This document shows, piece after piece, positions 1-64,000 of a DNA stretch of 64,000 nucleotides. Every line of letters begins with the position of its first letter. The stretch's first letter is position 1. The position numbers and the translations under genes are program-made. The stretch comes from Deferrisoma camini S3R1 (GTDB lineage Bacteria; Desulfobacterota; Deferrisomatia; Deferrisomatales; Deferrisomataceae): positions 2,381,014 to 2,445,013 of the forward strand of contig NZ_JAFN01000001.1 in the NCBI RefSeq assembly GCF_000526155.1, written 5' to 3'. The notes under the pieces are model-generated. The model had not been told where the DNA came from, searched no databases, and worked only from the letters and a program-made list of their open reading frames with translations.

Positions 1-1764
1 GTAGGCGAGGTTCTTGAGCTGCTCCTTGCTCCACCGGTTCCCCGGCTCCAGGGCGTCGAGCCCCACCACGAACACCACCGACCAGTCCATGCCCTTGGCC
101 GTGTGCACGGTGGAGATGGTGACCGAGTCGATGGTGATGTCGTGGCCCGCCTTGCTCCGGTAGTCCTCCGCAGCCCACCGGGCCAGCACGCCCCGGGCCA
201 GGAGCTCCTGCTCCAGCCTCTTGGGAAGGGGCGGCCCCTCCGGGTCGTAGGGGCGCTTCGTGGGGTAGAGCACCGCCACCTCCGAGGCGGGCACCCCCCT
301 TTTCAGGACCCGCTCGGCCACCGCCTCGGCCACGAACGCCACCACCGCCTTCGGGTCTGGGAGCCGAACGAGGGCCGGATCGGGCCCGGGGGCCGTGAGA
401 TACCCCGAAAAGAGCTCCAACTGGGTCGCGCCGGGGCTGGGCTCGGCCGACGTCTCGAGGCCCCGAAACCGCCCGGCAAAGCCAGCGAGCTCCTCGGTGC
501 TCCGGTAGGCCGTGCGCAGGCGGTGAACCCGGCCCCGGGCCCGGATTCCCAGATCCGACCACCGCGCCCGGCCGCCCCGCCGGTACAGGTCCTGATGCTC
601 GTCCAGGGCGATGAGCAGATGATCCGTGTCCGGGTTCAAAAGCCCCACCACCAGGCGGAGCATGGCATCCGAGAAATCCTGGCCCTCGTCCACCAGCACC
701 GCATCGTAGCGCTCCGGAAACTCCGCCAGCCGCCCGAGCGCCTCCTCGACCACCAGATCGTAGTACCCTGGCTCCTCCTTCTCGAACGCGACCGGCTCCC
801 CCACCACCCGCTGACACAGCTCGAACACGTGGCACACCTCGACCCCGCCGCCCGGCCCCAGCCCCAGCCCCTGGCGAACGCACAGCCGCTTCAGGTACGG
901 CACGAGGGCCACGTTGTAGCAGACCAGGAGAACCCGCTGGACCTTGGGGTTGTACTTCCGCAGGAACCGGGCCCGGTGGACGAGGACCAGGGTCTTGCCG
1001 CAGCCGGAAGGCCCCGCCACGATCCGGTGGCCGCCGTCCCACCGCCGGGCCAGGCTCTCCTGGTTGTGGTCGAGGAGCCGAAGCCGCTCCCGGTCCTCCC
1101 CGGGCGCGGGCGGCCGCACGGCCGGAATCCGCACCTCGGGGAAACGGACCTGCCGCACCCGGCCCTGCTCGCGGCCCGTGAGCCGACAGGGGAAGAGCGG
1201 CCGGAACGACGCCTCGAGCCGCTCGCGGAACTTGCGGCCCGACGGGTCGGTGAACAGATCGCCCTGGGGGTGGAGGTCGTCCCAGAAAAACGAAAGGCCC
1301 GACGGGATCACCCGGTCGAGCCCCTTCTCCTCGTACTCGTGGCGGTTGATGTTCGCGAACACCACCCCGGCCGCCACCGGCACCTTCACCTTGTGCGGGT
1401 CGTTGGCCAGGCACAGGGGGCGTTCCCGCCGCAGCCGCTCCAGGATCTGGTTCTTGTACTCCCGGGCCTGGCGCAGGGGGTTCGGCCGGGCCTCCTCCCG
1501 GCCGGTCACCTCGATCACCCAGCCGTGGGGGTTGGCCCTGCGAATCTGATGAAGGGCCCAGTCCTTGACCTCGAACACCACGAGCCCGAGATCGGGGTGA
1601 AAGAGCACGAAGTCCGGCTCCCGGCCGCCCACGTCCGGGGTGTACCAAGCCACGAACTCCCTGTCGGGCCGGGCCACCTGCTGGAGAAACCGGTAGAACC
1701 TCCGCTCCCCTTCGGTGTGGAACGCCTCCACCCCTTCCGGAATTTCCGGAATCATCGTGGCCAT
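1..1764 (-). CDS. NERD-domain superfamily 1 (UvrD/Rep-like) helicase, 3' end outside window
   Basis: Read on the minus strand from ATG at 1764, which has a strong GAGGGAGGGG ribosome site just upstream; the gene runs off the left edge. The first ~120 residues form a NERD nuclease-related domain, with an acidic residue in REPDFVLF and then FEVKDW, the PD-(D/E)XK pattern. Next comes a superfamily 1 helicase core: Walker A GPSGCGKT, a DEGQDF Walker B, and a late TVHTAKGMDW motif typical of UvrD-type helicases. NERD-helicase fusions are usually linked to DNA processing or defence. The start overlaps the preceding small gene by 13 bp, so it is translationally linked to the operon beginning near 13.7 kb. 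I infer a nuclease-helicase effector; substrate unknown. Confidence 0.85.
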   Translation of the reverse strand, partial: MATMIPEIPEGVEAFHTEGERRFYRFLQQVARPDREFVAWYTPDVGGREPDFVLFHPDLGLVVFEVKDWALHQIRRANPHGWVIEVTGREEARPNPLRQAREYKNQILERLRRERPLCLANDPHKVKVPVAAGVVFANINRHEYEEKGLDRVIPSGLSFFWDDLHPQGDLFTDPSGRKFRERLEASFRPLFPCRLTGREQGRVRQVRFPEVRIPAVRPPAPGEDRERLRLLDHNQESLARRWDGGHRIVAGPSGCGKTLVLVHRARFLRKYNPKVQRVLLVCYNVALVPYLKRLCVRQGLGLGPGGGVEVCHVFELCQRVVGEPVAFEKEEPGYYDLVVEEALGRLAEFPERYDAVLVDEGQDFSDAMLRLVVGLLNPDTDHLLIALDEHQDLYRRGGRARWSDLGIRARGRVHRLRTAYRSTEELAGFAGRFRGLETSAEPSPGATQLELFSGYLTAPGPDPALVRLPDPKAVVAFVAEAVAERVLKRGVPASEVAVLYPTKRPYDPEGPPLPKRLEQELLARGVLARWAAEDYRSKAGHDITIDSVTISTVHTAKGMDWSVVFVVGLDALEPGNRWSKEQLKNLAY

Positions 1765-2183
1765 GGGCCCCTCCCTCTCGAAACATTCTCCGGCCGGCTA
1801 CGGCCCCACTGGAAACTTTTCGTCGCCTTGATCCGGTACCCCCGTGCCTTGAACTCCTCGATCACCGAATCCCAATCAGCCGGTGAAGGGTTGGGCTCGA
1901 CGTCGGCCACCTCCACACAGTCCTTATAATGCGGGTGGTTCGCAAACCTAGGTTTCCAAGAGTGTTGATGGAGCGTGCGAGCAAGCACCCTTCCTTTCTC
2001 GAGGAGATCCGGTGGATTTTGAGCCCGCAGGTACACAACCTTCTCAGCCTCGTTCACCACCACCGCCAACTGGGGCACTTTATGAGTTCTGGGAGTTTTT
2101 GGCTTCTTGACCCGCACGAGACGACACAACTCAACGGCCAAATCTTGTAACGACTCTCGTTTCACGAACGTCTTTCCCTCCAT
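1752..2183 (-). CDS. Small hypothetical protein in defence operon
   Basis: 143 residues from ATG at 2183, placed 6 nt after GGAGGAGG; a GTG six bases earlier sits too close to that ribosome site. I do not recognise a family. The protein is basic at the start, has a probable beta-strand core (QLAVVVNEAEKVVYLRAQ) and no membrane segment, cysteine pair or obvious catalytic motif. It begins 18 bp after the 1904-residue ATPase gene and its stop overlaps the helicase start by 13 bp, so it belongs to the same transcript. A structural or adaptor subunit is possible, but this is only inferred from position. Confidence 0.6.
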   Translation of the reverse strand: MEGKTFVKRESLQDLAVELCRLVRVKKPKTPRTHKVPQLAVVVNEAEKVVYLRAQNPPDLLEKGRVLARTLHQHSWKPRFANHPHYKDCVEVADVEPNPSPADWDSVIEEFKARGYRIKATKSFQWGRSRPENVSRGRGPWPR

Positions 2184-2207
2184 GACCACCCTCCTCCATT
2201 CGCTTTC

Positions 2208-5200
2208 CTAGCCCGATACCGCTGCCAAGAGCTTCTCGCACAACTCCGGGGCAAAATAGGTCGAAACTAACGTTCTGCGAAGCGATTCCCTCCCCACTGG
2301 GTCACGCATGCATTCGAAGAGTTCCGGGTCCAGCCGTGCGCCCCGAGCGAACTTAGTGAGTTCCGCAATAGAACGGATTCTTGGTAGATCTTGGAGAGCC
2401 TCTTCCATTCCCTCCACAGGGATCAGATGCCAGAACCCTTCGTTTCGAAGATGGAAGAACGGATACGCCAGGTTTCCTTCTCTCTCATTCGGCATAACCA
2501 GCGACCAGTATTTGCTAAACCGCTCGGCTAGCCGCTGGGACGGCTCAATAAAGTTATCTTTTAAATCTCCTTGCTCGACAAGATCTATTATAGACAAAAG
2601 CAGCAATGGTTTGTGTGGGGCTCGGTGGGAAGTGCCGGGAGGGTAATGAGCCTTTTTCACATCTGTCCTCAACCTCTTGAACCTACCTTCGTATTCTTTC
2701 AGGCAACTGTCGCGCCCCGGTGTCCTCGGCGCGTCGGCGAAACACACCAAAGCGGTACCCGATTCGGCGACAACTGCTGCCCCGTTAGGGTGAATCGGTT
2801 CCGGCGCATCGGGAACGGGAGGCATATCCCCCTCTGGAAGATGATCGGGCCAAGGCAGCAAATCGACGGTCGATGGCCGCGTCTTGCCTTCAGCGAAATA
2901 CAGGGCCCTGAACCGGGGCATTTGCTTTATCTTGTCAATCAGAGTCCTTTCCTGATCGGAACTCGCCACATTGCGCACGAGTGCCTTTGCGTCTGCTTCT
3001 GTCAATCTCAGCACGAGGTAGTTGGCCACAGCAGAAAAAAGGGAAGCGTGAAAATCTTTTGCCTCCTGCGATGCCAAAACAAGGGATATTCCATACTTGC
3101 GACACTCCTTCGCCATGGTTGGTATCAACTTCAACCTGGCGGCCCTGTGCGCTTCATCAAAAACGATCGCGTGCGTGATGCGATCTTTCACCCCCCTCTT
3201 GAACATGTCTTTGTACAGCCCGTAGAAAACCAAAGACGCGAACGCTTTTTGCAGATTCTCATTTTGCGTCGAGTGAATGCGAATCACTACCGGCGCGCTA
3301 CTCTCCCAAAGGCTTTGTTGATGTTCAGCTAGATCAAAAAAGCCATAGTCGTCGAGTTCCTCCAGACGGGCCAAAAGAGTCTTCAACCCCCTATCCTGCC
3401 TGGGTTCCGCGCGAAGGATCTCGACAAACCGACGAAATGGTGGCTCAACAAGATCCTCTCCGCGGTCCGTCTGCTGGTCCCATCCGGCCTCCAAAAAGCT
3501 CTCCTTCACCGCTCTCCGTATCCGTTCCCCCTGGATGTCACCCAACTCGGGATAGATGGCAAGGAAAATGTCCCGCACGGCCCCGGCCACATCGAGATAC
3601 CCCATGGGGGAATCGCGGTCGACCACCTGAAGGGGGTTGAACCCGAGGCCCGAGAAATCGACGAAGCGTACCCCTCCCACAGCGGCTTGTAGTCTCTCGT
3701 CTATGTCTTGGTGATAGGAAAACACGATCGGCCGGATCCCGGCGTCCAGCATCTGTTTGCAGATGTTGAGCAGACAAGTCGTCTTCCCCATTCCCGGCAA
3801 ACCGGCCAGTAGCAAATGGGGATTCCCTTTCACCGTAACCGGCCAACGCACCTCCGCGCCCGACCACGCGTCCGCTCCCAGACAAATTGCAGGAGCGACG
3901 TTTTGGCCCGGCCCCCTACGTTCCGGTGCGGGCACCGCCCCTTCCCGCCTGTCAGGGGGAGCCGCAGGAGCGACGGGAACCTCTGCATCCGGCGGTATTC
4001 GGTTCCCGGCGGGGATGCCGTCGACCCCAACCCCGGACACCCCAACTTTCGGGATATGCGAGATGGACAACCCGCCCACCCGGCCGTCAGTGACCGGATC
4101 ATCCGCCCTTCCCCTCGCGGTTGCTTCAGAAAAAGCGGAATCCGGCAACACCGAGGGCCCGAACAGAAAGATTCTTGTCTCCCAACCGGCCGGCGTGATC
4201 TCCAGGGGGTGCCCCCCCTGATACTCCGGGCAAAAGACCCATCCGAGGCCCGGCATCCGTTGATCCGAAAAGGAATAATCGCCCCCCCTCTCTACCATCT
4301 TGTCAATCTCGCTCACCGCCAATCGGTACGTATCCTTAGGAAGGTAGTGCCTTCGAGCCTTGTCCGCATAGAACCGAAGCACGCGCGCAAGCTTCGCGCG
4401 GCGAAGCGCCCGAAATGCCGCTGGCACGTCTTGCGCACCATACCAGTTCATCCACCGCGACCGAAGGCCCTCCACCTGCCCCCGTATCGTCTGCAAGAGC
4501 TCGGGATTTCGCGCCGCCCGCAGGTGCCGGCGATACTTCACCTCGACGAACTGGAACACCAACCCCTTCCGGGGCAGCACAGAGACATAGATCAGATCCG
4601 GTCGCGTCAACCGGTCAACCTCTGTCCCGCCCTGCCCTTGGAGGGGCGGTAGCAGGTCAGCCACGTCATCCACGGGGATCAAGAACCCCCTTTCCAGGGA
4701 CACCCAGCACGGACTATCGCCTGCGGACCGTCGGCAGTTTGCGTGGCTCATAGCCAGCGCCACCAGTTCCACGGTGGGCGCCTTTTGCCCCGTCAATCGG
4801 ATCGCTAGGCGCCCGCTCAAAGCCTTAAGGTTCTCCATCAGGAACTCGGCATTTCGCCTACTCCTGCTGAGGCCCATCTGGTCTAGGGCGCCGTCTAACA
4901 GGTTTCTCACTTCATCAAGGTTCGAAGTAGAAGTTATCAGCTGCAGGCAACCCAGGTCTTCCCGTTCTGGAACACAATCGATGACGTATGCGTCGTAGAT
5001 GTCTTTGTGATCCCGAGGAGAGTCGAAGTACTCTATGCCAGCATTTCGATCGAGCGTAATCACCCAGTCACAGAGCTTATGAATTTGTTGAAGCTGCTCC
5101 GCCTTTTCCGGGCTGATCTGGGTGCGCAAGACGGGATCGCCGTCCGACTTCCCGAGATTGCGGGCCACGCAGCGCAAAACCCCTTGGAGGAGTCTTGTCA

Positions 5201-7922
5201 AGCGCTCGGAATGCACCCGCTCCGACGGGTGTTTCTCCCCTTCCACCTCCGCCGGTACGGCCCCCTCCCACTGCGGGGTCGGTTTGCCCGTGTACGTTCG
5301 ATCGAAGAACGAAAGTAGGCCGAAAGCGAATAGCGGTCGACGCCTGCGTTCAGCTCCGGCCACTACCTTCGACTGGAACGTATCGAACGCCACCCCGATG
5401 TGCGCCGCCCTATCCGGAACCGAGACATCCCGGCGCGCCCACCGCAGCTTCGGCATCAGCCCCCCTCCAGGCAGGCTCACCGAATCGAAGACCCATCGGT
5501 CCGAATCTTCAATCCTGCCTGCCCCGGAGCGCCTGCGCTCGCGCAACTCCAAAAGAAAGCGGCCGGCAACTCCCCGTTGCGCTTGGGACGGATACAGTTC
5601 CAAGACAAATGCAACGGACCTCCGCTCCATTCCCTCCGTGGGTTCGGCCTCCGTCTCCTGCAACTCCCCACCGGCCCCCTGCACGCGGCCCAAAGCCCGG
5701 ACCACGGTCAACCCGTCGCCCGGGCGCAGCGCGTGCACATGCATCACGCGGGGTGGTTCATGGCATTCCAGATACTTCTGGATCTCGACACCCAAGATGT
5801 GGGCACTTTGCTGCCCCACGGTCGGCGTCGTGTCATTCGCGTCGCTCTCCCCCAATGCCCGGTTCAGAACGGCCAGCGCCGCCTTCGGTTCCTCGTCGTC
5901 GTCGGCAACCATGCCGACCGCATGGAAGCCGAGGTTATCCGCGAAAACGAATGACCTACCCGCTGCCGGCCCCGGGAGGAACGGAGGGAACATCGCGCCA
6001 TCCAAGAGCTTGAACTCGTCCCGGATCGACTTCGGGGACGCACCCTCCACGTATCGCGTGAACAGAACAAGAGCGTCGTAGCCCACGTGCCAGGCCACCC
6101 GGAGAGGATGGGCCGGCAGAACAACGACTCCGAGCGTGCGGCCCGAAAGGGACTGCACCTCTACGGTTTGGGTAAGCGCAAACGCGGGAGGGGTTTCCTC
6201 GTGGTTCAGGAGCGCGGCCCAGGCATTAAGATACTCCACGACCTGCCCGAATCCCTGGCTCGCGTCATCGTAAATCTGCCCCACCGCACCTTGGGTCACG
6301 GCAACCCGGTCGGCGAACCGTCGACTTGCAGCAACTACACGTTCCCACACAGCGAGCCATTCCTGGGAAGCTCCTCCCCCATCGGGCTCCAAGGGGACGA
6401 ACTCCGGAGAGCCCACCCGGACGCCCGATTCGCGCACTCGAACTAGCCATCTCCCGGGGTGTCCTTGCCGGGAAAACCAATCCTCTTCCGCTTCCCGGAT
6501 AAGAGGGGGTCGATAGACGCGAAAACGCTTCCCCCCCTTGCCGGTCTGCAGGAGCACATACCCCTTTCTATCCTGGGAGTAAGCGTCTGCTCGCGCGGCC
6601 AAAGTGGTCACGTCGTCCCTGTCTGCGAGCTCGACGGCCCCTTCGCTGAGGGTTCGCACCCTCTTGCCGGAGGCCGTCTTGGACTCGGCGGAAACCTCCC
6701 CCCACCGAATGACGAACTCTTCCGTTTCCTGGGGTTCCACGTCGTCGTTCCCCACTACCGCAACGCGCACGCGGGCGTTCACCACCGCGTCGTCGCCCAG
6801 TGCCGCAAAATCATCGTTCGAAAACCGGCACTTCTCCTCCCTCCTGGCGGCGTGTCTCACGGTCCGAGAGGCGATTTCCTCATCCAGATCGCTCACAACC
6901 TGCACCGTGTACTCGGCGGCCCCTTTGGGCAAATCCACGGGCCTGGCCCGCCAGCGCACTTCCAAGGTCGAATAGTTCCCGCTGCGTTCCGCTTCCGGGT
7001 CCAAGACAAAGGCGGGCGGATCGCCGTCCCCCTGCTCCCGCAAGCCGGACCACTTGGACAGCTTTCCCGAGCGATTGCGCCAGGGCACCAACTCGGTCTC
7101 CCGCACCCCCTCCGCCGATATCTCGAGACGAAGCGCGTTGACCCACAGGTGCGGGAGGTCGGCCAGCTCTCCCACCGCGGCCAGCAGAGGCTTCGTGGCG
7201 GCCGACGTCACAAACCGTTCCAGGTCTGCGAGCTGTTTTGGGGTCGGATCAAGAAGCCGTAGCGACTGGATCCGCTGCACCGGCGAACGGCCGGCCGTCT
7301 CTCTCCCGATCAGTTCGTCCACAAACTTCCGAGAGATGGCGAGATCCGCATCCGGATCCGCGGGCTCGTCCACCTGGACGGGCCAGAGGCCGAGCAAGTG
7401 CAAGAGCGCCCCGGGGTGAACGCCTTCGGCAACGGCCCGGGCGAAAAAATCGAACTCGGCCCAGCGCGACACACTGAACCGCCCCCGTGACCGCGCCTTT
7501 TGGATGGCGCGCTCCGCATACCTACGAGCGGCGCTGGACTGGCTCCTGGTGAGCTGTGCCGCAACCTGCCGCACAGCCTCCCGGAAAAGGCCGGCTTCCT
7601 CCACCTCCTTCGCGGCGCTGTAGATGCCATCCATCCCCGCTCCGGCTCGCGAGGTATCCACAAGGAGGAGAGTGGTTTCCCGTTTCGTTTCCCGCAACTC
7701 TACCGCCCGATCCGCCTCCACCGTGCGGTCGTCCGGATCGTTTTCGTCCGCCACCCGGTACACCGACCAACCCGCCGGCTGGAACCGGCGATCCCGAGCC
7801 AACTGCTCCACGACGTGGGGCGTCAGAAAGCGCGCGAACGCGATCGTGCCTTCCTGCGGCCGACCCAGCACGGTCTCGAAAGCACGGCTCAGGACCCGCG
7901 CGTGGGTTTCAGTCCAGATCAT
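2208..7922 (-). CDS. HerA/FtsK-type ATPase with PD-(D/E)XK-like module and C-terminal SBD-like domain (DptH / MAD8-like)
   Basis: 1904 residues. The first ~1100 residues resemble no small enzyme I know, but a long N-terminal region is usual in DptH/MAD8-type proteins. Around residue 1120 a nuclease-like core is visible (RPDLIYVSV then FVEVKYRRHL, the D...ExK pattern). A P-loop ATPase follows: GLPGMGKTT near residue 1380 and HAIVFDEAHRAARLK near 1590, with a late SLVLASQEAKDF motif as in HerA/FtsK translocases. The last ~130 residues carry HRAPHKPLLLLSII ... AYPFFHLRNEGFWHL, the signature of the HNH-associated/ScoMcrA sulfur-binding domain family. The start overlaps the upstream gene by 14 bp. 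GC is visibly lower in the 3' third than in the flanking genome, suggesting transfer. DNA translocation or cleavage in defence is inferred, not shown. Confidence 0.75.
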   Translation of the reverse strand: MIWTETHARVLSRAFETVLGRPQEGTIAFARFLTPHVVEQLARDRRFQPAGWSVYRVADENDPDDRTVEADRAVELRETKRETTLLLVDTSRAGAGMDGIYSAAKEVEEAGLFREAVRQVAAQLTRSQSSAARRYAERAIQKARSRGRFSVSRWAEFDFFARAVAEGVHPGALLHLLGLWPVQVDEPADPDADLAISRKFVDELIGRETAGRSPVQRIQSLRLLDPTPKQLADLERFVTSAATKPLLAAVGELADLPHLWVNALRLEISAEGVRETELVPWRNRSGKLSKWSGLREQGDGDPPAFVLDPEAERSGNYSTLEVRWRARPVDLPKGAAEYTVQVVSDLDEEIASRTVRHAARREEKCRFSNDDFAALGDDAVVNARVRVAVVGNDDVEPQETEEFVIRWGEVSAESKTASGKRVRTLSEGAVELADRDDVTTLAARADAYSQDRKGYVLLQTGKGGKRFRVYRPPLIREAEEDWFSRQGHPGRWLVRVRESGVRVGSPEFVPLEPDGGGASQEWLAVWERVVAASRRFADRVAVTQGAVGQIYDDASQGFGQVVEYLNAWAALLNHEETPPAFALTQTVEVQSLSGRTLGVVVLPAHPLRVAWHVGYDALVLFTRYVEGASPKSIRDEFKLLDGAMFPPFLPGPAAGRSFVFADNLGFHAVGMVADDDEEPKAALAVLNRALGESDANDTTPTVGQQSAHILGVEIQKYLECHEPPRVMHVHALRPGDGLTVVRALGRVQGAGGELQETEAEPTEGMERRSVAFVLELYPSQAQRGVAGRFLLELRERRRSGAGRIEDSDRWVFDSVSLPGGGLMPKLRWARRDVSVPDRAAHIGVAFDTFQSKVVAGAERRRRPLFAFGLLSFFDRTYTGKPTPQWEGAVPAEVEGEKHPSERVHSERLTRLLQGVLRCVARNLGKSDGDPVLRTQISPEKAEQLQQIHKLCDWVITLDRNAGIEYFDSPRDHKDIYDAYVIDCVPEREDLGCLQLITSTSNLDEVRNLLDGALDQMGLSRSRRNAEFLMENLKALSGRLAIRLTGQKAPTVELVALAMSHANCRRSAGDSPCWVSLERGFLIPVDDVADLLPPLQGQGGTEVDRLTRPDLIYVSVLPRKGLVFQFVEVKYRRHLRAARNPELLQTIRGQVEGLRSRWMNWYGAQDVPAAFRALRRAKLARVLRFYADKARRHYLPKDTYRLAVSEIDKMVERGGDYSFSDQRMPGLGWVFCPEYQGGHPLEITPAGWETRIFLFGPSVLPDSAFSEATARGRADDPVTDGRVGGLSISHIPKVGVSGVGVDGIPAGNRIPPDAEVPVAPAAPPDRREGAVPAPERRGPGQNVAPAICLGADAWSGAEVRWPVTVKGNPHLLLAGLPGMGKTTCLLNICKQMLDAGIRPIVFSYHQDIDERLQAAVGGVRFVDFSGLGFNPLQVVDRDSPMGYLDVAGAVRDIFLAIYPELGDIQGERIRRAVKESFLEAGWDQQTDRGEDLVEPPFRRFVEILRAEPRQDRGLKTLLARLEELDDYGFFDLAEHQQSLWESSAPVVIRIHSTQNENLQKAFASLVFYGLYKDMFKRGVKDRITHAIVFDEAHRAARLKLIPTMAKECRKYGISLVLASQEAKDFHASLFSAVANYLVLRLTEADAKALVRNVASSDQERTLIDKIKQMPRFRALYFAEGKTRPSTVDLLPWPDHLPEGDMPPVPDAPEPIHPNGAAVVAESGTALVCFADAPRTPGRDSCLKEYEGRFKRLRTDVKKAHYPPGTSHRAPHKPLLLLSIIDLVEQGDLKDNFIEPSQRLAERFSKYWSLVMPNEREGNLAYPFFHLRNEGFWHLIPVEGMEEALQDLPRIRSIAELTKFARGARLDPELFECMRDPVGRESLRRTLVSTYFAPELCEKLLAAVSG

Positions 7923-9726
7923 GGGTCCCCTCTCCAGCGTGTTGGAACCGCGGCACGAGCCGCTTCATGGCCTCGGCGTCGTTGACTCCGATCAGCAACC
8001 CCAGGTCCCGCAGCCGCCGCTCGAGGACGGCCTTGTTTCGCTGCAAGTCCTCGTTGGAAACCGCCATGCCCGGCGGGGCCCGGTCCACGCACAGCCCGTA
8101 TCGCTCGTACAAGATTTCCAGGAACTCTCGGAACGCGAGGGAACGTGCGCCTCCCTTTCGTCCCGGCCGGAGGATGTGGAGGTGGACGAGGTAATCCAGC
8201 ACGGCATCGGTCAGAATGAGCGACCGGGCGTCCGTTGTTCTGCGGCCGCGGCCGGGCGCAGTGCGGGAAACCTTTCGCTTGGCGGCAAGGCCGTTCGGGC
8301 GAGAAACCATTAGGCAGGCATCCAGAAGGCCATTTAGGTTCCCCAACGTGTTTTTTCGCCCTTGGAGATATGTCAGCGCCTCGGCGAGCCTCCACACAGG
8401 GCTTTCCACGGCCTCGTCGCTCGTCAGGATGGCCGCGGCATCGGGGTACTCGTCTTGCATGGCGTCCGCGAGTTCTTGGCCCCTCCGGTCCAGGTCGTAG
8501 AGGATGGCCCGGGCCTCCTCTCGCCTCTCGAACAGGAGTTCGCCCAACAGGTTGACCCACTCGGTGGCGTCCGGCCGGGTCGCAATGGCAAGCCTTCGCA
8601 AGGTACGGTCGTGGCTCGCGGCGTAGTCGAGAAGGCGAAGCGCCATCAGCACCACTGGGAACCGCTCAAGGCGTCGCAACACGTCTTCCATGGACTGCTC
8701 CGCCAGATAGCGAAGCCCTCGGTCCAGGCCGTTGGAGCAGTCCACGAACACCTCGACGGGACGCTGCACATTGTTTGGTGGGACCGTCCCGGACTCGGCC
8801 CACGCGAACACGAGATCCACCACGCTCAAGAGGATCGTCGTAAGGCCCAAGGCTACGCAGGACTCCAGCATCTCGACCAGTGCATGGCGAGGGATTTGCT
8901 CAGCGTACTCCCGCACGAACCGGCGGATGTCCTCGGAAAAGTACCGGGCAGCCCTCGCCGCGATCGGCCGCTGGTTCGGGATCCTCTCGCCCTCGCCCCC
9001 CCGAAGCTTGTCGGGCGCGACGCCCAGTTGTTGCGCCAGCCGGACCATCAGCAGTTGGTCCAACCCCACCTGCGTGCTCTCGTCGAACCGGTCGCCCGCC
9101 CGATCCCCGAGCCCTCCCTCCATCCGGATTCCCTTCGCGAACGCCTTCAAAAGCACGTTGTCTTCAAATCCCCGAGCGACAGGGAACCAGGTCCTGTCGC
9201 CATCCGGCGTCTGGGCTACATGCGGGCCTTCCTGTTCCGCCAGCACGGCCACCATCGTCTCCGGGACGTACCGCAAGTTGACCACCGATTCCGGAAGGTC
9301 GATCCAACTCGCCAGGTAGTGGGCCGGGGCCACCCGCTGCACCTGCTCCCTGCGGCCGAGTTCCCGGTTACGGTTCTCGAGGCAGAAACACAGCAGGAGG
9401 TCCCCCAGGATGGCCCGGGTCGTCTCGTCCGAAAAACCCTCAAACAACGAGTTGTTCGAGAGCACCTCGGCCACCCGATCGATGGTGGCCTGCCTTCGGC
9501 GTTCCCGGTACGAACCGGACTCCCCTCCGAACACCTCGACAAAACGGCCCTTCCCCCGCCGGTGCCCGAACCGGAACATGTACAACACGGCGGGTAGCAC
9601 GGCCGACAGGTCGAAGTCTTGGACCGAGATCGGCAGAACCTTCTGGTAGTCTGCGGACCAGATCGCCCGCGTGTGCCCCCGACCGAGGATCTCCTCGACG
9701 ATCGCTCGCGCCGACGTGCCGCTCAT
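7909..9726 (-). CDS. Uncharacterised defence-operon protein (MAD7 / DptG-position)
   Basis: 605 residues, ATG at 9726 one base after the stop of the kinase-ATPase gene, with GGAGGGG just upstream. No catalytic motif, zinc cluster or membrane segment is evident; it is a mostly helical, soluble protein rich in Arg, Leu and Asp. Its place between a DptF-like ATPase gene and a DptH-like ATPase gene, and its size, fit the middle subunit of Dpt (DptG) or MADS (MAD7) operons. The MAD7 assignment is from memory of the family and operon order; a profile search would settle it. Overlapping starts and stops on both sides suggest stoichiometric production with its neighbours. Confidence 0.6.
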   Translation of the reverse strand: MSGTSARAIVEEILGRGHTRAIWSADYQKVLPISVQDFDLSAVLPAVLYMFRFGHRRGKGRFVEVFGGESGSYRERRRQATIDRVAEVLSNNSLFEGFSDETTRAILGDLLLCFCLENRNRELGRREQVQRVAPAHYLASWIDLPESVVNLRYVPETMVAVLAEQEGPHVAQTPDGDRTWFPVARGFEDNVLLKAFAKGIRMEGGLGDRAGDRFDESTQVGLDQLLMVRLAQQLGVAPDKLRGGEGERIPNQRPIAARAARYFSEDIRRFVREYAEQIPRHALVEMLESCVALGLTTILLSVVDLVFAWAESGTVPPNNVQRPVEVFVDCSNGLDRGLRYLAEQSMEDVLRRLERFPVVLMALRLLDYAASHDRTLRRLAIATRPDATEWVNLLGELLFERREEARAILYDLDRRGQELADAMQDEYPDAAAILTSDEAVESPVWRLAEALTYLQGRKNTLGNLNGLLDACLMVSRPNGLAAKRKVSRTAPGRGRRTTDARSLILTDAVLDYLVHLHILRPGRKGGARSLAFREFLEILYERYGLCVDRAPPGMAVSNEDLQRNKAVLERRLRDLGLLIGVNDAEAMKRLVPRFQHAGEGTHDLD

Positions 9727-9727
9727 G

Positions 9728-12700
9728 CTACCCCTCCTGCCCGGCCGGACGGATCACCAGGTGTTGTCTCACACCCCCTTCGGTTTCCCTCAGGGTGACG
9801 CCCACTTCGTAAACGCGCTCGTCCTGGCTCGGGTTCCAAGCCAAGAGTCTCCGCTCGTCTTCCCGGACCAACCGCTGCACGAAGATGGAGAGGTGGGCAA
9901 AGGTGTCGTCCGAGGACACGTCGCCCAGTTGGTACCCTTCCGCGAGTTGAAGCAGCAGGTGAAAGAGCTCCGCCCCCATCCGCAGACGCTCTTCACGGCC
10001 GTCCCGGTAGCGATAGACGAGAAACGCTCTCCGGTGAAGCCGTTCCATTCCCTCCATTTCGGGTGGAAGGTCCGCTTCCACCCGAAAGTGGCCGAGGGGC
10101 TTTTCCACCCAAAAGGCCGATTCGGTGGGCGTGCGGGGGGTTATCCGGAGGGGTACCACTCCCTTTCGGTCCAGCGCCCGGGGCGGAAGCTGCTCGAGCT
10201 TCGCTATGCCTTGGCACAGCCGCTCGCACACCCGCATCCGATCTTCGGCGTCGCTGAGGGGAAGGTCCCGAAAGAGCCCGATGTGAGTCCCCCGCGCCAA
10301 CCCCAGCGCGTACGGGTCTCCGGACACGAACTGAATGTGGTCGGCACTCCATTCGAAAAAGGCTCGGCGCCTCGCAGATTCCACCGTCAGATCGGGATAC
10401 CGGGGAGGACCGTCCCCTTGTTCCGCTGGGTTCGACACGAGATACCGGTCGATCCGGGGGTGTGCCTCGAGGCCTGGGTCGAGTCGTGCCAACTCCCCCA
10501 GCACCTCCCCCTGGCGTGCCGGCGAGGTGGGGGAGAAGGCCCGGTCCCAATACGGCAGGGTTTCCTCCGCCGGCCGCCGGTGGTAGTCCTCACAAGAATG
10601 GAGGCCGAAGAGGACGTACACCAAGGCCGCCCTCAACTCGCGCACGGTGATGTGCGTCTCCCCCCTCAGATGCACCGCCTGGAGCGCCTCGAAGAGCCGC
10701 TCGCGCGCCCGGCCTCGAACCGGCTCTGGTTGTCGGTTCGGAACCCCTTCCGGCCCGAACACGCGCGCCGCCCGGAACACCTCGCAACGGCGCTTCGCCG
10801 AACAGGTTCGGCACGGCGCCCATATCTCCGTGGCGTCTCGGCCGCCATACAGGTGATCCACCAACCTCTCAAGAAACGCGGTTGCGATCGCCTTCTTGTC
10901 CGGGAGCACACCGCCGACCAGAGACCTCTGATTGAGATCCACGAACCGAATGTGAGACTCCTGAGTTGCCACCTCCTGTTGCAGCAGAGAGTAAAGCTCC
11001 TCGGTTAGCGGCGTGGTTCCAGATCGCTCCTCGTAACTTTCGATCCACTCCATCAAACGGCCGTCGTTGATGGCCAGGAGATGGACGATGTCCTCTTGGG
11101 GTGGGCCCTGCTGAAACGGTTCCAAGAACGCGTCCAAGAGTTGGTCGGCCGTCTTCCCCTCCCAGGCGGCCGACCCGTCGAAATTGATGCGCACGGTGGG
11201 CCCGCCGGGGATCTCCCCTTCAACGACTCTTTGCGCGGAGGAGTGGTGGCCGAGCCCCAACTCCATTGCCAGATGCTGTAGGAGAGCCGTCTTCCCGTCC
11301 CCCGCGTTCCCGCAGAGGATGACGAGCCGCACACGCCGATCTCGCACGTCGCGGAGTAGCGTCTCCTCCAGCGGGGTGGCGACATACGTACTCTTTGCGA
11401 ACTCCGTGTCGAGCCCGCGGGTTTCCTGGTTCCCCCACCGGGAACCAGGGTAGGACTGGAGAAGCCCTTTCAGCCATTCCACCTGTTCTTCAGACAGTGC
11501 CTCGTCCCCCTCGGAAGCAACCCCGGGAGGTGTGACTGCCTTTCCGTCCATCGGTGTGCGCCCGGCTACCCGGGCTTCCGAAAGCCACTTCAGCGCCTCC
11601 GCTGCGTTCTCGAACCGGTCGCCGGGCTCTGGGTGAGTAGCCTTGTTGAGCCACCGCGAGAGCACGGGGTACGCACCTTGGTCGATCTCCCCCCAGTTCA
11701 AACCCCGGCCCTTGTCGAGAGTCCCCCCGTAACGAAAAGGTTCGCGATCGAACACCACATGGAAAAGGCTGGCCGCCAGCGCATAAAGATCGTCCGACGC
11801 TACCGCACCCTGGCTGGCCGGAGTGGGGGGTGGGCAGTAAAGAACGGTTCCCGGCGACGCCCTCGGTTCTCCGATCCGCGTGGCGAAATCATAGTCCGTG
11901 AGCACGAGATCTTGACCCGAAACGATCAAGTTCTTTGGACTCACGTCGCCTTGAACGATCCCGTTTTTGTGCAGTACATTGAGGGCCTGGCAGACCTGGC
12001 CCAGCCAGCGTAGGGCCAACGCCTCCGCATTTGGCTCCCCTTGCTCTTCCGCCAACAACGGAAACACGCCGATGAACGACGAAAGCGCAGCCCCGTCGAC
12101 CCACTTCATCAGGGCGACAAAACTGTTTTCCTGCCACTCGCTCGCCACTTCAAAAATGGTAGAGAGCCCCGTATGCCCTAGGTGGGAACGAACCAGGTGG
12201 TACGCGCGGAGGATCCGTTGGCCCACGTGCTCCTCGTGGGCCACCTTTGCCACGTATGTTCCGAATTCTTCTCCGGTCTTACTGTCTACGTGGACAACCT
12301 TGTACGTAGTGCCAACGCCTCCAGATCCCAATCGGGCTACGATCCTGTATTCGTGGCCGCGAAACGGGATGACTTGATCTTCTGTCCAGTATCTTGCGGG
12401 TGGAGGCGGAACGACGCGGTGCACGTCACCCAGGAGTTGCGAGAGTCCGGCCTCGAGCTCCTGTAAGCTCGCCCGGTCGGCTGGTTCCTCGGCCAACCCC
12501 TGCTTCAGTACGGAAAGCGCCCGTCTCGATGTCTCATCTTCGAGCGTTTTGAAGATCTCCCCCAGCGAAGCGCAGAGTGCGTACACGTCGGACCGCTGAT
12601 CCGCACACGCGTAGCCCTGACTGAGGATTTCTGGGGGCACATAAGGCACCAGTGCATTGGACGGAAGCGTTGTCGATGCGACCGTCTTTTGGGACGGAAC

Positions 12701-13732
12701 CTTCGTCCGTTCGAATCCAGTGAAGATTGGCGTGTTGTCGTACTTCACCAATATGGTGTTGGGGGTCAGGTTCCTGTGGACCAAGGGCTCGTCGCTATCC
12801 GCTGCGTGCAGATCGCTCAGGGCCTGGACCGCCCTTCTCGCAAAATCCACCCGGCTCTCAGGGCTCCATGTCTCGTCCGCTGATCGTTCCTCCAACGTTG
12901 GAGCCGCCGGGTCCACGACTGAAAAGAAAAACATCTCACCGGCGTACCCGGGCGCCTCTTGGTATGAGTCCAGAATGCGCGGTGCCCACGGATATAGCTG
13001 TAGTCGCCGCAACGCCTCGAACTCTCTTTCGGCCCTCGCATCCGCGTTCCTCTCCGTACTCGCGGACAGGTCGTAGAGATGCAACACGACGCGGTCCTGC
13101 CGGGCCGCGTGAACTGCCTTGTAAACGCGGTGGAACCTCTCCTCCTTTGGCGTTTGAAGCTCCAGGTTCACATACCCAGCGAGGCGTTTTAGGGAACCAT
13201 CTATAGCGACGGAGCACTTAGGTTCTAGCGCGCGGCCCAGTCTGCGCACTTCATCCGAAGTCAAAACCTCCATGCCCCCTGCGCCGGCCGCCTTCTCGCA
13301 ATCCCGAAGACCGTGGAAAGGGACCCCCCGAACCGTTTCACCCAAGACCCGGGAAATCTTCGCCGAACCCTCGGTCAGAAGGAATGCGCCGTCCACCCTA
13401 GGCAGCGATTTCACGACCCTTCGGAGCGTAGTTCCCACTTTCTTGGCTTTGAGAGTCACCCGGTCGGCTTCTCGCTCGACAACATCCCGATTCTTGTTGA
13501 TCCAGGCGGCGGTCCAGTGTTTTACCTCTACCACCTTCACCCCCGGAGGCCCGATGGCAACGATGTCGATTTCTTCAGACTGCAATTGGTGAGTTACAGA
13601 AAACGATAAATTGCACAGCAGAATCCACTCTCCATCGCCGGACAGAGATATGAGCTTCGTCTTCAGTTGTTCGACGGCCATCCGCTCGCTTTCGTTTGCC
13701 ATAGGCCCGCAATGGAAAACCGTCACCTTCAT
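9728..13732 (-). CDS. NERD nuclease - pseudokinase - Ser/Thr kinase - DptF-like P-loop ATPase fusion (MAD6-like)
   Basis: 1334 residues from ATG at 13732, chosen because GGGAG lies 7 nt upstream and the protein then begins at the NERD domain; the open frame continues further upstream without meaning. Domains: NERD nuclease (~12-130; D56, E69 and K71 of EIDIVAI/VEVKHW); a kinase fold at ~190-440 with degenerate motifs (HRNLTPNTIL instead of HRD, GFE instead of DFG), so a pseudokinase; a second kinase at ~465-760 with GSGGVGTTYK, YVAKVA, QGDVSPKNLIV and TDYDFA, which looks active; an ATPase from ~800 with CGNAGDGKT; and a C-x2-C-x5-C cluster near 978 (CRTCSAKRRC). The ATPase resembles DptF. First gene of the leftward defence operon. 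Kinase-based phage sensing or self-regulation is inferred. Confidence 0.75.
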   Translation of the reverse strand: MKVTVFHCGPMANESERMAVEQLKTKLISLSGDGEWILLCNLSFSVTHQLQSEEIDIVAIGPPGVKVVEVKHWTAAWINKNRDVVEREADRVTLKAKKVGTTLRRVVKSLPRVDGAFLLTEGSAKISRVLGETVRGVPFHGLRDCEKAAGAGGMEVLTSDEVRRLGRALEPKCSVAIDGSLKRLAGYVNLELQTPKEERFHRVYKAVHAARQDRVVLHLYDLSASTERNADARAEREFEALRRLQLYPWAPRILDSYQEAPGYAGEMFFFSVVDPAAPTLEERSADETWSPESRVDFARRAVQALSDLHAADSDEPLVHRNLTPNTILVKYDNTPIFTGFERTKVPSQKTVASTTLPSNALVPYVPPEILSQGYACADQRSDVYALCASLGEIFKTLEDETSRRALSVLKQGLAEEPADRASLQELEAGLSQLLGDVHRVVPPPPARYWTEDQVIPFRGHEYRIVARLGSGGVGTTYKVVHVDSKTGEEFGTYVAKVAHEEHVGQRILRAYHLVRSHLGHTGLSTIFEVASEWQENSFVALMKWVDGAALSSFIGVFPLLAEEQGEPNAEALALRWLGQVCQALNVLHKNGIVQGDVSPKNLIVSGQDLVLTDYDFATRIGEPRASPGTVLYCPPPTPASQGAVASDDLYALAASLFHVVFDREPFRYGGTLDKGRGLNWGEIDQGAYPVLSRWLNKATHPEPGDRFENAAEALKWLSEARVAGRTPMDGKAVTPPGVASEGDEALSEEQVEWLKGLLQSYPGSRWGNQETRGLDTEFAKSTYVATPLEETLLRDVRDRRVRLVILCGNAGDGKTALLQHLAMELGLGHHSSAQRVVEGEIPGGPTVRINFDGSAAWEGKTADQLLDAFLEPFQQGPPQEDIVHLLAINDGRLMEWIESYEERSGTTPLTEELYSLLQQEVATQESHIRFVDLNQRSLVGGVLPDKKAIATAFLERLVDHLYGGRDATEIWAPCRTCSAKRRCEVFRAARVFGPEGVPNRQPEPVRGRARERLFEALQAVHLRGETHITVRELRAALVYVLFGLHSCEDYHRRPAEETLPYWDRAFSPTSPARQGEVLGELARLDPGLEAHPRIDRYLVSNPAEQGDGPPRYPDLTVESARRRAFFEWSADHIQFVSGDPYALGLARGTHIGLFRDLPLSDAEDRMRVCERLCQGIAKLEQLPPRALDRKGVVPLRITPRTPTESAFWVEKPLGHFRVEADLPPEMEGMERLHRRAFLVYRYRDGREERLRMGAELFHLLLQLAEGYQLGDVSSDDTFAHLSIFVQRLVREDERRLLAWNPSQDERVYEVGVTLRETEGGVRQHLVIRPAGQEG

Positions 13733-13749
13733 TTTGAGACTCCCAGAGG

Positions 13750-13778
13750 AAACAGGTTGCGCCTCCACCCCTTGACAA
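13750..13778 (-). promoter_or_regulatory. Possible promoter of the defence operon
   Basis: On the minus strand TTGTCA (13778-13773) is followed after 17 nt by CTGTTT (13755-13750). The -35 is good and the -10 weak. It sits just upstream of the kinase-ATPase start and just downstream of a strong hairpin, which is where the operon promoter should be. Confidence 0.35.
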
Positions 13779-13795
13779 CCCCGCCCCGGAAACCA

Positions 13796-13836
13796 AAACG
13801 GCCACCGGGGGCGCCAAGGCGCCGCGGTGGCCGTTT
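13796..13836 (-). terminator. Strong stem-loop between Rpn gene and defence operon
   Basis: A long, nearly perfect hairpin: AAACGGCCACC pairs with GGTGGCCGTTT, with an inner GGCGCC/GGCGCC stem around AA. On the minus strand it is followed by CGTTTTGGTTTCC, so it probably terminates leftward transcription from the Rpn-family gene and insulates the defence operon. Confidence 0.6.
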
Positions 13837-14040
13837 GGATTCCCGGTTGATCGTCCCGCCCGATTGCCCCGCCATGGGTCTCCCCTCCCTCATGGATGGC
13901 GGTTGCCCATGGTAGGGGAATCAGATTATCTCGTGCAAGATCTGGGGAAGCCGGAGGCCACGGGGTGGCCTGCTCGCGAAACAGGAATCTCCTCGTACCG
14001 ATCAAGCGGGTGGGGGCAAAGGGCCTGGTGGCGGCCCCTG
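13837..14040. other. Non-coding stretch downstream of Rpn gene
   Basis: About 200 bp between the Rpn stop and the terminator hairpin. I see no conserved ORF; short open frames here lack ribosome sites and resemble nothing known. Confidence 0.5.
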
Positions 14041-15042
14041 TCACTCCCCTTTGAACACGTCCTTCAGGGACTCTGCCTCGAACGCGCGCTCCACCCACCC
14101 CGCCAGGGTGTCCAGGTCCGCCCCCGTCACACGGTCCCGCAGATCTGCCGGAACCTCGCCAAAGCGCTTCTCCAGGATCCGAAGCAGAAGCTCTGCCCTG
14201 CCTTCCTGGAGCCCCTGCTGAAGCCCCTGCTGGAGCCCCTGCTGGAGCCCCTCCTTCCTTCCCGCTTCGATCCCCTCCCGCTTCCATTGCTCCGTCCACT
14301 CCTTCACCCGTTCCGCCAACATGTCTCGCACCTCCAGTAGATCTCGGGTCTCCGGCATCGGTGTGTCGGGCAGACGCGCCGGCAAAAGCACCCGCCTCAC
14401 CCATACCGCAAACGCCCGCCGCAACTCCCGCTGCTCATCGGCTCCCATCCACTCCAACAGGGCCTCCACCACCGCCCGCACGTCCTCCGGTGTCCGGCTC
14501 TGCTCCAACCGGAACAGCGCCGCCACCAGGTTCCGCTCGATCGACAAGGCCTCCGGGCCGTACCGCCCCTCGTCGATCAGAAGGTACCGCATCCGGGGCC
14601 GGTACCGGCCCAGTCCCTCCGGAACCGCCTCCACCAGATCCTCCACCGCTTCGGCCGCGCTCCACCGGCGCTCCCCATTGTACAGCACCACCGGCAGCAC
14701 CGGTGGCAGTTTCCCCTCCGGCCCCAGCTCGCCCCGCCGGATCAGGTCCTGGTACAGGAGCCCCACGTAGGTGAGGATCCGCACCGCCATGAACGGGTCC
14801 ACGGTGGACTGGAACTCCAGCAGGATGTACACATAGACCCAGCGGGGTCCCCACCGGACTTTCCAGACCACGTCGTCCTCGCGGCTCCGCAGATCGTCGG
14901 ACACGTAGGAGCCGCTCACCCTCTCCAGGGTGGAAAAGTCCAGTTCCCGGACCCAGGGCTCGGGCACGAACCCGATGAGGAGGTCCTGGATCATGCGGGG
15001 GTGGGAGAAGAGGTTCTTGTATCCGGTGTCGTGCTCTGCCAC
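14041..15042 (-). CDS. Rpn family recombination-promoting nuclease / putative transposase
   Basis: 333 residues from GTG at 15042, with CGGAGGGG about 5 nt upstream; an in-frame ATG 12 codons earlier (15078) lacks a comparable site. The N-terminus (DTGYKNLFSHPRMIQDLL) is the Rpn/PDDEXK_1-family start, and DDVVWKVRW ... YILLEFQST gives the PD-(D/E)XK nuclease core with the E-x-Q variant. The C-terminal part has WTEQWKREGIEAGRKEG and then a QQGL repeat linker, typical of Rpn proteins. Known Rpn enzymes are DNA endonucleases that stimulate RecA-independent recombination, and some act in phage defence. Single-gene unit ending at the hairpin at 13.8 kb. Its upstream region is duplicated near 16.8 kb. 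Confidence 0.85.
   Translation of the reverse strand: MAEHDTGYKNLFSHPRMIQDLLIGFVPEPWVRELDFSTLERVSGSYVSDDLRSREDDVVWKVRWGPRWVYVYILLEFQSTVDPFMAVRILTYVGLLYQDLIRRGELGPEGKLPPVLPVVLYNGERRWSAAEAVEDLVEAVPEGLGRYRPRMRYLLIDEGRYGPEALSIERNLVAALFRLEQSRTPEDVRAVVEALLEWMGADEQRELRRAFAVWVRRVLLPARLPDTPMPETRDLLEVRDMLAERVKEWTEQWKREGIEAGRKEGLQQGLQQGLQQGLQEGRAELLLRILEKRFGEVPADLRDRVTGADLDTLAGWVERAFEAESLKDVFKGE
14206..14255 (-). repeat. 12-bp tandem repeat coding QQGL units in Rpn gene
   Basis: About four copies of a 12-bp unit (cccctgctggag on the plus strand, one variant) encode consecutive QQGL segments near residue 270. Because the unit is a multiple of three, changes in copy number alter linker length without frameshift. 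Confidence 0.7.
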
Positions 15043-15107
15043 CGTGCCCCTCCGGGTTTCGGTTGGCGACCCGTCCATTCTGTCGCCCACTGCTGCGGGC
15101 GTCAATG
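15032..15107. repeat. Dispersed repeat, copy A (Rpn upstream region)
   Basis: Contains the start, ribosome site and leader of the Rpn gene. About 80% identical by eye to 16780-16852, sharing tttcggttggc, tgtcgccc and ctgcgggcgtcaatg in the same order. Confidence 0.65.
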
Positions 15108-15201
15108 CGGTACGCCTGCCATGCCGGGACGATAGCTGCAAGCTGCAGGACCCCGCAGGGGCCTGACGAGACTTCCGAGACGAGCCCTCAAGAGGACCCC
15201 C

Positions 15202-16245
15202 ATGCGACGAATCGATCTTCGTAGCGACACCGTGACCCGCCCCACGGCCGCCATGCGCCGCGCCATGTTCGAGGCGGAGGTGGGGGACGACGTGTACGGG
15301 GAGGATCCCACGGTGAACCGCCTCCAGGAGGTGGCGGCGGCGCTTCTGGGCAAGGAGGCGGCGCTGCTGCTGCCCAGCGGCACCCAGGCCAACCAGGTGG
15401 CCGTGCTGAGCCACGCCGGCCGGGGGGAGGAGGTGATCGTCGAGGCCGAGAGCCACATCTTCTACTACGAGGTCGCGGGCATCGCCGCCCTGGCCGCGTG
15501 CCAGGCCCACCCCGTTCCGGGCCACAGGGGGATGATGGACCTGGACCGGGTGGAGGCCGCGATCCGGGCCGACAATATTCATTTTCCGCGAACCGCCCTG
15601 ATCTGCGTGGAGAACACCCACAACCGGGCGGGCGGCACCGTGCTGCCCCTGGAGCACCTGGAAGAGCTGTCAGGGCTCGCCCGGCGCCACGGGGTTCCGG
15701 TGCACATGGACGGGGCCCGGGTGTTCAACGCCGCGGTGGCCCTGGGCCGGCCGGTGGCCGAGATCGCGGCCACGGCGGACTCGGTGATGTTCTGCCTGAG
15801 CAAGGGGCTGGCCGCGCCGGTGGGCTCGGTGCTGGCGGGCCCGAAAGCGTTCATCGAGCGGGCGCGCCGGCACCGAAAGCTGCTGGGCGGCGGCATGCGC
15901 CAGGCCGGTATCTTGGCCGCCGCCGGCCTGGTCGCCCTGGACACCATGGTGGGCCGCCTGACCGACGACCACGCCAACGCCCGGGCCCTGGCCCGGGGGA
16001 TCGCGTCGGTGGACGGCCTGCGCGTGGACCTGGGCGCGGTGCAGACCAACATCGTGCTGTTCGAGGTGGTGGACCCGGCCTGGGACGCCGCCTCCCTGGT
16101 GGCTGCCCTGGGGCGGGTGGGCGTGCTGTGCAGCGCGTTCGGCCCCCGAAAGATCCGGCTGGTGACCCACTGCGACGTATCGACCGAGGACGTCTCAGAG
16201 GCTCTCGACCGGATCGAGACGGTGGTGAGGCGCGGCCGCCGGTGA
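15202..16245 (+). CDS. ltaE: Low-specificity L-threonine aldolase
   Basis: 347 residues, the usual length for the beta-eliminating aldolase family. It is a cytosolic PLP fold-type I enzyme splitting L-threonine or L-allo-threonine into glycine and acetaldehyde. The N-terminus [15 protein letters not shown] is diagnostic. [40 protein letters not shown] and [12 protein letters not shown] follow in canonical order. The PLP lysine is K201 in [13 protein letters not shown], and GGGMRQAG is also conserved. ATG at 15202 is directly before the conserved start. The gene stands alone on the plus strand, divergent from the Rpn gene, and looks like an ordinary core gene inside an accessory strip. Confidence 0.95.
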
Positions 16246-16319
16246 CCCCTCTTCCGGGGCGCGGCCGGAGGCAGGTCCCTTCTGCTCAGGGGGCTGATGG
16301 CCTTGCATGCAACTTGGTA
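16246..16319. other. Short gap beside decayed toxin gene
   Basis: Nothing recognised; it separates convergent ltaE and the PIN remnant. Confidence 0.4.
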
Positions 16320-16595
16320 TCAGAGGCTAGCCGCGAGGAACGCGGCAGGGGTCAGGGCCGAGGGGCCGGTCCGCGGGAAGTCGCCCACGTTACGGGTCAC
16401 GATCGCTGCGGCACCCATGTGCTGGGCGGAGAAGTACTGGATCACGATGTAGACGTTGTTGAAGCGGATCGCCGAAACCCAAGCGTCCAGGCTCCCGATC
16501 TCGGCCCGGGTCCACCCCCTCGCGGAGTCCGGCCAAAACGGCTCCCTCCGTCCCAGCACGTCAAGGAGCACGTTCGTGTCGACCAGCCCGCGCAC
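16320..16595 (-). pseudogene. PIN-domain (VapC-like) toxin with internal in-frame deletion
   Basis: 91 codons from GTG at 16595. It starts as a normal PIN toxin (MRGLVDTNVLLDVLGRREPF, with the first catalytic Asp) and ends as one (QYFSAQHMGA, AIVTRNVGDFPR, LTPAAFL), but the middle is missing: FNNVYIV runs straight into IQYFSA, skipping about 40-50 residues relative to ~135-residue relatives. The lost part includes a conserved acidic residue of the Mg2+ site, so RNase activity is unlikely. The frame is open, so a truncated protein may be made. Family identification is firm, functional loss is inferred. Confidence 0.7.
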
Positions 16596-17042
16596 CCGCT
16601 CCCCCCCTTGGCTCGGACCAGTGCTTCGGCCAGTAGCTCCTGATCGTCTCGGTCCGGGGGCAACTGAACGACACCCAGGGCCTGACGCGTAAGCGGGCCC
16701 AGGGGCTCCTGGCCGTTTTTTGTTTTCTTAGCGATATACGCAGGCCGACAGGACTGCGCCCCATGCCCACCCCGGCCTGGGCTCGGCCACCGGGCCCTTC
16801 CGGATTTCGGTTGGCAACACCTCTTTGTCGCCCGCTCCTGCGGGCGTCAATGACTCCGCAGGCGGGACGGGCCCCGATCTGGCCGCACCCGGCCGCCCTT
16901 GTCGAAGATCCGCTGCCAGGTACATCCACGCCGCCTCCCGCAGGGGTTCCGAGCGGCTCCCCGCCTCCTCCTTCTTGGCCCGCTCGCCACTCGTCGCCAG
17001 AAGCTCCCGCGGAAACGAGATGTTCACCGTGGCTACCCGCAT
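16596..17042 (-). pseudogene. Remnants of antitoxin genes and of a second Rpn start
   Basis: Mosaic of fragments on the minus strand. From ATG at 17042 a ribbon-helix-helix-like antitoxin start is readable (MRVATVNISFPRELL ... REAAWMYLAADL), but the frame then enters unrelated sequence. At 16790 the copy of the Rpn leader gives GTG GCC GAG, which soon reaches a stop. Just before the PIN start another frame reads LTRQALGVVQLPPDRDDQEL, like the C-terminus of an antitoxin paired with PIN toxins, without a proper start. I read this as several deletions that fused neighbours. No intact gene is supported here. Confidence 0.5.
16780..16852. repeat. Dispersed repeat, copy B
   Basis: Second copy of the Rpn start/leader sequence at 15032-15107, same orientation, with a 3-bp deletion and scattered substitutions. 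The Rpn coding body does not follow it. Confidence 0.65.
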
Positions 17043-17104
17043 CGTCCTATTTTCATGCAAACAAAAAATTGCATTTTCGATTTGCATGGTGATAGGCTTG
17101 GGCC

Positions 17105-18331
17105 ATGACGTATCTGCCGAGACACCTCGCAAGAACCCTGCACCGCGCCGCTGCGACGTTTCCGGCGGTACTCGTGACCGGTTCGCGCCAGACCGGGAAA
17201 ACGACCCTGCTCAAGAACGAGTTCGGGGCGACCCACCGGTACGTGTCGCTGGAACGTCCGGATGTTCGGCTGCGTGCCACGGAAGACCCGGTGGGGTTCC
17301 TGCGAGAGATCCCCCCGCCGGTCATCCTCGACGAGATCCAATACGCCCCGCACCTGCTCCATTACATCAAAGACGAGATCGATCGCGCTCGCGAGCCGGG
17401 GCGGTGGCTCCTCACAGGGTCCCAAACGTTTGGATTGATGAAGGGGGTGAGCCAGACCCTGGCGGGACGCGTGGCCGTGCTCGAACTCCTGCCGCTCTCC
17501 GTCGCAGAGGCACGCGGGAACCCACCGCCTCCCACGGTAGACGACCTTCTGGCCAAAGTCTTTTCCGGACCTTCCCCCGTCGCCTCCGACACGTCCGTCG
17601 ACCTCGGAGACTGGCTGATCCGCGGGGGCTACCCCGGGGTCCGATTGAATCCTCAGATCGATCCAAACCTCTGGTTCGGTGGCTACACCCAAACCTATCT
17701 GGAACGGGACGTGCGGGATCTGTCCCATGTGGGTGATCTGCACGCGTTCACCCGGTTTCTGACGCTCGTGGCGGCCCGAACGGGCACCGTGTTGAACATG
17801 GCGGCGTTGGGTGCCGAAGCCGGCGTCACCGGCCCTACCGCCCGACGATGGCTCTCCGTGCTCGAAGCAAGCGGTGTGGTGTGCCTGCTTCCGCCGTTCC
17901 ATCGTTCTTTCGGAAGACGCATCCGCAAGAGCCCCAAGCTGTATATGATCGACCCGGGGCTCGCCTGCTACCTCATGGGGATCCAGACGCCTGAGCAGGC
18001 GCTGCAGAGCGTTTTTGCCGGCCCGCTGGTGGAAACGGCTGTGGTTTCCGAGTGGATCAAGGCGTTTCGTCACCTGGGAGAGCGGCCGACGCTCTACTAC
18101 TGGCGGTCGGGAAACGGGCTGGAGGTCGACCTGATCATCGAGCGGGGGACCCGCCTGTATGCGGTGGAGGTGAAGGCAACGGCCACACCCGTGCCGAAGC
18201 ATGCCGCCGCCCTGTCCCGGTGGCTCGGGATCGCCGGCGAGTCGGCCCAAGGGGTGGTGGCCTGCGACGTGGAGCGGCCGGGCACGCTAAGGCCGGGCAT
18301 CCGGGCCGTTCCGTGGCACCTGGCATGGTGA
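17105..18331 (+). CDS. AAA-family ATP-binding protein with DUF4143 domain
   Basis: 408 residues. Walker A is GSRQTGKTT (26-34), Walker B PVILDEIQYAP and sensor LLTGSQTFGLMK, the AAA_14 arrangement. The C-terminal DUF4143 part ends with YYWRSGNGLEVDLIIERG and YAVEVKAT, which resembles a PD-(D/E)XK nuclease fold. These proteins are common in accessory regions; their role is uncertain, with links to DNA repair, mobile elements or toxin-like systems. The gene starts ~60 bp after the antitoxin remnants, divergently, and is followed by 410 bp without a gene. It appears complete. Confidence 0.85.
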   Translation: MTYLPRHLARTLHRAAATFPAVLVTGSRQTGKTTLLKNEFGATHRYVSLERPDVRLRATEDPVGFLREIPPPVILDEIQYAPHLLHYIKDEIDRAREPGRWLLTGSQTFGLMKGVSQTLAGRVAVLELLPLSVAEARGNPPPPTVDDLLAKVFSGPSPVASDTSVDLGDWLIRGGYPGVRLNPQIDPNLWFGGYTQTYLERDVRDLSHVGDLHAFTRFLTLVAARTGTVLNMAALGAEAGVTGPTARRWLSVLEASGVVCLLPPFHRSFGRRIRKSPKLYMIDPGLACYLMGIQTPEQALQSVFAGPLVETAVVSEWIKAFRHLGERPTLYYWRSGNGLEVDLIIERGTRLYAVEVKATATPVPKHAAALSRWLGIAGESAQGVVACDVERPGTLRPGIRAVPWHLAW

Positions 18332-18741
18332 ACCCCGCTGGGCTGCCCCCCACGCCTTCTGTCGGCCCGTTGCCCTGCCTGCGGTTCCTACCGTATGGCC
18401 TGTGCCCAGGGGGCCGAAGACCCGGTGGGCAGCGGGGCGGCTCCCGGGCTGTCGCCAACGCCTCGGTGATTCACGGCTTTTCGGCCGACGACCGAAATCA
18501 AAAAGAGTAACTTGCAACGGGTTCCCCCGGTGTCGGAGCGACCTCCCGATCGCGATCCCGGGCCGCAGGGCCCGGCAGAGTTTTTGTCGCGGCCCGGAGG
18601 CCGCTTCCACCCTTGGGGGGTCGGCGTGGTCGCCAGTAGACGAGAGCCATCGACCACCACAGTAGGATGTCGGAGTTCTTTGGCCTGCCAGCCTTCCAGC
18701 GGAACCGGCAGGCTCCGTCAGCTCCCCCAGACCCAGCCGAC
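18332..18741. other. 410-bp intergenic region between convergent genes
   Basis: No conserved ORF or known RNA was recognised. It holds one terminator-like hairpin (18558-18585) and several GC-rich inverted segments. Short open frames across it look random. Confidence 0.5.
18558..18585 (+). terminator. Possible intrinsic terminator after DUF4143 gene
   Basis: CCGGGCC (18558-18564), loop GCAG, GGCCCGG (18569-18575), then CAGAG and TTTTT (18581-18585). The five-base gap before the T run makes it weaker than a textbook terminator. Confidence 0.4.
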
Positions 18742-19851
18742 TTACTTGGGCGTTCCTCGGCCCCGCAGGGGCTGAGGGAGGCTTCCCAGGTAGTACTCGA
18801 TGCTGGGGCCCATGATCTCCAGGGCGGACTTGTCGCAGGGGGGCAGCTCGGCGTCGGACCGGGCCAGGGGCTCGACCCGGCTGCCCCACCGGATGAGCCC
18901 CGCGCCCCACACCAGGCCGGCCCCGAACACGGTGGTCAGCACCAGGGCCCCGGGCTTCACCCGGCCGGCCTCCAGGGCGTCGCACAGGGCCACCGGGATC
19001 GATGCGGCCGAGGTGTTGCCGTACTCCTGGATGCACACCATGACCCGGTCGGAGGGGATGCCGAGCTTGTCGGCCACCAGGTTCAGGATGCGCAGGTTGG
19101 CCTGGTGGGGCACGAACAGGTCCACGTCGGCCGGCGTGCGGCCGCCGGCCCGGAGCACGTCTTGGCAGGCCTCGGTCATGGCCCGCACGGCGTGCCGGAA
19201 GATCTCGCGGCCCTCGAACCGCAGCGACAGGTGGACGCGGTTGTCGGTGAACCGGTCGAAGCCGTGGCCCCAGTTGGGCATGTGCAGGGTGTGGCGGGTG
19301 TCGGGCACGCACCCCAGGCGCGAGGCGACGAGGCCGGTCTCCCCCTCGGCCGCCTCGACCACCACGGCGCCGGCGGCGTCGCCGAACAGCACGGCCGACT
19401 CCCGGCGGGTCCAGTCCATGAGCCACGAGGCCCGCTCCGCCCCGATCACCAGGGCGGTGCGGACCGTGCCCGCCCGCACCATGTCGGTGGCCACGCTGAG
19501 CCCGTACAGGAAGCTGGCACAGGCCGCGTTCAGGTCGAAGGCGGCGGCGTTGCGCGCGCCGAGCTGGTTCTTCAACAGGGAGCCGGTGTTGGGGATGATC
19601 TCGTCCGGGGTGGTGCTGCCGAACACGACCAGGTCGAGGTCCTCGGCCGTGCGACCGGCCGCGGCCAGGGCGTGCTCGGCCGCCACCCGGGCCATCTCGC
19701 AGGTGGTCACGTGGCTGTAGTGGCGCCGCTCGATCCCGGAGCGGGTGCGGATCCACTCGTCCGAGGTGTCGACGAAGGTGGCCAGGTCGTCGTTGGTCAT
19801 GACGGCCGGGGGCACGCACTTGCCCCAGCCGGTGATCTCGGCGTGTCGCAT
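18742..19851 (-). CDS. fabH: 3-oxoacyl-ACP synthase III (KAS III, FabH-like)
   Basis: 369 residues from ATG at 19851 (GGAGG eight bases upstream). It is a thiolase-fold condensing enzyme with the full catalytic triad: C111 in LNAACASF, H249 in VPHQANLRI and N279 in EYGNTSAAS. IRTRSGIERR and LFGDAAGAVVVE are also typical. KAS III joins acetyl-CoA or another acyl-CoA with malonyl-ACP to start fatty-acid synthesis. It is about 40 residues longer than E. coli FabH, with an insertion around residues 190-210 (NWGHGFDRFTDN) and a C-terminal extension. No acpP, fabD or fabG lies beside it, so a specialised starter-unit role is possible. Confidence 0.9.
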   Translation of the reverse strand: MRHAEITGWGKCVPPAVMTNDDLATFVDTSDEWIRTRSGIERRHYSHVTTCEMARVAAEHALAAAGRTAEDLDLVVFGSTTPDEIIPNTGSLLKNQLGARNAAAFDLNAACASFLYGLSVATDMVRAGTVRTALVIGAERASWLMDWTRRESAVLFGDAAGAVVVEAAEGETGLVASRLGCVPDTRHTLHMPNWGHGFDRFTDNRVHLSLRFEGREIFRHAVRAMTEACQDVLRAGGRTPADVDLFVPHQANLRILNLVADKLGIPSDRVMVCIQEYGNTSAASIPVALCDALEAGRVKPGALVLTTVFGAGLVWGAGLIRWGSRVEPLARSDAELPPCDKSALEIMGPSIEYYLGSLPQPLRGRGTPK

Positions 19852-19994
19852 CCAAGCCTCCGCTGATGGAAGGGAAAAACGTAGCGCGAAGACTGACAGA
19901 TCCGGCCCGCCGGATCAACGGCTCTGGATGGAGCCGCGGAGATGGAGGGTGATATAGTCGATGAGGACGGGTTGACCTGCCCCGGGAGTCGCCG

Positions 19995-20405
19995 ATGAAA
20001 AACGGGATCATCCTGCGCAAGCTGGCCGAGATGGACACCGTGCTCGCAGAACTGCGATCGCTGGGGGAGAGGGACCTGGAGCGCCTTTCCGACGACTGGC
20101 GGACCCGCCGAGCGGTGGAGCGGGATCTCCAGATTCTCGTGGAGATCGTGATCGACGTGTGCCAGCGCCTCCTGGCGTTGGCAGGCAGAGGGCCGGTGGA
20201 CACAGGAGCAGAGGCGGTGCGGGCGTGCGTGACGCTGGGCGCCCTGGCGGATCCCGCACCGTACCGCCGCATGATCCAGTTCCGGAACTTCGTGGTCCAC
20301 CGGTACGAGCACGTGGACCCGGGTGTCCTGGCAGATATCGTGCGGAACCGGCTCGGGGACTTCGATCGGTTCCGGGAAGAGGTTCTGTCCTATGTGCACG
20401 GTTGA
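19995..20405 (+). CDS. hepT: HepT-like ribonuclease toxin (type VII toxin-antitoxin)
   Basis: 136 residues, all-helical HEPN fold (DUF86). The catalytic motif RX4HXY is complete: R97, H102 and Y104 in RNFVVHRYE. In the studied type VII pair the antitoxin AMPylates Tyr104, and the same position is a tyrosine here. The gene overlaps the following nucleotidyltransferase by 14 bp, the standard arrangement for this pair. It lies divergent from fabH, downstream of a GC-rich spacer. It is expected to cleave RNA when not neutralised. Confidence 0.88.
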   Translation: MKNGIILRKLAEMDTVLAELRSLGERDLERLSDDWRTRRAVERDLQILVEIVIDVCQRLLALAGRGPVDTGAEAVRACVTLGALADPAPYRRMIQFRNFVVHRYEHVDPGVLADIVRNRLGDFDRFREEVLSYVHG

Positions 20406-20817
20406 CGTGGACGCGGCAGTGCGGGTGCTCGCGGCCTGCACGAACGTGGTCGCTGCATGGGTGTTCGGTTCGGCCAGCGGCGGCCGGGTTCGGCCGGGGG
20501 GGGACGTGGATGTGGCCGTGCTGTTTCGCCGCCCCCCGTCGTTGGACGAGCTGGCAGACCTGAGGGCCGACCTCCAGGAAGCCCTGGGGTTCGAGGAGAT
20601 CGACCTGGTGCCCCTGACCGACGAGAGCCCGGCGGCGCTGCGGTTCGAGGCCCTGTCGGGCCGCAGGGTCTTCTGCCGGGACGTGGGTCGGGTAGCGGAG
20701 TTCCAGTCGCTCGCGTCCCGGGAGTACGAGGACGACATGGCCTTCGCCGCCCGGGGCCTACGGGCGTGGGCCGAGGCGCGGAGGCAGAGACAGGGCCCAA
20801 AGTCGGGGGGCCGGTGA
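20392..20817 (+). CDS. mntA: MntA-type nucleotidyltransferase antitoxin
   Basis: 141 residues from ATG at 20392, inside the 3' end of hepT (14-bp overlap). It has the minimal nucleotidyltransferase motif GSX10DXD (G26, S27 ... D38, D40 in VFGSASGG and GGDVDVAVLF) and a later acidic strand (EIDLVPL). MntA antitoxins transfer AMP from ATP to the HepT toxin tyrosine and silence it. The size and the order hepT-mntA match type VII modules. A longer open frame begins upstream, but the overlap and family length favour this start. Confidence 0.88.
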   Translation: MCTVDVDAAVRVLAACTNVVAAWVFGSASGGRVRPGGDVDVAVLFRRPPSLDELADLRADLQEALGFEEIDLVPLTDESPAALRFEALSGRRVFCRDVGRVAEFQSLASREYEDDMAFAARGLRAWAEARRQRQGPKSGGR

Positions 20818-20861
20818 GTCCCTAAGCGGGTTCCCCCCGGCCGTCTGCCAGAACGAAGCGG

Positions 20862-21335
20862 CTACGAAAGACCTTCCGCCTCCAGCCCTAGGAACCCTGC
20901 CAACCGCTCCGGGTCCAGGCGGTAGGGGCTGCCCCGGCCCTGGTAGAAGCCGTGGGCCCCGATCAGGTGGACAGACAGCGGGGTCCAGACCAGGGTCTCG
21001 CCCGTGTCGAGCCGCCGGCCGTGGACCTCGGCCTTGACGAACAGCCCTGGATGGCCGAAGGGGCACGGCATCCGGCCCATGGCCTCGACCGAGCGCACCT
21101 CGAACCGGTCGTCGATCACCACGGGAGCCCCCAGGTGGGTCAGGGCCGCGTCGGTGAGCCGCTGGAGGGCCGCGGCCAGGTCGGCGTGGCCGAGGCCCAG
21201 CCGCCGCACCCGGCCGTCATCGTCCTGGAGGATCTCCACGAGGTTCCGGGAGTCGGTGCCCAGGAACCCGTCGCGGGTCAGGGCGCCGTGGGCCATGCGG
21301 GCCTGGGCCTGGGAGAGCTGGGGCGGCTGCTTCAT
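20862..21335 (-). CDS. Conserved-looking hypothetical protein downstream of nqrF
   Basis: 157 residues, soluble, with no family I can name. Visible features: GTDSRNLVEILQDDDGRVRRLG near the start, a possible beta-rich centre (PVVIDDRFEVRSVEAMGRMPCPFG) and one HGFYQGRGSPYRLDP segment. It starts 16 bp after nqrF on the same strand, so it is probably the last gene of the Nqr/Rnf operon. It is not NqrM (no cysteine-rich short protein) and not the flavin transferase ApbE. A role in assembly is possible but only by position. Confidence 0.6.
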   Translation of the reverse strand: MKQPPQLSQAQARMAHGALTRDGFLGTDSRNLVEILQDDDGRVRRLGLGHADLAAALQRLTDAALTHLGAPVVIDDRFEVRSVEAMGRMPCPFGHPGLFVKAEVHGRRLDTGETLVWTPLSVHLIGAHGFYQGRGSPYRLDPERLAGFLGLEAEGLS

Positions 21336-21351
21336 CCGGGCCTCCGGGGGG

Positions 21352-22452
21352 TCAGGCGAACTTGTCGTAGAAGATGCGGTCCTCGGCCACGCCCTTGTCC
21401 GTGAGCACCCGCACGCAGGCGTCGATCATGCCGGGGCTGCCGCACAGGTAGGCCTCCATGCCCTCCATGGAGCCGTAGTGCCGGGCCACCACGTCGGTGA
21501 TCAGCCCGGTCTCGCCCTGCCAGTCGTCCCCGGGGTCGGGGTGGGACAGGGCCGGCACGAACGAGAACCCCGGGAGCCGCTCGCCGTAGGCGTGGAGCCG
21601 CTCCAGGTCGTAGAGGTCCCGCCGGGACACCGCGCCGAAGAACAGGGTGACCTTCTTGCGCACGCCGCGGGCCACCATGTCGGCCAGGATGCTCTCGAAC
21701 GGCGCGAGCCCCGAGCCCCCCGCGATGAACACGGCCTCGGCCGGGGTCTCGCGCAGGTAGAAGTCGCCGTAGGGGCCGTTGATCCGGAGCCGGTCGCCCA
21801 CGAGCAGCAGCTCGTGGACGAACGTGGTGCAGATGCCCCGGGGCACCTTGCGGATGATCAGCTCGACGGCGTCGGTGTCCTGGGGCGGCGAGCTGATGGA
21901 GTAGGCCCGGTACACGGGCTCGCCCAGGCCGTCGTAGATGGGGGTCTCGATCTGCACGTACTGGCCGGCCCGGAACCGGAACGCCACGCCCGGCCCGAAC
22001 GCCAGCCGCACGCGGCGGATGTCGTAGGTGAGCTCCTCGATCGCCTCGACCCGGACCTCGTACTCCTCCACCTCCAGGAGGTGGGCCGGGATCTCGATGG
22101 CCGTGTCGTCGCGCACCTTGACCTGGCAGGCCAGCCGAACCCGATCCTCGATCTCCTCGGGCGACAGGTGCGGGGTCTCGGTGGGCAGCACCGGGCCGCC
22201 GCCCTCCAGGATCCGCACCTTGCACAGCCCGCAGCTGCCCCGGCCGCCGCAGGCCGACGGCACGAAGATCTTGCGCTCGCGCAGCACCGACAGCAGGGGC
22301 TCGCCGCCCGGCACCTCGACCGGGTCGGCGTCGTTGATGGTGAGCCGCACCGGGCCCGAGTGCACGAGCCTGCGCTCGGCCACCACCAGGACCAGGGCCA
22401 GGAACGCCCCCAGCCCCACCAGAACCCCCACGGCGGTGAGCACGTCGGCCAT
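21352..22452 (-). CDS. nqrF: NqrF-like NADH dehydrogenase subunit (2Fe-2S, FAD, NADH)
   Basis: 366 residues from ATG at 22452. One N-terminal membrane helix (~4-24) is followed by a plant-type ferredoxin domain with C68, C74, C77 (SACGGRGSCGLCKV) and C109. Then comes a ferredoxin-NADP reductase-type module: FAD site RAYSISSPP, NADH site GGSGLAPFESIL and C-terminal YLCGSPGMIDAC. This is the electron-input subunit of Na+-NQR, passing electrons from NADH through FAD and the 2Fe-2S cluster. It lies 12 bp after the RnfA/NqrE gene. A ferredoxin-type domain joined to FNR distinguishes it from RnfB or RnfC. Confidence 0.93.
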   Translation of the reverse strand: MADVLTAVGVLVGLGAFLALVLVVAERRLVHSGPVRLTINDADPVEVPGGEPLLSVLRERKIFVPSACGGRGSCGLCKVRILEGGGPVLPTETPHLSPEEIEDRVRLACQVKVRDDTAIEIPAHLLEVEEYEVRVEAIEELTYDIRRVRLAFGPGVAFRFRAGQYVQIETPIYDGLGEPVYRAYSISSPPQDTDAVELIIRKVPRGICTTFVHELLLVGDRLRINGPYGDFYLRETPAEAVFIAGGSGLAPFESILADMVARGVRKKVTLFFGAVSRRDLYDLERLHAYGERLPGFSFVPALSHPDPGDDWQGETGLITDVVARHYGSMEGMEAYLCGSPGMIDACVRVLTDKGVAEDRIFYDKFA

Positions 22453-22463
22453 GGCCTGCCCGC

Positions 22464-23051
22464 TCACATCGGCACCATGCCCGAGAACCCGATGAAGGCC
22501 AGGGCCATGATCCCGGCCAGGATCACCGTGATGCCGGGCCCCTCGAGGGCCGCGGGCACCCGGGAGCGCTTCATCTTCCTGCGCAGCCCGGCCATGGCCA
22601 GGATGGCCAGCGCCCAGCCCACGCCGCTGCCGGCTCCGTAGGCCAGGCTCTGCACGAACGAGTACTGCCGGATCACCATGAACAGGCTCACCCCCAGGAT
22701 GGCGCAGTTCACCGTGATCAGCGGCAGGAAGATGCCCAGGGCGTAGTAGAGCACGGGGCTCGTGCGCTCGATCACCATCTCCACCAGCTGCACCGTGGCC
22801 GCGATCACCACGATGAACGCGATGTAGCGCAGGTACTCGAGCCCCAACGGCTCCAGCAGGTACGCGTACACCAGGTAGTTCAGGCCCGAGGTCAGGGTCA
22901 TCACGAACGCCACGGCCGCGCCCAGGCCGGCGGCCGTGCGCACCTCGCGGCTCACGGCGATGAACGGACACATCCCCAGGAAGTTCGACAGGAGGATGTT
23001 GTTGATGAAGATCGCCGCGATGAAGATCGTGAACGCGCCCTGTTGGGTCAT
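22464..23051 (-). CDS. rnfA: RnfA/NqrE-type integral membrane subunit
   Basis: 195 residues, about six membrane helices. The cysteines proposed to hold an intramembrane 2Fe-2S cluster are present in NNILLSNFLGMCPF and LITVNCAILG. NNILLSNFLGMCPF reads more like RnfA, while the operon order matches nqrE, so naming is by choice. With its sister subunit (next gene) it forms the central iron site of the Na+- or H+-pumping complex. It is separated from the upstream subunit by 105 bp containing a short-repeat tract, the only sizeable gap in the operon. ATG at 23051. Confidence 0.9.
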   Translation of the reverse strand: MTQQGAFTIFIAAIFINNILLSNFLGMCPFIAVSREVRTAAGLGAAVAFVMTLTSGLNYLVYAYLLEPLGLEYLRYIAFIVVIAATVQLVEMVIERTSPVLYYALGIFLPLITVNCAILGVSLFMVIRQYSFVQSLAYGAGSGVGWALAILAMAGLRRKMKRSRVPAALEGPGITVILAGIMALAFIGFSGMVPM

Positions 23052-23059
23052 GGCACCTC

Positions 23060-23145
23060 TGTTGGCTAGAAGGCTCGAAGGCTAGAAGGCTGGGAGGCTA
23101 GGAAGCCGGGAGGCTGGGACGTCCCAACGTCCTAACATCCCAACG
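23060..23145. repeat. Short purine-rich repeat tract inside the Nqr/Rnf operon
   Basis: Runs of variants of a 7-8 base unit (GCTAGAAG, GCTGGGAG, GCTAGGA), followed by CGTCCCAACGTCCTAACATCCC-like units of the opposite composition. The same unit family occurs at 62.28-62.38 kb. It lies between two genes of one operon. Confidence 0.6.
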
Positions 23146-23156
23146 TATCACCGTCC

Positions 23157-23780
23157 TCATGCCTCCCTCGGTTTCTGGATGGTCCGGAAGAACCAGATGG
23201 CCAGGCCCAGCATGAAGAACGCCCCCGGCGGCATGGCCATGATCGTCCACAGGGTCACCCTCTCCGGCAGCACCGGGTAACCGAACAGGGTGCCGAACCC
23301 CAGCAGCTCCCGGAAGAACGCGATGGCCAGGAGCACCAGGGTGTACCCCACCGCGCATCCCAGGCCGTCCAAGAACGCCAGGCCCGGCGGGTTCTTGGCG
23401 GCGAACGCCTCGCACCGGCCCATGATGATGCAGTTGGTGATGATCAGACCCACGTACGGCCCCAGCGCCTCGCTGATCTCGGGCAGGTACGCCTTGAGCG
23501 CCAGGTCCACCAGGATCACGTAGGAGGCGATGATCAGTACCTGGGCCATCATGCGCACCCGCTTGGGCGTGACGTTGCGCAGCAGGCTCACGGTCCAGCA
23601 GGACATGGCCGTGGCGAAGATGAGCCCCAGGCCCATGACCACGGTGTTCACCAGGAGGTTCGTGACGGCCAGGGTGGAGCAGATGCCCAGGATCTGACGG
23701 TACACCGGGTTGTCGTCCCACACGCCCCGGCGCAGGGTGCTGACGGCCCGGCTCCGCCGCAACCACAGGGCCGGCCTCAT
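23157..23780 (-). CDS. rnfE: RnfE/NqrD-type integral membrane subunit
   Basis: 207 residues with about six membrane helices. Conserved cysteine segments LGICSTLAVTN and NCIIMGRCEAFAA provide the partner half of the intramembrane 2Fe-2S site. LGICSTLAVT is close to NqrD, whereas the tail NCIIMGRCEAFAAKNPP is shared with RnfE. ATG at 23780 overlaps the upstream stop by 4 bp. The first ~25 residues are basic and cytoplasmic before the first helix. It is part of the ion-translocating core. Confidence 0.9.
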   Translation of the reverse strand: MRPALWLRRSRAVSTLRRGVWDDNPVYRQILGICSTLAVTNLLVNTVVMGLGLIFATAMSCWTVSLLRNVTPKRVRMMAQVLIIASYVILVDLALKAYLPEISEALGPYVGLIITNCIIMGRCEAFAAKNPPGLAFLDGLGCAVGYTLVLLAIAFFRELLGFGTLFGYPVLPERVTLWTIMAMPPGAFFMLGLAIWFFRTIQKPREA

Positions 23781-24403
23781 CCGCTCCCCTTTCGCCGGAA
23801 CACCGGCCGTTGGGGAAGGCCCGCCAGAAACTCGTTCAGGAACCGGCCCAGGCGGTTGCTGGTCTGGGTGGCGCCGGTGATGGCCTCCACCTCCCGGGGG
23901 CCTCGGGGCTTCCGGAACACGAACTCCAGCACCCGGCCGTCGCGCACCTCCAGGGACTTGCCCCGGAACTGGTCCCGGAACCAGGCCTCGGAGATCCGGC
24001 CCCCCAGCCCGGGGGTCTCCTCGTGGCGCAGGAACGAGATGCCCAGGATCGTCTCGGCCCGGTCGTCCACGGCCACCACCCCGAAGATCGCCCCCCAGAA
24101 CCCGGGGGCCTCGAACGGGAACGCATAGCCCTTCACCCGGCCCCTCTCCCGCAGGGCGTAGTAGGGGCCGACCTCGTCCCGGCCCTCAGCCACCCGGGCC
24201 TTCCACACCCCGGCCAGGGCCACGGGGTCGGTCGGCGCGTCCACCCCGAACGCCTGGAGCACCCGGGCCCGCAGGCGGGCCTGCTCGCCGGCCTGCTGCC
24301 GGGGCAGGCTGAGCACCTCCACCGTGCTCACCGCGGCCCCGAACACGGCGGACAGGACCACCATGAACACCACCGGATACCAGGGCCGCTCCTGGATCCT
24401 CAT
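23777..24403 (-). CDS. rnfG: RnfG/NqrC-type subunit with covalent FMN
   Basis: 208 residues: one N-terminal membrane helix (~8-28) and a periplasmic FMN-binding domain. The flavinylation motif is EAITGATQTSN near residue 178, where FMN is attached by a phosphoester bond to the threonine after GAT. This requires the flavin transferase ApbE, which is not in the window. The length matches RnfG better than the ~260-residue NqrC. ATGA overlap (4 bp) at both ends shows tight coupling with rnfD and rnfE. Confidence 0.9.
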   Translation of the reverse strand: MRIQERPWYPVVFMVVLSAVFGAAVSTVEVLSLPRQQAGEQARLRARVLQAFGVDAPTDPVALAGVWKARVAEGRDEVGPYYALRERGRVKGYAFPFEAPGFWGAIFGVVAVDDRAETILGISFLRHEETPGLGGRISEAWFRDQFRGKSLEVRDGRVLEFVFRKPRGPREVEAITGATQTSNRLGRFLNEFLAGLPQRPVFRRKGSG

Positions 24404-25377
24404 GCCGGCTGCCCCCCCGCCCGGCGGGCCTTCCACGCCGCCAGGGCCTCCTCGATGATCGGGCCGAAGGTGTTGCCCAGCAGGATCGCGAACATGGCGC
24501 CCTCGGGGAAGTTGCCGAACTCCCGGATCAGCACCGCGGCCGTGCCGATCACGCACCCGTAGAGCACCTTTCCGGCCCGGGTGCGGTTGGCGCTCACCGG
24601 GTCGGTGGCCATGAACACGGCGCCGTACAGGATGCCCCCGGCCAGGACCGCCCGCAGCGGATCGGGCCCGGCCAGCCCGGCCGTTCGCAACACCCCGGTC
24701 AGGACGGCGAAGCTGCCGAGCACGCTCGCCACGATCTCCCACGACGCCACCCGCCTCCACAGGAGATAGGCCCCGCCCAGGAGCACGGCCGCCTTGCAGG
24801 TCTCGCCCAGGCTGCCGGGCATGGCCCCCCAGAACAGGGCCGACAGCCCGATGGGCGCCCCCTGGGCCAGGACCGGCAGCAGGGTGGCCGAGGTCACGGC
24901 GTCCGCCCCGGGGGCCCAGGCCGTGAGCCCGCCCACGCCCCCCCAGAACGGCTCGGTCCAGGTGCCGGTGATGGCCACGGGGAACGACACGTACAGGAAC
25001 GCCCGGCCCACCAGGGCCGGGTTGTACACGTTGCGGCCCATGCCCCCAAAGAGCTCCTTGCCGAACCCGATCGCCACCACCGCGCCCACGGCGCACATCC
25101 AGAACGGCACGGCCGGAGGCAGCGACAGCGCGAGCAGGGTGCCGGTGACGAACGCGGCCGAGGTCACCGACTCGCCCCGGCGCCGGGTGAACGCGTACTC
25201 CGTGGCGAACGCGAACGCGTTGGTCACCGCCACCACGGCCAGGGCCCGCCACCCGTAGTAGTACACCGCCGCCAGGCCGGCCGGGGCCACGGCCTTGAGC
25301 ACCGCGACCATGTTCGGTTGCCAGCGCACGAGGCGGGGGGAGGGGCGCACGGACGAGGGCTTCTGGGGGGGGGGCAT
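24400..25377 (-). CDS. rnfD: RnfD/NqrB-type integral membrane flavoprotein
   Basis: 325 residues, many membrane helices. GRNVYNPALVGRAF is the family hallmark, and the covalent FMN site is T165 in DAVTSATLLP. Its length is nearer RnfD (~350) than NqrB (~410). It carries the main quinone or ion pathway in this complex class. ATG at 25377 is followed at once by ten consecutive C bases (plus-strand G10 at 25365-25374), so the N-terminus reads MPPPQK. It is the first structural gene of the operon. Neither nqrA nor rnfC precedes it; the upstream neighbour is a regulator. Confidence 0.9.
   Translation of the reverse strand: MPPPQKPSSVRPSPRLVRWQPNMVAVLKAVAPAGLAAVYYYGWRALAVVAVTNAFAFATEYAFTRRRGESVTSAAFVTGTLLALSLPPAVPFWMCAVGAVVAIGFGKELFGGMGRNVYNPALVGRAFLYVSFPVAITGTWTEPFWGGVGGLTAWAPGADAVTSATLLPVLAQGAPIGLSALFWGAMPGSLGETCKAAVLLGGAYLLWRRVASWEIVASVLGSFAVLTGVLRTAGLAGPDPLRAVLAGGILYGAVFMATDPVSANRTRAGKVLYGCVIGTAAVLIREFGNFPEGAMFAILLGNTFGPIIEEALAAWKARRAGGQPA
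25365..25374. repeat. Homopolymer G10/C10 at the start of rnfD
   Basis: Ten G on the plus strand directly after the rnfD start codon. A gain or loss of one or two bases would frameshift the first gene of the operon. Confidence 0.75.
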
Positions 25378-25447
25378 GGGAGTCGGTTCGCCTCTCCGGG
25401 AACGGGGATCTCGGAGCCGAAAAACCTATCCCCGCCGACGCAGGCCG

Positions 25448-26014
25448 TCAAGCCGCCGTGGGCGACTCGCCGGAGATTCGGTCGCTCCCGCCGCGGCCCG
25501 AGGCGGGGGGGCCGGAGGAAGGGGCGGGCACGAAACGATGGGCTTCCAACACCCGGCGCGGGTCCGGCACCGCACCGACAAACCGCAACCCGAACATCGA
25601 TCCGATCACCTGGCCGACCCGGTCGGCCGGCAGGTTATCGGGCCGGGTATGGCACACGTACACCCGCCCGTCCGGGGTGATGCAAAGCCCTCTCAGGTTG
25701 GTTTCCTCGTCTTCGCCGATGAGGCTTCGCACTAGGCTCACCAGGTGCGGCGCCACCCCGGCCTCGGCGGCCAGCAGCGCCTCCAGGTGGGGGGTCAGGA
25801 AGTGGTTGCCGTCGATCGCGTAAAGCACCCGCCTCCCCGCACGGCGCACCCGCACGACGCCCGTCTCGGCCAGCCGCCGCAAGGCGAACAGGGCGGCCGA
25901 AGGCCGCAGTCCGGCCTCCCGGGCTACCTCGCTTCCCGAGGACTCCCCCCGGCGGAACAGGGCCCGAAGGACGCGGATCTGGTTTCGGGTGCCAAGGATC
26001 TCTTCCAACAGCAT
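25448..26014 (-). CDS. Winged helix-turn-helix transcriptional regulator
   Basis: 188 residues from ATG at 26014; a TTG 13 codons earlier (26053) is possible. The N-terminal half is a winged helix (MLLEEILGTRNQIRVLRALF ... SEVAREAGLRPSAALFALRR), with a basic wing GVVRVRRAGRRVLYAI as in MarR/ArsR-like regulators. The C-terminal half (~85-160) has no motif I know; it contains GLCITPDGRVYVCHTRPDN and may bind a ligand. It ends ~70 bp before rnfD on the same strand, so it could be co-transcribed with the pump operon and regulate it. Confidence 0.7.
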   Translation of the reverse strand: MLLEEILGTRNQIRVLRALFRRGESSGSEVAREAGLRPSAALFALRRLAETGVVRVRRAGRRVLYAIDGNHFLTPHLEALLAAEAGVAPHLVSLVRSLIGEDEETNLRGLCITPDGRVYVCHTRPDNLPADRVGQVIGSMFGLRFVGAVPDPRRVLEAHRFVPAPSSGPPASGRGGSDRISGESPTAA

Positions 26015-26459
26015 TCGGGCGTATCTTCTCCCACGAGAGTTTGATATTTGCAAACTATGTTCGCTAAATACAACATAACCACCCGCGCCACCCTGTCAAC
26101 AGGTCCGGCCAGTACGATACACCTGCGCTATTTCCTTTGGAAAACAAGGCGGTTTTCGCCGCCAAGGAGCTAGGACCTGATGTTCGAACTCCTGTAACAT
26201 CCATGGCCGGTTCCCCGCAATCCCGTGGCATTTTTCCCAGGTCGTCCTTCTTGTTGCGGAGTCCATCGTTCAACAATTTGAACCATGCCCGCGCTTTCGG
26301 ATAGGGAGGCTTTTCCCTGCCCCCCCGTGGGGGCGATACGTGAGGACAAGCCCCCGAACCCGATGGAGCAACCCATGTCAGCCCCGCTCCACCCAACCCG
26401 CCACCACCACGATCAGCCACCGGCACGGGCCAGAGAGCCCGCCGCATCCCCAAAGCCGA
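26015..26459. other. Intergenic region with AT-richer promoter-like part
   Basis: The first ~250 bp are noticeably AT-richer than the surroundings, suiting a promoter for the leftward regulator gene. I recognise no gene. Open frames on either strand here have no family resemblance. Confidence 0.45.
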
Positions 26460-26655
26460 CGACGACAGCGTGCTCGAGCTCGACGCCGTGGGCCGCGTCG
26501 TGTGGGCGAATCCGGGCGGGGCGAGGCGCTCGTGCAGCCCCGATCATCGACGTGGGTCCGCTACACATACACGGCCCCGCCCGACGACGGCAGATGGCCG
26601 GACGGCGCCCTTTTGGTCTTGCACGAGACCACCGAAGAGCAGAGCACAGGGCCCT
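26460..26655 (+). pseudogene. PAS-domain fragment, frameshifted
   Basis: One plus-strand frame reads DDSVLELDAVGRVVWANPGG, then a +1 shift gives GEALVQPRSSTWVRYTYTAP and DGALLVLHETTEEQ. That is the order of a sensor-kinase PAS domain (entry strand, ANP, conserved final strand and TEEQ exit). No start, no kinase part, and at least one frameshift, so it is a relic. Confidence 0.5.
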
Positions 26656-26919
26656 CGAATGGAAGCGGAAGCTCATGGTCACCCACGAGGCTCAAGGCCG
26701 CGCAGACCGTGACGCGCCAGACGGATCCGGGCCGGAGGCTGCGGGAAACGATCCGGCAGACCAGGGCGATCACCGGGGCCCGGTCGGGGCCCTGAAAAGG
26801 TGCTGGAGGGCGGCCGCCTCGCCGAGTTCCTGGTGGAGGGCCTGGCACCGACAAGGTGGTCGGGATCTCCCCTCGCCCTACCGGCCTGGGGTGCCTCGGC
26901 GTCCCCGGCCGCTCCCACC

Positions 26920-27225
26920 CGCCCCCCCCGGGAGTCCAGCAGGTCGGCCACGAGCTTGCGAGTGCTGGGGTCGTCCTCGACCACCAGAAACACCCCCCCG
27001 ACCCGGCCGCCGGGGGTGCAGGCGGGCGCCATGGGCGCGAGAGCCCGATCCAGCGCCACACCGAGGCGGGCGGAATCGTAGTTGGGCCGGCACACTCGGT
27101 AGTCCCGAGTCTCGCCCCGGCGCGCCCACCCGGACCACCTCGGCCCGGAGGCCCCCCTCGACGATCTGCCGCACCTCCTCTGCCGCCTCTCGGTCGTCGA
27201 GCCAAAGGAGGACCCGGCCGGCCCT
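26920..27225 (-). pseudogene. Decayed receiver-domain fragments downstream of hybrid kinase
   Basis: On the minus strand, straight after the hybrid kinase stop, GRVLLWLDDREAAEEVRQIV looks like a receiver-domain start, then the frame changes (ETRDYRVCRPNYDSARL). Further on, VFLVVEDDPSTRKLVADLL starts another receiver domain that quickly loses coherence. I interpret this as the eroded end of an operon that once encoded one or two more response regulators. Confidence 0.5.
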
Positions 27226-27235
27226 TCTGGTCCGC

Positions 27236-29398
<2,163 letters not shown>

Positions 29399-29413
29399 TT
29401 TCCCCTCCCCTCC

Positions 29414-29890
29414 TCACATCGGCCGCCATCCCCCGCAACCGGCCCTGGCACCGTGGCCCGTCCAGGGCAGGGCCTCGGCCACCCAAAACTCCAGGCTGCT
29501 CCGGACCAGCCGCACGAGGTCCTCCCAGCCGCAGGGCTTTACCACGTAGGCGTTTGCGTAGGCCCGGTAGCACGCCTTCACGTCGTCCGGGTCATTGGAA
29601 CACGACAGCACGACCACCGGAACCTGGCGCAGCTTCGGGTGCTGTTTCAGCTCGACCAAGAGTTCCCGGCCCCCCTTTCCGGGCAGGTTCAGGTCCAGAA
29701 AGACAACCCGGGGCGGCTCTCGTTTCGGGTCGGCCAGCCGCGCCCACGCCTCCTCGGCGCTCGCTGCACGTGCGATCCGCACGGACACCCCCGCCTCCCG
29801 GGCGGCTTCCTGGAACAGGTGGGCGTGGGCCGGGTCGTCCTCAACGAGGAGCACCTCGGGAACCCGGCTGCCGTTTGGGATCCCGCTCAT
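29414..29890 (-). CDS. Single-domain response regulator
   Basis: 158 residues from ATG at 29890, whose ATGA overlaps the stop of the upstream sensor kinase. It has a receiver domain (EVLLVEDDPAHAHLF, phospho-acceptor in VVFLDLNLPGKGG, VVVLSCSND, YVVKPCGWEDL) and ~20 extra C-terminal residues but no output domain. It resembles the Rcp1-like regulators that pair with phytochrome-type kinases, agreeing with the FAYVASHDLREPL kinase upstream. It is likely phosphorylated by that kinase and may pass phosphate to the hybrid kinase. Confidence 0.9.
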   Translation of the reverse strand: MSGIPNGSRVPEVLLVEDDPAHAHLFQEAAREAGVSVRIARAASAEEAWARLADPKREPPRVVFLDLNLPGKGGRELLVELKQHPKLRQVPVVVLSCSNDPDDVKACYRAYANAYVVKPCGWEDLVRLVRSSLEFWVAEALPWTGHGARAGCGGWRPM

Positions 29891-32082
29891 GTCCCACTCC
29901 CCGTTTCCGGTTCCGGTCCGAGCCGCGGCAGTGTGAAGACCACACAGGTACCCCCCCCGGGCTCTGGCTCGATCCAGGTGCTGCCGCCGTGCCGCTCCAC
30001 GATGCGGCGGCAGATGGGCAGGCCCATCCCGGCGCCCGCCGGTCCCTTCGCCCCCCCCAGCCGGCGAAACCACAGGAACACCTCCTCGGCCCGTTCCGGG
30101 GGGATGCCGCGGCCGTTGTCCCGGACCCGGAACTCCCACATTCCGTTCCGGGGGCCCGCCTCCACCCGGATGCGAGGCGCCTCGTCCCCCCGGAACCGCA
30201 CCGCGTTCGCCAGCAGGTTCTGGAACACCCGCACCAGCTGTTGCCGGTCGACCCTCACCCGGGGCAGGGGCCCCGCCTCGATCCGGGCGCCCGACTCCTT
30301 GATCAACCGGCCGAGGTTGGCCCGGGCCTCGGCCAGGCATGCGGCCGCTTCCACCGGTTCCGGGGGCAGCCCCCGCGTCGACACCCTGGAGTACTCGAGG
30401 AGCGACTCGATCATGGCCTCCATACGCCGCACCCCCTCCACGGCGAAGGCGATGAACTCCCGGGCCGGGGGGTCCAGCCGCCCACCGTACCGCCGCTCTA
30501 AGAGCTGCACGTAACTCGCCACGACCCGCAGGGGTTCCCTGAGGTCGTGGGACGCCACGTAAGCGAACCGCTCGAGCTCCCGGTTGCTCTCCTCCAGGCT
30601 ACGGGCATAGGTCACGGCTGCCTCCTCGGCCCGCTTGCGCCGGTCCACGTCCACGATGACCCCGAGCAGGCTCGGCCGTCCTCCGTGGGCGGCCACCGGC
30701 AGGAACCGGGTGTGCACCCAGACCACGCTCCCGTCGGGCCGCAGCAGGCGGTGCTCGTACGCCCGGGGGCGTCCCCGGGACGCCAGACGGTCCAGCACCC
30801 GCCCCGCGGCCCGTCGCTCCGGCTCCGGGAGGCACCGCTGCCAGACTTCCGGGTTGGCCCGCAGCTTCACGCCTGGCACCCCGACCAGGGACTCCGCCTG
30901 GGGGCTCACGTACCCGAGCACCCAGCGGTCGGGCGCGAGCAGCGAGCGGTGGATCTCGAAAACGGCGGCCGGACCCTTCTCTACGAGGGCCCGGTAGCGG
31001 CCCGCAAGGGTCTGGATTCGGGCAAGCTGGGTTTCCTGCACGTCAGCCAACTCGTCGAGCACCGAGGCCAGGTAGCCGAACTCGCCGGGGCTCTCGGTCA
31101 GGGCCGAGAGGGGGCCCCTGTCCCCCCGCTGGAGGGCCCGGGTGGCGGACACGAGCCGCTCAAGGGGCCGGGTCACCCCCGTGCGGGCCACGCCGGCCGC
31201 AAGCCCCACGGCCAGGGCGAGACTTGCCAGCCCCCACACAAAGCTCCGGAACAGGTCCCGCCGGAGCCCCAGGGCGGCGGGCTCGGGGGACACCCCGGCG
31301 ACCGCCCACAGGGCCCCCGCTGAACCACCGGGCAGATCCACCCTATTCCACGCGTAGACCCGCACCCTCCCATCCAGCCCCTGGACTCTGGCCACCGCGC
31401 CCCCCGACCGCAGCGCCCCCAGCAGGGCTGACCCGGCCATGCTCCGGCCGGCCCATGCCCGGCCGCCCGGCTGGCAGGCCACCACGACCCCGGCTTCCGT
31501 CACGGTCAGGTACTCGTCGTCCCCCGTCCCGGGAACCGCCTCCGGGCTCCCCGGAGTGCCCAGGTCGATCACGGCCACCACCGCGCCCCGGATCCCCCCG
31601 CGCTCGTCCCGGATGGGCGCCGCCATCGGCAGGCCAACCCGGCCCGCGATGCGGCACCGGATGGGGCCGGCCACGACCGGATCCGCCGCGGTGCTGGTTC
31701 GTTGAAAGTAGTCGCGGTGGCTGGCGTCGAGGTCTGTCTCGGGGCTCCGGTTGCTGCAGACTACGTGGCCGATCTCATCAAGGACCGCGAGGGATGCGAG
31801 TGAGGTTCGCCCGGGCCAGGCGAGACGCGCGAGCAGCCCGGCGCACCGCTCCGGGTGGGCGAGGAGGAGTTCCGCGGCGGAGGCAACGGAGTTCGTGAGC
31901 GTCCGGGCGTCGTCCACCGCGTGGTGCACGTACGCCGCGTAGATCCGCGCCCGCACCTGCGCCTCCACCTCGAGCGCGGACGAGAGTTCCCGATGCTGTT
32001 CGAGAAGGTCCCACCCGGTGAGGCCCAGGAAGGGAGCCAGGGAAGCCAGAACGAGCCAAACCAGTCGTGTTCGCACGGACAT
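29887..32082 (-). CDS. Membrane sensor histidine kinase (periplasmic sensor, HAMP, PAS, HisKA, HATPase)
   Basis: 731 residues from ATG at 32082 (weak GGGGTGA site); the frame is open upstream only with a TTG. N-terminal helix (~5-25), a periplasmic Cache-like domain to ~280 (SHRDYFQRT motif typical of dCache), second helix (FVWGLASLALAVGLAAG), HAMP linker, a PAS domain (~400-500, VWVHTRFLPVAAHGGR), HisKA with H in ASHDLREPLRVV, HATPase with FQNLLANAVRF, DNGRGIPPE, GAGMGLPI. This phytochrome-like kinase class usually signals to Rcp1-type regulators, and one follows with a 4-bp overlap. The ligand is unknown. Confidence 0.9.
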   Translation of the reverse strand: MSVRTRLVWLVLASLAPFLGLTGWDLLEQHRELSSALEVEAQVRARIYAAYVHHAVDDARTLTNSVASAAELLLAHPERCAGLLARLAWPGRTSLASLAVLDEIGHVVCSNRSPETDLDASHRDYFQRTSTAADPVVAGPIRCRIAGRVGLPMAAPIRDERGGIRGAVVAVIDLGTPGSPEAVPGTGDDEYLTVTEAGVVVACQPGGRAWAGRSMAGSALLGALRSGGAVARVQGLDGRVRVYAWNRVDLPGGSAGALWAVAGVSPEPAALGLRRDLFRSFVWGLASLALAVGLAAGVARTGVTRPLERLVSATRALQRGDRGPLSALTESPGEFGYLASVLDELADVQETQLARIQTLAGRYRALVEKGPAAVFEIHRSLLAPDRWVLGYVSPQAESLVGVPGVKLRANPEVWQRCLPEPERRAAGRVLDRLASRGRPRAYEHRLLRPDGSVVWVHTRFLPVAAHGGRPSLLGVIVDVDRRKRAEEAAVTYARSLEESNRELERFAYVASHDLREPLRVVASYVQLLERRYGGRLDPPAREFIAFAVEGVRRMEAMIESLLEYSRVSTRGLPPEPVEAAACLAEARANLGRLIKESGARIEAGPLPRVRVDRQQLVRVFQNLLANAVRFRGDEAPRIRVEAGPRNGMWEFRVRDNGRGIPPERAEEVFLWFRRLGGAKGPAGAGMGLPICRRIVERHGGSTWIEPEPGGGTCVVFTLPRLGPEPETGSGT

Positions 32083-32473
32083 GAGGGTCACCCCGTTCCC
32101 GCAGAGGGAACGCGAAACAAATATAGAATTCTCATCGACACCCCTCAAGCCGCGCTAAATCCGGAACCTCCTTTAGCATCAATATGTTACAAGAAACTGA
32201 ACCATTTTCCTCGTCGAGGGCTCCCCTTCTCCCGACGCGGCGCCCCAGGGGTTCAGAACTTTGAAGGTCCTCCGTCCCGAGCCCGGGCCGCCCCACCCCG
32301 CCGACGTTTAGGAGGCGATGCTAGGAGATGGCCATTTGCCTTTCGATGGGGCCGGTGGGCGACTGCTGCTACAACGCGACATGCGAGATCTTTTTTCTTG
32401 CCACGCTGGAATGCGGATTACGGGACCGCGTGAAGTACGCCCCCCCGGGAGGGCGGATGAAGGTTCTCGAGTA
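32083..32473. other. Intergenic region upstream of sensor kinase
   Basis: AT-richer than the surroundings just before the kinase gene (32100-32210), suggesting its promoter. No ORF of recognised family here. Confidence 0.45.
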
Positions 32474-32675
32474 CAACGATGGTTGGTACAACCTGCACCG
32501 GCGATTCCGGAGGCTCATCAAGACCCGCCGAGACTTTCCATCGGATGGCGCGTTGCTGGAGGTGCTATCCCTGGCCATCCGACATTCCAGAAGACGTGGG
32601 GACGCCCCAGCACCTATTGGGGCCAAACCCCGGGCCGGTTGGCGACCCACTTCGATCTGGTCGGAAACGTGACCG
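32474..32675 (+). pseudogene. 3' fragment of an IS256-family transposase
   Basis: A plus-strand reading LHRRFRRLIKTRRDFPSDGA then LLEVLSLAIR aligns by eye with the conserved end of IS256-type transposases (the LxxxLRKVIKTRGxFPSD segment). A frame change gives FQKTWGRPSTYWGQTPGRLA, the following WxxPIxxW region. Only ~65 residues remain, without catalytic DDE residues; no inverted repeats were found. Confidence 0.55.
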
Positions 32676-32750
32676 GGAACCGTCCCAGGCCGACACACAA
32701 AAATCTTGACAGCCCCGGCCATGCCCTGGACGTCCCCAACGCCCGCGGAT

Positions 32751-34004
32751 TCAGGAAAATAGTTCAATACTGGGCCCTTCTTCAGCCGAGCTTGCCTCGG
32801 CAACCCCTGTGGCCCGATCGTGAATTATCCGTTGCTCTTCCATCGTGTAGCCCAAAACCAGGCCATCCGGGACGAAGGGGGGAACAGGGTCCCCACCACC
32901 GGTCCGCAAGCGCTTGACCAACAAATCCGCGTGGTTGCTCATTTCATCGAGCGCTCCCGCCACCTGCTCGAGCCGTTGGCGGGCAATGTCCTGGAACTGG
33001 ATACTTGCAAGCCCTTCCATCACTTGCCGCCCCAGTTCCTTGTTGGCTTCTCGTGTGCTTGCTAGGACCTCCTGGACGACGGATGGCACCTCGGAAGCGA
33101 CCTCACCTAGCCCCCGCAGCATCTCGCCGGCCTCTCTCAACCCACGGATCTGTTCGTTCCGCCCTTCGTCCTGAAGTTGATGCCCAAACTTGGTGCGCAC
33201 CGTCGCCACCAGCTCGGAAAGCCCCCGTTCGATCCGCTGCGCCGCCTCGGCGGATTTCTGAGATAGGTCCCGAATCTCTTTCGCCACCACCGCAAAACCC
33301 CTCCCAGCTTCCCCGGCCCTGGCTGCCTCGATGGCCGCATTGAGGGCCAGCAAGTTCGTCTGGCTTGCAATGTCCTCCACCACCTCCGTGAAATTGCGCG
33401 GATCCTCGGCTCGATCCAGTACCTCCTCGATATGGCGCCACTCCTTTTGCAGTGCGGTTTGGCGGTTAGCCAAATAGGCCTCCAAGCCCTGCACAGCTTG
33501 AATATTTTTTTCCCGGTCCTCCCGCATCCGGCGCGAAAGGGCCTCGATCTCCTCCATGGCCGCGAAGATCTTGCTGGTCATGTCCCCCACCAGTTCGTCC
33601 AGGCCTTTGAAGCGCTCCACGATGTTCCGCGCCGCGTCTTCGGTGACCTGGGTCACCCCCGAGAGCTGGCCCTGCAACACCTCCCTGGCCCTGGCGTACG
33701 CATCCAAGGCGTCCACTGCGGTTTGGGTGAGCTCCCTGGTTTCAGAAAGCTGCTCGCTGTCGCGGACGAGACCTTCCAGCAGGGGGAAGCGGCGTGCCGA
33801 CAGCACCAAAAAAGCGGCTCCCAAGGCTCCGGTAAGGCCAGCCTCCAAAAGCGCCCCCAAAAGGGCGTCCCCCCCTCCAAGGCCCATCGTTTCCGTGCCC
33901 TCCCAGACCAGAAACCCCAGGTTACCCGCGGAGACCAGCAGGAGCACCCCGCCGACAAATCTGGCGAAACGACGGGTCAGAAGTAGGTACCTGGAAGCAT
34001 CCAT
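32751..34004 (-). CDS. Methyl-accepting chemotaxis protein, membrane-anchored, no large sensor domain
   Basis: 417 residues from ATG at 34004 (GAAGGGGC 7 nt upstream). Two membrane helices close together near the start (~12-35 and ~45-70) leave almost no periplasmic loop. A long coiled coil follows, with the receptor tip [20 protein letters not shown] and [17 protein letters not shown], then a C-terminal helical part ending in acidic PSIELFS. No HAMP domain is obvious. Last gene of the leftward chemosensory cluster. With no exposed ligand domain it may sense membrane state or intracellular cues. Confidence 0.88.
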
Positions 34005-34192
34005 TTTTTGCCCCTTCTCCCCGCGTGCCAGGGAGAAGAAGGTGAAAAGGCCTGTAGAAAACAGCGATCGCACAAAAACCTCTTTTTTCGCCAATCTATA
34101 TCCTCATGCAAAGCCTTCGGCGGCGCAGCTGGTCTCTCCCTTGAAAACGATGGGCCACCATCGGACACTAGCCGGAGGATCACATCCTGACA

Positions 34193-34564
34193 TCAGGCGC
34201 CCGGAACGACCTGCTTGATAACCTTCAAGAGATCATCTGCCAAAACCGGTTTCACCAGCCATCCCGTGGCACCGGCCGTCCGAGCCTCTTGGCGTTTGGA
34301 TTGCTGAGACTCGGTGGTGAGCATGAGGATCGGCACGAACCGAAAGCCCGGCACCTTACGCACCTCCCGGATTAGGTTAATCCCGTCCATGCCGGGCATG
34401 TTGAGGTCGGTGATGATCAGGTGGGGCTTCAGGCCCCCCTTGAGCTTGGCCAGGGCCTTTTCGGCGTCAGCCGCATCCTCGGCCTGGTACCCCGCCTTGG
34501 AAAGAACCGAGGCGATACTCATCCGCATCGTGCTCGAGTCGTCCACCAACAGGATCGTCTTCAT
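34193..34564 (-). CDS. cheY: CheY-like response regulator
   Basis: 123 residues from ATG at 34564 (GGGAGG upstream). A complete receiver domain: acidic pocket LLVDDS, phospho-acceptor D53 in IITDLNMPGMDG, conserved T in LMLTTES and K in LVKPV. No output domain. It lies between the ParA remnant and the membrane receptor in the chemosensory cluster. One of two CheY proteins there; this one has the TTES variant often seen in CheY proteins that pair with such clusters. Target (flagellar motor or other) unknown. Confidence 0.92.
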   Translation of the reverse strand: MKTILLVDDSSTMRMSIASVLSKAGYQAEDAADAEKALAKLKGGLKPHLIITDLNMPGMDGINLIREVRKVPGFRFVPILMLTTESQQSKRQEARTAGATGWLVKPVLADDLLKVIKQVVPGA

Positions 34565-34592
34565 GGCTCCCTCCCAGGTTTCGGCTCCCCCC

Positions 34593-34932
34593 TCAGGTCC
34601 ACAGGACTTCGATTCCCTCTGCAAAGATCCGGTATCCCAGCGCTCCTCCGCTCCGGAGCGCAAACCCGCACACGGGTTTCCCCGCCTCGAGCGCCTCGGC
34701 CAGCCGGACCCCCGGATCCCGGAAGATCCCGTGGCACGCGGGGGCCGATCGGTCGCAGGTCCCGCAGCCCAGCCCGATCCTTGCGTGAGCCTGGGTGTCC
34801 AGGTCCACCACCAGGGTGCGGTACCTCCTCCGACCCCACTCGACGGCCAGGTAGACCACGATGGCCGCCTTTTCCGGTGCCCCCCTTTTGGGGGTTGGCC
34901 ACCGCCACCACGAGGGCGGTGGCCCCTCTCAT
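34593..34932 (-). pseudogene. ParA/Soj-like ATPase remnant with frameshift in Walker A
   Basis: From ATG at 34932 the frame gives MRGATALVVAVANPQKGGTGK, a deviant ParA Walker A, then runs out of frame. A second frame continues with AIVVYLAVEWGRRRYRTLVV and DLDTQAHARIGLGCGT, the next ParA segments, ending with a stop at 34593. The total of ~110 residues is less than half a ParA. ParA-type ATPases (ParC/PpfA) position cytoplasmic chemosensory arrays in other bacteria, and the place between a STAS-like gene and cheY fits. The frameshift plus truncation argue it is dead, unless a base-calling error explains the shift. Confidence 0.6.
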
Positions 34933-34942
34933 CCGTGCCCTC

Positions 34943-35188
34943 TCACGTACCGCCGGGACTCCCTACACACCGCAACCACTGCGCCAGATCCGGATCCTCG
35001 GGCCAGGCCGAGATGGCTGGCGAGGCGGCCATCAGCACCTGGAGCACGGCGGTGTGCAGGTGCTCGACCCGCTTCAGGTTCACTTTGCCTCTGGGGTGGG
35101 ACTGGAGCCACGCCAGCAGTCCCTCGGCATCCTCCACGGCGCACACCCCCTCCAGCACTGCCACCGTTTTTTTGAAGGTTATAGGCAT
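34943..35188 (-). CDS. Small STAS-like protein of the chemosensory cluster
   Basis: 81 residues from ATG at 35188, overlapping the cheA stop by 10 bp. The pattern MPITFKKTVAVLEGVCAVED, LLAWLQSHPRGKVNLKRVEH and LHTAVLQVLMAA resembles a short STAS/anti-anti-sigma-type fold (beta-alpha-beta with a conserved HLHTA turn). Similar small genes sit beside cheA and parA in related clusters, as far as I recall. No catalytic residue is visible. A coupling or localisation role with the ParA-like protein is inferred. Confidence 0.6.
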   Translation of the reverse strand: MPITFKKTVAVLEGVCAVEDAEGLLAWLQSHPRGKVNLKRVEHLHTAVLQVLMAASPAISAWPEDPDLAQWLRCVGSPGGT

Positions 35189-37893
35189 GCCACCAACTCC
35201 CGCAGGTTCAGCACCAGCAGAACGCGCCCATCTCCCAGCAGGGCCGTGCCGGCGTACAGCCGGAACCCGGCCAGGATGCCCTCGAGCGGCTTCAGGATGA
35301 TGTCCACCCCCTCGTGGAACCGGTCCACCACCAGGCCCAGTTCGTTCCCGCCCACCTGCACCACCAGAACCGCCTCTTCGTCCCGCCCATTGGCGGGTTC
35401 TCGCCCCAGGGCGAGAACCCGCCTCAGCCGGCACAAGGGCACCAGCCGATCCCGGAGTACCACTGTTTCCCGGCCCTTGATCCGGTGGATCCCGTCGGCA
35501 GGCACCCGCACGGTCTCTACGACGCTTTCGATGGGCACCCCGAGCATCTGGCCCCCCACCTCCACGATCATCACCCGGGTCACCGCCATGGACAGGGGCA
35601 GGCTCAACCGAATGCAGGTGCCGCGCCCTGGCTCGCTCTCCACGGCCACCGAGCCACCGACTCGGTCCACCATGGCCCGCACCGCGTCCATGCCCACCCC
35701 CCGGCCCGACACGTTGGAGACCTGCGGCGCCGTGCTGAACCCCGGCGCAAAGATGAGGTGCAATGCCTCCTGGTCCGTGATGGTGTCGAGCCGCTCCTCG
35801 CTGAGGATCCCTTTCTCGTAGGCTTTTCGCTTCAGGTGCTCTGGGTCCATCCCCCGCCCGTCGTCAATCACCTCAATCAGCACTTGGTCGTCGAGCTGGA
35901 CCGCCCGCAGCCGGATCTCTCCCTCCTCAGTCTTCCCCGCCGCGAGGCGCTCGTCCGGGGACTCGATTCCGTGGTCCACGCTGTTGCGGATCAGATGCAC
36001 AAGGGGTTCGGCCAGATCTTCCACCACGTTTTTGTCGGCCTCGGTCTCCTCCCCTTCCATGAGCAGGCGTACCTCTTTGCCCAGCTTCCGGGACAAATCC
36101 CTTACGAGCCGGGGAAACCGCTGGAACGTGTGCGATACGGGCACCATCCGCACCTGCATCACCGCACCCTGGAGTTCCTCGGCGATCCGGTTGATCACCG
36201 CGTGCTGGTTCTTGATCTCCCGGGCCAGCTCCCGCACCTGGAACACGTTCTCGGCCCTTCGGGCCAGAAACGGCAGAGCGTTCTTGGCCACCACCAGTTC
36301 CCCCACCAGGTCCATCAGGGCATCGATGCGGGCTTGGTCCACCCGGAGCACCCGTACCTTCTGGCCGCCGTTCCCCCTGGGCTCCGGGACGGGGCCCTCC
36401 GGCTTCTTGGCCGGGGTTTGGGACGGGGCCCCGTCCTCCTCCGAGCCGGCCAGGCCCGCGGCCAGGGGAGCCAGGGCGTCCTGGAGCACCTCCCGCAGCG
36501 GTTCCCCCCCGCCCTGGGTTTGAGAGGCCTTCAAGGCGGCCGACACCCGGGCAGCCACCTCTGTCTGCCCCACCCCGATCAGCACCGATTCCGCCACCCG
36601 GGCCACCGACCGCAACACGCCGCGCCGGATTCCCGGGTCTACAGGGCTTGCCAGCAGGGTGCGCTGGGCTTCCAGGATCTCCACCGCCGCCGCCACGAGA
36701 TCCGGATGGCCATCCCCCAAGGGAGCCGGGGACGGTCCGCTCCCCCCGGTCTCCGCCGGCTCCCCGGCCGAGACACCGGCTCCGGAGGGGCGGTCCGCCC
36801 CCCCCTGCCGTCCCTCGGGCGGCGCCTCGCCCCGGGCCACGCACTCGATGAGCCACTCCACGAGCCCTGAATCCGGATCGGAGGTGGCCAGAACGGTGTC
36901 GAGCCACCGCAAGGCCGAGGCACTCAGGAGCTCCGGGCCGGCCACCCCCAGGGCGGTACCCACGGCCCGCCGCAAATTCTCCCACCGACCGCCCCGCGCC
37001 CCCTCCCGGGCGTCGTGCACGAACGCACCAAAGGGCTCCGGGTCGGAAGGCTCTCCCGTGGGTCGCACCCACGCGCTCGGCGCCACCGTCTCCACGCGCA
37101 CCTGGTCGGCCACGTATCGGAACCACTCTTCCACCTCCCCCTCCGGCGCGGCACACACCAGCCGAAACTCCAGCACGCACCGGTACGGATCCAGATCCCC
37201 CAGGTCGGGCCAAGGTTCCCTCGCCTGCACCGTGCCCCACGCCACACCCGGCGCGTTTCGGGCGGTGTGAAACGGATCGTCCCCCGCGAAAAAGCACGCT
37301 TCGTCCGGCGTGTAGGTGACCACCACCGGCCGCCCGGCCCCCTCCGCAGCCGCCCGGAACCACTCCCTCCGCAGTGCCTCCGAAACCTCCGCCGCCCACG
37401 GCAGCTCGCGCACGCCCTCATTGTTTTCCCCGGACTCCTGCAAGGGCAGCGCGTCGGTTTCTCGTGGGGCTTCATGCCCGGGCTTCGCCTCCGCCCGGCC
37501 GCCCCCGCCGGAGGCCCACTGCCGAAGCCGCCTCACCAGTTGGACACTGGCCTCTCCCGCACCAGGCCCCAAGGTTTCCGATGCTTCCAGCTCGTCCACC
37601 CAGGTGGCCACCTGGTCCAGGATCTCGAAAAAGATGTCCGCCCCCTCGGGGGTAAGCTGTTGCTGGCCTTGTCGCACCCCATCCAGCACGTCTTCCGCCG
37701 CGTGCACCAACCGAGTAAGCGACCCCAGCTCCTCAAAGATCCCCGACGAGCCCTTGATCGTGTGCATTCCCCGGAACAGCTCGTTCAGCGCCTCGGCGTC
37801 GCCGGGGTTGCGTTCCAGGACCAGGAACCCCTGGCTCACCCGTTCCAGGAGCTCCCGGGTCTCGGTGATGAACTCGGCCAGCAACGGGTTCAT
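35179..37893 (-). CDS. cheA: Chemotaxis histidine kinase CheA
   Basis: 904 residues. P1 Hpt domain at the start with H44 in FRGMHTIKGSSG; a long, poorly conserved acidic/proline-rich middle (~140-520) likely holding a P2-like response-regulator docking part; P3 dimerisation (ARIDALMDLVGELVVAKNAL); P4 ATPase (HLIRNSVDHGIE, DDGRGMD, GFSTAPQVSNVSGRGVGMDA); C-terminal CheW-like P5 (~770-900, GGQMLGVPIESVVETVRV). It is longer than E. coli CheA (654) because of the middle region. The start ATG overlaps the upstream cheY by 4 bp. It transfers phosphate from ATP to the cluster CheY proteins and CheB. Confidence 0.96.
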   Translation of the reverse strand: MNPLLAEFITETRELLERVSQGFLVLERNPGDAEALNELFRGMHTIKGSSGIFEELGSLTRLVHAAEDVLDGVRQGQQQLTPEGADIFFEILDQVATWVDELEASETLGPGAGEASVQLVRRLRQWASGGGGRAEAKPGHEAPRETDALPLQESGENNEGVRELPWAAEVSEALRREWFRAAAEGAGRPVVVTYTPDEACFFAGDDPFHTARNAPGVAWGTVQAREPWPDLGDLDPYRCVLEFRLVCAAPEGEVEEWFRYVADQVRVETVAPSAWVRPTGEPSDPEPFGAFVHDAREGARGGRWENLRRAVGTALGVAGPELLSASALRWLDTVLATSDPDSGLVEWLIECVARGEAPPEGRQGGADRPSGAGVSAGEPAETGGSGPSPAPLGDGHPDLVAAAVEILEAQRTLLASPVDPGIRRGVLRSVARVAESVLIGVGQTEVAARVSAALKASQTQGGGEPLREVLQDALAPLAAGLAGSEEDGAPSQTPAKKPEGPVPEPRGNGGQKVRVLRVDQARIDALMDLVGELVVAKNALPFLARRAENVFQVRELAREIKNQHAVINRIAEELQGAVMQVRMVPVSHTFQRFPRLVRDLSRKLGKEVRLLMEGEETEADKNVVEDLAEPLVHLIRNSVDHGIESPDERLAAGKTEEGEIRLRAVQLDDQVLIEVIDDGRGMDPEHLKRKAYEKGILSEERLDTITDQEALHLIFAPGFSTAPQVSNVSGRGVGMDAVRAMVDRVGGSVAVESEPGRGTCIRLSLPLSMAVTRVMIVEVGGQMLGVPIESVVETVRVPADGIHRIKGRETVVLRDRLVPLCRLRRVLALGREPANGRDEEAVLVVQVGGNELGLVVDRFHEGVDIILKPLEGILAGFRLYAGTALLGDGRVLLVLNLRELVACL

Positions 37894-38267
37894 CGGCTCT
37901 CTCCGTTCCGCGCCATCAGGGCCGCGAGCAGCCTGAACGCCTCCGGCCGCACCGGCTTCACCAGGTACAGGTTGGCCCCCACCCGGTAGGCATGTTCCCG
38001 GTCGTGCTTTTCGGACTCGGTGCTGATCATGATCGCCGGCACCCCTTCGAGCTCCGGGGTGCTTCGCACCTCCCTCAGCAGGGTGTACCCGTCCATCTTG
38101 GGCATGTTCACGTCCACCAGCAGGAGGTCGTAGGGGGTCACCAGAGCCTTCTCCAGGGCTTCCACACCGTTTTCCGCCTCCTCCACCTGGAACCCCGCCT
38201 CCTCCAAAATCTTGCGGTGGTACAGGCGCACCGTCACCGCGTCATCCACAATCAGCGCTCGTCTCAT
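37890..38267 (-). CDS. cheY: CheY-like response regulator next to cheA
   Basis: 125 residues, one receiver domain: ALIVDDAVTVRLYHR, phospho-acceptor D52 in LLLVDVNMPKMDG, ISTES and YLVKPVRPE. No output domain. Its stop overlaps the cheA start by 4 bp, and cheR ends 20 bp upstream, so it is certainly produced with the kinase. The likely main phosphate target of CheA in this cluster. Confidence 0.94.
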   Translation of the reverse strand: MRRALIVDDAVTVRLYHRKILEEAGFQVEEAENGVEALEKALVTPYDLLLVDVNMPKMDGYTLLREVRSTPELEGVPAIMISTESEKHDREHAYRVGANLYLVKPVRPEAFRLLAALMARNGESR

Positions 38268-38287
38268 GCCCGGTTTTCTCCCTGTGT

Positions 38288-39154
38288 TCAGGCCGACCTC
38301 TGGTACACCACCGCGTCCCGGAACCGGCGCACCTTGAACACGGAGGTGATCCGGCTCATGGACTCCGAGTGCCCCAGCAGCACGAATCCCCTAGGATTGA
38401 GGGCGTCGTACAGTGTCTGAACCGCCAGCCTCTGGGACGCCTCGTCGAAATAAATCAAGAGGTTCCGGCAGAAGATCAGGTCGAAGTTGCGCATCCCCTT
38501 CGTTTCGTTGAGGTCACACAGGTTGGTCCGCCGGAAGTTCACGCTGGCCCGCAGGTCGTCGCACAGCCGATGATACCCACCCGGGGCGGGCTCAAAATAT
38601 TTGCCCAAGATCCAGCGGGGCAGATGGCTCACCGATCGTTTCGAGAATAGCCCCTGCTTCGCCCGTTCCAGAGCCCGGGTGTCGATGTCTGAGGCCACGA
38701 TCTCCACGTCCACCCGGTCGATCAGGTCCCAGTACTCCAGGAGGTACAGCGCGATGGAGTAGGGCTCCTCCCCGGTGGAGCACGGCATCGACCAGATCCG
38801 CACCGTCTCGCCCGCCCGTTTGTAGTGGAGCACCTCGCCCAGCAGGTCGCTCACCATGCACCTCAGTTGATACTCCTCCCGGAAAAAGTAGGTCTCGTTC
38901 ACGGTCATCAGGTTCACCAGCTCCTGGAACTCCTCCCCAGATGCCTGGAACCGCATGAACGCGAAGTAATCCCGGAAGCCCCTATGCCCCGTTCCTTCGA
39001 TCCGCTGGATCAGGCGCTTGTCCACGAAATAGCGCTTGGAGTCCTCGAACCGGATCCCGGTTTTGCGATAGAAAAAGTCTCGAAACCGGTCAAACTCCGC
39101 ATCGGTGATATGGAGCTCGCCGCAGCCGGGTTGCGTCGCCGCCGCACGGGCCAT
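38288..39154 (-). CDS. cheR: Chemoreceptor glutamate methyltransferase CheR
   Basis: 288 residues. N-terminal helical domain (ITDAEFDRFRDFFYRKTGI) and SAM-binding domain (IWSMPCSTGEEPYSIAL, EIVASDIDTRALERA, FDLIFCRNLLIYFDEA, LGHSESM). Uses S-adenosylmethionine to methylate receptor glutamates for adaptation. ATG at 39154, four bases after the HEAT-protein stop. No C-terminal receptor-tethering pentapeptide partner is needed for this class. Part of the leftward che operon. Confidence 0.95.
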   Translation of the reverse strand: MARAAATQPGCGELHITDAEFDRFRDFFYRKTGIRFEDSKRYFVDKRLIQRIEGTGHRGFRDYFAFMRFQASGEEFQELVNLMTVNETYFFREEYQLRCMVSDLLGEVLHYKRAGETVRIWSMPCSTGEEPYSIALYLLEYWDLIDRVDVEIVASDIDTRALERAKQGLFSKRSVSHLPRWILGKYFEPAPGGYHRLCDDLRASVNFRRTNLCDLNETKGMRNFDLIFCRNLLIYFDEASQRLAVQTLYDALNPRGFVLLGHSESMSRITSVFKVRRFRDAVVYQRSA

Positions 39155-39157
39155 CTC

Positions 39158-39793
39158 TCATTCGCCCCCGAGGATCCGATCGAGCGCCGTGTCCACCGCA
39201 AAGGCCACGAACGGCTCGTCGGGAAACCGGTCTTTCACCGCCCGGACCGCCGGGATCATCTCGGGGGTGCCCACCTCGGCCAACCGGTCCAGGGCCACGG
39301 TGACGACGTTCACGTGGGGGTCCTGCTCCAACACCCCCATCAGCCATCGGGGCGCCTCCGGGTGGGGCAGGTCTCGGAGGATGTCCAGGCCGAACAGCCG
39401 CACGTCCGGGTTCGGGTCGGCCAGCAGAACTTCCATCCGGGGGCCCACGGCTTCGGGGAGCTGCCCCAGCACCTCCACCGCACCGTTTCGCAGCCCCGCG
39501 TCCTCCCCTCTCAGCAGGGGAATCAGGCCCTCGACCACGGCATCGCCCCCGATGGCCAGCAGGGCATCGAACAGGGCCTCGCGCACCGAAGGCTCGGGCT
39601 CGGTCCGGAGCCGCTCGCACAGGGCCCCCACCGCCTCTTCGCCGTAGGCCACCAGGTCCCGGGCCGCCCACCTCCGGGCCTTGGGCTGCTGGTCGTTGAG
39701 CTCGGCCAGCAGGCCCGTGAGATCTCGTGTGTACTTGCGGGGGCTCGGCTTTGACGTTGCCGCCGGCTTCCCGTCCGCTTTGACCAGTCCCAT
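39158..39793 (-). CDS. HEAT-repeat protein of the chemosensory operon
   Basis: 211 residues from ATG at 39793 (AGGAAA 6 nt upstream); an in-frame GTG at 39835 would extend it into cheB. After a basic disordered N-terminus it consists of helical repeats of ~30 residues (DQQPKARRWAARDLVAYG, EPSVREALFDALLAIGG, DAGLRNGAVEVLGQLP, NPDVRLFGLDILRDLP, DPHVNVVTVALDRLAEVG), the HEAT/Armadillo pattern. Such proteins act as binding scaffolds. Lying between cheB and cheR with tiny gaps, it probably binds one of the adaptation enzymes or the receptor array. Confidence 0.82.
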   Translation of the reverse strand: MGLVKADGKPAATSKPSPRKYTRDLTGLLAELNDQQPKARRWAARDLVAYGEEAVGALCERLRTEPEPSVREALFDALLAIGGDAVVEGLIPLLRGEDAGLRNGAVEVLGQLPEAVGPRMEVLLADPNPDVRLFGLDILRDLPHPEAPRWLMGVLEQDPHVNVVTVALDRLAEVGTPEMIPAVRAVKDRFPDEPFVAFAVDTALDRILGGE

Positions 39794-39806
39794 CGGTTTC
39801 CTCGTT

Positions 39807-40907
39807 TCAGCCTTTGGCCGCCTCGGCCGTTCCACTTCCCTCGTAGGCCCACTGCACGAGCTGCCGGGCGATCCGATGGCACGGGAGCACCTTGTCGGCG
39901 CCCCCCCGCTCGATCAGCTCCTTGGGCATCCCGAAAACCACGGCCGTATCCTCCGACTCGGCCACCGTGCGCCCGCCCCGACGGTGCACCTCTGCCATGG
40001 CCTCGGCACCGTCGTCCCCCATTCCCGTGAGCTCCACCGCGATCAGCCGGTCGGCCGGCACGTGCTCTAAGGCCGAGCGCACCATGCGATCCACGCTGGG
40101 ATGCCACAGACACCGCTCGTCCGCCGGCACGCCCAGGGCGACGAGCCCTTTTCGCCGGCGGCTCAGCACCACATCGGCGTCCCCCCGGGCGATCCACACC
40201 GTCCCGGCTTCCAAAAGGCTCGGACCCCGAATCTCTTTCACGCGCAGCGCGCACCGGCGGTCCAGCCGCTCCGCGAACACCCGCGTGAAGTGGCCCGGCA
40301 TGTGCTGGGCCACCAGTGCGGGCAGCGGGAAATCCGCCGGCAGATCCGGAAGGATCTCCTCCAGGGTCCGGGGCCCGCCCGTGGACACCCCGATCAGAAC
40401 GAGGCCCTCCGGGGCCCTCTCTGCCGGCTCTGGAGCGGCCAGAGGCTTCCTTAGTCTTTCCGGAGGGGGATGGACCCGCTCCCCAGAGCTGCGCCGCGGG
40501 CGGCGTTTCGCCCCGAGCGCCGCCCGCACCTTTCGGATCAACTCGTCGGCCTGGTCTTTGATCTGGAGCGACACGGTGCCGTCCGGCTTGGCCAGGTAGT
40601 CCACAGCGCCCAGCTCGAGGGCCTCGAACGTGGCCAGGGCCCCCTTCTCGGTGAGGGACGAAACCATCACCACCGGCCGCGGTGACTCCGTCATGATGTG
40701 GCTCAGACAGGTGAGACCGTCCATCACCGGCATGTTGATGTCCAGGCTCACCACATCCGGGTCGACCTCCTGGATCCGACGAAGGGCGTCCTCGCCGTCG
40801 CGGGCCGTGTACACCTCGAAGTCCTCTTGCGTCTCCAGCATCTGACGCAGGTATTTGCGCATCAGCGCTGAGTCGTCTACCACGAGGACCTTATATCTCG
40901 CGCCCAT
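39807..40907 (-). CDS. cheB: Chemoreceptor methylesterase/deamidase CheB
   Basis: 366 residues from ATG at 40907 (GGAG 10 nt upstream), preferred over a GTG eight codons earlier. Receiver domain (KVLVVDDSALMRKYL, VVSLDINMPVMDG, LAKPDG) then a linker and the methylesterase domain with Ser in IGVSTGGPRTL, His in AQHMPGHF and Asp in TGMGDDGAEAM, the catalytic triad. Removes receptor methyl groups when phosphorylated by CheA, closing the adaptation loop with CheR. Confidence 0.96.
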   Translation of the reverse strand: MGARYKVLVVDDSALMRKYLRQMLETQEDFEVYTARDGEDALRRIQEVDPDVVSLDINMPVMDGLTCLSHIMTESPRPVVMVSSLTEKGALATFEALELGAVDYLAKPDGTVSLQIKDQADELIRKVRAALGAKRRPRRSSGERVHPPPERLRKPLAAPEPAERAPEGLVLIGVSTGGPRTLEEILPDLPADFPLPALVAQHMPGHFTRVFAERLDRRCALRVKEIRGPSLLEAGTVWIARGDADVVLSRRRKGLVALGVPADERCLWHPSVDRMVRSALEHVPADRLIAVELTGMGDDGAEAMAEVHRRGGRTVAESEDTAVVFGMPKELIERGGADKVLPCHRIARQLVQWAYEGSGTAEAAKG

Positions 40908-40927
40908 CTTTATCGAGCTCCGTACCT

Positions 40928-42544
40928 TCACGTGTCCGTTGCCGCTCCTTGCGCCATCGCAGAGGCCACAGCCTCGTGTTCCCCGGCAGCCAGTAGCTCC
41001 CGCGCCTCAAGGATCTGAATCACTCTCCCGTGCTCTTTGAGGTTCACCACGTGTGCCACGATGCGGGTCTGCGCTTCGGAAAGCCGAGGTGCAGCCTCCA
41101 CACTGTCCGCAGGTACCCGAAGCACCTCGCTCACGGCGTCCACGATGAAGCCCGTGCGCGTCCCTTCGAGGTTGAGCACCAAGATGCGTTGTCCGTCGTT
41201 CCTCTCCATTTTCTCCAGCCCGAACCGCGTGCGCATGTCCATCACCGGTAGCACCGTTCCCCGTAGGTTCACCACCCCTTCGATGAACTCCGGGGTCTTC
41301 GGCACCCGGCTCATCTCCTCGGGCACCCAGATGATCTCTTGTACACACCCGATTTCCACCCCGTACTCCTGACCCGCGAGCCGAAACACAACGAACTGCA
41401 GATTTTCGTCCCCCCCCGCCTCGGAGCACGAGGGCCTCTTGTCGACGTGCACTTCCTCACCCTCCTTCTGGGCGCGAAGCGCCTCTTGTACGCTCGGATG
41501 GCGGAACAGCGTCTGGCCGGTCAGCACCGAGACAAGCCGGTTGTCGTTCGCCAGCCGACAAATTGCCTGAACGCCCTCCACACCCTGCTTTTCCAAGAAA
41601 GCAGGAACCGGCTCCAGACCCTCCTCTGGCGTGTGGAACACCTCGTACACCCGGTCCACCACCACCCCCCCCACCGTGGGGGCCCGGGCCGCCTCGCTTT
41701 CCACGCTCACCACGAGAATCCGATGGTTGTCATCCAGAGGAACCTCCCCCAAACCAAACAGCCTCCGAAGGCTCACCAGGGGCAGAACCCGCCCCCTGAG
41801 GTCGATGATGCCCAGCACGTGGTCCCCTGCTCCCGGAACCCTGCTGATCTCGTCCGGTACCCGCACGATCTCCTGCACCTCTGAGATCTCGAACGCGTAC
41901 GTCTCTTGGTCCACTCCAAAACTCACCAACTGCTGCCCTTCGACCTCATCCTCATCTTTCGTGCCAGGCCGATCGGCCCCCACCTCCACACCCGGACCAC
42001 CCGAAACCCCGTTGGGCCCTTGCGCGTTCAGGCTGAACTCCCGCGCGACCAGGGCTTGGGCGTCCAGAAGCTGGATCAATGCGCCCTCGCCCCCTGGCGG
42101 TTTGATCACCCCGGCCAGAAGCTCCGTATCGACCGTGGTTCGCACGTCCGCCGAGGGCTCAATCCGCTCGGGTTCCACGCCGATCACCCGCTCCATCCGG
42201 TCAACGATCAATCCGATCGGCCGGCCGCAATCCACCACCACCACCCGGGTGGCGTCGGTGGGTTCCGCCACGGCCAACCCCAGAAGCATTCGAAGATCCA
42301 CCACGGGCAGCACCGCTCCCCGCAAATTTGCCAGCCCCCGAAGACACGAAGGGGCGAGGGGTACGCGCACGGCGTCGGGCAGGCGGATGATCTCCAGCAC
42401 CGACTCCATGGGAAACGCAAAGCACTCGTCCCCCACGTAGCACGTCACATATTGGCCCACGGCCTGCTCCTCCCCGAGGGGACCGTCGGCCGCGAGTATC
42501 GGAGACCGGGAGGGCTCCTCGGGAATGCTCGTCATGGAATCCAT
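40928..42544 (-). CDS. cheW: Triple-domain CheW scaffold protein
   Basis: 538 residues from ATG at 42544 (GGAGAG 7 nt upstream). Three consecutive CheW domains are visible at about 30-180, 215-370 and 395-530, each with the pattern of an entry strand, EIIR(L/V)P, GLANLRGAVLPVVDLR / GIIDLRGRVLPLVSLR / GVVNLRGTVLPVMDMR, and a late IVDRM/VVDRV/IVDAV segment. Ordinary CheW is ~160 residues with one domain. Multi-domain CheW proteins couple receptors to CheA and can change array lattice geometry. Located between the soluble receptor (55 bp) and cheB (20 bp). Confidence 0.93.
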   Translation of the reverse strand: MDSMTSIPEEPSRSPILAADGPLGEEQAVGQYVTCYVGDECFAFPMESVLEIIRLPDAVRVPLAPSCLRGLANLRGAVLPVVDLRMLLGLAVAEPTDATRVVVVDCGRPIGLIVDRMERVIGVEPERIEPSADVRTTVDTELLAGVIKPPGGEGALIQLLDAQALVAREFSLNAQGPNGVSGGPGVEVGADRPGTKDEDEVEGQQLVSFGVDQETYAFEISEVQEIVRVPDEISRVPGAGDHVLGIIDLRGRVLPLVSLRRLFGLGEVPLDDNHRILVVSVESEAARAPTVGGVVVDRVYEVFHTPEEGLEPVPAFLEKQGVEGVQAICRLANDNRLVSVLTGQTLFRHPSVQEALRAQKEGEEVHVDKRPSCSEAGGDENLQFVVFRLAGQEYGVEIGCVQEIIWVPEEMSRVPKTPEFIEGVVNLRGTVLPVMDMRTRFGLEKMERNDGQRILVLNLEGTRTGFIVDAVSEVLRVPADSVEAAPRLSEAQTRIVAHVVNLKEHGRVIQILEARELLAAGEHEAVASAMAQGAATDT

Positions 42545-42599
42545 GGGTCCACTCTCCATCAAGGCAAGCGATGTGGTCGAGGAGGACCGGACGCACCGT

Positions 42600-44513
42600 C
42601 TACCCGGCCTGGAGCTCGTCGGCGGTCGATGCGATCTCTTCGATCGCCGCTGCAAGCTCGGTCGCCCCTTGAGAGAGTTGCCGGGCTGCAGCCGACGACT
42701 GGGCCGTCGCCTGGCTCGCCTCTTCTGCCGCCGCGCTGATCTGCTCCATCCCTTTCTTCGCTTGGGTGACCGCGGCCGCGATCTCCGTGGTGCCTTCCAG
42801 AACCTCGCGGTTCCCACTCAAAACCACCTTGGTCTCCTTCTCCGCCACCACCAGATTCTCGCTCACGATGGCAGCCTTTTCGGCCTCGGCCAGGGACACG
42901 TCCGCGATCTCGTTCAGCTCGGTACGCACGATCCCCACGTGATCTTGGATCGCTTTCACTTGATCCTTGATCTGTTCGGCGTTCTGGGCCGCGTCCGTGG
43001 CCAAGTTCTGGATGTCTGTGGACACCACGGCGAACCCCTTCCCAAACTCTCCGGCCCGGGCCGCTTCCACCGCACCCGTAACCGCCAGCATGCTCGTCTG
43101 GATCGCTACCGTCGCGATCCCATCCACGATCTTGTCGATCCGGCGGCTCAACGCCTCGAGCTCCTGGATCGCCTCCAGGTTTGCCCGTCCGGTTCGAGCC
43201 GATTCCCGAATCCCCTCTATCATTTCCTCCACGAGCTTTTTGTTCTCTGCCACGAGCTCAACAATCTCCGCGCCAGCGTCCGCCCCTTCCCGAGCTTTTG
43301 CTTCCGCCACGTTGGCGCTTTTCTCGATCTGGGCGATTCCGGCCACGGCCTCCTCCGCTGCGGAGGCCTGCTGCTCGGCACCCCGGCTGATCTGGTCTAT
43401 CGCCGTCACGATCTCTGCTGAGGCCCGGTTGATCTCCTCCACCGCTGCCGAAAGTTCCTCCGCGGCTGCAGCAACTTCCTCCGCGCTCTTGGCAATGTCG
43501 GTGCTGCTCTTGAGTTCGTCGGCCAGTTCCTCCAACTCCTGGGCCGCCTTCTCGCTCTCGGAAAGCGCCTGCGCTTGTTGCTCCAGGCTTTTGAGACACT
43601 CCTCACAAGCCGACGACTGTTCCTCCGCTGCCGCCGCGATCTGCTCGCTGCCTTTCTGGGCCTGCTCCCCCGCCAGGGAGGCCTCGGCGGCGGCCTGGGC
43701 GATCTCGTCAGCGGCGGCCCGGATTTTCTCCGTCTGAGACTTGATCTTCGCGAGCTGCTCCGCAACGGCTGCGCCCTTTTCCACTTCGGCTCGGGCGGAC
43801 TCCGCCGCTGCCCGCACCCCCCCGGACACCGCTTGCGTCTTTTCCTGTACCTGCTGGATCAACTCGTCGATATTGGCCGCATTCTTGGCCGAGGTCTCGG
43901 CCAACCCCCGGACCGTGTCGGCCACCACTGCGAACCCCTTTCCATGTTTCCCCGCCCGGGCCGCCTCGATCGCGGCATTCAGAGCAAGCAGGTTGGTCTG
44001 ATCCGCGATTCGCATCACCGCCTTCACCGCCTCGGTGATCCGGCCGGCCTGCTGCTCCAGTTCGCCGATCCGTTTCACCGATTTCATCTGCCGCTTGGCC
44101 CCCACCTTGACGTTCTCCACCAGAGATGTGATCTCGCTTCCTACCCGATCCATCATCCCCTGGAGCTCGGTACTCTTTCTTCGCGCCAGCTCGGCCACCT
44201 CGCCTTGCTGTCGCAGCCGGCCGTCCACTTGGTTCATCGCGGCCAGGCTCTCCTGACATGCGCCGGCGGCTTGCTCGGCCCCTCCTGCGATCTGCTCCAT
44301 GGAACGGTTCAGTTCCTCTTGGGCGGCCACGGCCTCGGAAACTGCGGATGCCAGCTGGGTCGATGCCGCGGAAATCCGCTCGGCCGCCTGCTGCTTCTTG
44401 GCCAAGGTACGCGCGCGTCGGCGTTTCTCCTCAGCCTCCAGCCTCTGCTCAGAGGTCACCTTCGGCTTGCTCGCCGTGTCGGAACCCAGTGCAGTGTGCT
44501 TTTTCAGTGCCAT
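42600..44513 (-). CDS. Soluble methyl-accepting chemotaxis protein with two receptor tips in tandem
   Basis: 637 residues from ATG at 44513 (AGGAAGGAG upstream). No membrane segment; the whole protein is predicted coiled coil. The first signalling tip ([35 protein letters not shown]) lies near residue 180. A second, diverged one ([37 protein letters not shown]) is near residue 485. Two tips in one chain are unusual; one could bind CheA/CheW and the other be structural. Heads the che operon, so it is the dedicated cytoplasmic receptor of the triple CheW and CheA. A HAMP or sensor domain is not seen, so its input may be another protein. Confidence 0.9.
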
Positions 44514-44671
44514 TGCGATTGCTCCTTCCTGAAGGTGACGGCGTGCGGGATCCAGTTGTGTCCGCGACCTTTTTGCTGGATCACAAAAGCTCCTGTCTCC
44601 ATTATGGCCTTTGAAGGCAAGGCTTTCTCGTGATGTGACTGAAAAAATCACCCTACCTGCGCGAATCCACT

Positions 44672-45997
44672 TTATCCGACGTCTTGCGCATCGGCCTTGC
44701 CAGAACACCTTGTGTCAGCAGCCCCCCTGAGATTTTTCTCCGGGCTGTTCATCTTTCTGTTTCGCTCCCCGACGACGTTGGCGTTGTCGGCGAATCGGAG
44801 TGGCAGCCGGACCGTCATAACGGTTCCCCTTCCTTCCCTGCTTTCGACTTCCATTTGGGCCCCATTGCGCTTTGCCGCCTCATACGCGATGCTGAGCCCA
44901 AGGCCGGTTCCCTGTTCTTTCGTCGTGAAAAACGGGATGAACATCTCGTCGAGGACCGCTTGAGGGATCCCTGGGCCGTCGTCCTCGATGACCACCTCCA
45001 CCAGACCGAAGAACGCAGGGGTTCCGTAGGGGATCTCCCGCGTAAAGAACCGGACCGTGGATCCACCGTACCCGGCGGCCTCAAATGCATTCACCAACAG
45101 ATTGACGAAGCAACCGATCATTTCCGTCTTGTGCACCTCGACTAGGAAACTCTCCGGAGGAGGCAGAAACTCGGCGTTGACTTCCCGAGGTTTCCTCGCA
45201 AGCGACTCCTGGAAGGCGGACCGCATGAGTTCAACCAACACGGTTTCGGGGCAATATCCCCTTGGCGCCCGCCCGAAGATGCGAACGGACTCGATCAATG
45301 CTTCGATCCGATCAACCCCGCGGCAGAGGTTTTTAAGCAATCCCTGCATTTCCTCTAAGGCCCGTTTGTCGGGAGAAGCACCCTCCGACACCTGCCTGTA
45401 GATCTCATCGCAAAATCCCCGCAGCAACTGTGCCTTCGTACTAACGAAGGCCAACGGTGTGTTGATCTCACGAACCAAACCCGAAATGAGGCGCCCGAGC
45501 GCTAGCATCCGGCACTCTCTCTCCTCTCTTTTCTGTAAACTATAAAGTTCCTCTTTGACTTTTGCTCGCTCCAGCGCTAAAGTCAGCCGGTAGAAACTGG
45601 GTTCCAATTGTCGGACAAACTCGGACTCAGTAAAGGGCTTCACAATGAAATTCGCAACTCCCCACCGAAGTCCCTCGATCACGATGGATATTTCCGCGAG
45701 TCCAGACACCAATATGACCTCTGTCTCAGGGCATTCGAGCCTGATTTTCTTCAAAAGTTCGATCCCATTCAGTCCCGGCATGCGAAGATCTGCCACCACG
45801 ATCGGAAAAGGTGTCTCACGGAAACACATCCATGCCCTGAACCCATCGACCGCGGTGACCACCTCATGCCCCAACCTCTTCAGGCATCGCGACATCATCT
45901 CTCTAAAATGGGCATTATCGTCCACCACAAGGATCCGAAAAGGCTGCCTTACGTTGAAGCCAATCTTTCCATCGTTGTTAATGGCGGCAAAACACAT
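44672..45997 (-). CDS. Receiver-linked histidine-kinase-like protein lacking the phospho-acceptor histidine
   Basis: 441 residues from ATG at 45997 (GAGAGGG 8 nt upstream). Receiver domain 20-130 with D70 and K120 intact; coiled linker; a dimerisation helix reading [19 protein letters not shown] in which the H-box histidine is R176 (codon CGT); ATPase domain with [21 protein letters not shown] and [14 protein letters not shown] intact. Without the histidine it cannot autophosphorylate in the normal way, so it may act as a phosphatase, an ATP-driven regulator or a trans-acting domain. The gene is visibly AT-richer than its neighbours and is followed upstream by AT-rich non-coding DNA and an IS element, suggesting recent arrival. 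Confidence 0.85.
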
Positions 45998-46391
45998 CTA
46001 ATTCCCTCTCATCTACCAAACAGCGCTATGCCTTACATAGGCCCATGAACATCCCGAGCACACAAGCACCTATCCAAATATTTGGCTCCAACACTCGGCC
46101 TATCCAGGTCGATCTTTGATGGGGCTGCAAAAAGTCGATCGTGACTAGGCTAAGAACAATATGCAGTGGCTCAAACCTGACACGACCTACGACATCTGGT
46201 GCGGCTGGGCCAGCCGGGGGATTTTTTCAGGCTTATCGTCTTTTCTACAACTCTAAGTACTGGACTCCGTATCGGAACGAGTCAACACAGACTCAAGCAA
46301 AACCCTACATTATCTTAGTCGTTTTTAAATATTTGAAACCAACGTCTCCGAATCACCTGATATATAAAGGCGCACAGCCGTTTACCGTTCC
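45998..46391. other. AT-rich intergenic DNA left of the IS66 element
   Basis: About 390 bp with clearly lower GC than the surroundings. It must hold the promoter of the leftward kinase gene. An orphan plus-strand terminator hairpin lies at 46202-46227. I recognise no gene; the longest plus-strand open frame here has no ribosome site. Confidence 0.5.
46202..46227 (+). terminator. Orphan intrinsic terminator
   Basis: CGGCTG (46202-46207), loop GGC, CAGCCG (46211-46216), then GGGGA and TTTTTT (46222-46227). No plus-strand gene precedes it. Confidence 0.45.
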
Positions 46392-46425
46392 CAATATTGG
46401 TAAGCGCCCTATGAACCGCTTCTGT
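46392..46425. repeat. IS66 left end: target duplication plus terminal inverted repeat
   Basis: Target-site copy CAATATTG at 46392-46399, then the terminal repeat GTAAGCGCCCTATGAACCGC from 46400. It matches 17 of 20 bases with the reverse complement of the right end. Confidence 0.9.
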
Positions 46426-46498
46426 TCGGGGTGACCTGGGCCTGGCATCCTCTGTACCGACTTGAGGAACTCGTTTCTCTGTCGGAAAGGAGGTTGGC

Positions 46499-46774
46499 AT
46501 GGCCATTGTGGGCAGGTACAGGGTGAAGCGGCAGCGCAGGTGGCAGCTGGCACGGGGGAGCAGGGCCGGGCGGGGCCGGTTGGCAGTTGAGGCGGCGGGC
46601 GCGAGGTTTGTTCCGGTGGGCACGGTGGGGGCCCTGGGGTTGGGAGGTGGAGTGGTTGCCCCGGCCTCCGGGGTTAGCGTGTGGATCCATGGGCGCTACG
46701 AGGTGCGGGTGGGGTTGGGGTTCGAGGAGTCGACCCTGGCGCGGGTGGTGCGAGTGCTGGAGCGGCTGGGATGA
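46499..46774 (+). CDS. tnpA: IS66 accessory protein TnpA
   Basis: 91 residues, basic N-terminus (MAIVGRYRVKRQRRWQLARG), then ARFVPVGTVGALG and a C-terminal strand-helix unit (IHGRYEVRVGLGFEESTLAR and VVRVLERLG), typical of the small first ORF of IS66 elements. A ribosome site GGAAAGGAGG lies shortly before the ATG. The stop overlaps tnpB by 4 bp (ATGA). Needed with TnpB for IS66 transposition in studied cases. Confidence 0.85.
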   Translation: MAIVGRYRVKRQRRWQLARGSRAGRGRLAVEAAGARFVPVGTVGALGLGGGVVAPASGVSVWIHGRYEVRVGLGFEESTLARVVRVLERLG

Positions 46775-47124
46775 TCGCGGTGCCGTCGGGGACGCGGGTG
46801 TACCTGGCGGTGGGGCCCACGGACATGCGCAAGTCGATCAACGGGCTGGCGGCGCTGGTCGAGACGCAGATGGGGCGCTCGGCGGTGTCGGGGCACCTGT
46901 TTGTGTTTTGCAACCGGGCGCGGACGATCGTGAAGGCGCTCTACTGGGACCACAACGGGTTTTGCCTGTGGCAGAAGCGGCTGGAGGCGGAACGGTTTCG
47001 GTGGCCGAGGATCGAAGAGGAGGTGTTGGAGATTGAGCCGCGGCAGCTCCTGTGGTTACTGAGCGGGTTGGAGATTGAGCAGAGAAGTTCCCATCGGCGG
47101 CTTTCCGTGTCTTTTGCAGCATGA
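46771..47124 (+). CDS. tnpB: IS66 accessory protein TnpB
   Basis: 117 residues from ATG at 46771. The family signature is complete: VPSGTRVYLAVGPTDMRKSI, NGLAALVE, LFVFCNRARTIVKALYWD and GFCLWQKRLEAERFRWP. Standard length (~115). Its role in transposition is required but biochemically unclear. It overlaps tnpA by 4 bp and ends 73 bp before tnpC. A longer open frame exists upstream but enters tnpA. Confidence 0.93.
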   Translation: MIAVPSGTRVYLAVGPTDMRKSINGLAALVETQMGRSAVSGHLFVFCNRARTIVKALYWDHNGFCLWQKRLEAERFRWPRIEEEVLEIEPRQLLWLLSGLEIEQRSSHRRLSVSFAA

Positions 47125-47197
47125 AATACACATTTAGTGGCCACAAAGCCAAAGAAGTTCTGGACGCAGCCTAGCCATTTGTGGTATAGGGTGGGGC

Positions 47198-48820
47198 ATG
47201 AAAACAATAGGACCCGCCCTACCGAACGATATCGCCGCCCTGCAGCGCCTATTGATGGCTGCCCAAGAAGAGAACCGTGCGCTGACCGAAGAGAACCAGA
47301 AGCTTCGGTCGGACGTGACGTTGTTGCAGGAGGAGGTGCAGTTTCTGAAGCACCGCCTGTTTGGCCGGAAGTCGGAGCGGCTGAGCGAGGCGGAGAGGAA
47401 GCAACTGCTTCTCTTCAACGAAGCGGAAGCCACGGTCGAGGCGGCTGGGGGCGGCGAAGACGAGGGGGAAGAGGAGGTCCGGGTCTCGGCCCACACCCGG
47501 CGCAAGCGGGGCCGGAAGGCTCTTCCGGCGAACCTGCCGCGGGTGGACGTGGTGTGCGACGTACCGGAAGAACAGAAGCGGTGCGGGTGCGGGGCCGAGA
47601 AGGTGCGGATCGGGGAGGAGACCTCGGAGCGCCTGGACATCGTGCCGGCGCGGATCCAGGTGATCCGGGAGATCCGGCCGAAATATGCGTGCCGGACGTG
47701 CGAGGGGGTGGAAGACGAGGGGCCGACGGTGGTGATCGCCCCGCCGCGGCCGCACCTGATACCGAAGGGGACCGCGAGCGAAGGGCTCCTGGCGTTTGTG
47801 ATCACGTCGAAATTTGCGGACGCGATTCCCTTTTATCGGCAGGCGAAGCAGTTTGAGCGGATCGGGGTGGAGCTCGGCCGGACGACCCTGTGCCAGTGGG
47901 CGCTGCAGGCGGCCGAGCGGTGTGGGCCGGTGCTGGAGCTGTTGCGAGAGGAGGTGCGTGCGGGGCCGGTGATCCGGTGCGACGAGACGACGCTACAGGT
48001 CCTCCAGGAACCGGGGCGGTCGGCCCAGACGAAGTCGTACATGTGGGTCTTCCTGGGGGGACCACCTGGCCGACCGGCGGTGGAGTATCACTACGCCCCG
48101 ACGCGGGAGAGTCGGGTGGCGCGGGAGTACCTTCGTGGGTACCGGGGCGTGGTGCAGACGGACGGGTACCAGGGGTACGACTTTCTGGATCACGAACCCG
48201 ACATCACGCATGCGGGGTGCATGGCGCACTCGCGACGGAGGTTTGTGGAGGCGCAGAAGGCGACGGGAGGTTCCCGCGGGAAGACCACGGCGGCGCATTG
48301 GGCGGTGGGGCGGATCCGGAAGCTTTATGCGATCGAGCGGCGGGCCCAGGCGCAGGGGCTTGAGGGGGAGGCGCTCGTGCGGGAGCGGCGGAAGCACGCG
48401 TTGCCGGTGCTGGAGGAACTGAAGGCCTGGCTGGACAAAAAGGCGCTCCAGGTGGTGCCGAAAAGCCTGCTGGGGAAGGCGGTGCACTACACCTTGGGCC
48501 AATGGCCGCGGCTGGTGGCGTACGTGGACCACGCGTTCCTGACGCCGGACAACAACCTGGCGGAGAACGCGATTCGGCCGTTCGTGGTGGGGCGGAAGAA
48601 CTGGTTGTTCAGCGCCACCCCAGCGGGAGCGAAGGCGAGCGCGGCGCTCTACAGCCTGATCGAGACGGCGAAGGCGAACGGGCTGGAGCCGTACCGGTAC
48701 CTCAAGCACGTGTTCGAGCATGTGCCCCAGGCGAGCACCCGGGAGGATTACCGGGTGCTCCTGCCGCAGCACATGCCTGCGGACCTCCTGGCCCAACTCG
48801 CGCCGGGGGGCGGTCTATAA
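47198..48820 (+). CDS. tnpC: IS66 transposase TnpC
   Basis: 540 residues. An N-terminal leucine-rich coiled coil (QEENRALTEENQKLRSDVTL) and the segment LKHRLFGRKSERLSEAER, a cysteine-bearing zinc-ribbon region (KRCGCGAEKVRIGEE, KYACRTCEG), then the DDE catalytic domain with D in IRCDETTLQVL, D in VVQTDGYQGYD and E in DNNLAENAIRPF. The C-terminus (TAKANGLEPYRYLKHVFE) is also typical. Complete with no frameshift, so likely active. Confidence 0.95.
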   Translation: MKTIGPALPNDIAALQRLLMAAQEENRALTEENQKLRSDVTLLQEEVQFLKHRLFGRKSERLSEAERKQLLLFNEAEATVEAAGGGEDEGEEEVRVSAHTRRKRGRKALPANLPRVDVVCDVPEEQKRCGCGAEKVRIGEETSERLDIVPARIQVIREIRPKYACRTCEGVEDEGPTVVIAPPRPHLIPKGTASEGLLAFVITSKFADAIPFYRQAKQFERIGVELGRTTLCQWALQAAERCGPVLELLREEVRAGPVIRCDETTLQVLQEPGRSAQTKSYMWVFLGGPPGRPAVEYHYAPTRESRVAREYLRGYRGVVQTDGYQGYDFLDHEPDITHAGCMAHSRRRFVEAQKATGGSRGKTTAAHWAVGRIRKLYAIERRAQAQGLEGEALVRERRKHALPVLEELKAWLDKKALQVVPKSLLGKAVHYTLGQWPRLVAYVDHAFLTPDNNLAENAIRPFVVGRKNWLFSATPAGAKASAALYSLIETAKANGLEPYRYLKHVFEHVPQASTREDYRVLLPQHMPADLLAQLAPGGGL

Positions 48821-48837
48821 GGCGCTTACCAATATTG
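48805..48837. repeat. IS66 right end: terminal inverted repeat plus target duplication
   Basis: GCGGTCTATAAGGCGCTTAC ends at 48829, followed by CAATATTG at 48830-48837, identical to the left copy. The tnpC stop lies within the repeat. Confidence 0.9.
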
Positions 48838-49012
48838 AATCCCCAAGCCGAGACTCCGCCTGAACGAGCGAGATAGACACGACCCTTTCTCGTTGACGCT
48901 GCCCTGTCGGCCCCCAGGGGCAGAGCCTGCCCTCGGCCCGGCCGGGGCTGTATGGCCAAATCTCGAATTCCCGGACGGACACGGGCCCAGCTCCGTTGCT
49001 CCTCCGTTCCGT

Positions 49013-49041
49013 TTGACAACCGGCGGGCCGGATGGTATATG
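49013..49041 (+). promoter_or_regulatory. Sigma70-type promoter of rpsU
   Basis: TTGACA (49013-49018), 17-bp spacer, TATATG (49036-49041). A consensus -35 and a good -10 at ideal spacing, about 60 bp before the rpsU start. Confidence 0.8.
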
Positions 49042-49049
49042 GACCGTTC

Positions 49050-49067
49050 CCCGGCCCCCGGGCCGGG
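49050..49067 (+). promoter_or_regulatory. Leader hairpin in rpsU mRNA
   Basis: Perfect palindrome CCCGGCCC-CC-GGGCCGGG right at the expected transcript start. No T run follows, so it is not a terminator; it could stabilise the mRNA or take part in autoregulation. Confidence 0.45.
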
Positions 49068-49099
49068 AGACTTCGTGCATGGGAGGAGGTGAATCGCCC

Positions 49100-49315
49100 T
49101 TGGCTAGGGAAAGAGAACGCTCGCAGCGCCCCGGCAACGAGTTCGAGCGGGAGCTGCGCAAGCTGAAGAAGGACTTCCAGAAGAACGTCCTTCCCGCGGT
49201 GAAGCGCCACTCGTTCTACGTGAGCAAGAGCGAGATGCGGCGCATCAAGGAGCGCAAGGCCGCCCGCCGGCGCCGGCGGCAGCTGCGCAAACTCCAGCGC
49301 CTCGGCCGCATCTAG
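49100..49315 (+). CDS. rpsU: 30S ribosomal protein bS21
   Basis: 71 residues if the TTG at 49100 is used; GGAGGTG lies 8 nt before it. An in-frame ATG at 49079 would place that ribosome site inside the gene and has none of its own. The protein is highly basic: FERELRKLKKDFQKN, then VKRHSFYVSKSEMRRIKERK and an Arg-rich tail, the bS21 pattern (a helix, an R/HxFY turn, then a basic helix). It helps mRNA 3'-end pairing on the 30S subunit. It has its own promoter, leader hairpin and strong terminator, so it is a monocistronic unit. Confidence 0.85.
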   Translation: MARERERSQRPGNEFERELRKLKKDFQKNVLPAVKRHSFYVSKSEMRRIKERKAARRRRRQLRKLQRLGRI

Positions 49316-49325
49316 CCCCCTCCTC

Positions 49326-49367
49326 CCACCCCTTCCCGGACGCGCCGGGAAGGGGTGGCCGTTTCTT
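49326..49367 (+). terminator. Intrinsic terminator after rpsU
   Basis: CCACCCCTTCCCGG (49326-49339), loop ACGCG, CCGGGAAGGGGTGG (49345-49358): a perfect 14-bp stem, followed by CCGTTTCTT. Confidence 0.85.
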
Positions 49368-49433
49368 GCATCCCCCCCGCCGTTTCCGATACTGTGGGCG
49401 CCTTCGCGAACGCCGATCGAAGGTGCCGTCTCC

Positions 49434-50837
49434 ATGCCGAAATCCGCTGTAGGCCTTCAGGTCCGCTCCGACCGCGTCGTGGCCGTCCGGGTGAGGGGCG
49501 GCTGGAAGGGCGCGGCCGTGGAGCGGGTCTGGGGAGGCCCCCTGGACCCGGACCGGCCGGCCGCCGGCCTCGAGGCCCTGGGCCTCCCGGCCGAACCGGT
49601 GGTCACCGGGCTCGCCGCCGACCGCCTGTTCGCCCGGGTCGTGGAGCTCGCATTCACCGACCGCAACCGCCTCGCCCAGGCCGCGCCCCTGGAGGCCGAG
49701 GAGACCCTTCCCCTTCCCCTGGAAGACCTGGTGTGGGACACCCGGGTCCTCGGCCGTACCCCGGCCGGTTCCCGGTGCCTGGTGGTGGCCGCCCCCCAGG
49801 ACGCGGTGGGCGAGCGGGTGGGTCTGCTGGCCGGGGCCGGCCTCCGGGTCGAGGCCCTCGACGCCGAACCCCTGGCCCTTGCCGGGCTGTGCCGGGCCGC
49901 GGGCCGCTCTCCGGCGTGGGTGTGCGACCTGGGCCCCGACCTGGTGCAGTGGGCGGCCGTCGGGCCGGGGGACGAGGTGGCCTTCGGCTGCCTGCCCGGC
50001 CGGGGCACCGACCCCGACCTGCTGGACCAGGTGGCCCTGGCCCTCTCCGCCTGCCCTCCGCCCTTCTCCGACCCCTCCACCCCCGTGTACCTGAGCGGCC
50101 CCCTGGCGCCCGACACCGACCGGGACGAGTGGGTGGGGCGCCTCGGCCACACGGTGGAGCCCCTGCCCCTTCCGGCCGGGGTGACCGCGGCGGCGTCTTC
50201 GGACGATCTGCCCTGGCCCGGTTGGGCGGTGCCGCTGGGCCTGGCCCTACGGGAGGTCTGGCGGCCGGCCCGGTGCGGGGTGGACCTCCTCCAGGGCCCG
50301 TTCGCTCCGGCGGACCGGGGCACCCCCTGGAAGGGGCCTGCGATCCAGGCGGGGGTGTACGCCGGCATCCTCCTGGGCCTGTGGGGCATCGGCAAGGGGC
50401 TCGAGATCGCCTACCTCCGGGCCCAGTACGACACCCTGCGCTCGGCCGTGCGGGAACGGTTCCGCTCCACCCTGCCGGAGGTCGCCAACATCGTGAGCGA
50501 GGTGGATCAGCTGTCGGCCCGGGTCGACGAGCTCGAGGCCCGGGCCCGCAGCCTCGGAAGCCTGGTGGACCGGGAGATCTCGCCCCTTCGCCTCCTGCGG
50601 GACATCTCCGAGCGGATCCCCAAGGAGATCGAGGTGGAGTTCGAGGAGCTCGTGGTGGAGGAGAACCGGGTGAGGATCAAGGGCGTCACGGTGAGCTTCG
50701 ACGCCATCGCCCGGATCGAGGCCGAGCTGGCCAAGCATCCCCGGTTCGCCCAGGTGGCCGTGAGCAAGGCCGAGACCATGGGCACCAAGGACAAGGTCCG
50801 GTTCAACCTCACCCTCAACCTGGGCAAGAAGGGGTAG
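49434..50837 (+). CDS. gspL: Type II secretion inner-membrane protein GspL
   Basis: 467 residues. The cytoplasmic N-terminal part (1-~290) has the actin-like/PilM-type fold of GspL (AVGLQVRSDRVVAVRV, AWVCDLGPDLVQWAAVG). A membrane helix follows (~305-325, AGVYAGILLGLWGIGKGLEI), then a periplasmic ferredoxin-like domain (RLLRDISERIPKEIEVEFEEL onward). GspL links the secretion ATPase GspE to GspM and the pseudopilus. Followed by gspM (3-bp gap) and gspN. gspC-K are not adjacent, so the locus is split from the main operon. Confidence 0.87.
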   Translation: MPKSAVGLQVRSDRVVAVRVRGGWKGAAVERVWGGPLDPDRPAAGLEALGLPAEPVVTGLAADRLFARVVELAFTDRNRLAQAAPLEAEETLPLPLEDLVWDTRVLGRTPAGSRCLVVAAPQDAVGERVGLLAGAGLRVEALDAEPLALAGLCRAAGRSPAWVCDLGPDLVQWAAVGPGDEVAFGCLPGRGTDPDLLDQVALALSACPPPFSDPSTPVYLSGPLAPDTDRDEWVGRLGHTVEPLPLPAGVTAAASSDDLPWPGWAVPLGLALREVWRPARCGVDLLQGPFAPADRGTPWKGPAIQAGVYAGILLGLWGIGKGLEIAYLRAQYDTLRSAVRERFRSTLPEVANIVSEVDQLSARVDELEARARSLGSLVDREISPLRLLRDISERIPKEIEVEFEELVVEENRVRIKGVTVSFDAIARIEAELAKHPRFAQVAVSKAETMGTKDKVRFNLTLNLGKKG

Positions 50838-50840
50838 GCG

Positions 50841-51368
50841 GTGCGGCTCACGGACCGTGAGAAGGCCGTCGTCGGCCTCGGCGGGGTCGCCATCGCGGTG
50901 GTGGCGTTCTGGATCGGGGTGTGGGAGCCGGTTCAGGCCCGCATCGAGCTGTGGAAGCGCCGGGTCGAGGCGAAGCGGGTGGAGTACGGCAAGGTGGAGG
51001 AGCTGGCCCAGCGCTACGCCGACCTCCAGACCCGCATCCGGGGGATCGAGAAGAACCTGAAACGCAGCAAGAAGTTCTCGATCCTCTCGTACCTGGAGAA
51101 TCTGGCGAAGCGCCAGGGCATCCACGACCGGATCGTGCAGATGAAGCCGAAACCCGGCGAGGTGACCCGGTACTACCGGGAGAACACGGTGGAGATCCGG
51201 ATGGAGAAGATCCGCCTGAACCAGATCGTGCGGTTCCTGTTCCAGGTGGAGAACTCCCCCGAGCTGCTGCGCATCAAGCAGCTCCAGATCCGGCCCCGGT
51301 TCGACGACCCCAACCTGCTGGACGTGCGGTTCCAGGTCGCCGCCTACGAGCCCCTGGAGGGACGGTGA
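50841..51368 (+). CDS. gspM: Type II secretion protein GspM
   Basis: 175 residues from GTG at 50841. Short cytoplasmic start, one membrane helix (~8-28, AVVGLGGVAIAVVAFWIGVW), a coiled coil and a periplasmic ferredoxin-like domain. LSYLENLAKRQGI and LNQIVRFLFQVENSPELLRI are characteristic of GspM/PilO-type proteins. It stabilises GspL in the assembly platform. It overlaps gspN by 1 bp. Confidence 0.85.
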   Translation: MRLTDREKAVVGLGGVAIAVVAFWIGVWEPVQARIELWKRRVEAKRVEYGKVEELAQRYADLQTRIRGIEKNLKRSKKFSILSYLENLAKRQGIHDRIVQMKPKPGEVTRYYRENTVEIRMEKIRLNQIVRFLFQVENSPELLRIKQLQIRPRFDDPNLLDVRFQVAAYEPLEGR

Positions 51369-52243
51369 TGGCGGCGAAGACCGGGCGGGTGGTGGGCCGG
51401 GTGGTCGCCTACGCCCTGGTGTTCCTGACCGCGTTCGGGGTGTCGCTGTGGCGGTCGCTGCCCTACGATGAGATCGCCTCGGCCGTGGAGACCCGGCTCC
51501 GGGATCGGGGGGTGAGCGTGCGGGTGCGGGGGCTCGGCCCCGGCCCCTGGTTCGGGGTCCGGGCCGGGTCGGTGCAGGTGGAGCCCCCGGGGCTCCCCGT
51601 GCGGCTGGGGGTCTCCGATCTCGAGGTCTGGCCGTCGTGGGCCCGGGCGCTGCGGGGCCGACCGGCCCTGCGGTTCCGCGCCACCGTGGCCGGCGGTACG
51701 GTGGAGGGCGAAGTGGGGTCGTACGGCCGGGTGCCCCTGGATCTGTCGTGGACCGACGTGGCCCTGGGAGAGATCCCCAAACCTCCCCCGTGGAAGGAGC
51801 TCCCCCTGGTCGGCCGGACCGGCGGCAGCCTGTCGGTGGACGGCCTGAGGCAGAGCCCGTTCGAGGCCCGGGCCCGGCTCCAGGCCTCGTTCTCCGGCGT
51901 CCGGATCGGTCCGGGCAAGGTGCGCGGGGTCCCCGTGCCGGCCGTGGGGCTGGGGGACGGCGTGCTGGAGGTGGACCTGGAAGGGGGGCGGGCCGAGGTT
52001 CGCGAGGCGCGGTTCCGGGGCGGGGACCTGGAGGTGCTGCTCACCGGCGCGGCCGTGGACCTGCGCCGGCCGCTGGGGCGCAGCCCGATCAAGGGCGGCC
52101 TCCTTTCCCTGACCCCCAACCAGAAGGTCCAGGAGGATCTCGCCCTCCTGTTCGCCCTGTTCCCGGGCTCCCGGGGATCCGACGGCCGGTACACCGCCCG
52201 GATCCGCGGGACCCTCCAGGCCCCCCGGCTGCTCCGGCGCTGA
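51368..52243 (+). CDS. gspN: Type II secretion protein GspN
   Basis: 291 residues from ATG at 51368; the frame is open further upstream but inside gspM. One N-terminal membrane helix ([21 protein letters not shown]), then a periplasmic AsmA/GspN-type beta region ([52 protein letters not shown]). The deltaproteobacterial GspN is usually the last gene in an L-M-N trio, as here. Its function is poorly known, probably envelope or secreton assembly. Confidence 0.8.
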
Positions 52244-52314
52244 CCCCCGGCCGATCGCCCCGGCCCCATCGGAAGGCCCGAGGCGGCCTGTTTGCCAAAA
52301 CAGAGGAGCACTCG

Positions 52315-52698
52315 ATGGACGCGACCCAGCTCGACTTCGAGAAGGCCGGCGGACTGGTGCCCGCCGTGGTGCAGGACGCCGACACCGGCGAGGTGCTGAT
52401 GCTCGCCTACATGAACGAGGAGGCCCTGCGCCGCACCCTGGAGACCGGCAGGGCCTGGTTCTTCAGCCGATCCCGGAACCGGTTCTGGATGAAGGGCGAG
52501 AGCTCGGGCCACGTGCAGGAGGTGCGGGAGGTCCGGGTGGACTGCGACGCGGACGCCGTGCTCCTGAAGGTCCGGCAGGTGGGGGGCGCGGCCTGCCATA
52601 CCGGCCACCGGAGTTGTTTCTACCGCCGCGTGGAGGACGGCGCTCTGGTGGAGGACGGGGAGAAAGTGTTCGACCCCGAGGAGGTGTACGGGAAATGA
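52315..52698 (+). CDS. hisI: Phosphoribosyl-AMP cyclohydrolase
   Basis: 127 residues. Hydrolyses the purine ring of PR-AMP to ProFAR, third step of histidine synthesis. Metal- and substrate-binding segments are present: [50 protein letters not shown] and [13 protein letters not shown], with the zinc cysteines. Monofunctional (no HisE part). ATGA overlap with hisG. Start ATG at 52315 after GAGGAG. Confidence 0.96.
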
Positions 52699-53567
52699 GC
52701 CTGCTCAAGCTGGGGATCCCCAAGGGCAGCCTCGAGGACGCCACCGTGGACCTCTTTCTGAGGGCGGGGTGGAGGATCCGCCGGAGCTCGCGCAACTACT
52801 TCCCCACCGTGGACGATCCGGAACTGCGGCTCTCCCTGGTGCGGGCCCAGGAGATGAGCCGGTACGTGGCCGACGGGGTGCTCGACGCCGGCCTCACCGG
52901 CAAGGACTGGATCCTCGAGAACGACTCGGACGTGGTCGAGGTGTGCGACCTGGTTTACTCCAAGGCCTCCACCAACCCGGCCCGATGGGTGCTGGTGGTG
53001 CCCAACGACAGCCCCGTGCAACGGCCCGAGGACCTGCACGGTAAGGTGGTGGCCACCGAGCTTGTGAACTTCACCCGCCGGTACTTTGCCGAGCGGGGCA
53101 TCGAGGTGGCGGTGGAGTTCTCGTGGGGGGCCACCGAGGCCAAGGTGGTGGAGGGGCTGTGCGACGCCATCGTGGAGGTCACCGAGACCGGCTCCACCAT
53201 CCGGGCCCACGGACTGCGGATCGTGGAGACCCTGCTCGTGACGAACACACAGCTCATCGCGAACCACCGGGCGTGGGCCGATCCGGGCCGGCGGCGGAAG
53301 ATCGAGCAGGTGGCGCAGCTGCTCCAGGCGGCGCTGCGGGCCGACGGCATGGTCGGGCTCAAGATGAACGTGCCGGGGGAGCGGATGGAGGACGTGATCG
53401 ATCTGCTTCCGAGCCTCCAGGCCCCCACGGTGGCGCACCTGTTCCGCACCGACTGGCTCAGCGTGGAGGCGGTGGTCGAGGAGCGGGTGGTGCGCGATCT
53501 GGTACCGAAACTGCTGGCCGCCGGCGCCACCGGCATCATCGAGTACCCCCTGAACAAAATTCTGTGA
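52695..53567 (+). CDS. hisG: ATP phosphoribosyltransferase, long form
   Basis: 290 residues, so the long form with a C-terminal regulatory domain, not the HisZ-dependent short form. [63 protein letters not shown] (PRPP region with TETGST) and the C-terminal allosteric part ([34 protein letters not shown]). First committed step: ATP + PRPP to PR-ATP, feedback-inhibited by histidine. It overlaps hisI by 4 bp; the other his genes are elsewhere. Confidence 0.96.
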
Positions 53568-53574
53568 CACCCGG

Positions 53575-53604
53575 TTGCATCCCGGGTCCCCGCCCCATTA
53601 CAGT
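53575..53604 (+). promoter_or_regulatory. Possible promoter of the MerR-type gene
   Basis: TTGCAT (53575-53580), 18-bp spacer, TACAGT (53599-53604), about 60 bp before the MerR start. Moderate match only. Confidence 0.35.
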
Positions 53605-53666
53605 TCCGAGCGTGGTTTTCCGATAACGAATTATCCCCCTTCACCCCCAACGGAGAGAGTCTGGCC

Positions 53667-54056
53667 ATGGAGGCACAGGAAGGACCCCCGGTCGCCCCCC
53701 ACGAGGACGGCCCCCTGTATTCCATCAAGGAAGTCTCGGAGCTCACGGACGTGCCCGCCCACACCATCCGCCTGTGGGACCGGAAGCTGCCCGGGTTCCT
53801 CGCGCCCCACCGGACCCCCGGCGGGCAGAGGCGGTTCACCGAAGTGTGCGTCGAGCGCATCCGCAAGCTCGACTACTACGTGAACCAAAAGGGCATGACG
53901 CCGGTGGGAGCCCGCCGGCGCATCGAGGAAGGGATCGAGCCCGAGAGCCACGAGGCCCAGGAGCTGCGGGAGATCATCCTGGCGGACCGCCGGGTGCGCC
54001 AGGCGATCGACGAGATCGTGGAGCTGATCCGCAAGAAGCTTCTGGAAGCCGTCTGA
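53667..54056 (+). CDS. MerR-family transcriptional regulator
   Basis: 129 residues. MerR-type winged helix: YSIKEVSELTDVPAHTIRLW, DRKLPGFLAPHRTPGGQRRF, ERIRKLDYYVNQKGMTPVGA, then a dimerisation helix. No C-terminal ligand or metal domain and no cysteine pair, so it belongs to the small HigA/DksA-neighbour type of MerR regulators (MlrA/RacA-like) with an unknown signal. Alone between hisG and a convergent exported protein. Confidence 0.88.
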   Translation: MEAQEGPPVAPHEDGPLYSIKEVSELTDVPAHTIRLWDRKLPGFLAPHRTPGGQRRFTEVCVERIRKLDYYVNQKGMTPVGARRRIEEGIEPESHEAQELREIILADRRVRQAIDEIVELIRKKLLEAV

Positions 54057-54089
54057 TCCGGGGGGGCCATCCCCGGCCCCCCGGGCGGG

Positions 54090-54857
54090 TCACCGGGCCG
54101 ACAGGTACCCGGTGACCACGGCGGTGAACGGCGCCCCGAGCCCCTTGGGGGCCTCCACCTCCACGACGAACGGCCCGCGCAAGGGCACGGGTCGCCCCAG
54201 GGAGGCGGTGGGCGCCACCCGGGAGTCCAGCAGGAACAAGGGCACCGGCCCGCCCCCCACCACCTGGCCGACCACCGCCCGCGCGTCGGCCAGGAGCCGT
54301 AGGCGCAGGAACGCATCGGCCCGGCAGTCCAAGGTCACCCCCGTGGCGCGGAACACCATGCCCTCGGGCGGGGAGAACGTCTCCCGCACCACGCCCCGGT
54401 TCCCCCCGAACACCCCCCGGAACGAGAACACGGCGAACCGCTCCTCGGGCTTGGCCGGGGGCGGGCTCGGCGGGTTGGTCACGACCACGCGCACCGGCAC
54501 GCGGTCGTCCACGGTCACCGTGCCCTCCACCTCCACCGGGCCAGCGGGCGTCGGAGCCGGGTTGGTCACCTCCACCGGCAGGGGGGTGCTCGCCCGCACC
54601 TCCACCGTGCCCTGCACCGTGACCGGGCCGTCCAAGGTTCCCCCGGTCACGCGCACGTCCTGCACCGGCGGCAGGTTCGTCACCTCGACCGCCCCCTCCA
54701 CGGGCTGGGTCAGGTGAACCGGCTGGGACGACGGCTCGGTGGGTTGGCGGATCAGGTACTCCTGCCCCCAGGCCGCCGACACGCCGAGCACGAGGACGAG
54801 GACTCCCGGCAGCGCCCCCCGCCCTGCCCTGTGGGAACGGTGGGTGGGATTTCTCAT
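54090..54857 (-). CDS. Exported protein of unknown function
   Basis: 255 residues from ATG at 54857 (GGAGGTG 5 nt upstream). A signal peptide with a basic start and hydrophobic core (GALPGVLVLVLGVSAAWG), probably cleaved near residue 32. The middle is Val/Thr/Pro-rich with repeated VEVTNLPPV / VEVTNPAPT / VVVTNPPSP units, like beta-strand-proline repeats. The C-terminal ~110 residues could be a beta-sandwich (FSFRGVFGGNRGVVRETFSP, VTLDCRADAFLRLRLLADAR). I do not recognise the family. Convergent with the MerR gene. Confidence 0.6.
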   Translation of the reverse strand: MRNPTHRSHRAGRGALPGVLVLVLGVSAAWGQEYLIRQPTEPSSQPVHLTQPVEGAVEVTNLPPVQDVRVTGGTLDGPVTVQGTVEVRASTPLPVEVTNPAPTPAGPVEVEGTVTVDDRVPVRVVVTNPPSPPPAKPEERFAVFSFRGVFGGNRGVVRETFSPPEGMVFRATGVTLDCRADAFLRLRLLADARAVVGQVVGGGPVPLFLLDSRVAPTASLGRPVPLRGPFVVEVEAPKGLGAPFTAVVTGYLSAR

Positions 54858-54952
54858 CGTGGCACCTCCGCGTGCGGGCCCTTGACCGCGGTGAAGGGGG
54901 TTGCTAGCTTTGACGCCTCTTCGACGCGTTCGTTTCTCGAGGGAGGCCGTCC

Positions 54953-55171
54953 ATGCAACGCAGGCGAAACTATCCCACCCGGTACGTGGGCGATGCAAAC
55001 CCCAACCGGAAACGCCACGTCCACGATCTGGCCAACGAGAAGCCCAGCTGCGCCGTGCACGCCATCGAGTGGGCCCACAACACGGTGACCTTCCGCACGA
55101 AGGAAGAGGCGTACGCGGCCGGGTACACCCCCTGCATCTTCTGCATGCCCTACGAACCCGGCGCGGACTGA
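54953..55171 (+). CDS. Small Ada-type metal-binding-like protein
   Basis: 72 residues. KPSCAVHAI, VTFRTKEEAYAAGYTPCIFC matches the Ada N-terminal zinc-domain pattern (a single Cys/His, an F.S.EEA.AAGY turn, then CxxC). Only three cysteines and two histidines are available for metal, so the fourth ligand may be His. Ada itself repairs phosphotriesters, but short stand-alone versions are widespread and mostly uncharacterised. 26 bp before the yqgE leader; possibly co-transcribed. Confidence 0.55.
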   Translation: MQRRRNYPTRYVGDANPNRKRHVHDLANEKPSCAVHAIEWAHNTVTFRTKEEAYAAGYTPCIFCMPYEPGAD

Positions 55172-55196
55172 GCCGTCACGCCGAGCGAGGTGCCCC

Positions 55197-55748
55197 ATCG
55201 ACCGCACGATCCTCAAAGGCCACTTCCTGGTGGCTATGCCCCAACTCACCGATCCCAACTTCGAACGCACCGTGGTCCTGGTGTGCGAGCACACCGAGGA
55301 AGGGGCCCTGGGGTTGGTGATCAACCGGCCGACCCCCTTCCTGCTGGGCCAGATCTACGAGGGCCAGGACATCGAGGGCGAGGGCGGAGCCGACGAGCCC
55401 ATCCACTACGGCGGGCCGGTCCAGCCCGAGATGGGGTTCGTGCTGTACGAGGGCCCCGACTACGAGGGCTCGCTGGAGGTGCTGGACGGTCTGAGGCTGG
55501 GCACGTCCCTGGAGATCCTGCGGGACATCGCCCGGGAGGAGGGGCCGGAGCGGTTCCTGTTCTTCCTGGGGTACGCCGGATGGGCGCCGGACCAACTGGA
55601 GGGGGAGATCGCCCGCAACGACTGGCTCGTCGTGCCGGCCGAGGCGGACCTGCTGTTCCGTACCCCCGCCGAGGACCGTTGGGAGCGCGCCATCCGGCTC
55701 CTGGGCATCGACCCCCACCTGCTCTCCCAGGGCTTCGGCACGGCGTGA
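55197..55748 (+). CDS. yqgE: YqgE/AlgH family protein, probable non-standard ATC start
   Basis: 183 residues if started at ATC 55197; the first standard codon is GTG at 55230, giving 172. The conserved UPF0301 start LKGHFLVAMPQLTDPNFERT begins before that GTG, so an upstream start is needed, but no ATG, GTG or TTG precedes it in frame. GAGGTG lies four bases before ATC. Other family motifs are LGLVINRPT, IHYGGPVQPEMGFVLYEG and FFLGYAGWAPDQLEGEIARN. The function of UPF0301 proteins is not settled. An ATG lost by a single change or a base error is the alternative. Confidence 0.8.
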   Translation: MDRTILKGHFLVAMPQLTDPNFERTVVLVCEHTEEGALGLVINRPTPFLLGQIYEGQDIEGEGGADEPIHYGGPVQPEMGFVLYEGPDYEGSLEVLDGLRLGTSLEILRDIAREEGPERFLFFLGYAGWAPDQLEGEIARNDWLVVPAEADLLFRTPAEDRWERAIRLLGIDPHLLSQGFGTA

Positions 55749-55877
55749 GGGGGTGGGGCGGCGGAGTTCGAGCCGCGTCCGGCCGGAAGCAGGCTCCATG
55801 CCCCAGCCCCGAGACGACGCGTGGATCGGTGCAGATCGCGTTTTCGCCGGCCGGCCGCGTCGCGGCCTGCCGGAGCC

Positions 55878-56954
55878 TCAATCCGTCAGGAGCAGGACCA
55901 GGGTCTGGCCGGGGTAGATGGTGGACCGGCGGCTGATGCCGTTCCACTCGCAGATCTGCCCCACGGTGATTCCATAGCGCCGGGCGATGGCGGTGAGGGT
56001 GTCGCCCCGCCGCACCCGGTGGTAGATCCGCCGGGGTTCGGGGTGCTCGGCCTCCCACCGGGCCAGCCGGCCCGCAAACTCCGGAGCCTCGGCGGCCGGC
56101 ACGGTCACCTGGTAGGTCCCCTTGCCCAGCTCGGTTCCCACGATCCAGGGGTTCAGCTCCACGAGCCGGCGGAACCCCAGGCCCGCGGCCCGGGCCACCG
56201 CCTCCACGGGCAGCCGACGCCGGTCGACCCGCAGGGTGACCTTGCGGGTGTCCCAGGCCGACCAGGTTCGGGCCCCCTCGAGGTCGATGCCGTAGCGATC
56301 GGGATGTTCGAGGATGAGCTTGGCGGCCATGGCCCGGAACACGTACCGCTCGGTCTCGCGGGGCAGACGAAGGTCGTAGAAGGAGGACTCGCCCTGGCTC
56401 TCCATGGCGTCGGCCACCCTCCTGCGGCCGGCGTTGTACGCGGCCAGGGCCAGGGGCCACGAGCCGAACGCGTCGCGCAGATCCCGCAGGTGGGCCAGGG
56501 CGGCCCGGGTGGACTTCTCCCAGTCGCGACGGTCGTCGCACCCCTTTCGGCGCTGCAGGCCGTAGAGCCGGCCGGTGGCCCGCACGAACTGCCACGCCCC
56601 CACGGCCCCGGCCGAGCTCACCGCCTCGGGCCGCAGGTTGCTCTCGATCACGGCGATGTACTTGAGGTCCTGGGGCAGCCCCTCGGCATCCAGGGCCGCC
56701 TCCACGGCGGGCAGGTACCGAGGAGCCCGCTTGAACCACAGGGCGGCGCTGACGGGATCCCCCAGGGCCACCACCAACTCCAGGTCCAGCCGCTCCTTCA
56801 CGTCGGCCCGGTCCAGGGGAACCGGCTCCCCGCAGAACTCCAAGGACGACGGGATCCACAGCCGCAGGAGCTCGTTGACGCCGGCCCGGGCGACCACGAC
56901 CCCAGCCCCCAAGAGCACCAGAGCGATGCCGACGCGTGCCATCCACCCCTTCAT
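55878..56954 (-). CDS. Lytic transglycosylase with LysM domain (MltD-like)
   Basis: 358 residues from ATG at 56954 (GGAGGAT 7 nt upstream). An N-terminal membrane or signal segment ([19 protein letters not shown]) precedes an SLT domain (~70-230): [20 protein letters not shown] with the catalytic Glu, [25 protein letters not shown]. The C-terminus is one LysM repeat ([20 protein letters not shown] ... IYPGQTLVL). It cuts peptidoglycan glycan strands, forming 1,6-anhydro ends, in the periplasm. It has one LysM where MltD usually has two or more. Convergent with yqgE. Confidence 0.9.
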
Positions 56955-57378
56955 CGCCGCGATCCTCCTCCCGGCCACGCCGATCCGGCCGATCTCCAGT
57001 ACGTTCGGGCCTTCGGCCCGATGGGCGGCTCCGGAGTCGCCGGCACCCCCCCGCTACCGCTCCCAACGACGGCATTGCCCGACTCGCACCACTTTCTTCG
57101 GGGAGTGCGGGGTGGGGGCCTGGTGGAGTGCCGGGCGCGGCCCCTTGGCTCGCCGCGCCCCCGAATGTCTGGGTCGCCACCGGATTCCGGGGGTCCCGTT
57201 ATCGCCGCCCGGATCGTCGGCGGGGCAACGGCATGAGAAGGCGCGGCGATCGGACGCTGCACTCGCGCCCGGCCGGAACCAGGCCCCCACCCCGCACCAC
57301 GGCAACCCCTTCTTCTTTCGGCCCGCCCGCCGGCGGGCTTGACCCGTGCCATCGGGTTCACCCGGGGCGGGCGGGGGT
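56955..57378. other. Intergenic region with an inverted repeat
   Basis: About 420 bp between two leftward genes. No gene recognised; open frames are low-complexity GC-rich. Contains the inverted repeat at 57107-57138 / 57265-57297. Confidence 0.5.
57107..57297. repeat. Imperfect long inverted repeat (MITE-like?)
   Basis: GTGCGGGGTGGGGGCCTGGT at 57107 onward has its reverse complement ACCAGGCCCCCACCCCGCAC at ~57278-57297, and CCGGGCGCG / CGCGCCCGG pair outside a short unmatched part. The arms are ~33 bp with ~125 bp between them. Confidence 0.55.
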
Positions 57379-57999
57379 TCAGGCGGTGGTCTGATGCGGC
57401 TTGCGGGCCACGAACAGCTTGTGAACCCCCAGGTTCACCCGCCGGGCCTCCTCGATCCGCAGCCCGGCCTCCTCGAGCACCGAGGGCACGTCCAGGTCGG
57501 TGCAGAACCCCACCCGTTCCATCACCGGCGAAAGCCTGCACTTGACGGCCCCCCAGGCACCGTGCTCCCGGGTGTTGCTCACCACCACCACCCGCCCCCC
57601 CCGCCGGCACACCCGCCGCATCTCCCGGCACAGCCGCGCCGGGTCGCCCACGGTGGTGATCACGTAGGGCGCCACCACCACGTCGAAGGACTCGTCCGGC
57701 AGCTCGAGGGCGGTGGCGTCCATGCACCGCAGCAGGATCCGCGAGCCGTTGCCGTTCACCAGGGCCCGCCACCGGGCCTTGCGGATCATGCGAGGGCAGA
57801 TGTCGATGCCCAGCACCTCGCACCCCGACGGATAGTGGCGCAGGCCGAGACCGGTACCCACCCCCACCTCGAGCACCCGCTCGCCGGGGCGAACCCGCCG
57901 GGCCGCCTCGCGCCGTCCCTCGTCCATGGTCTTACCGAACACCCAGTCGTATACCGGCGCGACCTTCTCGTAAAAGCGCTTGGAGTAGTCCTGATCCAT
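57379..57999 (-). CDS. Class I SAM-dependent methyltransferase (phospholipid N-methyltransferase-like)
   Basis: 206 residues from ATG at 57999. SAM-binding motifs: VLEVGVGTGLGLRHYP, EVLGIDICPRMIRKARWRA, MDATALELPDESFDVVVAPY, RRGGRVVVVSNT. YEKVAPVYDWVFGKTMDEGR and the tail FCTDLDVPSVLEEAGLRIEE resemble Rhodobacter-type PmtA (phosphatidylethanolamine methylation) and UbiE relatives. No quinone or lipid gene lies beside it to decide. Divergent from uvrA across 129 bp. Confidence 0.85.
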   Translation of the reverse strand: MDQDYSKRFYEKVAPVYDWVFGKTMDEGRREAARRVRPGERVLEVGVGTGLGLRHYPSGCEVLGIDICPRMIRKARWRALVNGNGSRILLRCMDATALELPDESFDVVVAPYVITTVGDPARLCREMRRVCRRGGRVVVVSNTREHGAWGAVKCRLSPVMERVGFCTDLDVPSVLEEAGLRIEEARRVNLGVHKLFVARKPHQTTA

Positions 58000-58128
58000 G
58001 GGCCGGGCCTCCCTTAGGCTCGCCAACCACCGGGAACGGCCCGGCATTCTACCGAGGAACCCACGGGCCGTCCACCGACCGCGCAGTCCTTGTGCCGCCC
58101 CGCGCCGGCCCGCATAATTCCGGTTCCC

Positions 58129-60882
58129 ATGGAACGACCTCACGCCCCCTCTCTCCGCATCGTCGGAGCCCGCCAGAACAACCTGCGGGACCTGACCCTC
58201 GAGATCCCCCACGACCGGTTCGTGGTGATCACCGGGGTGTCCGGTTCGGGCAAGTCGAGCCTCGCCTTCGACACGGTGTTCGCCGAAGGCCAGTGGCGGT
58301 TCCTGGAGTCGCTGCCGGCCTACGCCCGGCTCCTCTCGGAGAAGGGCGTGCGGCCGGCCGTGGACGCCATGGACAACGTGCGGCCGGCCGTGGCCCTGGA
58401 GCAACGCAACCCCGTGCGCACGGCCCGCTCGACCTTGGGCACGGCCACCGAGCTCTACGACCTGTTCCGGCTGCTCTACGCCGCGGCCGGCCGGGTGCGG
58501 TGCCCCCGGTGCGGCGAGCCGGGCCGGGCCTGGAGCCCCGAGGCCCTGGCCCTGCACCTGCTGGAGGCCCGGGGCGGGCAGAGGGTGACGGTGGAGGTGC
58601 CCCTGGATCGCCTGACCTGGCTGCCGCGGGAGGGGTGGGCCCGGAACCTGTCGGCCCGGGGGTTCGCCCGGGCGCGGGTCGAAGGCCGGATCCGGCCCCT
58701 GGACGAGCCGGACCTGCCCCGGCTCCCCCCGGCCGGCGGCGCCTTGGTCCTGGACCGGATCGTGTTGGAGCCGTCCCGCCGCTCCCGGATCGTCTCGGCC
58801 CTGGAGCAGGGGTTCTCCCTGGGCGGGGGCCTGGTGTGCGTGACCGGAGACGACGGCGTGCCCGCGCGGTTCAGCGCCCTGCGGCGGTGCGACCGGTGCG
58901 ACCTCGATCTGCCGGTGCCGCGGCCCGTGCTGTTCAGCTTCAACCACCCCCTGGGGGCGTGCCCCACCTGCACCGGGTTCGGCGCGGTGCTGGAGTGGGA
59001 CGAGACCAAGGTGGTGCCCGACCCCGGCAAAACGCTGCGCCAAGGCGCGGTGGAGCCGTGGCAGACCCCGGCCAACCGGTGGTGGCAGGACCAGCTCGTG
59101 CGGCACGGCCCGGCGGCCGGGGTTCCCCTGGACACCCCGTGGGCGGAGCTGGGTCCCGAGGTCCGGCGGCTCGTGTGGGAGGGCGGCTCGGGGTTCGAGG
59201 GGATCCGGGAGTTCTTCGAGTACCTGGAGGGCAAGCGTTACAAGATGCACGTGCGGGTGTTCCTGGCCCGGTACCGGAGCCCCCGCACCTGCCCCGACTG
59301 CGGCGGGGCCCGCCTCGGGCCCGCCGCCCTGGCCGTGACCGTGGACGGTCGGACCATCGCCGACGCGAGCCGGATGGACCTGGCCGCGCTGGGCCGGTGG
59401 GTACGGGGCCTGGGCCCGGTCGTGGGCCCCCGGGGCCAGGCCGTGCTGTGGCGCATCGAGGACCGGATCGGCACCCTGGTCAGGCTGGGGCTCCACTACC
59501 TCACGATGGACCGCCCCACCCGCACCCTGTCGGGCGGCGAGGCCCAGCGGGCCGCCCTGGCCCTGCAGCTCCAGAACCACCTGACCGGCACCACCTACGT
59601 GCTGGACGAGCCCACCGTGGGCCTGCACGCCCGGGACGTGGACGTGCTGGGCGAGGTGCTCCGGGAACTGACCGGCCGGGGCAACACCGTGATCGTGGTG
59701 GAGCACGACCTCTCCCTGATCCGCCGGGCCGACTGGACGATCGAGATGGGCCCGGGAGGGGGTCGCCGGGGCGGCCGGATCGTGTTCCAGGGTCCGCCGC
59801 GGGAGCTCGCCCGGGCCGACACCCCCACCGGCCGGCACCTGGCCCGGCGCGCCGGCGGCCGGCCCCCTGCCGAGCCGAGACGTCCCCGCGGGTTCCTGAC
59901 CCTGGAGGGATGCCGGCTCCACAACCTGAGGGATCTCGAGGTCTCGGTCCCCCTGGGGGTCCTGGTGTGCGTGACCGGGGTGTCCGGGTCCGGGAAGTCC
60001 ACCCTCGTGGCCGACACCCTGAGGCCGCTGCTGGAGTCGAAGGGGGTTCGGGGACCGGCCCGCCTCGTGCTGCCCCCCGATCCGCCCGTGGAGGGGGTCC
60101 GGCTGGTGGACCAGTCGCCCATGGGCCGCACCCCGCGGTCGATCCCCCTGACCTACGTGGGGGCCTACAAGGCGGTGCGGGACCTGTTCGCGGGCCTCCC
60201 CGCTGCCCGCCGGCTGGGGCTGGGGCCGGCCCACTTCTCGTTCAACGTGAAGGGGGGGCGGTGCGAGCGCTGCGGGGGCACGGGGTACGAGAAGCTCGAG
60301 ATGTACCTGTTCGAGGACCTTTTCGTGCCGTGCCCGGAGTGCGACGGCCGAAGGTTCCGGCCCCGGGTGCTGGCCGTTCGATACCGGGGCCTAACCATTC
60401 ACGACGTGCTGGGCCTCAGCGTGGACGACGCGGCCGAGGTGTTCGCCGACCACGCCGCGCTGGCCCGGGTGTTCGCCACGCTGCAACGCCTGGGCCTGGG
60501 GTACCTGGTGCTGGGGCAGCCCGCGCCCACCCTGTCGGGCGGCGAGGCCCAGCGCCTCAAGATCGCCTCGGAGCTCCTGGCCCGGCGCCGGCCCCGCAAC
60601 CTGGTCTACCTGCTGGACGAGCCCACCACGGGGCTGCACGCCGACGATCAGGACCGGCTGCTCGCGGTGCTCCGGGATCTGGTGGCCGAGGGGAACACGG
60701 TGGTGGCCGTGGAGCACAACCTGGAGTTCATCGCCCGGGCCGACTGGGTCATCGACCTGGGGCCCGGTGGGGGCGACGAAGGGGGCCGGCTGGTGGACGC
60801 GGGCCCCCCGGCCGACGTGGCCCAGCGGGCCCTGGGGCCCACCGGCCGGCACCTGGCCCGGTGGATGGAGGGCAGGCCGTGA
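58129..60882 (+). CDS. uvrA: UvrA-family excinuclease ATPase subunit (possible paralogue)
   Basis: 917 residues (E. coli 940). Two ABC modules: Walker A GVSGSGKSS (36-44) and GVSGSGKST (~617), signature LSGGEAQR near 467 and 802, both with LDEPT Walker B regions. Zinc sites CPRCGEP (~124), CDRCDL ... CPTC (~265-290), CPDCGG and C-terminal CERCGGTGYEKLEMYLFEDL ... CPEC. It detects DNA distortions with UvrB in nucleotide-excision repair. RNPVRTARSTLGTATELYDL is also typical. A few diverged stretches leave open whether it is the main UvrA or a second UvrA. The gene overlaps trmL by 4 bp. Confidence 0.9.
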   Translation: MERPHAPSLRIVGARQNNLRDLTLEIPHDRFVVITGVSGSGKSSLAFDTVFAEGQWRFLESLPAYARLLSEKGVRPAVDAMDNVRPAVALEQRNPVRTARSTLGTATELYDLFRLLYAAAGRVRCPRCGEPGRAWSPEALALHLLEARGGQRVTVEVPLDRLTWLPREGWARNLSARGFARARVEGRIRPLDEPDLPRLPPAGGALVLDRIVLEPSRRSRIVSALEQGFSLGGGLVCVTGDDGVPARFSALRRCDRCDLDLPVPRPVLFSFNHPLGACPTCTGFGAVLEWDETKVVPDPGKTLRQGAVEPWQTPANRWWQDQLVRHGPAAGVPLDTPWAELGPEVRRLVWEGGSGFEGIREFFEYLEGKRYKMHVRVFLARYRSPRTCPDCGGARLGPAALAVTVDGRTIADASRMDLAALGRWVRGLGPVVGPRGQAVLWRIEDRIGTLVRLGLHYLTMDRPTRTLSGGEAQRAALALQLQNHLTGTTYVLDEPTVGLHARDVDVLGEVLRELTGRGNTVIVVEHDLSLIRRADWTIEMGPGGGRRGGRIVFQGPPRELARADTPTGRHLARRAGGRPPAEPRRPRGFLTLEGCRLHNLRDLEVSVPLGVLVCVTGVSGSGKSTLVADTLRPLLESKGVRGPARLVLPPDPPVEGVRLVDQSPMGRTPRSIPLTYVGAYKAVRDLFAGLPAARRLGLGPAHFSFNVKGGRCERCGGTGYEKLEMYLFEDLFVPCPECDGRRFRPRVLAVRYRGLTIHDVLGLSVDDAAEVFADHAALARVFATLQRLGLGYLVLGQPAPTLSGGEAQRLKIASELLARRRPRNLVYLLDEPTTGLHADDQDRLLAVLRDLVAEGNTVVAVEHNLEFIARADWVIDLGPGGGDEGGRLVDAGPPADVAQRALGPTGRHLARWMEGRP

Positions 60883-61343
60883 GCCCGGTTGCCCTCCACG
60901 TGGTCCTGGTGGAGCCCGAGATCCCCCCCAACACCGGCAACATCGCCCGGCTGTGCGCGGCCACCCGGACCCACCTCCACCTGGTCCACCCCCTGGGGTT
61001 CTCCACGGACGACCGCCACCTCAAGCGGGCCGGGCTGGACTACTGGCCCCACGTGTCGGTGCGCGAGCACCCGAGCCTGGGGGCCGCCCTGGCGGCCAGC
61101 GGCTCCGGCCCGGTGTTCTACTTCTCGGCCCGGAGCGGCCGACCCTACGACCGGGCCCCGTTCGCCCCCGGATGCCGGCTGGTGTTCGGACCCGAGAGCC
61201 GGGGGCTTCCGCCGGACCTGCTCGAACGAAACGCGTCCCAGGTGTTCCGGATTCCGATCTGGGGCCGGGTGCGGAGCCTCAACCTCTCCACGGCCGTGGG
61301 GGTGGTGGTGTACGAGGCGTACCGGCGGCTCGGCGCGTGGTGA
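60879..61343 (+). CDS. trmL: tRNA (cytidine/uridine-2'-O-)-methyltransferase TrmL
   Basis: 154 residues from GTG at 60879, overlapping the uvrA stop. SPOUT-class knot protein: HVVLVEPEIPPNTGNIARLC, THLHLVHPLGFSTDDRHLKR, LVFGPESRGLPPDLL and SLNLSTAVGVVVYEAYRRLG are all conserved. Methylates the 2'-OH of the wobble nucleotide 34 in certain leucine tRNAs. Typical length ~155. Confidence 0.95.
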   Translation: MSPVALHVVLVEPEIPPNTGNIARLCAATRTHLHLVHPLGFSTDDRHLKRAGLDYWPHVSVREHPSLGAALAASGSGPVFYFSARSGRPYDRAPFAPGCRLVFGPESRGLPPDLLERNASQVFRIPIWGRVRSLNLSTAVGVVVYEAYRRLGAW

Positions 61344-61358
61344 AGGCCCCAGGGGCGG

Positions 61359-62192
61359 CTACGGGTTCGGGATGGCGTCGGGGAAGAACAGCTGCTCCCC
61401 GCCCTTCTTGAACCGCTTGATGATCCGCTGCCCCCGGGGCCCGGTGATGTACCCGATGAGACACATGGCGCCCTCGTAGTTGGCGTCCGGGTACCGGGCC
61501 GGGTTCACCGCGATGATGCCGTAGGGGTTGGCCAGGGCCGGATCGCCCTCGTACACGATCCGAAGGCCCATCTTCTCCCGAAACGCGAGGTACGTGCCCC
61601 GATCCGACAGGGTGTAGGCCCCGAGCTCGTCGGCCATGCGCAGCACCGCGCCCATGCCCTGGCCGGCCTCCTTGTACCAAGCCCCACCAGGCTCGAGGCC
61701 GGCCGCGGCCCAAAGGGCCTTCTCCTTCTTGTGGGTGCCCGAGTCGTCGCCCCGCGACACGAACGAGGCCTCGGCCCTGGCGATCCGGCGAAGGGCCTCG
61801 GCGGCCGAGCCCGAGCCCCGCACGCCGGCCGGGTCGTCGGCCGGCCCCAGCACCACGAAGTCGTTGTGCATCACGTCACGCCGGTTCACGCCGTAGCCGT
61901 CGGCCACGAACTTGTCCTCGGCCGGCCGGGCGTGCACCAGCACCACGTCCACGTCGCCGTTGGCTCCCAACCGCAGGGCCTTGCCGGTGCCCACTGCGAT
62001 CACGTCCACCTTGCACCCCCAGGTCTCCTCGAAGGGGGGCAGCAGCCGGGCCAGGAGCCCCGAGTTCTCGGTGCTGGTGGTGGTGGACATCCGGATGCGG
62101 CACTCGGCGCCGGCCGAGCCGACCCAGCCGGCGACCAGAGCCAGGGCCAGCACCAGCCCGCTCCAGGAACGGATCCATCGACGGTCTCGCAT
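61359..62192 (-). CDS. tupA: Tungstate-binding periplasmic protein TupA
   Basis: 277 residues from ATG at 62192 (AAGGAG). Signal peptide with core GLVLALALVAGWVGS, cleavage near A29. The oxyanion loop TTTS (37-40, MSTTTSTENSGLL) and ASFVSRGDDSGTHKKE are TupA signatures; VDVVLVHARPAEDKFVADGY follows. TupA captures tungstate with high affinity for the TupBC importer. tupB and tupC are not present: the next gene leftward is trmL on the opposite strand. It follows the porin on the same strand (187 bp), probably as one transcript under the upstream riboswitches. Confidence 0.92.
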   Translation of the reverse strand: MRDRRWIRSWSGLVLALALVAGWVGSAGAECRIRMSTTTSTENSGLLARLLPPFEETWGCKVDVIAVGTGKALRLGANGDVDVVLVHARPAEDKFVADGYGVNRRDVMHNDFVVLGPADDPAGVRGSGSAAEALRRIARAEASFVSRGDDSGTHKKEKALWAAAGLEPGGAWYKEAGQGMGAVLRMADELGAYTLSDRGTYLAFREKMGLRIVYEGDPALANPYGIIAVNPARYPDANYEGAMCLIGYITGPRGQRIIKRFKKGGEQLFFPDAIPNP

Positions 62193-62279
62193 GGTTTTCT
62201 CCTTTCTTGCTGCTGGAAGCTTCATCAGGCCCATGCGGGGCCCTACAACGCGAAGGGGCACCCCCGTTGGTCCGGGGGG

Positions 62280-62376
62280 AGCTAGAGACTAGAGACTAGA
62301 AACTAGAGACTAGAACGTATGGGAATTCTGGAGGTTTCAAGCGTCCTAGCCTCCCAGCCTCCTAGCGTCCTAGCGG
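62280..62376. repeat. Short repeat tracts between porin and tupA
   Basis: First a tract of tagagac/tagaaac units (62284-62315), then GTCCTAGCCTCCCAGCCTCC-type units (62344-62374). The second tract is the reverse complement of the GCTGGGAG/GCTAGGA family found at 23.06-23.14 kb. Confidence 0.6.
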
Positions 62377-62379
62377 AAG

Positions 62380-63582
62380 TCAGAACGCCACCTGGTACTG
62401 GACCCGGAACCGATCCTCGGTCGTGGCCGAGCCCGGCCCGTCCTGGGCGCGGATCCGGAACCAGTCGGCCTGGATCTTGTTGCGGTGGCCGTTGAAGAAG
62501 GCGTTCAGGGCCACCCCGTAGGACTGGGTCAGGTCGTCGGAGGCGTCCGTGTTCGGGTCGAAGAACTCGTACCGGCCGGCCATCTCCACCACGTCCCTCC
62601 ACACCAGGGCGCCCCCCTGCACGTACAGGCCCGTGGCGGTCTCGTCGTCCACGCCGTCGGCCTTGGGGTCGATCCGGCGGCGGTGGCCCTCGGCCCGGAG
62701 CGAGAACCCCCGGTACGCCACCCCCGCGAATCCCCCCACGCTCACCACGTCGCTCGTGCCCAGGGCCGCGAGCCTTCCGTTCAGGTTCTTGCGGGTGTGG
62801 CCCGCCACGTCGTCGTCGTAGGCCACCGAGGCCGCCAGGAACACCTGGGGTCGCTCGGGCCGGTTCAGGCTCGGCTCCCCGGTCAGGGGGCTTCCGCCCA
62901 TGGGGGCCCACACGACCCGGCCCACGTACAGGTGACCGTCGCCCGAGTTGTTGCGGTTGCGTCCCTCGCCGTTGAACACGCCCGCGTCGTAAGACAGCCC
63001 ACCGGCCAGCTTACCGTGGACCGTGACGCCCGTGTCCCGGTCGAACCGGAACGTGGCGTCCACCCCGCTTCGCTCCACGAACTGGAGCTTCGAGGCCGAC
63101 ACGTTCCACTGCACGCCGTAGGGCACCTTGTAGGCCCCGGCCTTCACGGAGAACCAGGGGGCGAACGCGTAGTCCCCGAAGAAATCGAACAGGTCCGTGC
63201 CCTTCTCGTTGCCCGAGTACACGTTCACGTAGACCTTGTACTCGAGGTTCTTGCGGAACGCGTGCCCCTTGAGCCCCACGCGCGTGCGCTGCACCGAGAA
63301 GTTGCTCTGGTTCTCGGCGTCCTCCAGCTCCCGGAACGTGTAGCGCACCTGGCCGTAGCCGTAGATCCGGCCGGAGAACCGGCCGTCGCGGCTCCGGTAG
63401 GACAGGTGGTTCGGGGCCGCGGGCACGGCCGGGGCCTGCCGGGCCTCCAGCTCCTTGCGCTCGGCCGCCGTGATGATGCCCTTCTGCTCCAGGCGCTCGA
63501 GCAGGTCGACCCGGGCCCACCCGGGCCGGGCCCCCACCCCCAGGGTCGCCAGTACCGCCAGAACTCCCACGACCTGCCGCAT
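62380..63582 (-). CDS. OprO/OprP-like outer-membrane porin
   Basis: 400 residues from ATG at 63582 (AAGGAGG upstream); the open frame continues upstream into the riboswitch region and is not coding there. Signal peptide (~1-23, VVGVLAVLATLGVGARPGWA), a short coiled segment (LLERLEQKGIITAAERKELE) and then a ~16-strand beta-barrel with many aromatic/Gly strand ends and a final phenylalanine (RVQYQVAF). RIYGYGQVRYTFRELED, VGLKGHAFRKNLEYKVYVNV, VKAGAYKVPYGVQW are typical of phosphate-selective-porin-type proteins. With cofactor riboswitches upstream and tupA downstream, molybdate/tungstate passage is a reasonable inference. Confidence 0.85.
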   Translation of the reverse strand: MRQVVGVLAVLATLGVGARPGWARVDLLERLEQKGIITAAERKELEARQAPAVPAAPNHLSYRSRDGRFSGRIYGYGQVRYTFRELEDAENQSNFSVQRTRVGLKGHAFRKNLEYKVYVNVYSGNEKGTDLFDFFGDYAFAPWFSVKAGAYKVPYGVQWNVSASKLQFVERSGVDATFRFDRDTGVTVHGKLAGGLSYDAGVFNGEGRNRNNSGDGHLYVGRVVWAPMGGSPLTGEPSLNRPERPQVFLAASVAYDDDVAGHTRKNLNGRLAALGTSDVVSVGGFAGVAYRGFSLRAEGHRRRIDPKADGVDDETATGLYVQGGALVWRDVVEMAGRYEFFDPNTDASDDLTQSYGVALNAFFNGHRNKIQADWFRIRAQDGPGSATTEDRFRVQYQVAF

Positions 63583-63631
63583 TCGTTCCTCCTTTCCGTG
63601 ATGGGTGAGCGGCGAATCCTCCAAACGAGAA

Positions 63632-63661
63632 GCGCCCCCTTTCCGGCTGGAAAGGGGGCGC
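63632..63661 (-). terminator. Hairpin after second riboswitch
   Basis: GCGCCCCCTTTCC, loop GGCT, GGAAAGGGGGCGC: a perfect 13-bp stem. On the minus strand TTCTCGTTT follows, a weak U tract, so either an intrinsic terminator or a structure controlling the porin ribosome site 50 bp later. Confidence 0.6.
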
Positions 63662-63699
63662 GGGCATGCCGGGCGGACCCCGCACGGGACCCGTCGGTC

Positions 63700-63801
63700 G
63701 CACCGCCTCCTTTCCAAGCACGGGAGGCCCGGCGGTTTCCCGCCGAACCCGTTGGCCGCGCGCCCTAGGACGGACCCCGTAGGCGCCACGGCTCGGAGGC
63801 A
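63700..63801 (-). ncRNA. Molybdenum-cofactor-type riboswitch, copy 2
   Basis: Minus strand. GCCTCC at 63800-63795 pairs with GGAGGC at 63710-63705 (outer stem). Inside are CTCCGAGC, a P3-like hairpin GGCGGGAAACCGCC and the hallmark GCCTCCCG ... TTGGAAAGGAGG near the 3' end, matching the moco RNA core of E. coli moaA (GCCTCCCG ... GGAAAGG). Ligand class (molybdenum or tungsten cofactor) cannot be told by eye. Confidence 0.72.
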
Positions 63802-63805
63802 ACAC

Positions 63806-63840
63806 ACAAAAAACCCTCCCCGCGGTCGGACGGGGAGGGT
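63806..63840 (-). terminator. Intrinsic terminator after first riboswitch
   Basis: ACCCTCCCCG / CGGGGAGGGT, 10-bp stem with an 8-nt loop, followed on the minus strand by TTTTTT (63813-63808). A strong factor-independent terminator. Confidence 0.85.
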
Positions 63841-63854
63841 GCGCACAACACCGG

Positions 63855-63961
63855 TCACCCGTCTCCTTTCCGAACGCGGGAGGCCGGGGCGTTTCCACCC
63901 CGACCCATCGGCGAACCGCCCGTGGGCCGCTGGGGCCGGTAGGTCGGTCCGCTCGGAGACG
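63855..63961 (-). ncRNA. Molybdenum-cofactor-type riboswitch, copy 1
   Basis: Minus strand. CGTCTCC at 63961-63955 pairs with GGAGACG at 63866-63860. Core: CTCCGAGCGGACC, hairpin GGGGTGGAAACGCCCC, and GGCCTCCCG ... TCGGAAAGGAG. It has the same layout as copy 2, with compensating changes in the outer stem, so the fold is conserved while the sequence differs. It begins right at the predicted transcript start and is followed by a strong terminator. Confidence 0.75.
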
Positions 63962-63967
63962 CGGGAG

Positions 63968-63997
63968 AACATAGCCGGCCGGCGGCCCCGGGGTCAA
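63968..63997 (-). promoter_or_regulatory. Promoter of the riboswitch-porin-tupA unit
   Basis: TTGACC (63997-63992), 18-bp spacer, TATGTT (63973-63968) on the minus strand; transcription would start at about 63961, exactly where riboswitch copy 1 begins. Confidence 0.65.
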
Positions 63998-64000
63998 GGG

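What the first reader, a model, noticed from the sequence alone, without database searches (positions are those of the whole stretch)
2208..2700. SBD-like DNA-modification reader fused to a HerA ATPase
Seen: the last ~130 residues carry HRAPHKPLLLLSII and AYPFFHLRNEGFWHL. Known: this pattern is shared by the N-terminal domain of HNH restriction enzymes and the ScoMcrA sulfur-binding domain that reads phosphorothioate DNA. Inferred: the translocase may be guided to, or excluded from, modified DNA by its own tail, giving a single-chain reader-motor-nuclease.
Basis: partly seen in the sequence, partly recalled or inferred. Interest (0 to 1): 0.72.

Follow-up and report, generated by a model that had tools for sequence, protein, structure and literature searches.

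The report
Sulfur-DNA reader fused to restriction motor
A bacterial DNA-cutting and DNA-pumping defence protein of the DndH family carries at its tail a domain that elsewhere recognises sulfur-marked (phosphorothioate) DNA, a combination seen in none of 80 related systems, which suggests that this bacterium points a usually mark-sparing defence complex at sulfur-marked foreign DNA.

Summary
Residues 1738-1904 of the 1904-aa protein (window 2208-2711, - strand) are a genuine sulfur-binding domain (SBD): NCBIfam PT-DNA restriction enzyme E 3e-9, PDB SBD-Hga E 1e-14, and an AlphaFold2 model (pLDDT 90) superposing on SBD-Hga (Z 20, 1.9 A), SprMcrA and ScoMcrA. Pocket residues are present (H1770, K1771, Y1820, P1821). 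The host protein is a DndH (nuclease motif plus HerA motor; best fold match PDB 7es4, DndH-C), third gene of a DndFGH-type operon whose DndF carries NERD and two kinases. Of 80 related loci from many phyla none has an SBD; complete DndH copies generally stop where HerA ends. In the sister species the same chromosomal spot holds a stand-alone SBD-HNH enzyme instead of the 12-kb operon. The genome has no recognisable phosphorothioate writer. A second, apparently independent fusion (SBD on SspF, in an operon that also encodes the SspABCD writer) was found in another genome. Best reading: the tail delivers or activates the FGH complex at phosphorothioate DNA, a type-IV-like use. PT binding and the sign of the effect (activate or exclude) are inferred. 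'Single-chain' overstates it: DndH is one subunit.

The parts
2211..2711 (-). SBD tail of DndH, residues 1738-1904 (stop codon 2208-2210)
   Evidence: NF045808 E 2.8e-9; PDB 8h0l E 1.4e-14; AF2 model pLDDT 89.6; Z 20.2 to 8h0l, 14.2 to 5zmo
2610..2615 (-). Pocket residues H1770 and K1771 (ScoMcrA H116, R117; Lys in most homologues)
   Evidence: alignments A2-A4, positions; roles from PMC6224610
2460..2465 (-). Pocket residues Y1820 and P1821 (ScoMcrA Y164, P165)
   Evidence: profile alignment to ScoMcrA 5zmm RYPFWAL; positions; PMC6224610
2451..2453 (-). H1824 at the position of ScoMcrA A168 (tolerant position)
2712..2852 (-). Pro-rich linker, residues 1691-1737, low model confidence; no start codon with a recognisable ribosome site seen at the SBD
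   Evidence: DNA read; relatives end at residue ~1690; low pLDDT
2853..3890 (-). HerA/FtsK-type ATPase domain, residues 1345-1690 (Walker A GLPGMGKT 1374, DEAH 1589)
   Evidence: PADLOC DndH E 1.8e-20, mad8 E 7e-18; best fold match 7es4 DndH-C-domain
4518..4670 (-). PD-(D/E)xK-type nuclease motif, D1109, E1127, K1129 (RPDLIY...FVEVKYR)
   Evidence: sequence and alignment of 16 DndH proteins; domain order from PMC10853773
2208..7922 (-). dndH-SBD gene, 1904 aa
7909..9726 (-). dndG / sspG / mad7-like gene, 605 aa
   Evidence: NF047733 MAD7 E 4.6e-47 (below curated cut-off); SspG E 1e-5; conserved next to dndH in relatives
9728..13732 (-). dndF-like gene: NERD, two kinase domains (first lacks the HRD Asp: VHRNLTP; second VQGDVSPKN), DptF/SspF P-loop core. 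Likely start 13732 or 13702; the frame is open to 14404
   Evidence: NERD E 1e-8, Pkinase E 1e-24; SspF E 5e-18, mad6 E 6e-22; relatives ~1340 aa
1752..2189 (-). 145-aa ORF of unknown family between dndH and NERD-UvrD; the in-frame ATG just inside it follows a GGAGG-like site and is the likelier start
   Evidence: no significant family match; not seen near relatives; DNA
1..1764 (-). NERD + UvrD helicase gene, 617 aa in all (ends about 90 bases left of the window)
   Evidence: PADLOC C3a187 E 2e-74; 96% identical in the sister species next to SBD-HNH; full length

Best explanation
The locus encodes a DndFGH-type restriction complex whose DndH has gained a C-terminal phosphorothioate (PT) reader. 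Proposed mechanism: DndF and DndG assemble with DndH, whose HerA domain translocates along DNA and whose REase domain cuts. The SBD, on a flexible linker beyond the motor, docks on Rp-PT linkages and so loads or activates the complex on PT-bearing incoming DNA (from elements or neighbours with dnd or ssp genes). Because the host has no recognisable PT writer, such DNA is foreign and the complex works like a type IV, mark-dependent restriction system. Shown by computation: SBD fold and pocket residues, DndH/HerA identity, operon, absence of a DndC- or SspD-type writer, restriction of the fusion to this locus among 80 relatives, and the SBD-HNH occupant of the same site in the sister species. 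Inferred: PT binding, complex formation, catalysis, and that PT switches the complex on rather than off.
For: SBD fold and pocket. DndH identity of the carrier. No PT writer: PF01507 finds only genes read here as CysH and two CysD, TIGR03183 DndC none at E<=1; the PF01507 search does find SspD where it exists (G1268). Sister species G200: flanks 95-97% identical in DNA, but the site holds an SBD-HNH gene directly upstream of the same NERD-UvrD gene, and G200 has only three PAPS-reductase-family hits, as the host does. SBD-HNH enzymes are described as cutting PT DNA, and their genes were expected not to co-occur with dnd clusters of the same specificity (PMC7461809).
Against: The characterised DndFGH is switched off by PT (PT represses its ATPase; PMC11662687), the opposite sign. 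The SBD-SspF example sits with a PT writer, where a self-sparing role is more natural. The DndH fusion is seen in one genome only, so conservation of the tail under selection cannot be shown. 14 of 16 sampled genomes with this operon have no DndC match over the cut-off and no shared modification gene was seen nearby, so what the FGH core itself senses is unknown. The SBD has 52% GC against 64% for the N-terminal two thirds of dndH, so the tail may be a recent, untested acquisition.
Confidence: 0.55

Rival explanations
1. PT brake: the SBD makes the complex stall on or ignore PT-marked DNA, giving DndFGH-style self-protection or a licence for PT-marked DNA.
For: PT represses the ATPase of the characterised DndFGH (PMC11662687) and SspFGH damages DNA without PT (PMC8092258); the SBD-SspF fusion sits beside SspABCD.
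Against: The host genome has no recognisable DndC, SspD or BrxP-type writer (with positive control), so a brake would not act on self DNA.
Confidence: 0.2
2. The SBD is used as a plain or other-modification DNA-binding domain (a winged-helix DNA clamp) that changes sequence preference or processivity of the motor, not as a sulfur reader.
For: The fold is a winged-helix relative (ORC/Cdc6 matches at Z ~8; the wHTH reading in PMC10853773); base-contacting loops of SBDs vary (PMC6224610).
Against: The four main pocket residues are kept (H, K, Y, P), and the H and P equivalents are the most conserved ones among SBD homologues.
Confidence: 0.17
3. Accidental fusion: loss of a stop codon joined DndH to a neighbouring SBD gene fragment, and the tail is a neutral passenger.
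For: Single genome; the HNH half is missing; the sister species has an intact SBD-HNH at the same site.
Against: The tail is a complete, confidently folded domain with an intact pocket and a Pro-rich linker; it is only 52% identical to the sister's SBD although the flanks are 95-97% identical in DNA, and its GC (0.52) matches the 3' half of the HerA domain (0.52), not the local SBD-HNH (0.69), so it probably arrived as part of dndH.
Confidence: 0.08

Closest known systems
DndFGH (DptFGH) restriction complex, DndH subunit
   Same: Three-gene F-G-H order; DndH with a REase motif and C-terminal HerA/FtsK ATPase (best fold match PDB 7es4); DndF with NERD and tandem kinases is a described variant (PMC10853773).
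   Different: In described DndH the HerA domain is the C-terminal-most domain; here an SBD follows it. No PT-writing module recognised in the genome.
MADS core MAD6-MAD7-MAD8
   Same: MAD7 profile covers nearly all of DndG (E 4.6e-47), MAD6 much of DndF (E 5e-50), mad8 the HerA domain (E 7e-18).
   Different: The NCBIfam matches are below the curated cut-offs; mad8 is ~314 aa against 1904 aa here; no DNA methylase recognised in the operon.
SBD-HNH type IV enzymes (ScoMcrA with an extra SRA domain, SprMcrA, EcoWI) and the solved SBD-Hga
   Same: Same reader domain and pocket residues; probably the same kind of target.
SspABCD-SspFGH
   Same: F-G-H module with motor subunit; a variant found here (L154) also carries an SBD, on SspF.
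   Different: SspFGH works with a PT writer and damages DNA without PT (PMC8092258); the window genome has no such writer and the SBD is on H.

Membership tests
Sulfur-binding domain (SBD) | SBD fold | tested here: met
   AF2 model Z 20.2 to 8h0l, 15.0 to SprMcrA, 14.2 to ScoMcrA
Sulfur-binding domain (SBD) | Sulfur pocket residues H116, R/K117, Y164, P165 | tested here: met
   H1770, K1771, Y1820, P1821
Sulfur-binding domain (SBD) | Binds Rp-phosphorothioate DNA in preference to plain DNA | not testable with these tools
   needs purified protein
DndH | HerA/FtsK ATPase domain with Walker motifs | tested here: met
   most Walker A and DEAH positions invariant in 16 DndH proteins
DndH | REase catalytic residues | tested here: met
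   D1109, E1127, K1129 present; activity not tested
DndH | HerA is the C-terminal-most domain | tested here: not met
   SBD follows HerA; complete copies among 80 relatives generally end at residue ~1690. By its core (29-63% identity over most of its length to DndH relatives) it is a DndH with an added domain; this departure is what is reported.
DndH | Full eight-domain core (inactive SF2 lobe, HTH, beta-sandwiches, TRDs, inactive MTase) | not tested
   N-terminal part not modelled; weak similarity to other DndH proteins over residues 379-1241
DndFGH complex | F, G and H encoded together | tested here: met
   same order in most relatives whose loci are long enough
DndFGH complex | Physical F:G:H complex with nicking and translocation | not testable with these tools
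   needs biochemistry
PT-dependent restriction-modification (DndABCDE or SspABCD with FGH) | PT writer in the same genome | tested here: not met
   PF01507: only CysH/CysD-like genes; TIGR03183 DndC: none; positive control SspD found in G1268
MADS | Match MAD6/MAD7 models above curated cut-offs | tested here: not met
   161 of 410 bits for MAD7, 170 of 460 for MAD6
SBD-HNH type IV enzyme | HNH nuclease domain | tested here: not met
   protein ends at the SBD-HNH boundary

The most novel reading that the evidence does not exclude
DndFGH-type complexes can be re-targeted by bolting on a portable PT reader: on DndH in a PT-free host (a motor-driven type IV system aimed at PT DNA) and, independently, on SspF in a PT-writing host (a built-in self-sensor). 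The same reader would then set opposite outcomes of one restriction machine.
Probability: 0.35. Interest if true: 0.8.

Novelty: new variant of a known kind. Interest (0 to 1): 0.62.

Why it matters
I found no account of which part of DndFGH or SspFGH senses phosphorothioate DNA; PT is reported to repress DndFGH, yet the domain lists read here for DndF, DndG and DndH name no sulfur-binding domain. The locus swap with an SBD-HNH enzyme in the sister species also gives a natural comparison of two different effectors behind related readers.

Tried and rejected
(1) That the motif match was chance or low complexity: rejected by profile, PDB and fold evidence. (2) That the SBD is a separate gene: the DNA shows no stop and no start with a recognisable ribosome site at the domain border. 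(3) That relatives have the SBD as a separate neighbouring gene: an SBD-HNH profile against all ORFs of the 80 DndH loci (up to 7 kb of flank) gave one hit only, confined to the HNH part. (4) A conserved modification partner next to the operon: neighbours scanned with Pfam share nothing of note; one N6_N4_Mtase in 16 upstream genes and no methylase among the first 25 of 49 families listed downstream. (5) SBD fusions on phages or viral contigs: phage collection none; the viral-contig SBD proteins are small (up to 346 aa), most with HNH by profile. (6) viral contigs for DndH: only short Walker-region matches. (7) G044, 69% identical DndH core: a truncated remnant that ends at residue ~1684 and lacks most of the N-terminal half, so silent about the tail. 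(8) AF2 of HerA plus tail together: HerA well modelled, linker low confidence, SBD poor because no SBD sequences were in that alignment; the SBD was modelled separately. (9) A paper joining 'sulfur-binding domain' with DptH: none in the held library, which lacks most subscription journals. (11) Two alignment or scan calls failed on wrong reading frames and were repeated or dropped.

Full report
OBSERVATION. The ORF at window 2208-7922 (-) encodes 1904 residues. Residues 1764-1902 match NCBIfam NF045808, 'phosphorothioated DNA-binding restriction endonuclease', at E 2.8e-9, and the tail matches the PDB chain 8h0l (SBDHga1, crystallised with phosphorothioated DNA) at E 1.4e-14. Pfam shows nothing there. 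Predicted alone, with 13 SBD sequences from viral contigs as alignment, the tail folds at mean pLDDT 89.6, pTM 0.87. Foldseek and VIA-align give SBD structures as the top hits: 8h0l Z 20.2, 1.9 A, 146 residues; SprMcrA 7cc9 Z 15.0; ScoMcrA 5zmo Z 14.2; the next, ORC/Cdc6 winged helices, are at Z 8.6 and below.

POCKET. In ScoMcrA the sulfur cavity is made by H116, R117 (Lys in most homologues; R117K did not appreciably change binding), Y164, P165 and A168, the last being tolerant (PMC6224610). The profile of the window SBD and its relatives aligns to ScoMcrA at RYPFWAL. The window protein has H1770, K1771, Y1820, P1821 and H1824 at these positions. Across 12 SBDs, the Pro before H1770 is invariant and H1770, K1771 and P1821 nearly so.

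THE CARRIER. Residues 1345-1690 are a HerA/FtsK ATPase (PADLOC DndH E 1.8e-20, mad8 E 7e-18). The model of this region has PDB 7es4, the DndH C-domain, as its best Foldseek match. A PD-(D/E)xK-type motif (D1109, E1127, K1129) lies upstream. The operon upstream holds a 605-aa DndG/MAD7-like protein and a DndF-like protein with NERD, two kinase domains (the first without the HRD Asp) and a DptF/SspF P-loop core. DndF fused to NERD and tandem kinases is described, as is a DndH core in which HerA is the last domain (PMC10853773). So this is a DndFGH-type system. The MADS models (MAD6, MAD7, mad8) also match, but the NCBIfam ones stay well below their cut-offs.

IS THE TAIL SHARED? A scan of GTDB species genomes with an alignment of three DndH cores returned 80 related loci (30-63% identity in the best segment) from Binatia, Planctomycetes, Acidobacteria, Latescibacteria, Caldilineaceae, Proteobacteria, Verrucomicrobia, Bacillota and others. 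Most loci long enough to show it carry the F-G-H order. DndH copies with an intact C-terminus mostly stop 0-23 residues after the end of HerA; exceptions are L067 (66 extra residues, another short tail) and a few broken or unaligned copies such as L055 and L094. An SBD-HNH profile against all ORFs of these loci found no SBD. The scan is pattern-limited, so absence elsewhere is not proven. In sampled genomes of the window's phylum and of three other phyla (about 1,590 genomes; names not told) SBD hits were mostly in frames of about 160-380 aa, apart from the window, a fragment at a contig edge, and three long proteins discussed below.

SISTER SPECIES. The genus has three genomes in the set. In G200 the same chromosomal place, flanks 95-97% identical in DNA, has a 330-aa SBD-HNH gene between the threonine-aldolase-like side and the NERD-UvrD gene, which is 96% identical in protein over the part held; the window has about 12 kb with the FGH operon there. 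The SBD of the window is 52% identical to that of G200. Its GC is 0.52 against 0.69, similar to the 3' half of the HerA domain (0.52). I infer that a ready-made dndH-SBD operon, rather than a local fusion, took the place of an SBD-HNH gene (or the reverse); which came first is not shown. G176 has a matching SBD fragment at a contig edge.

NO WRITER. PF01507 (the family of DndC, SspD and BrxP sulfur-transfer subunits; partly from general knowledge) finds three genes in the host, read here as CysH and two CysD from sequence and neighbours. DndC TIGR03183 gives no match at E<=1. As a control, PF01507 finds SspD in G1268. Of 16 other genomes with this operon, two have DndC over the cut-off. A writer of an unknown kind is not excluded.

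A SECOND FUSION. In G1268 (contig C287, L154) the SBD is at the N-terminus of a 782-aa SspF (SspF E 5e-30; NF045808 E 3e-6 at residues 29-100), followed by SspG and a SspH/DndH, in a run that also encodes SspB, SspC, SspD and an SspA/DndA-type cysteine desulfurase. In the SBD tree this domain falls in another part of the tree from the window's (split 96/93), though its branch is long and its place therefore unsure. PMC10853773 lists a wHTH among N-terminal additions of DndF and equates SBD with a wHTH, so some such fusions may have been seen without being named PT readers. Other long SBD proteins: G920, SBD with an EVE domain and an McrB-like region (by eye) next to a DUF2357/PD-DExK (McrC-like) gene; G899, SBD in a 1612-aa protein with sigma-r4 and alpha-CTD-like parts. 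The SBD is thus a portable reader; a 2020 paper says SBD proteins almost exclusively contain HNH motifs (PMC7470945).

MECHANISM. Known: DndFGH nicks while translocating and PT represses its ATPase (PMC11662687); SspFGH damages DNA without PT (PMC8092258); SBD-HNH enzymes cut PT DNA (PMC7461809). With no recognisable writer, PT can mark only foreign DNA in this host, so a reader that activates or recruits is more sensible than a brake; the SBD-HNH enzyme at the same site in the sister species, also without a recognised writer, points the same way. This step is inference. I put 0.55 on the type-IV-like reading, 0.2 on a brake, 0.17 on plain or other DNA binding, 0.08 on a neutral passenger.

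VERDICT. Observation confirmed; interpretation partly supported; a new variant of a known kind. Weak points: a single genome with the DndH fusion, no binding data, and an unknown primary trigger of this FGH clade.

Noticed in passing
L154:7014-9359 (-) (G1268 contig C287): SspF with an N-terminal SBD in an operon with SspA-, SspB-, SspC-, SspD-, SspG- and SspH/DndH-like genes: a PT writer and an FGH module with a built-in PT reader.
   Followed up: partly
L153:5110-9797 (-) (G920 contig C36): SBD fused to an EVE domain and an McrB-like region, followed by a DUF2357/PD-DExK (McrC-like) gene.
   Followed up: partly
L152:4922-9757 (-) (G899): 1612-aa protein with an N-terminal SBD and sigma-70 region 4 and RNA polymerase alpha-CTD-like segments; function unclear.
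   Followed up: no
L057, L107, L046 upstream of dndH: Tandem dndG paralogues (four, three and two copies) before one dndH, perhaps alternative DNA-recognition subunits.
   Followed up: no
L067:7001-12121 (+): DndH with a different C-terminal extension of about 66 residues that looks HTH-like by eye.
   Followed up: no
window 1-1764 (-) and about 90 bases to its left: NERD-UvrD helicase gene kept next to either the FGH-SBD operon or the SBD-HNH gene in two species, so it may be a partner or a separate island gene.
   Followed up: partly
window 14041-15657 (-): Long frame containing an Rpn-like (recombination-promoting nuclease / transposase-like) protein by eye, upstream of the operon; overlaps the open 5' extension of the dndF frame.
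   Followed up: no
window 17105-18331 (+): AAA-type protein matching PADLOC candidate PDC-S01 (E 1e-108); a similar-looking gene lies just left of the window (by eye).
   Followed up: no
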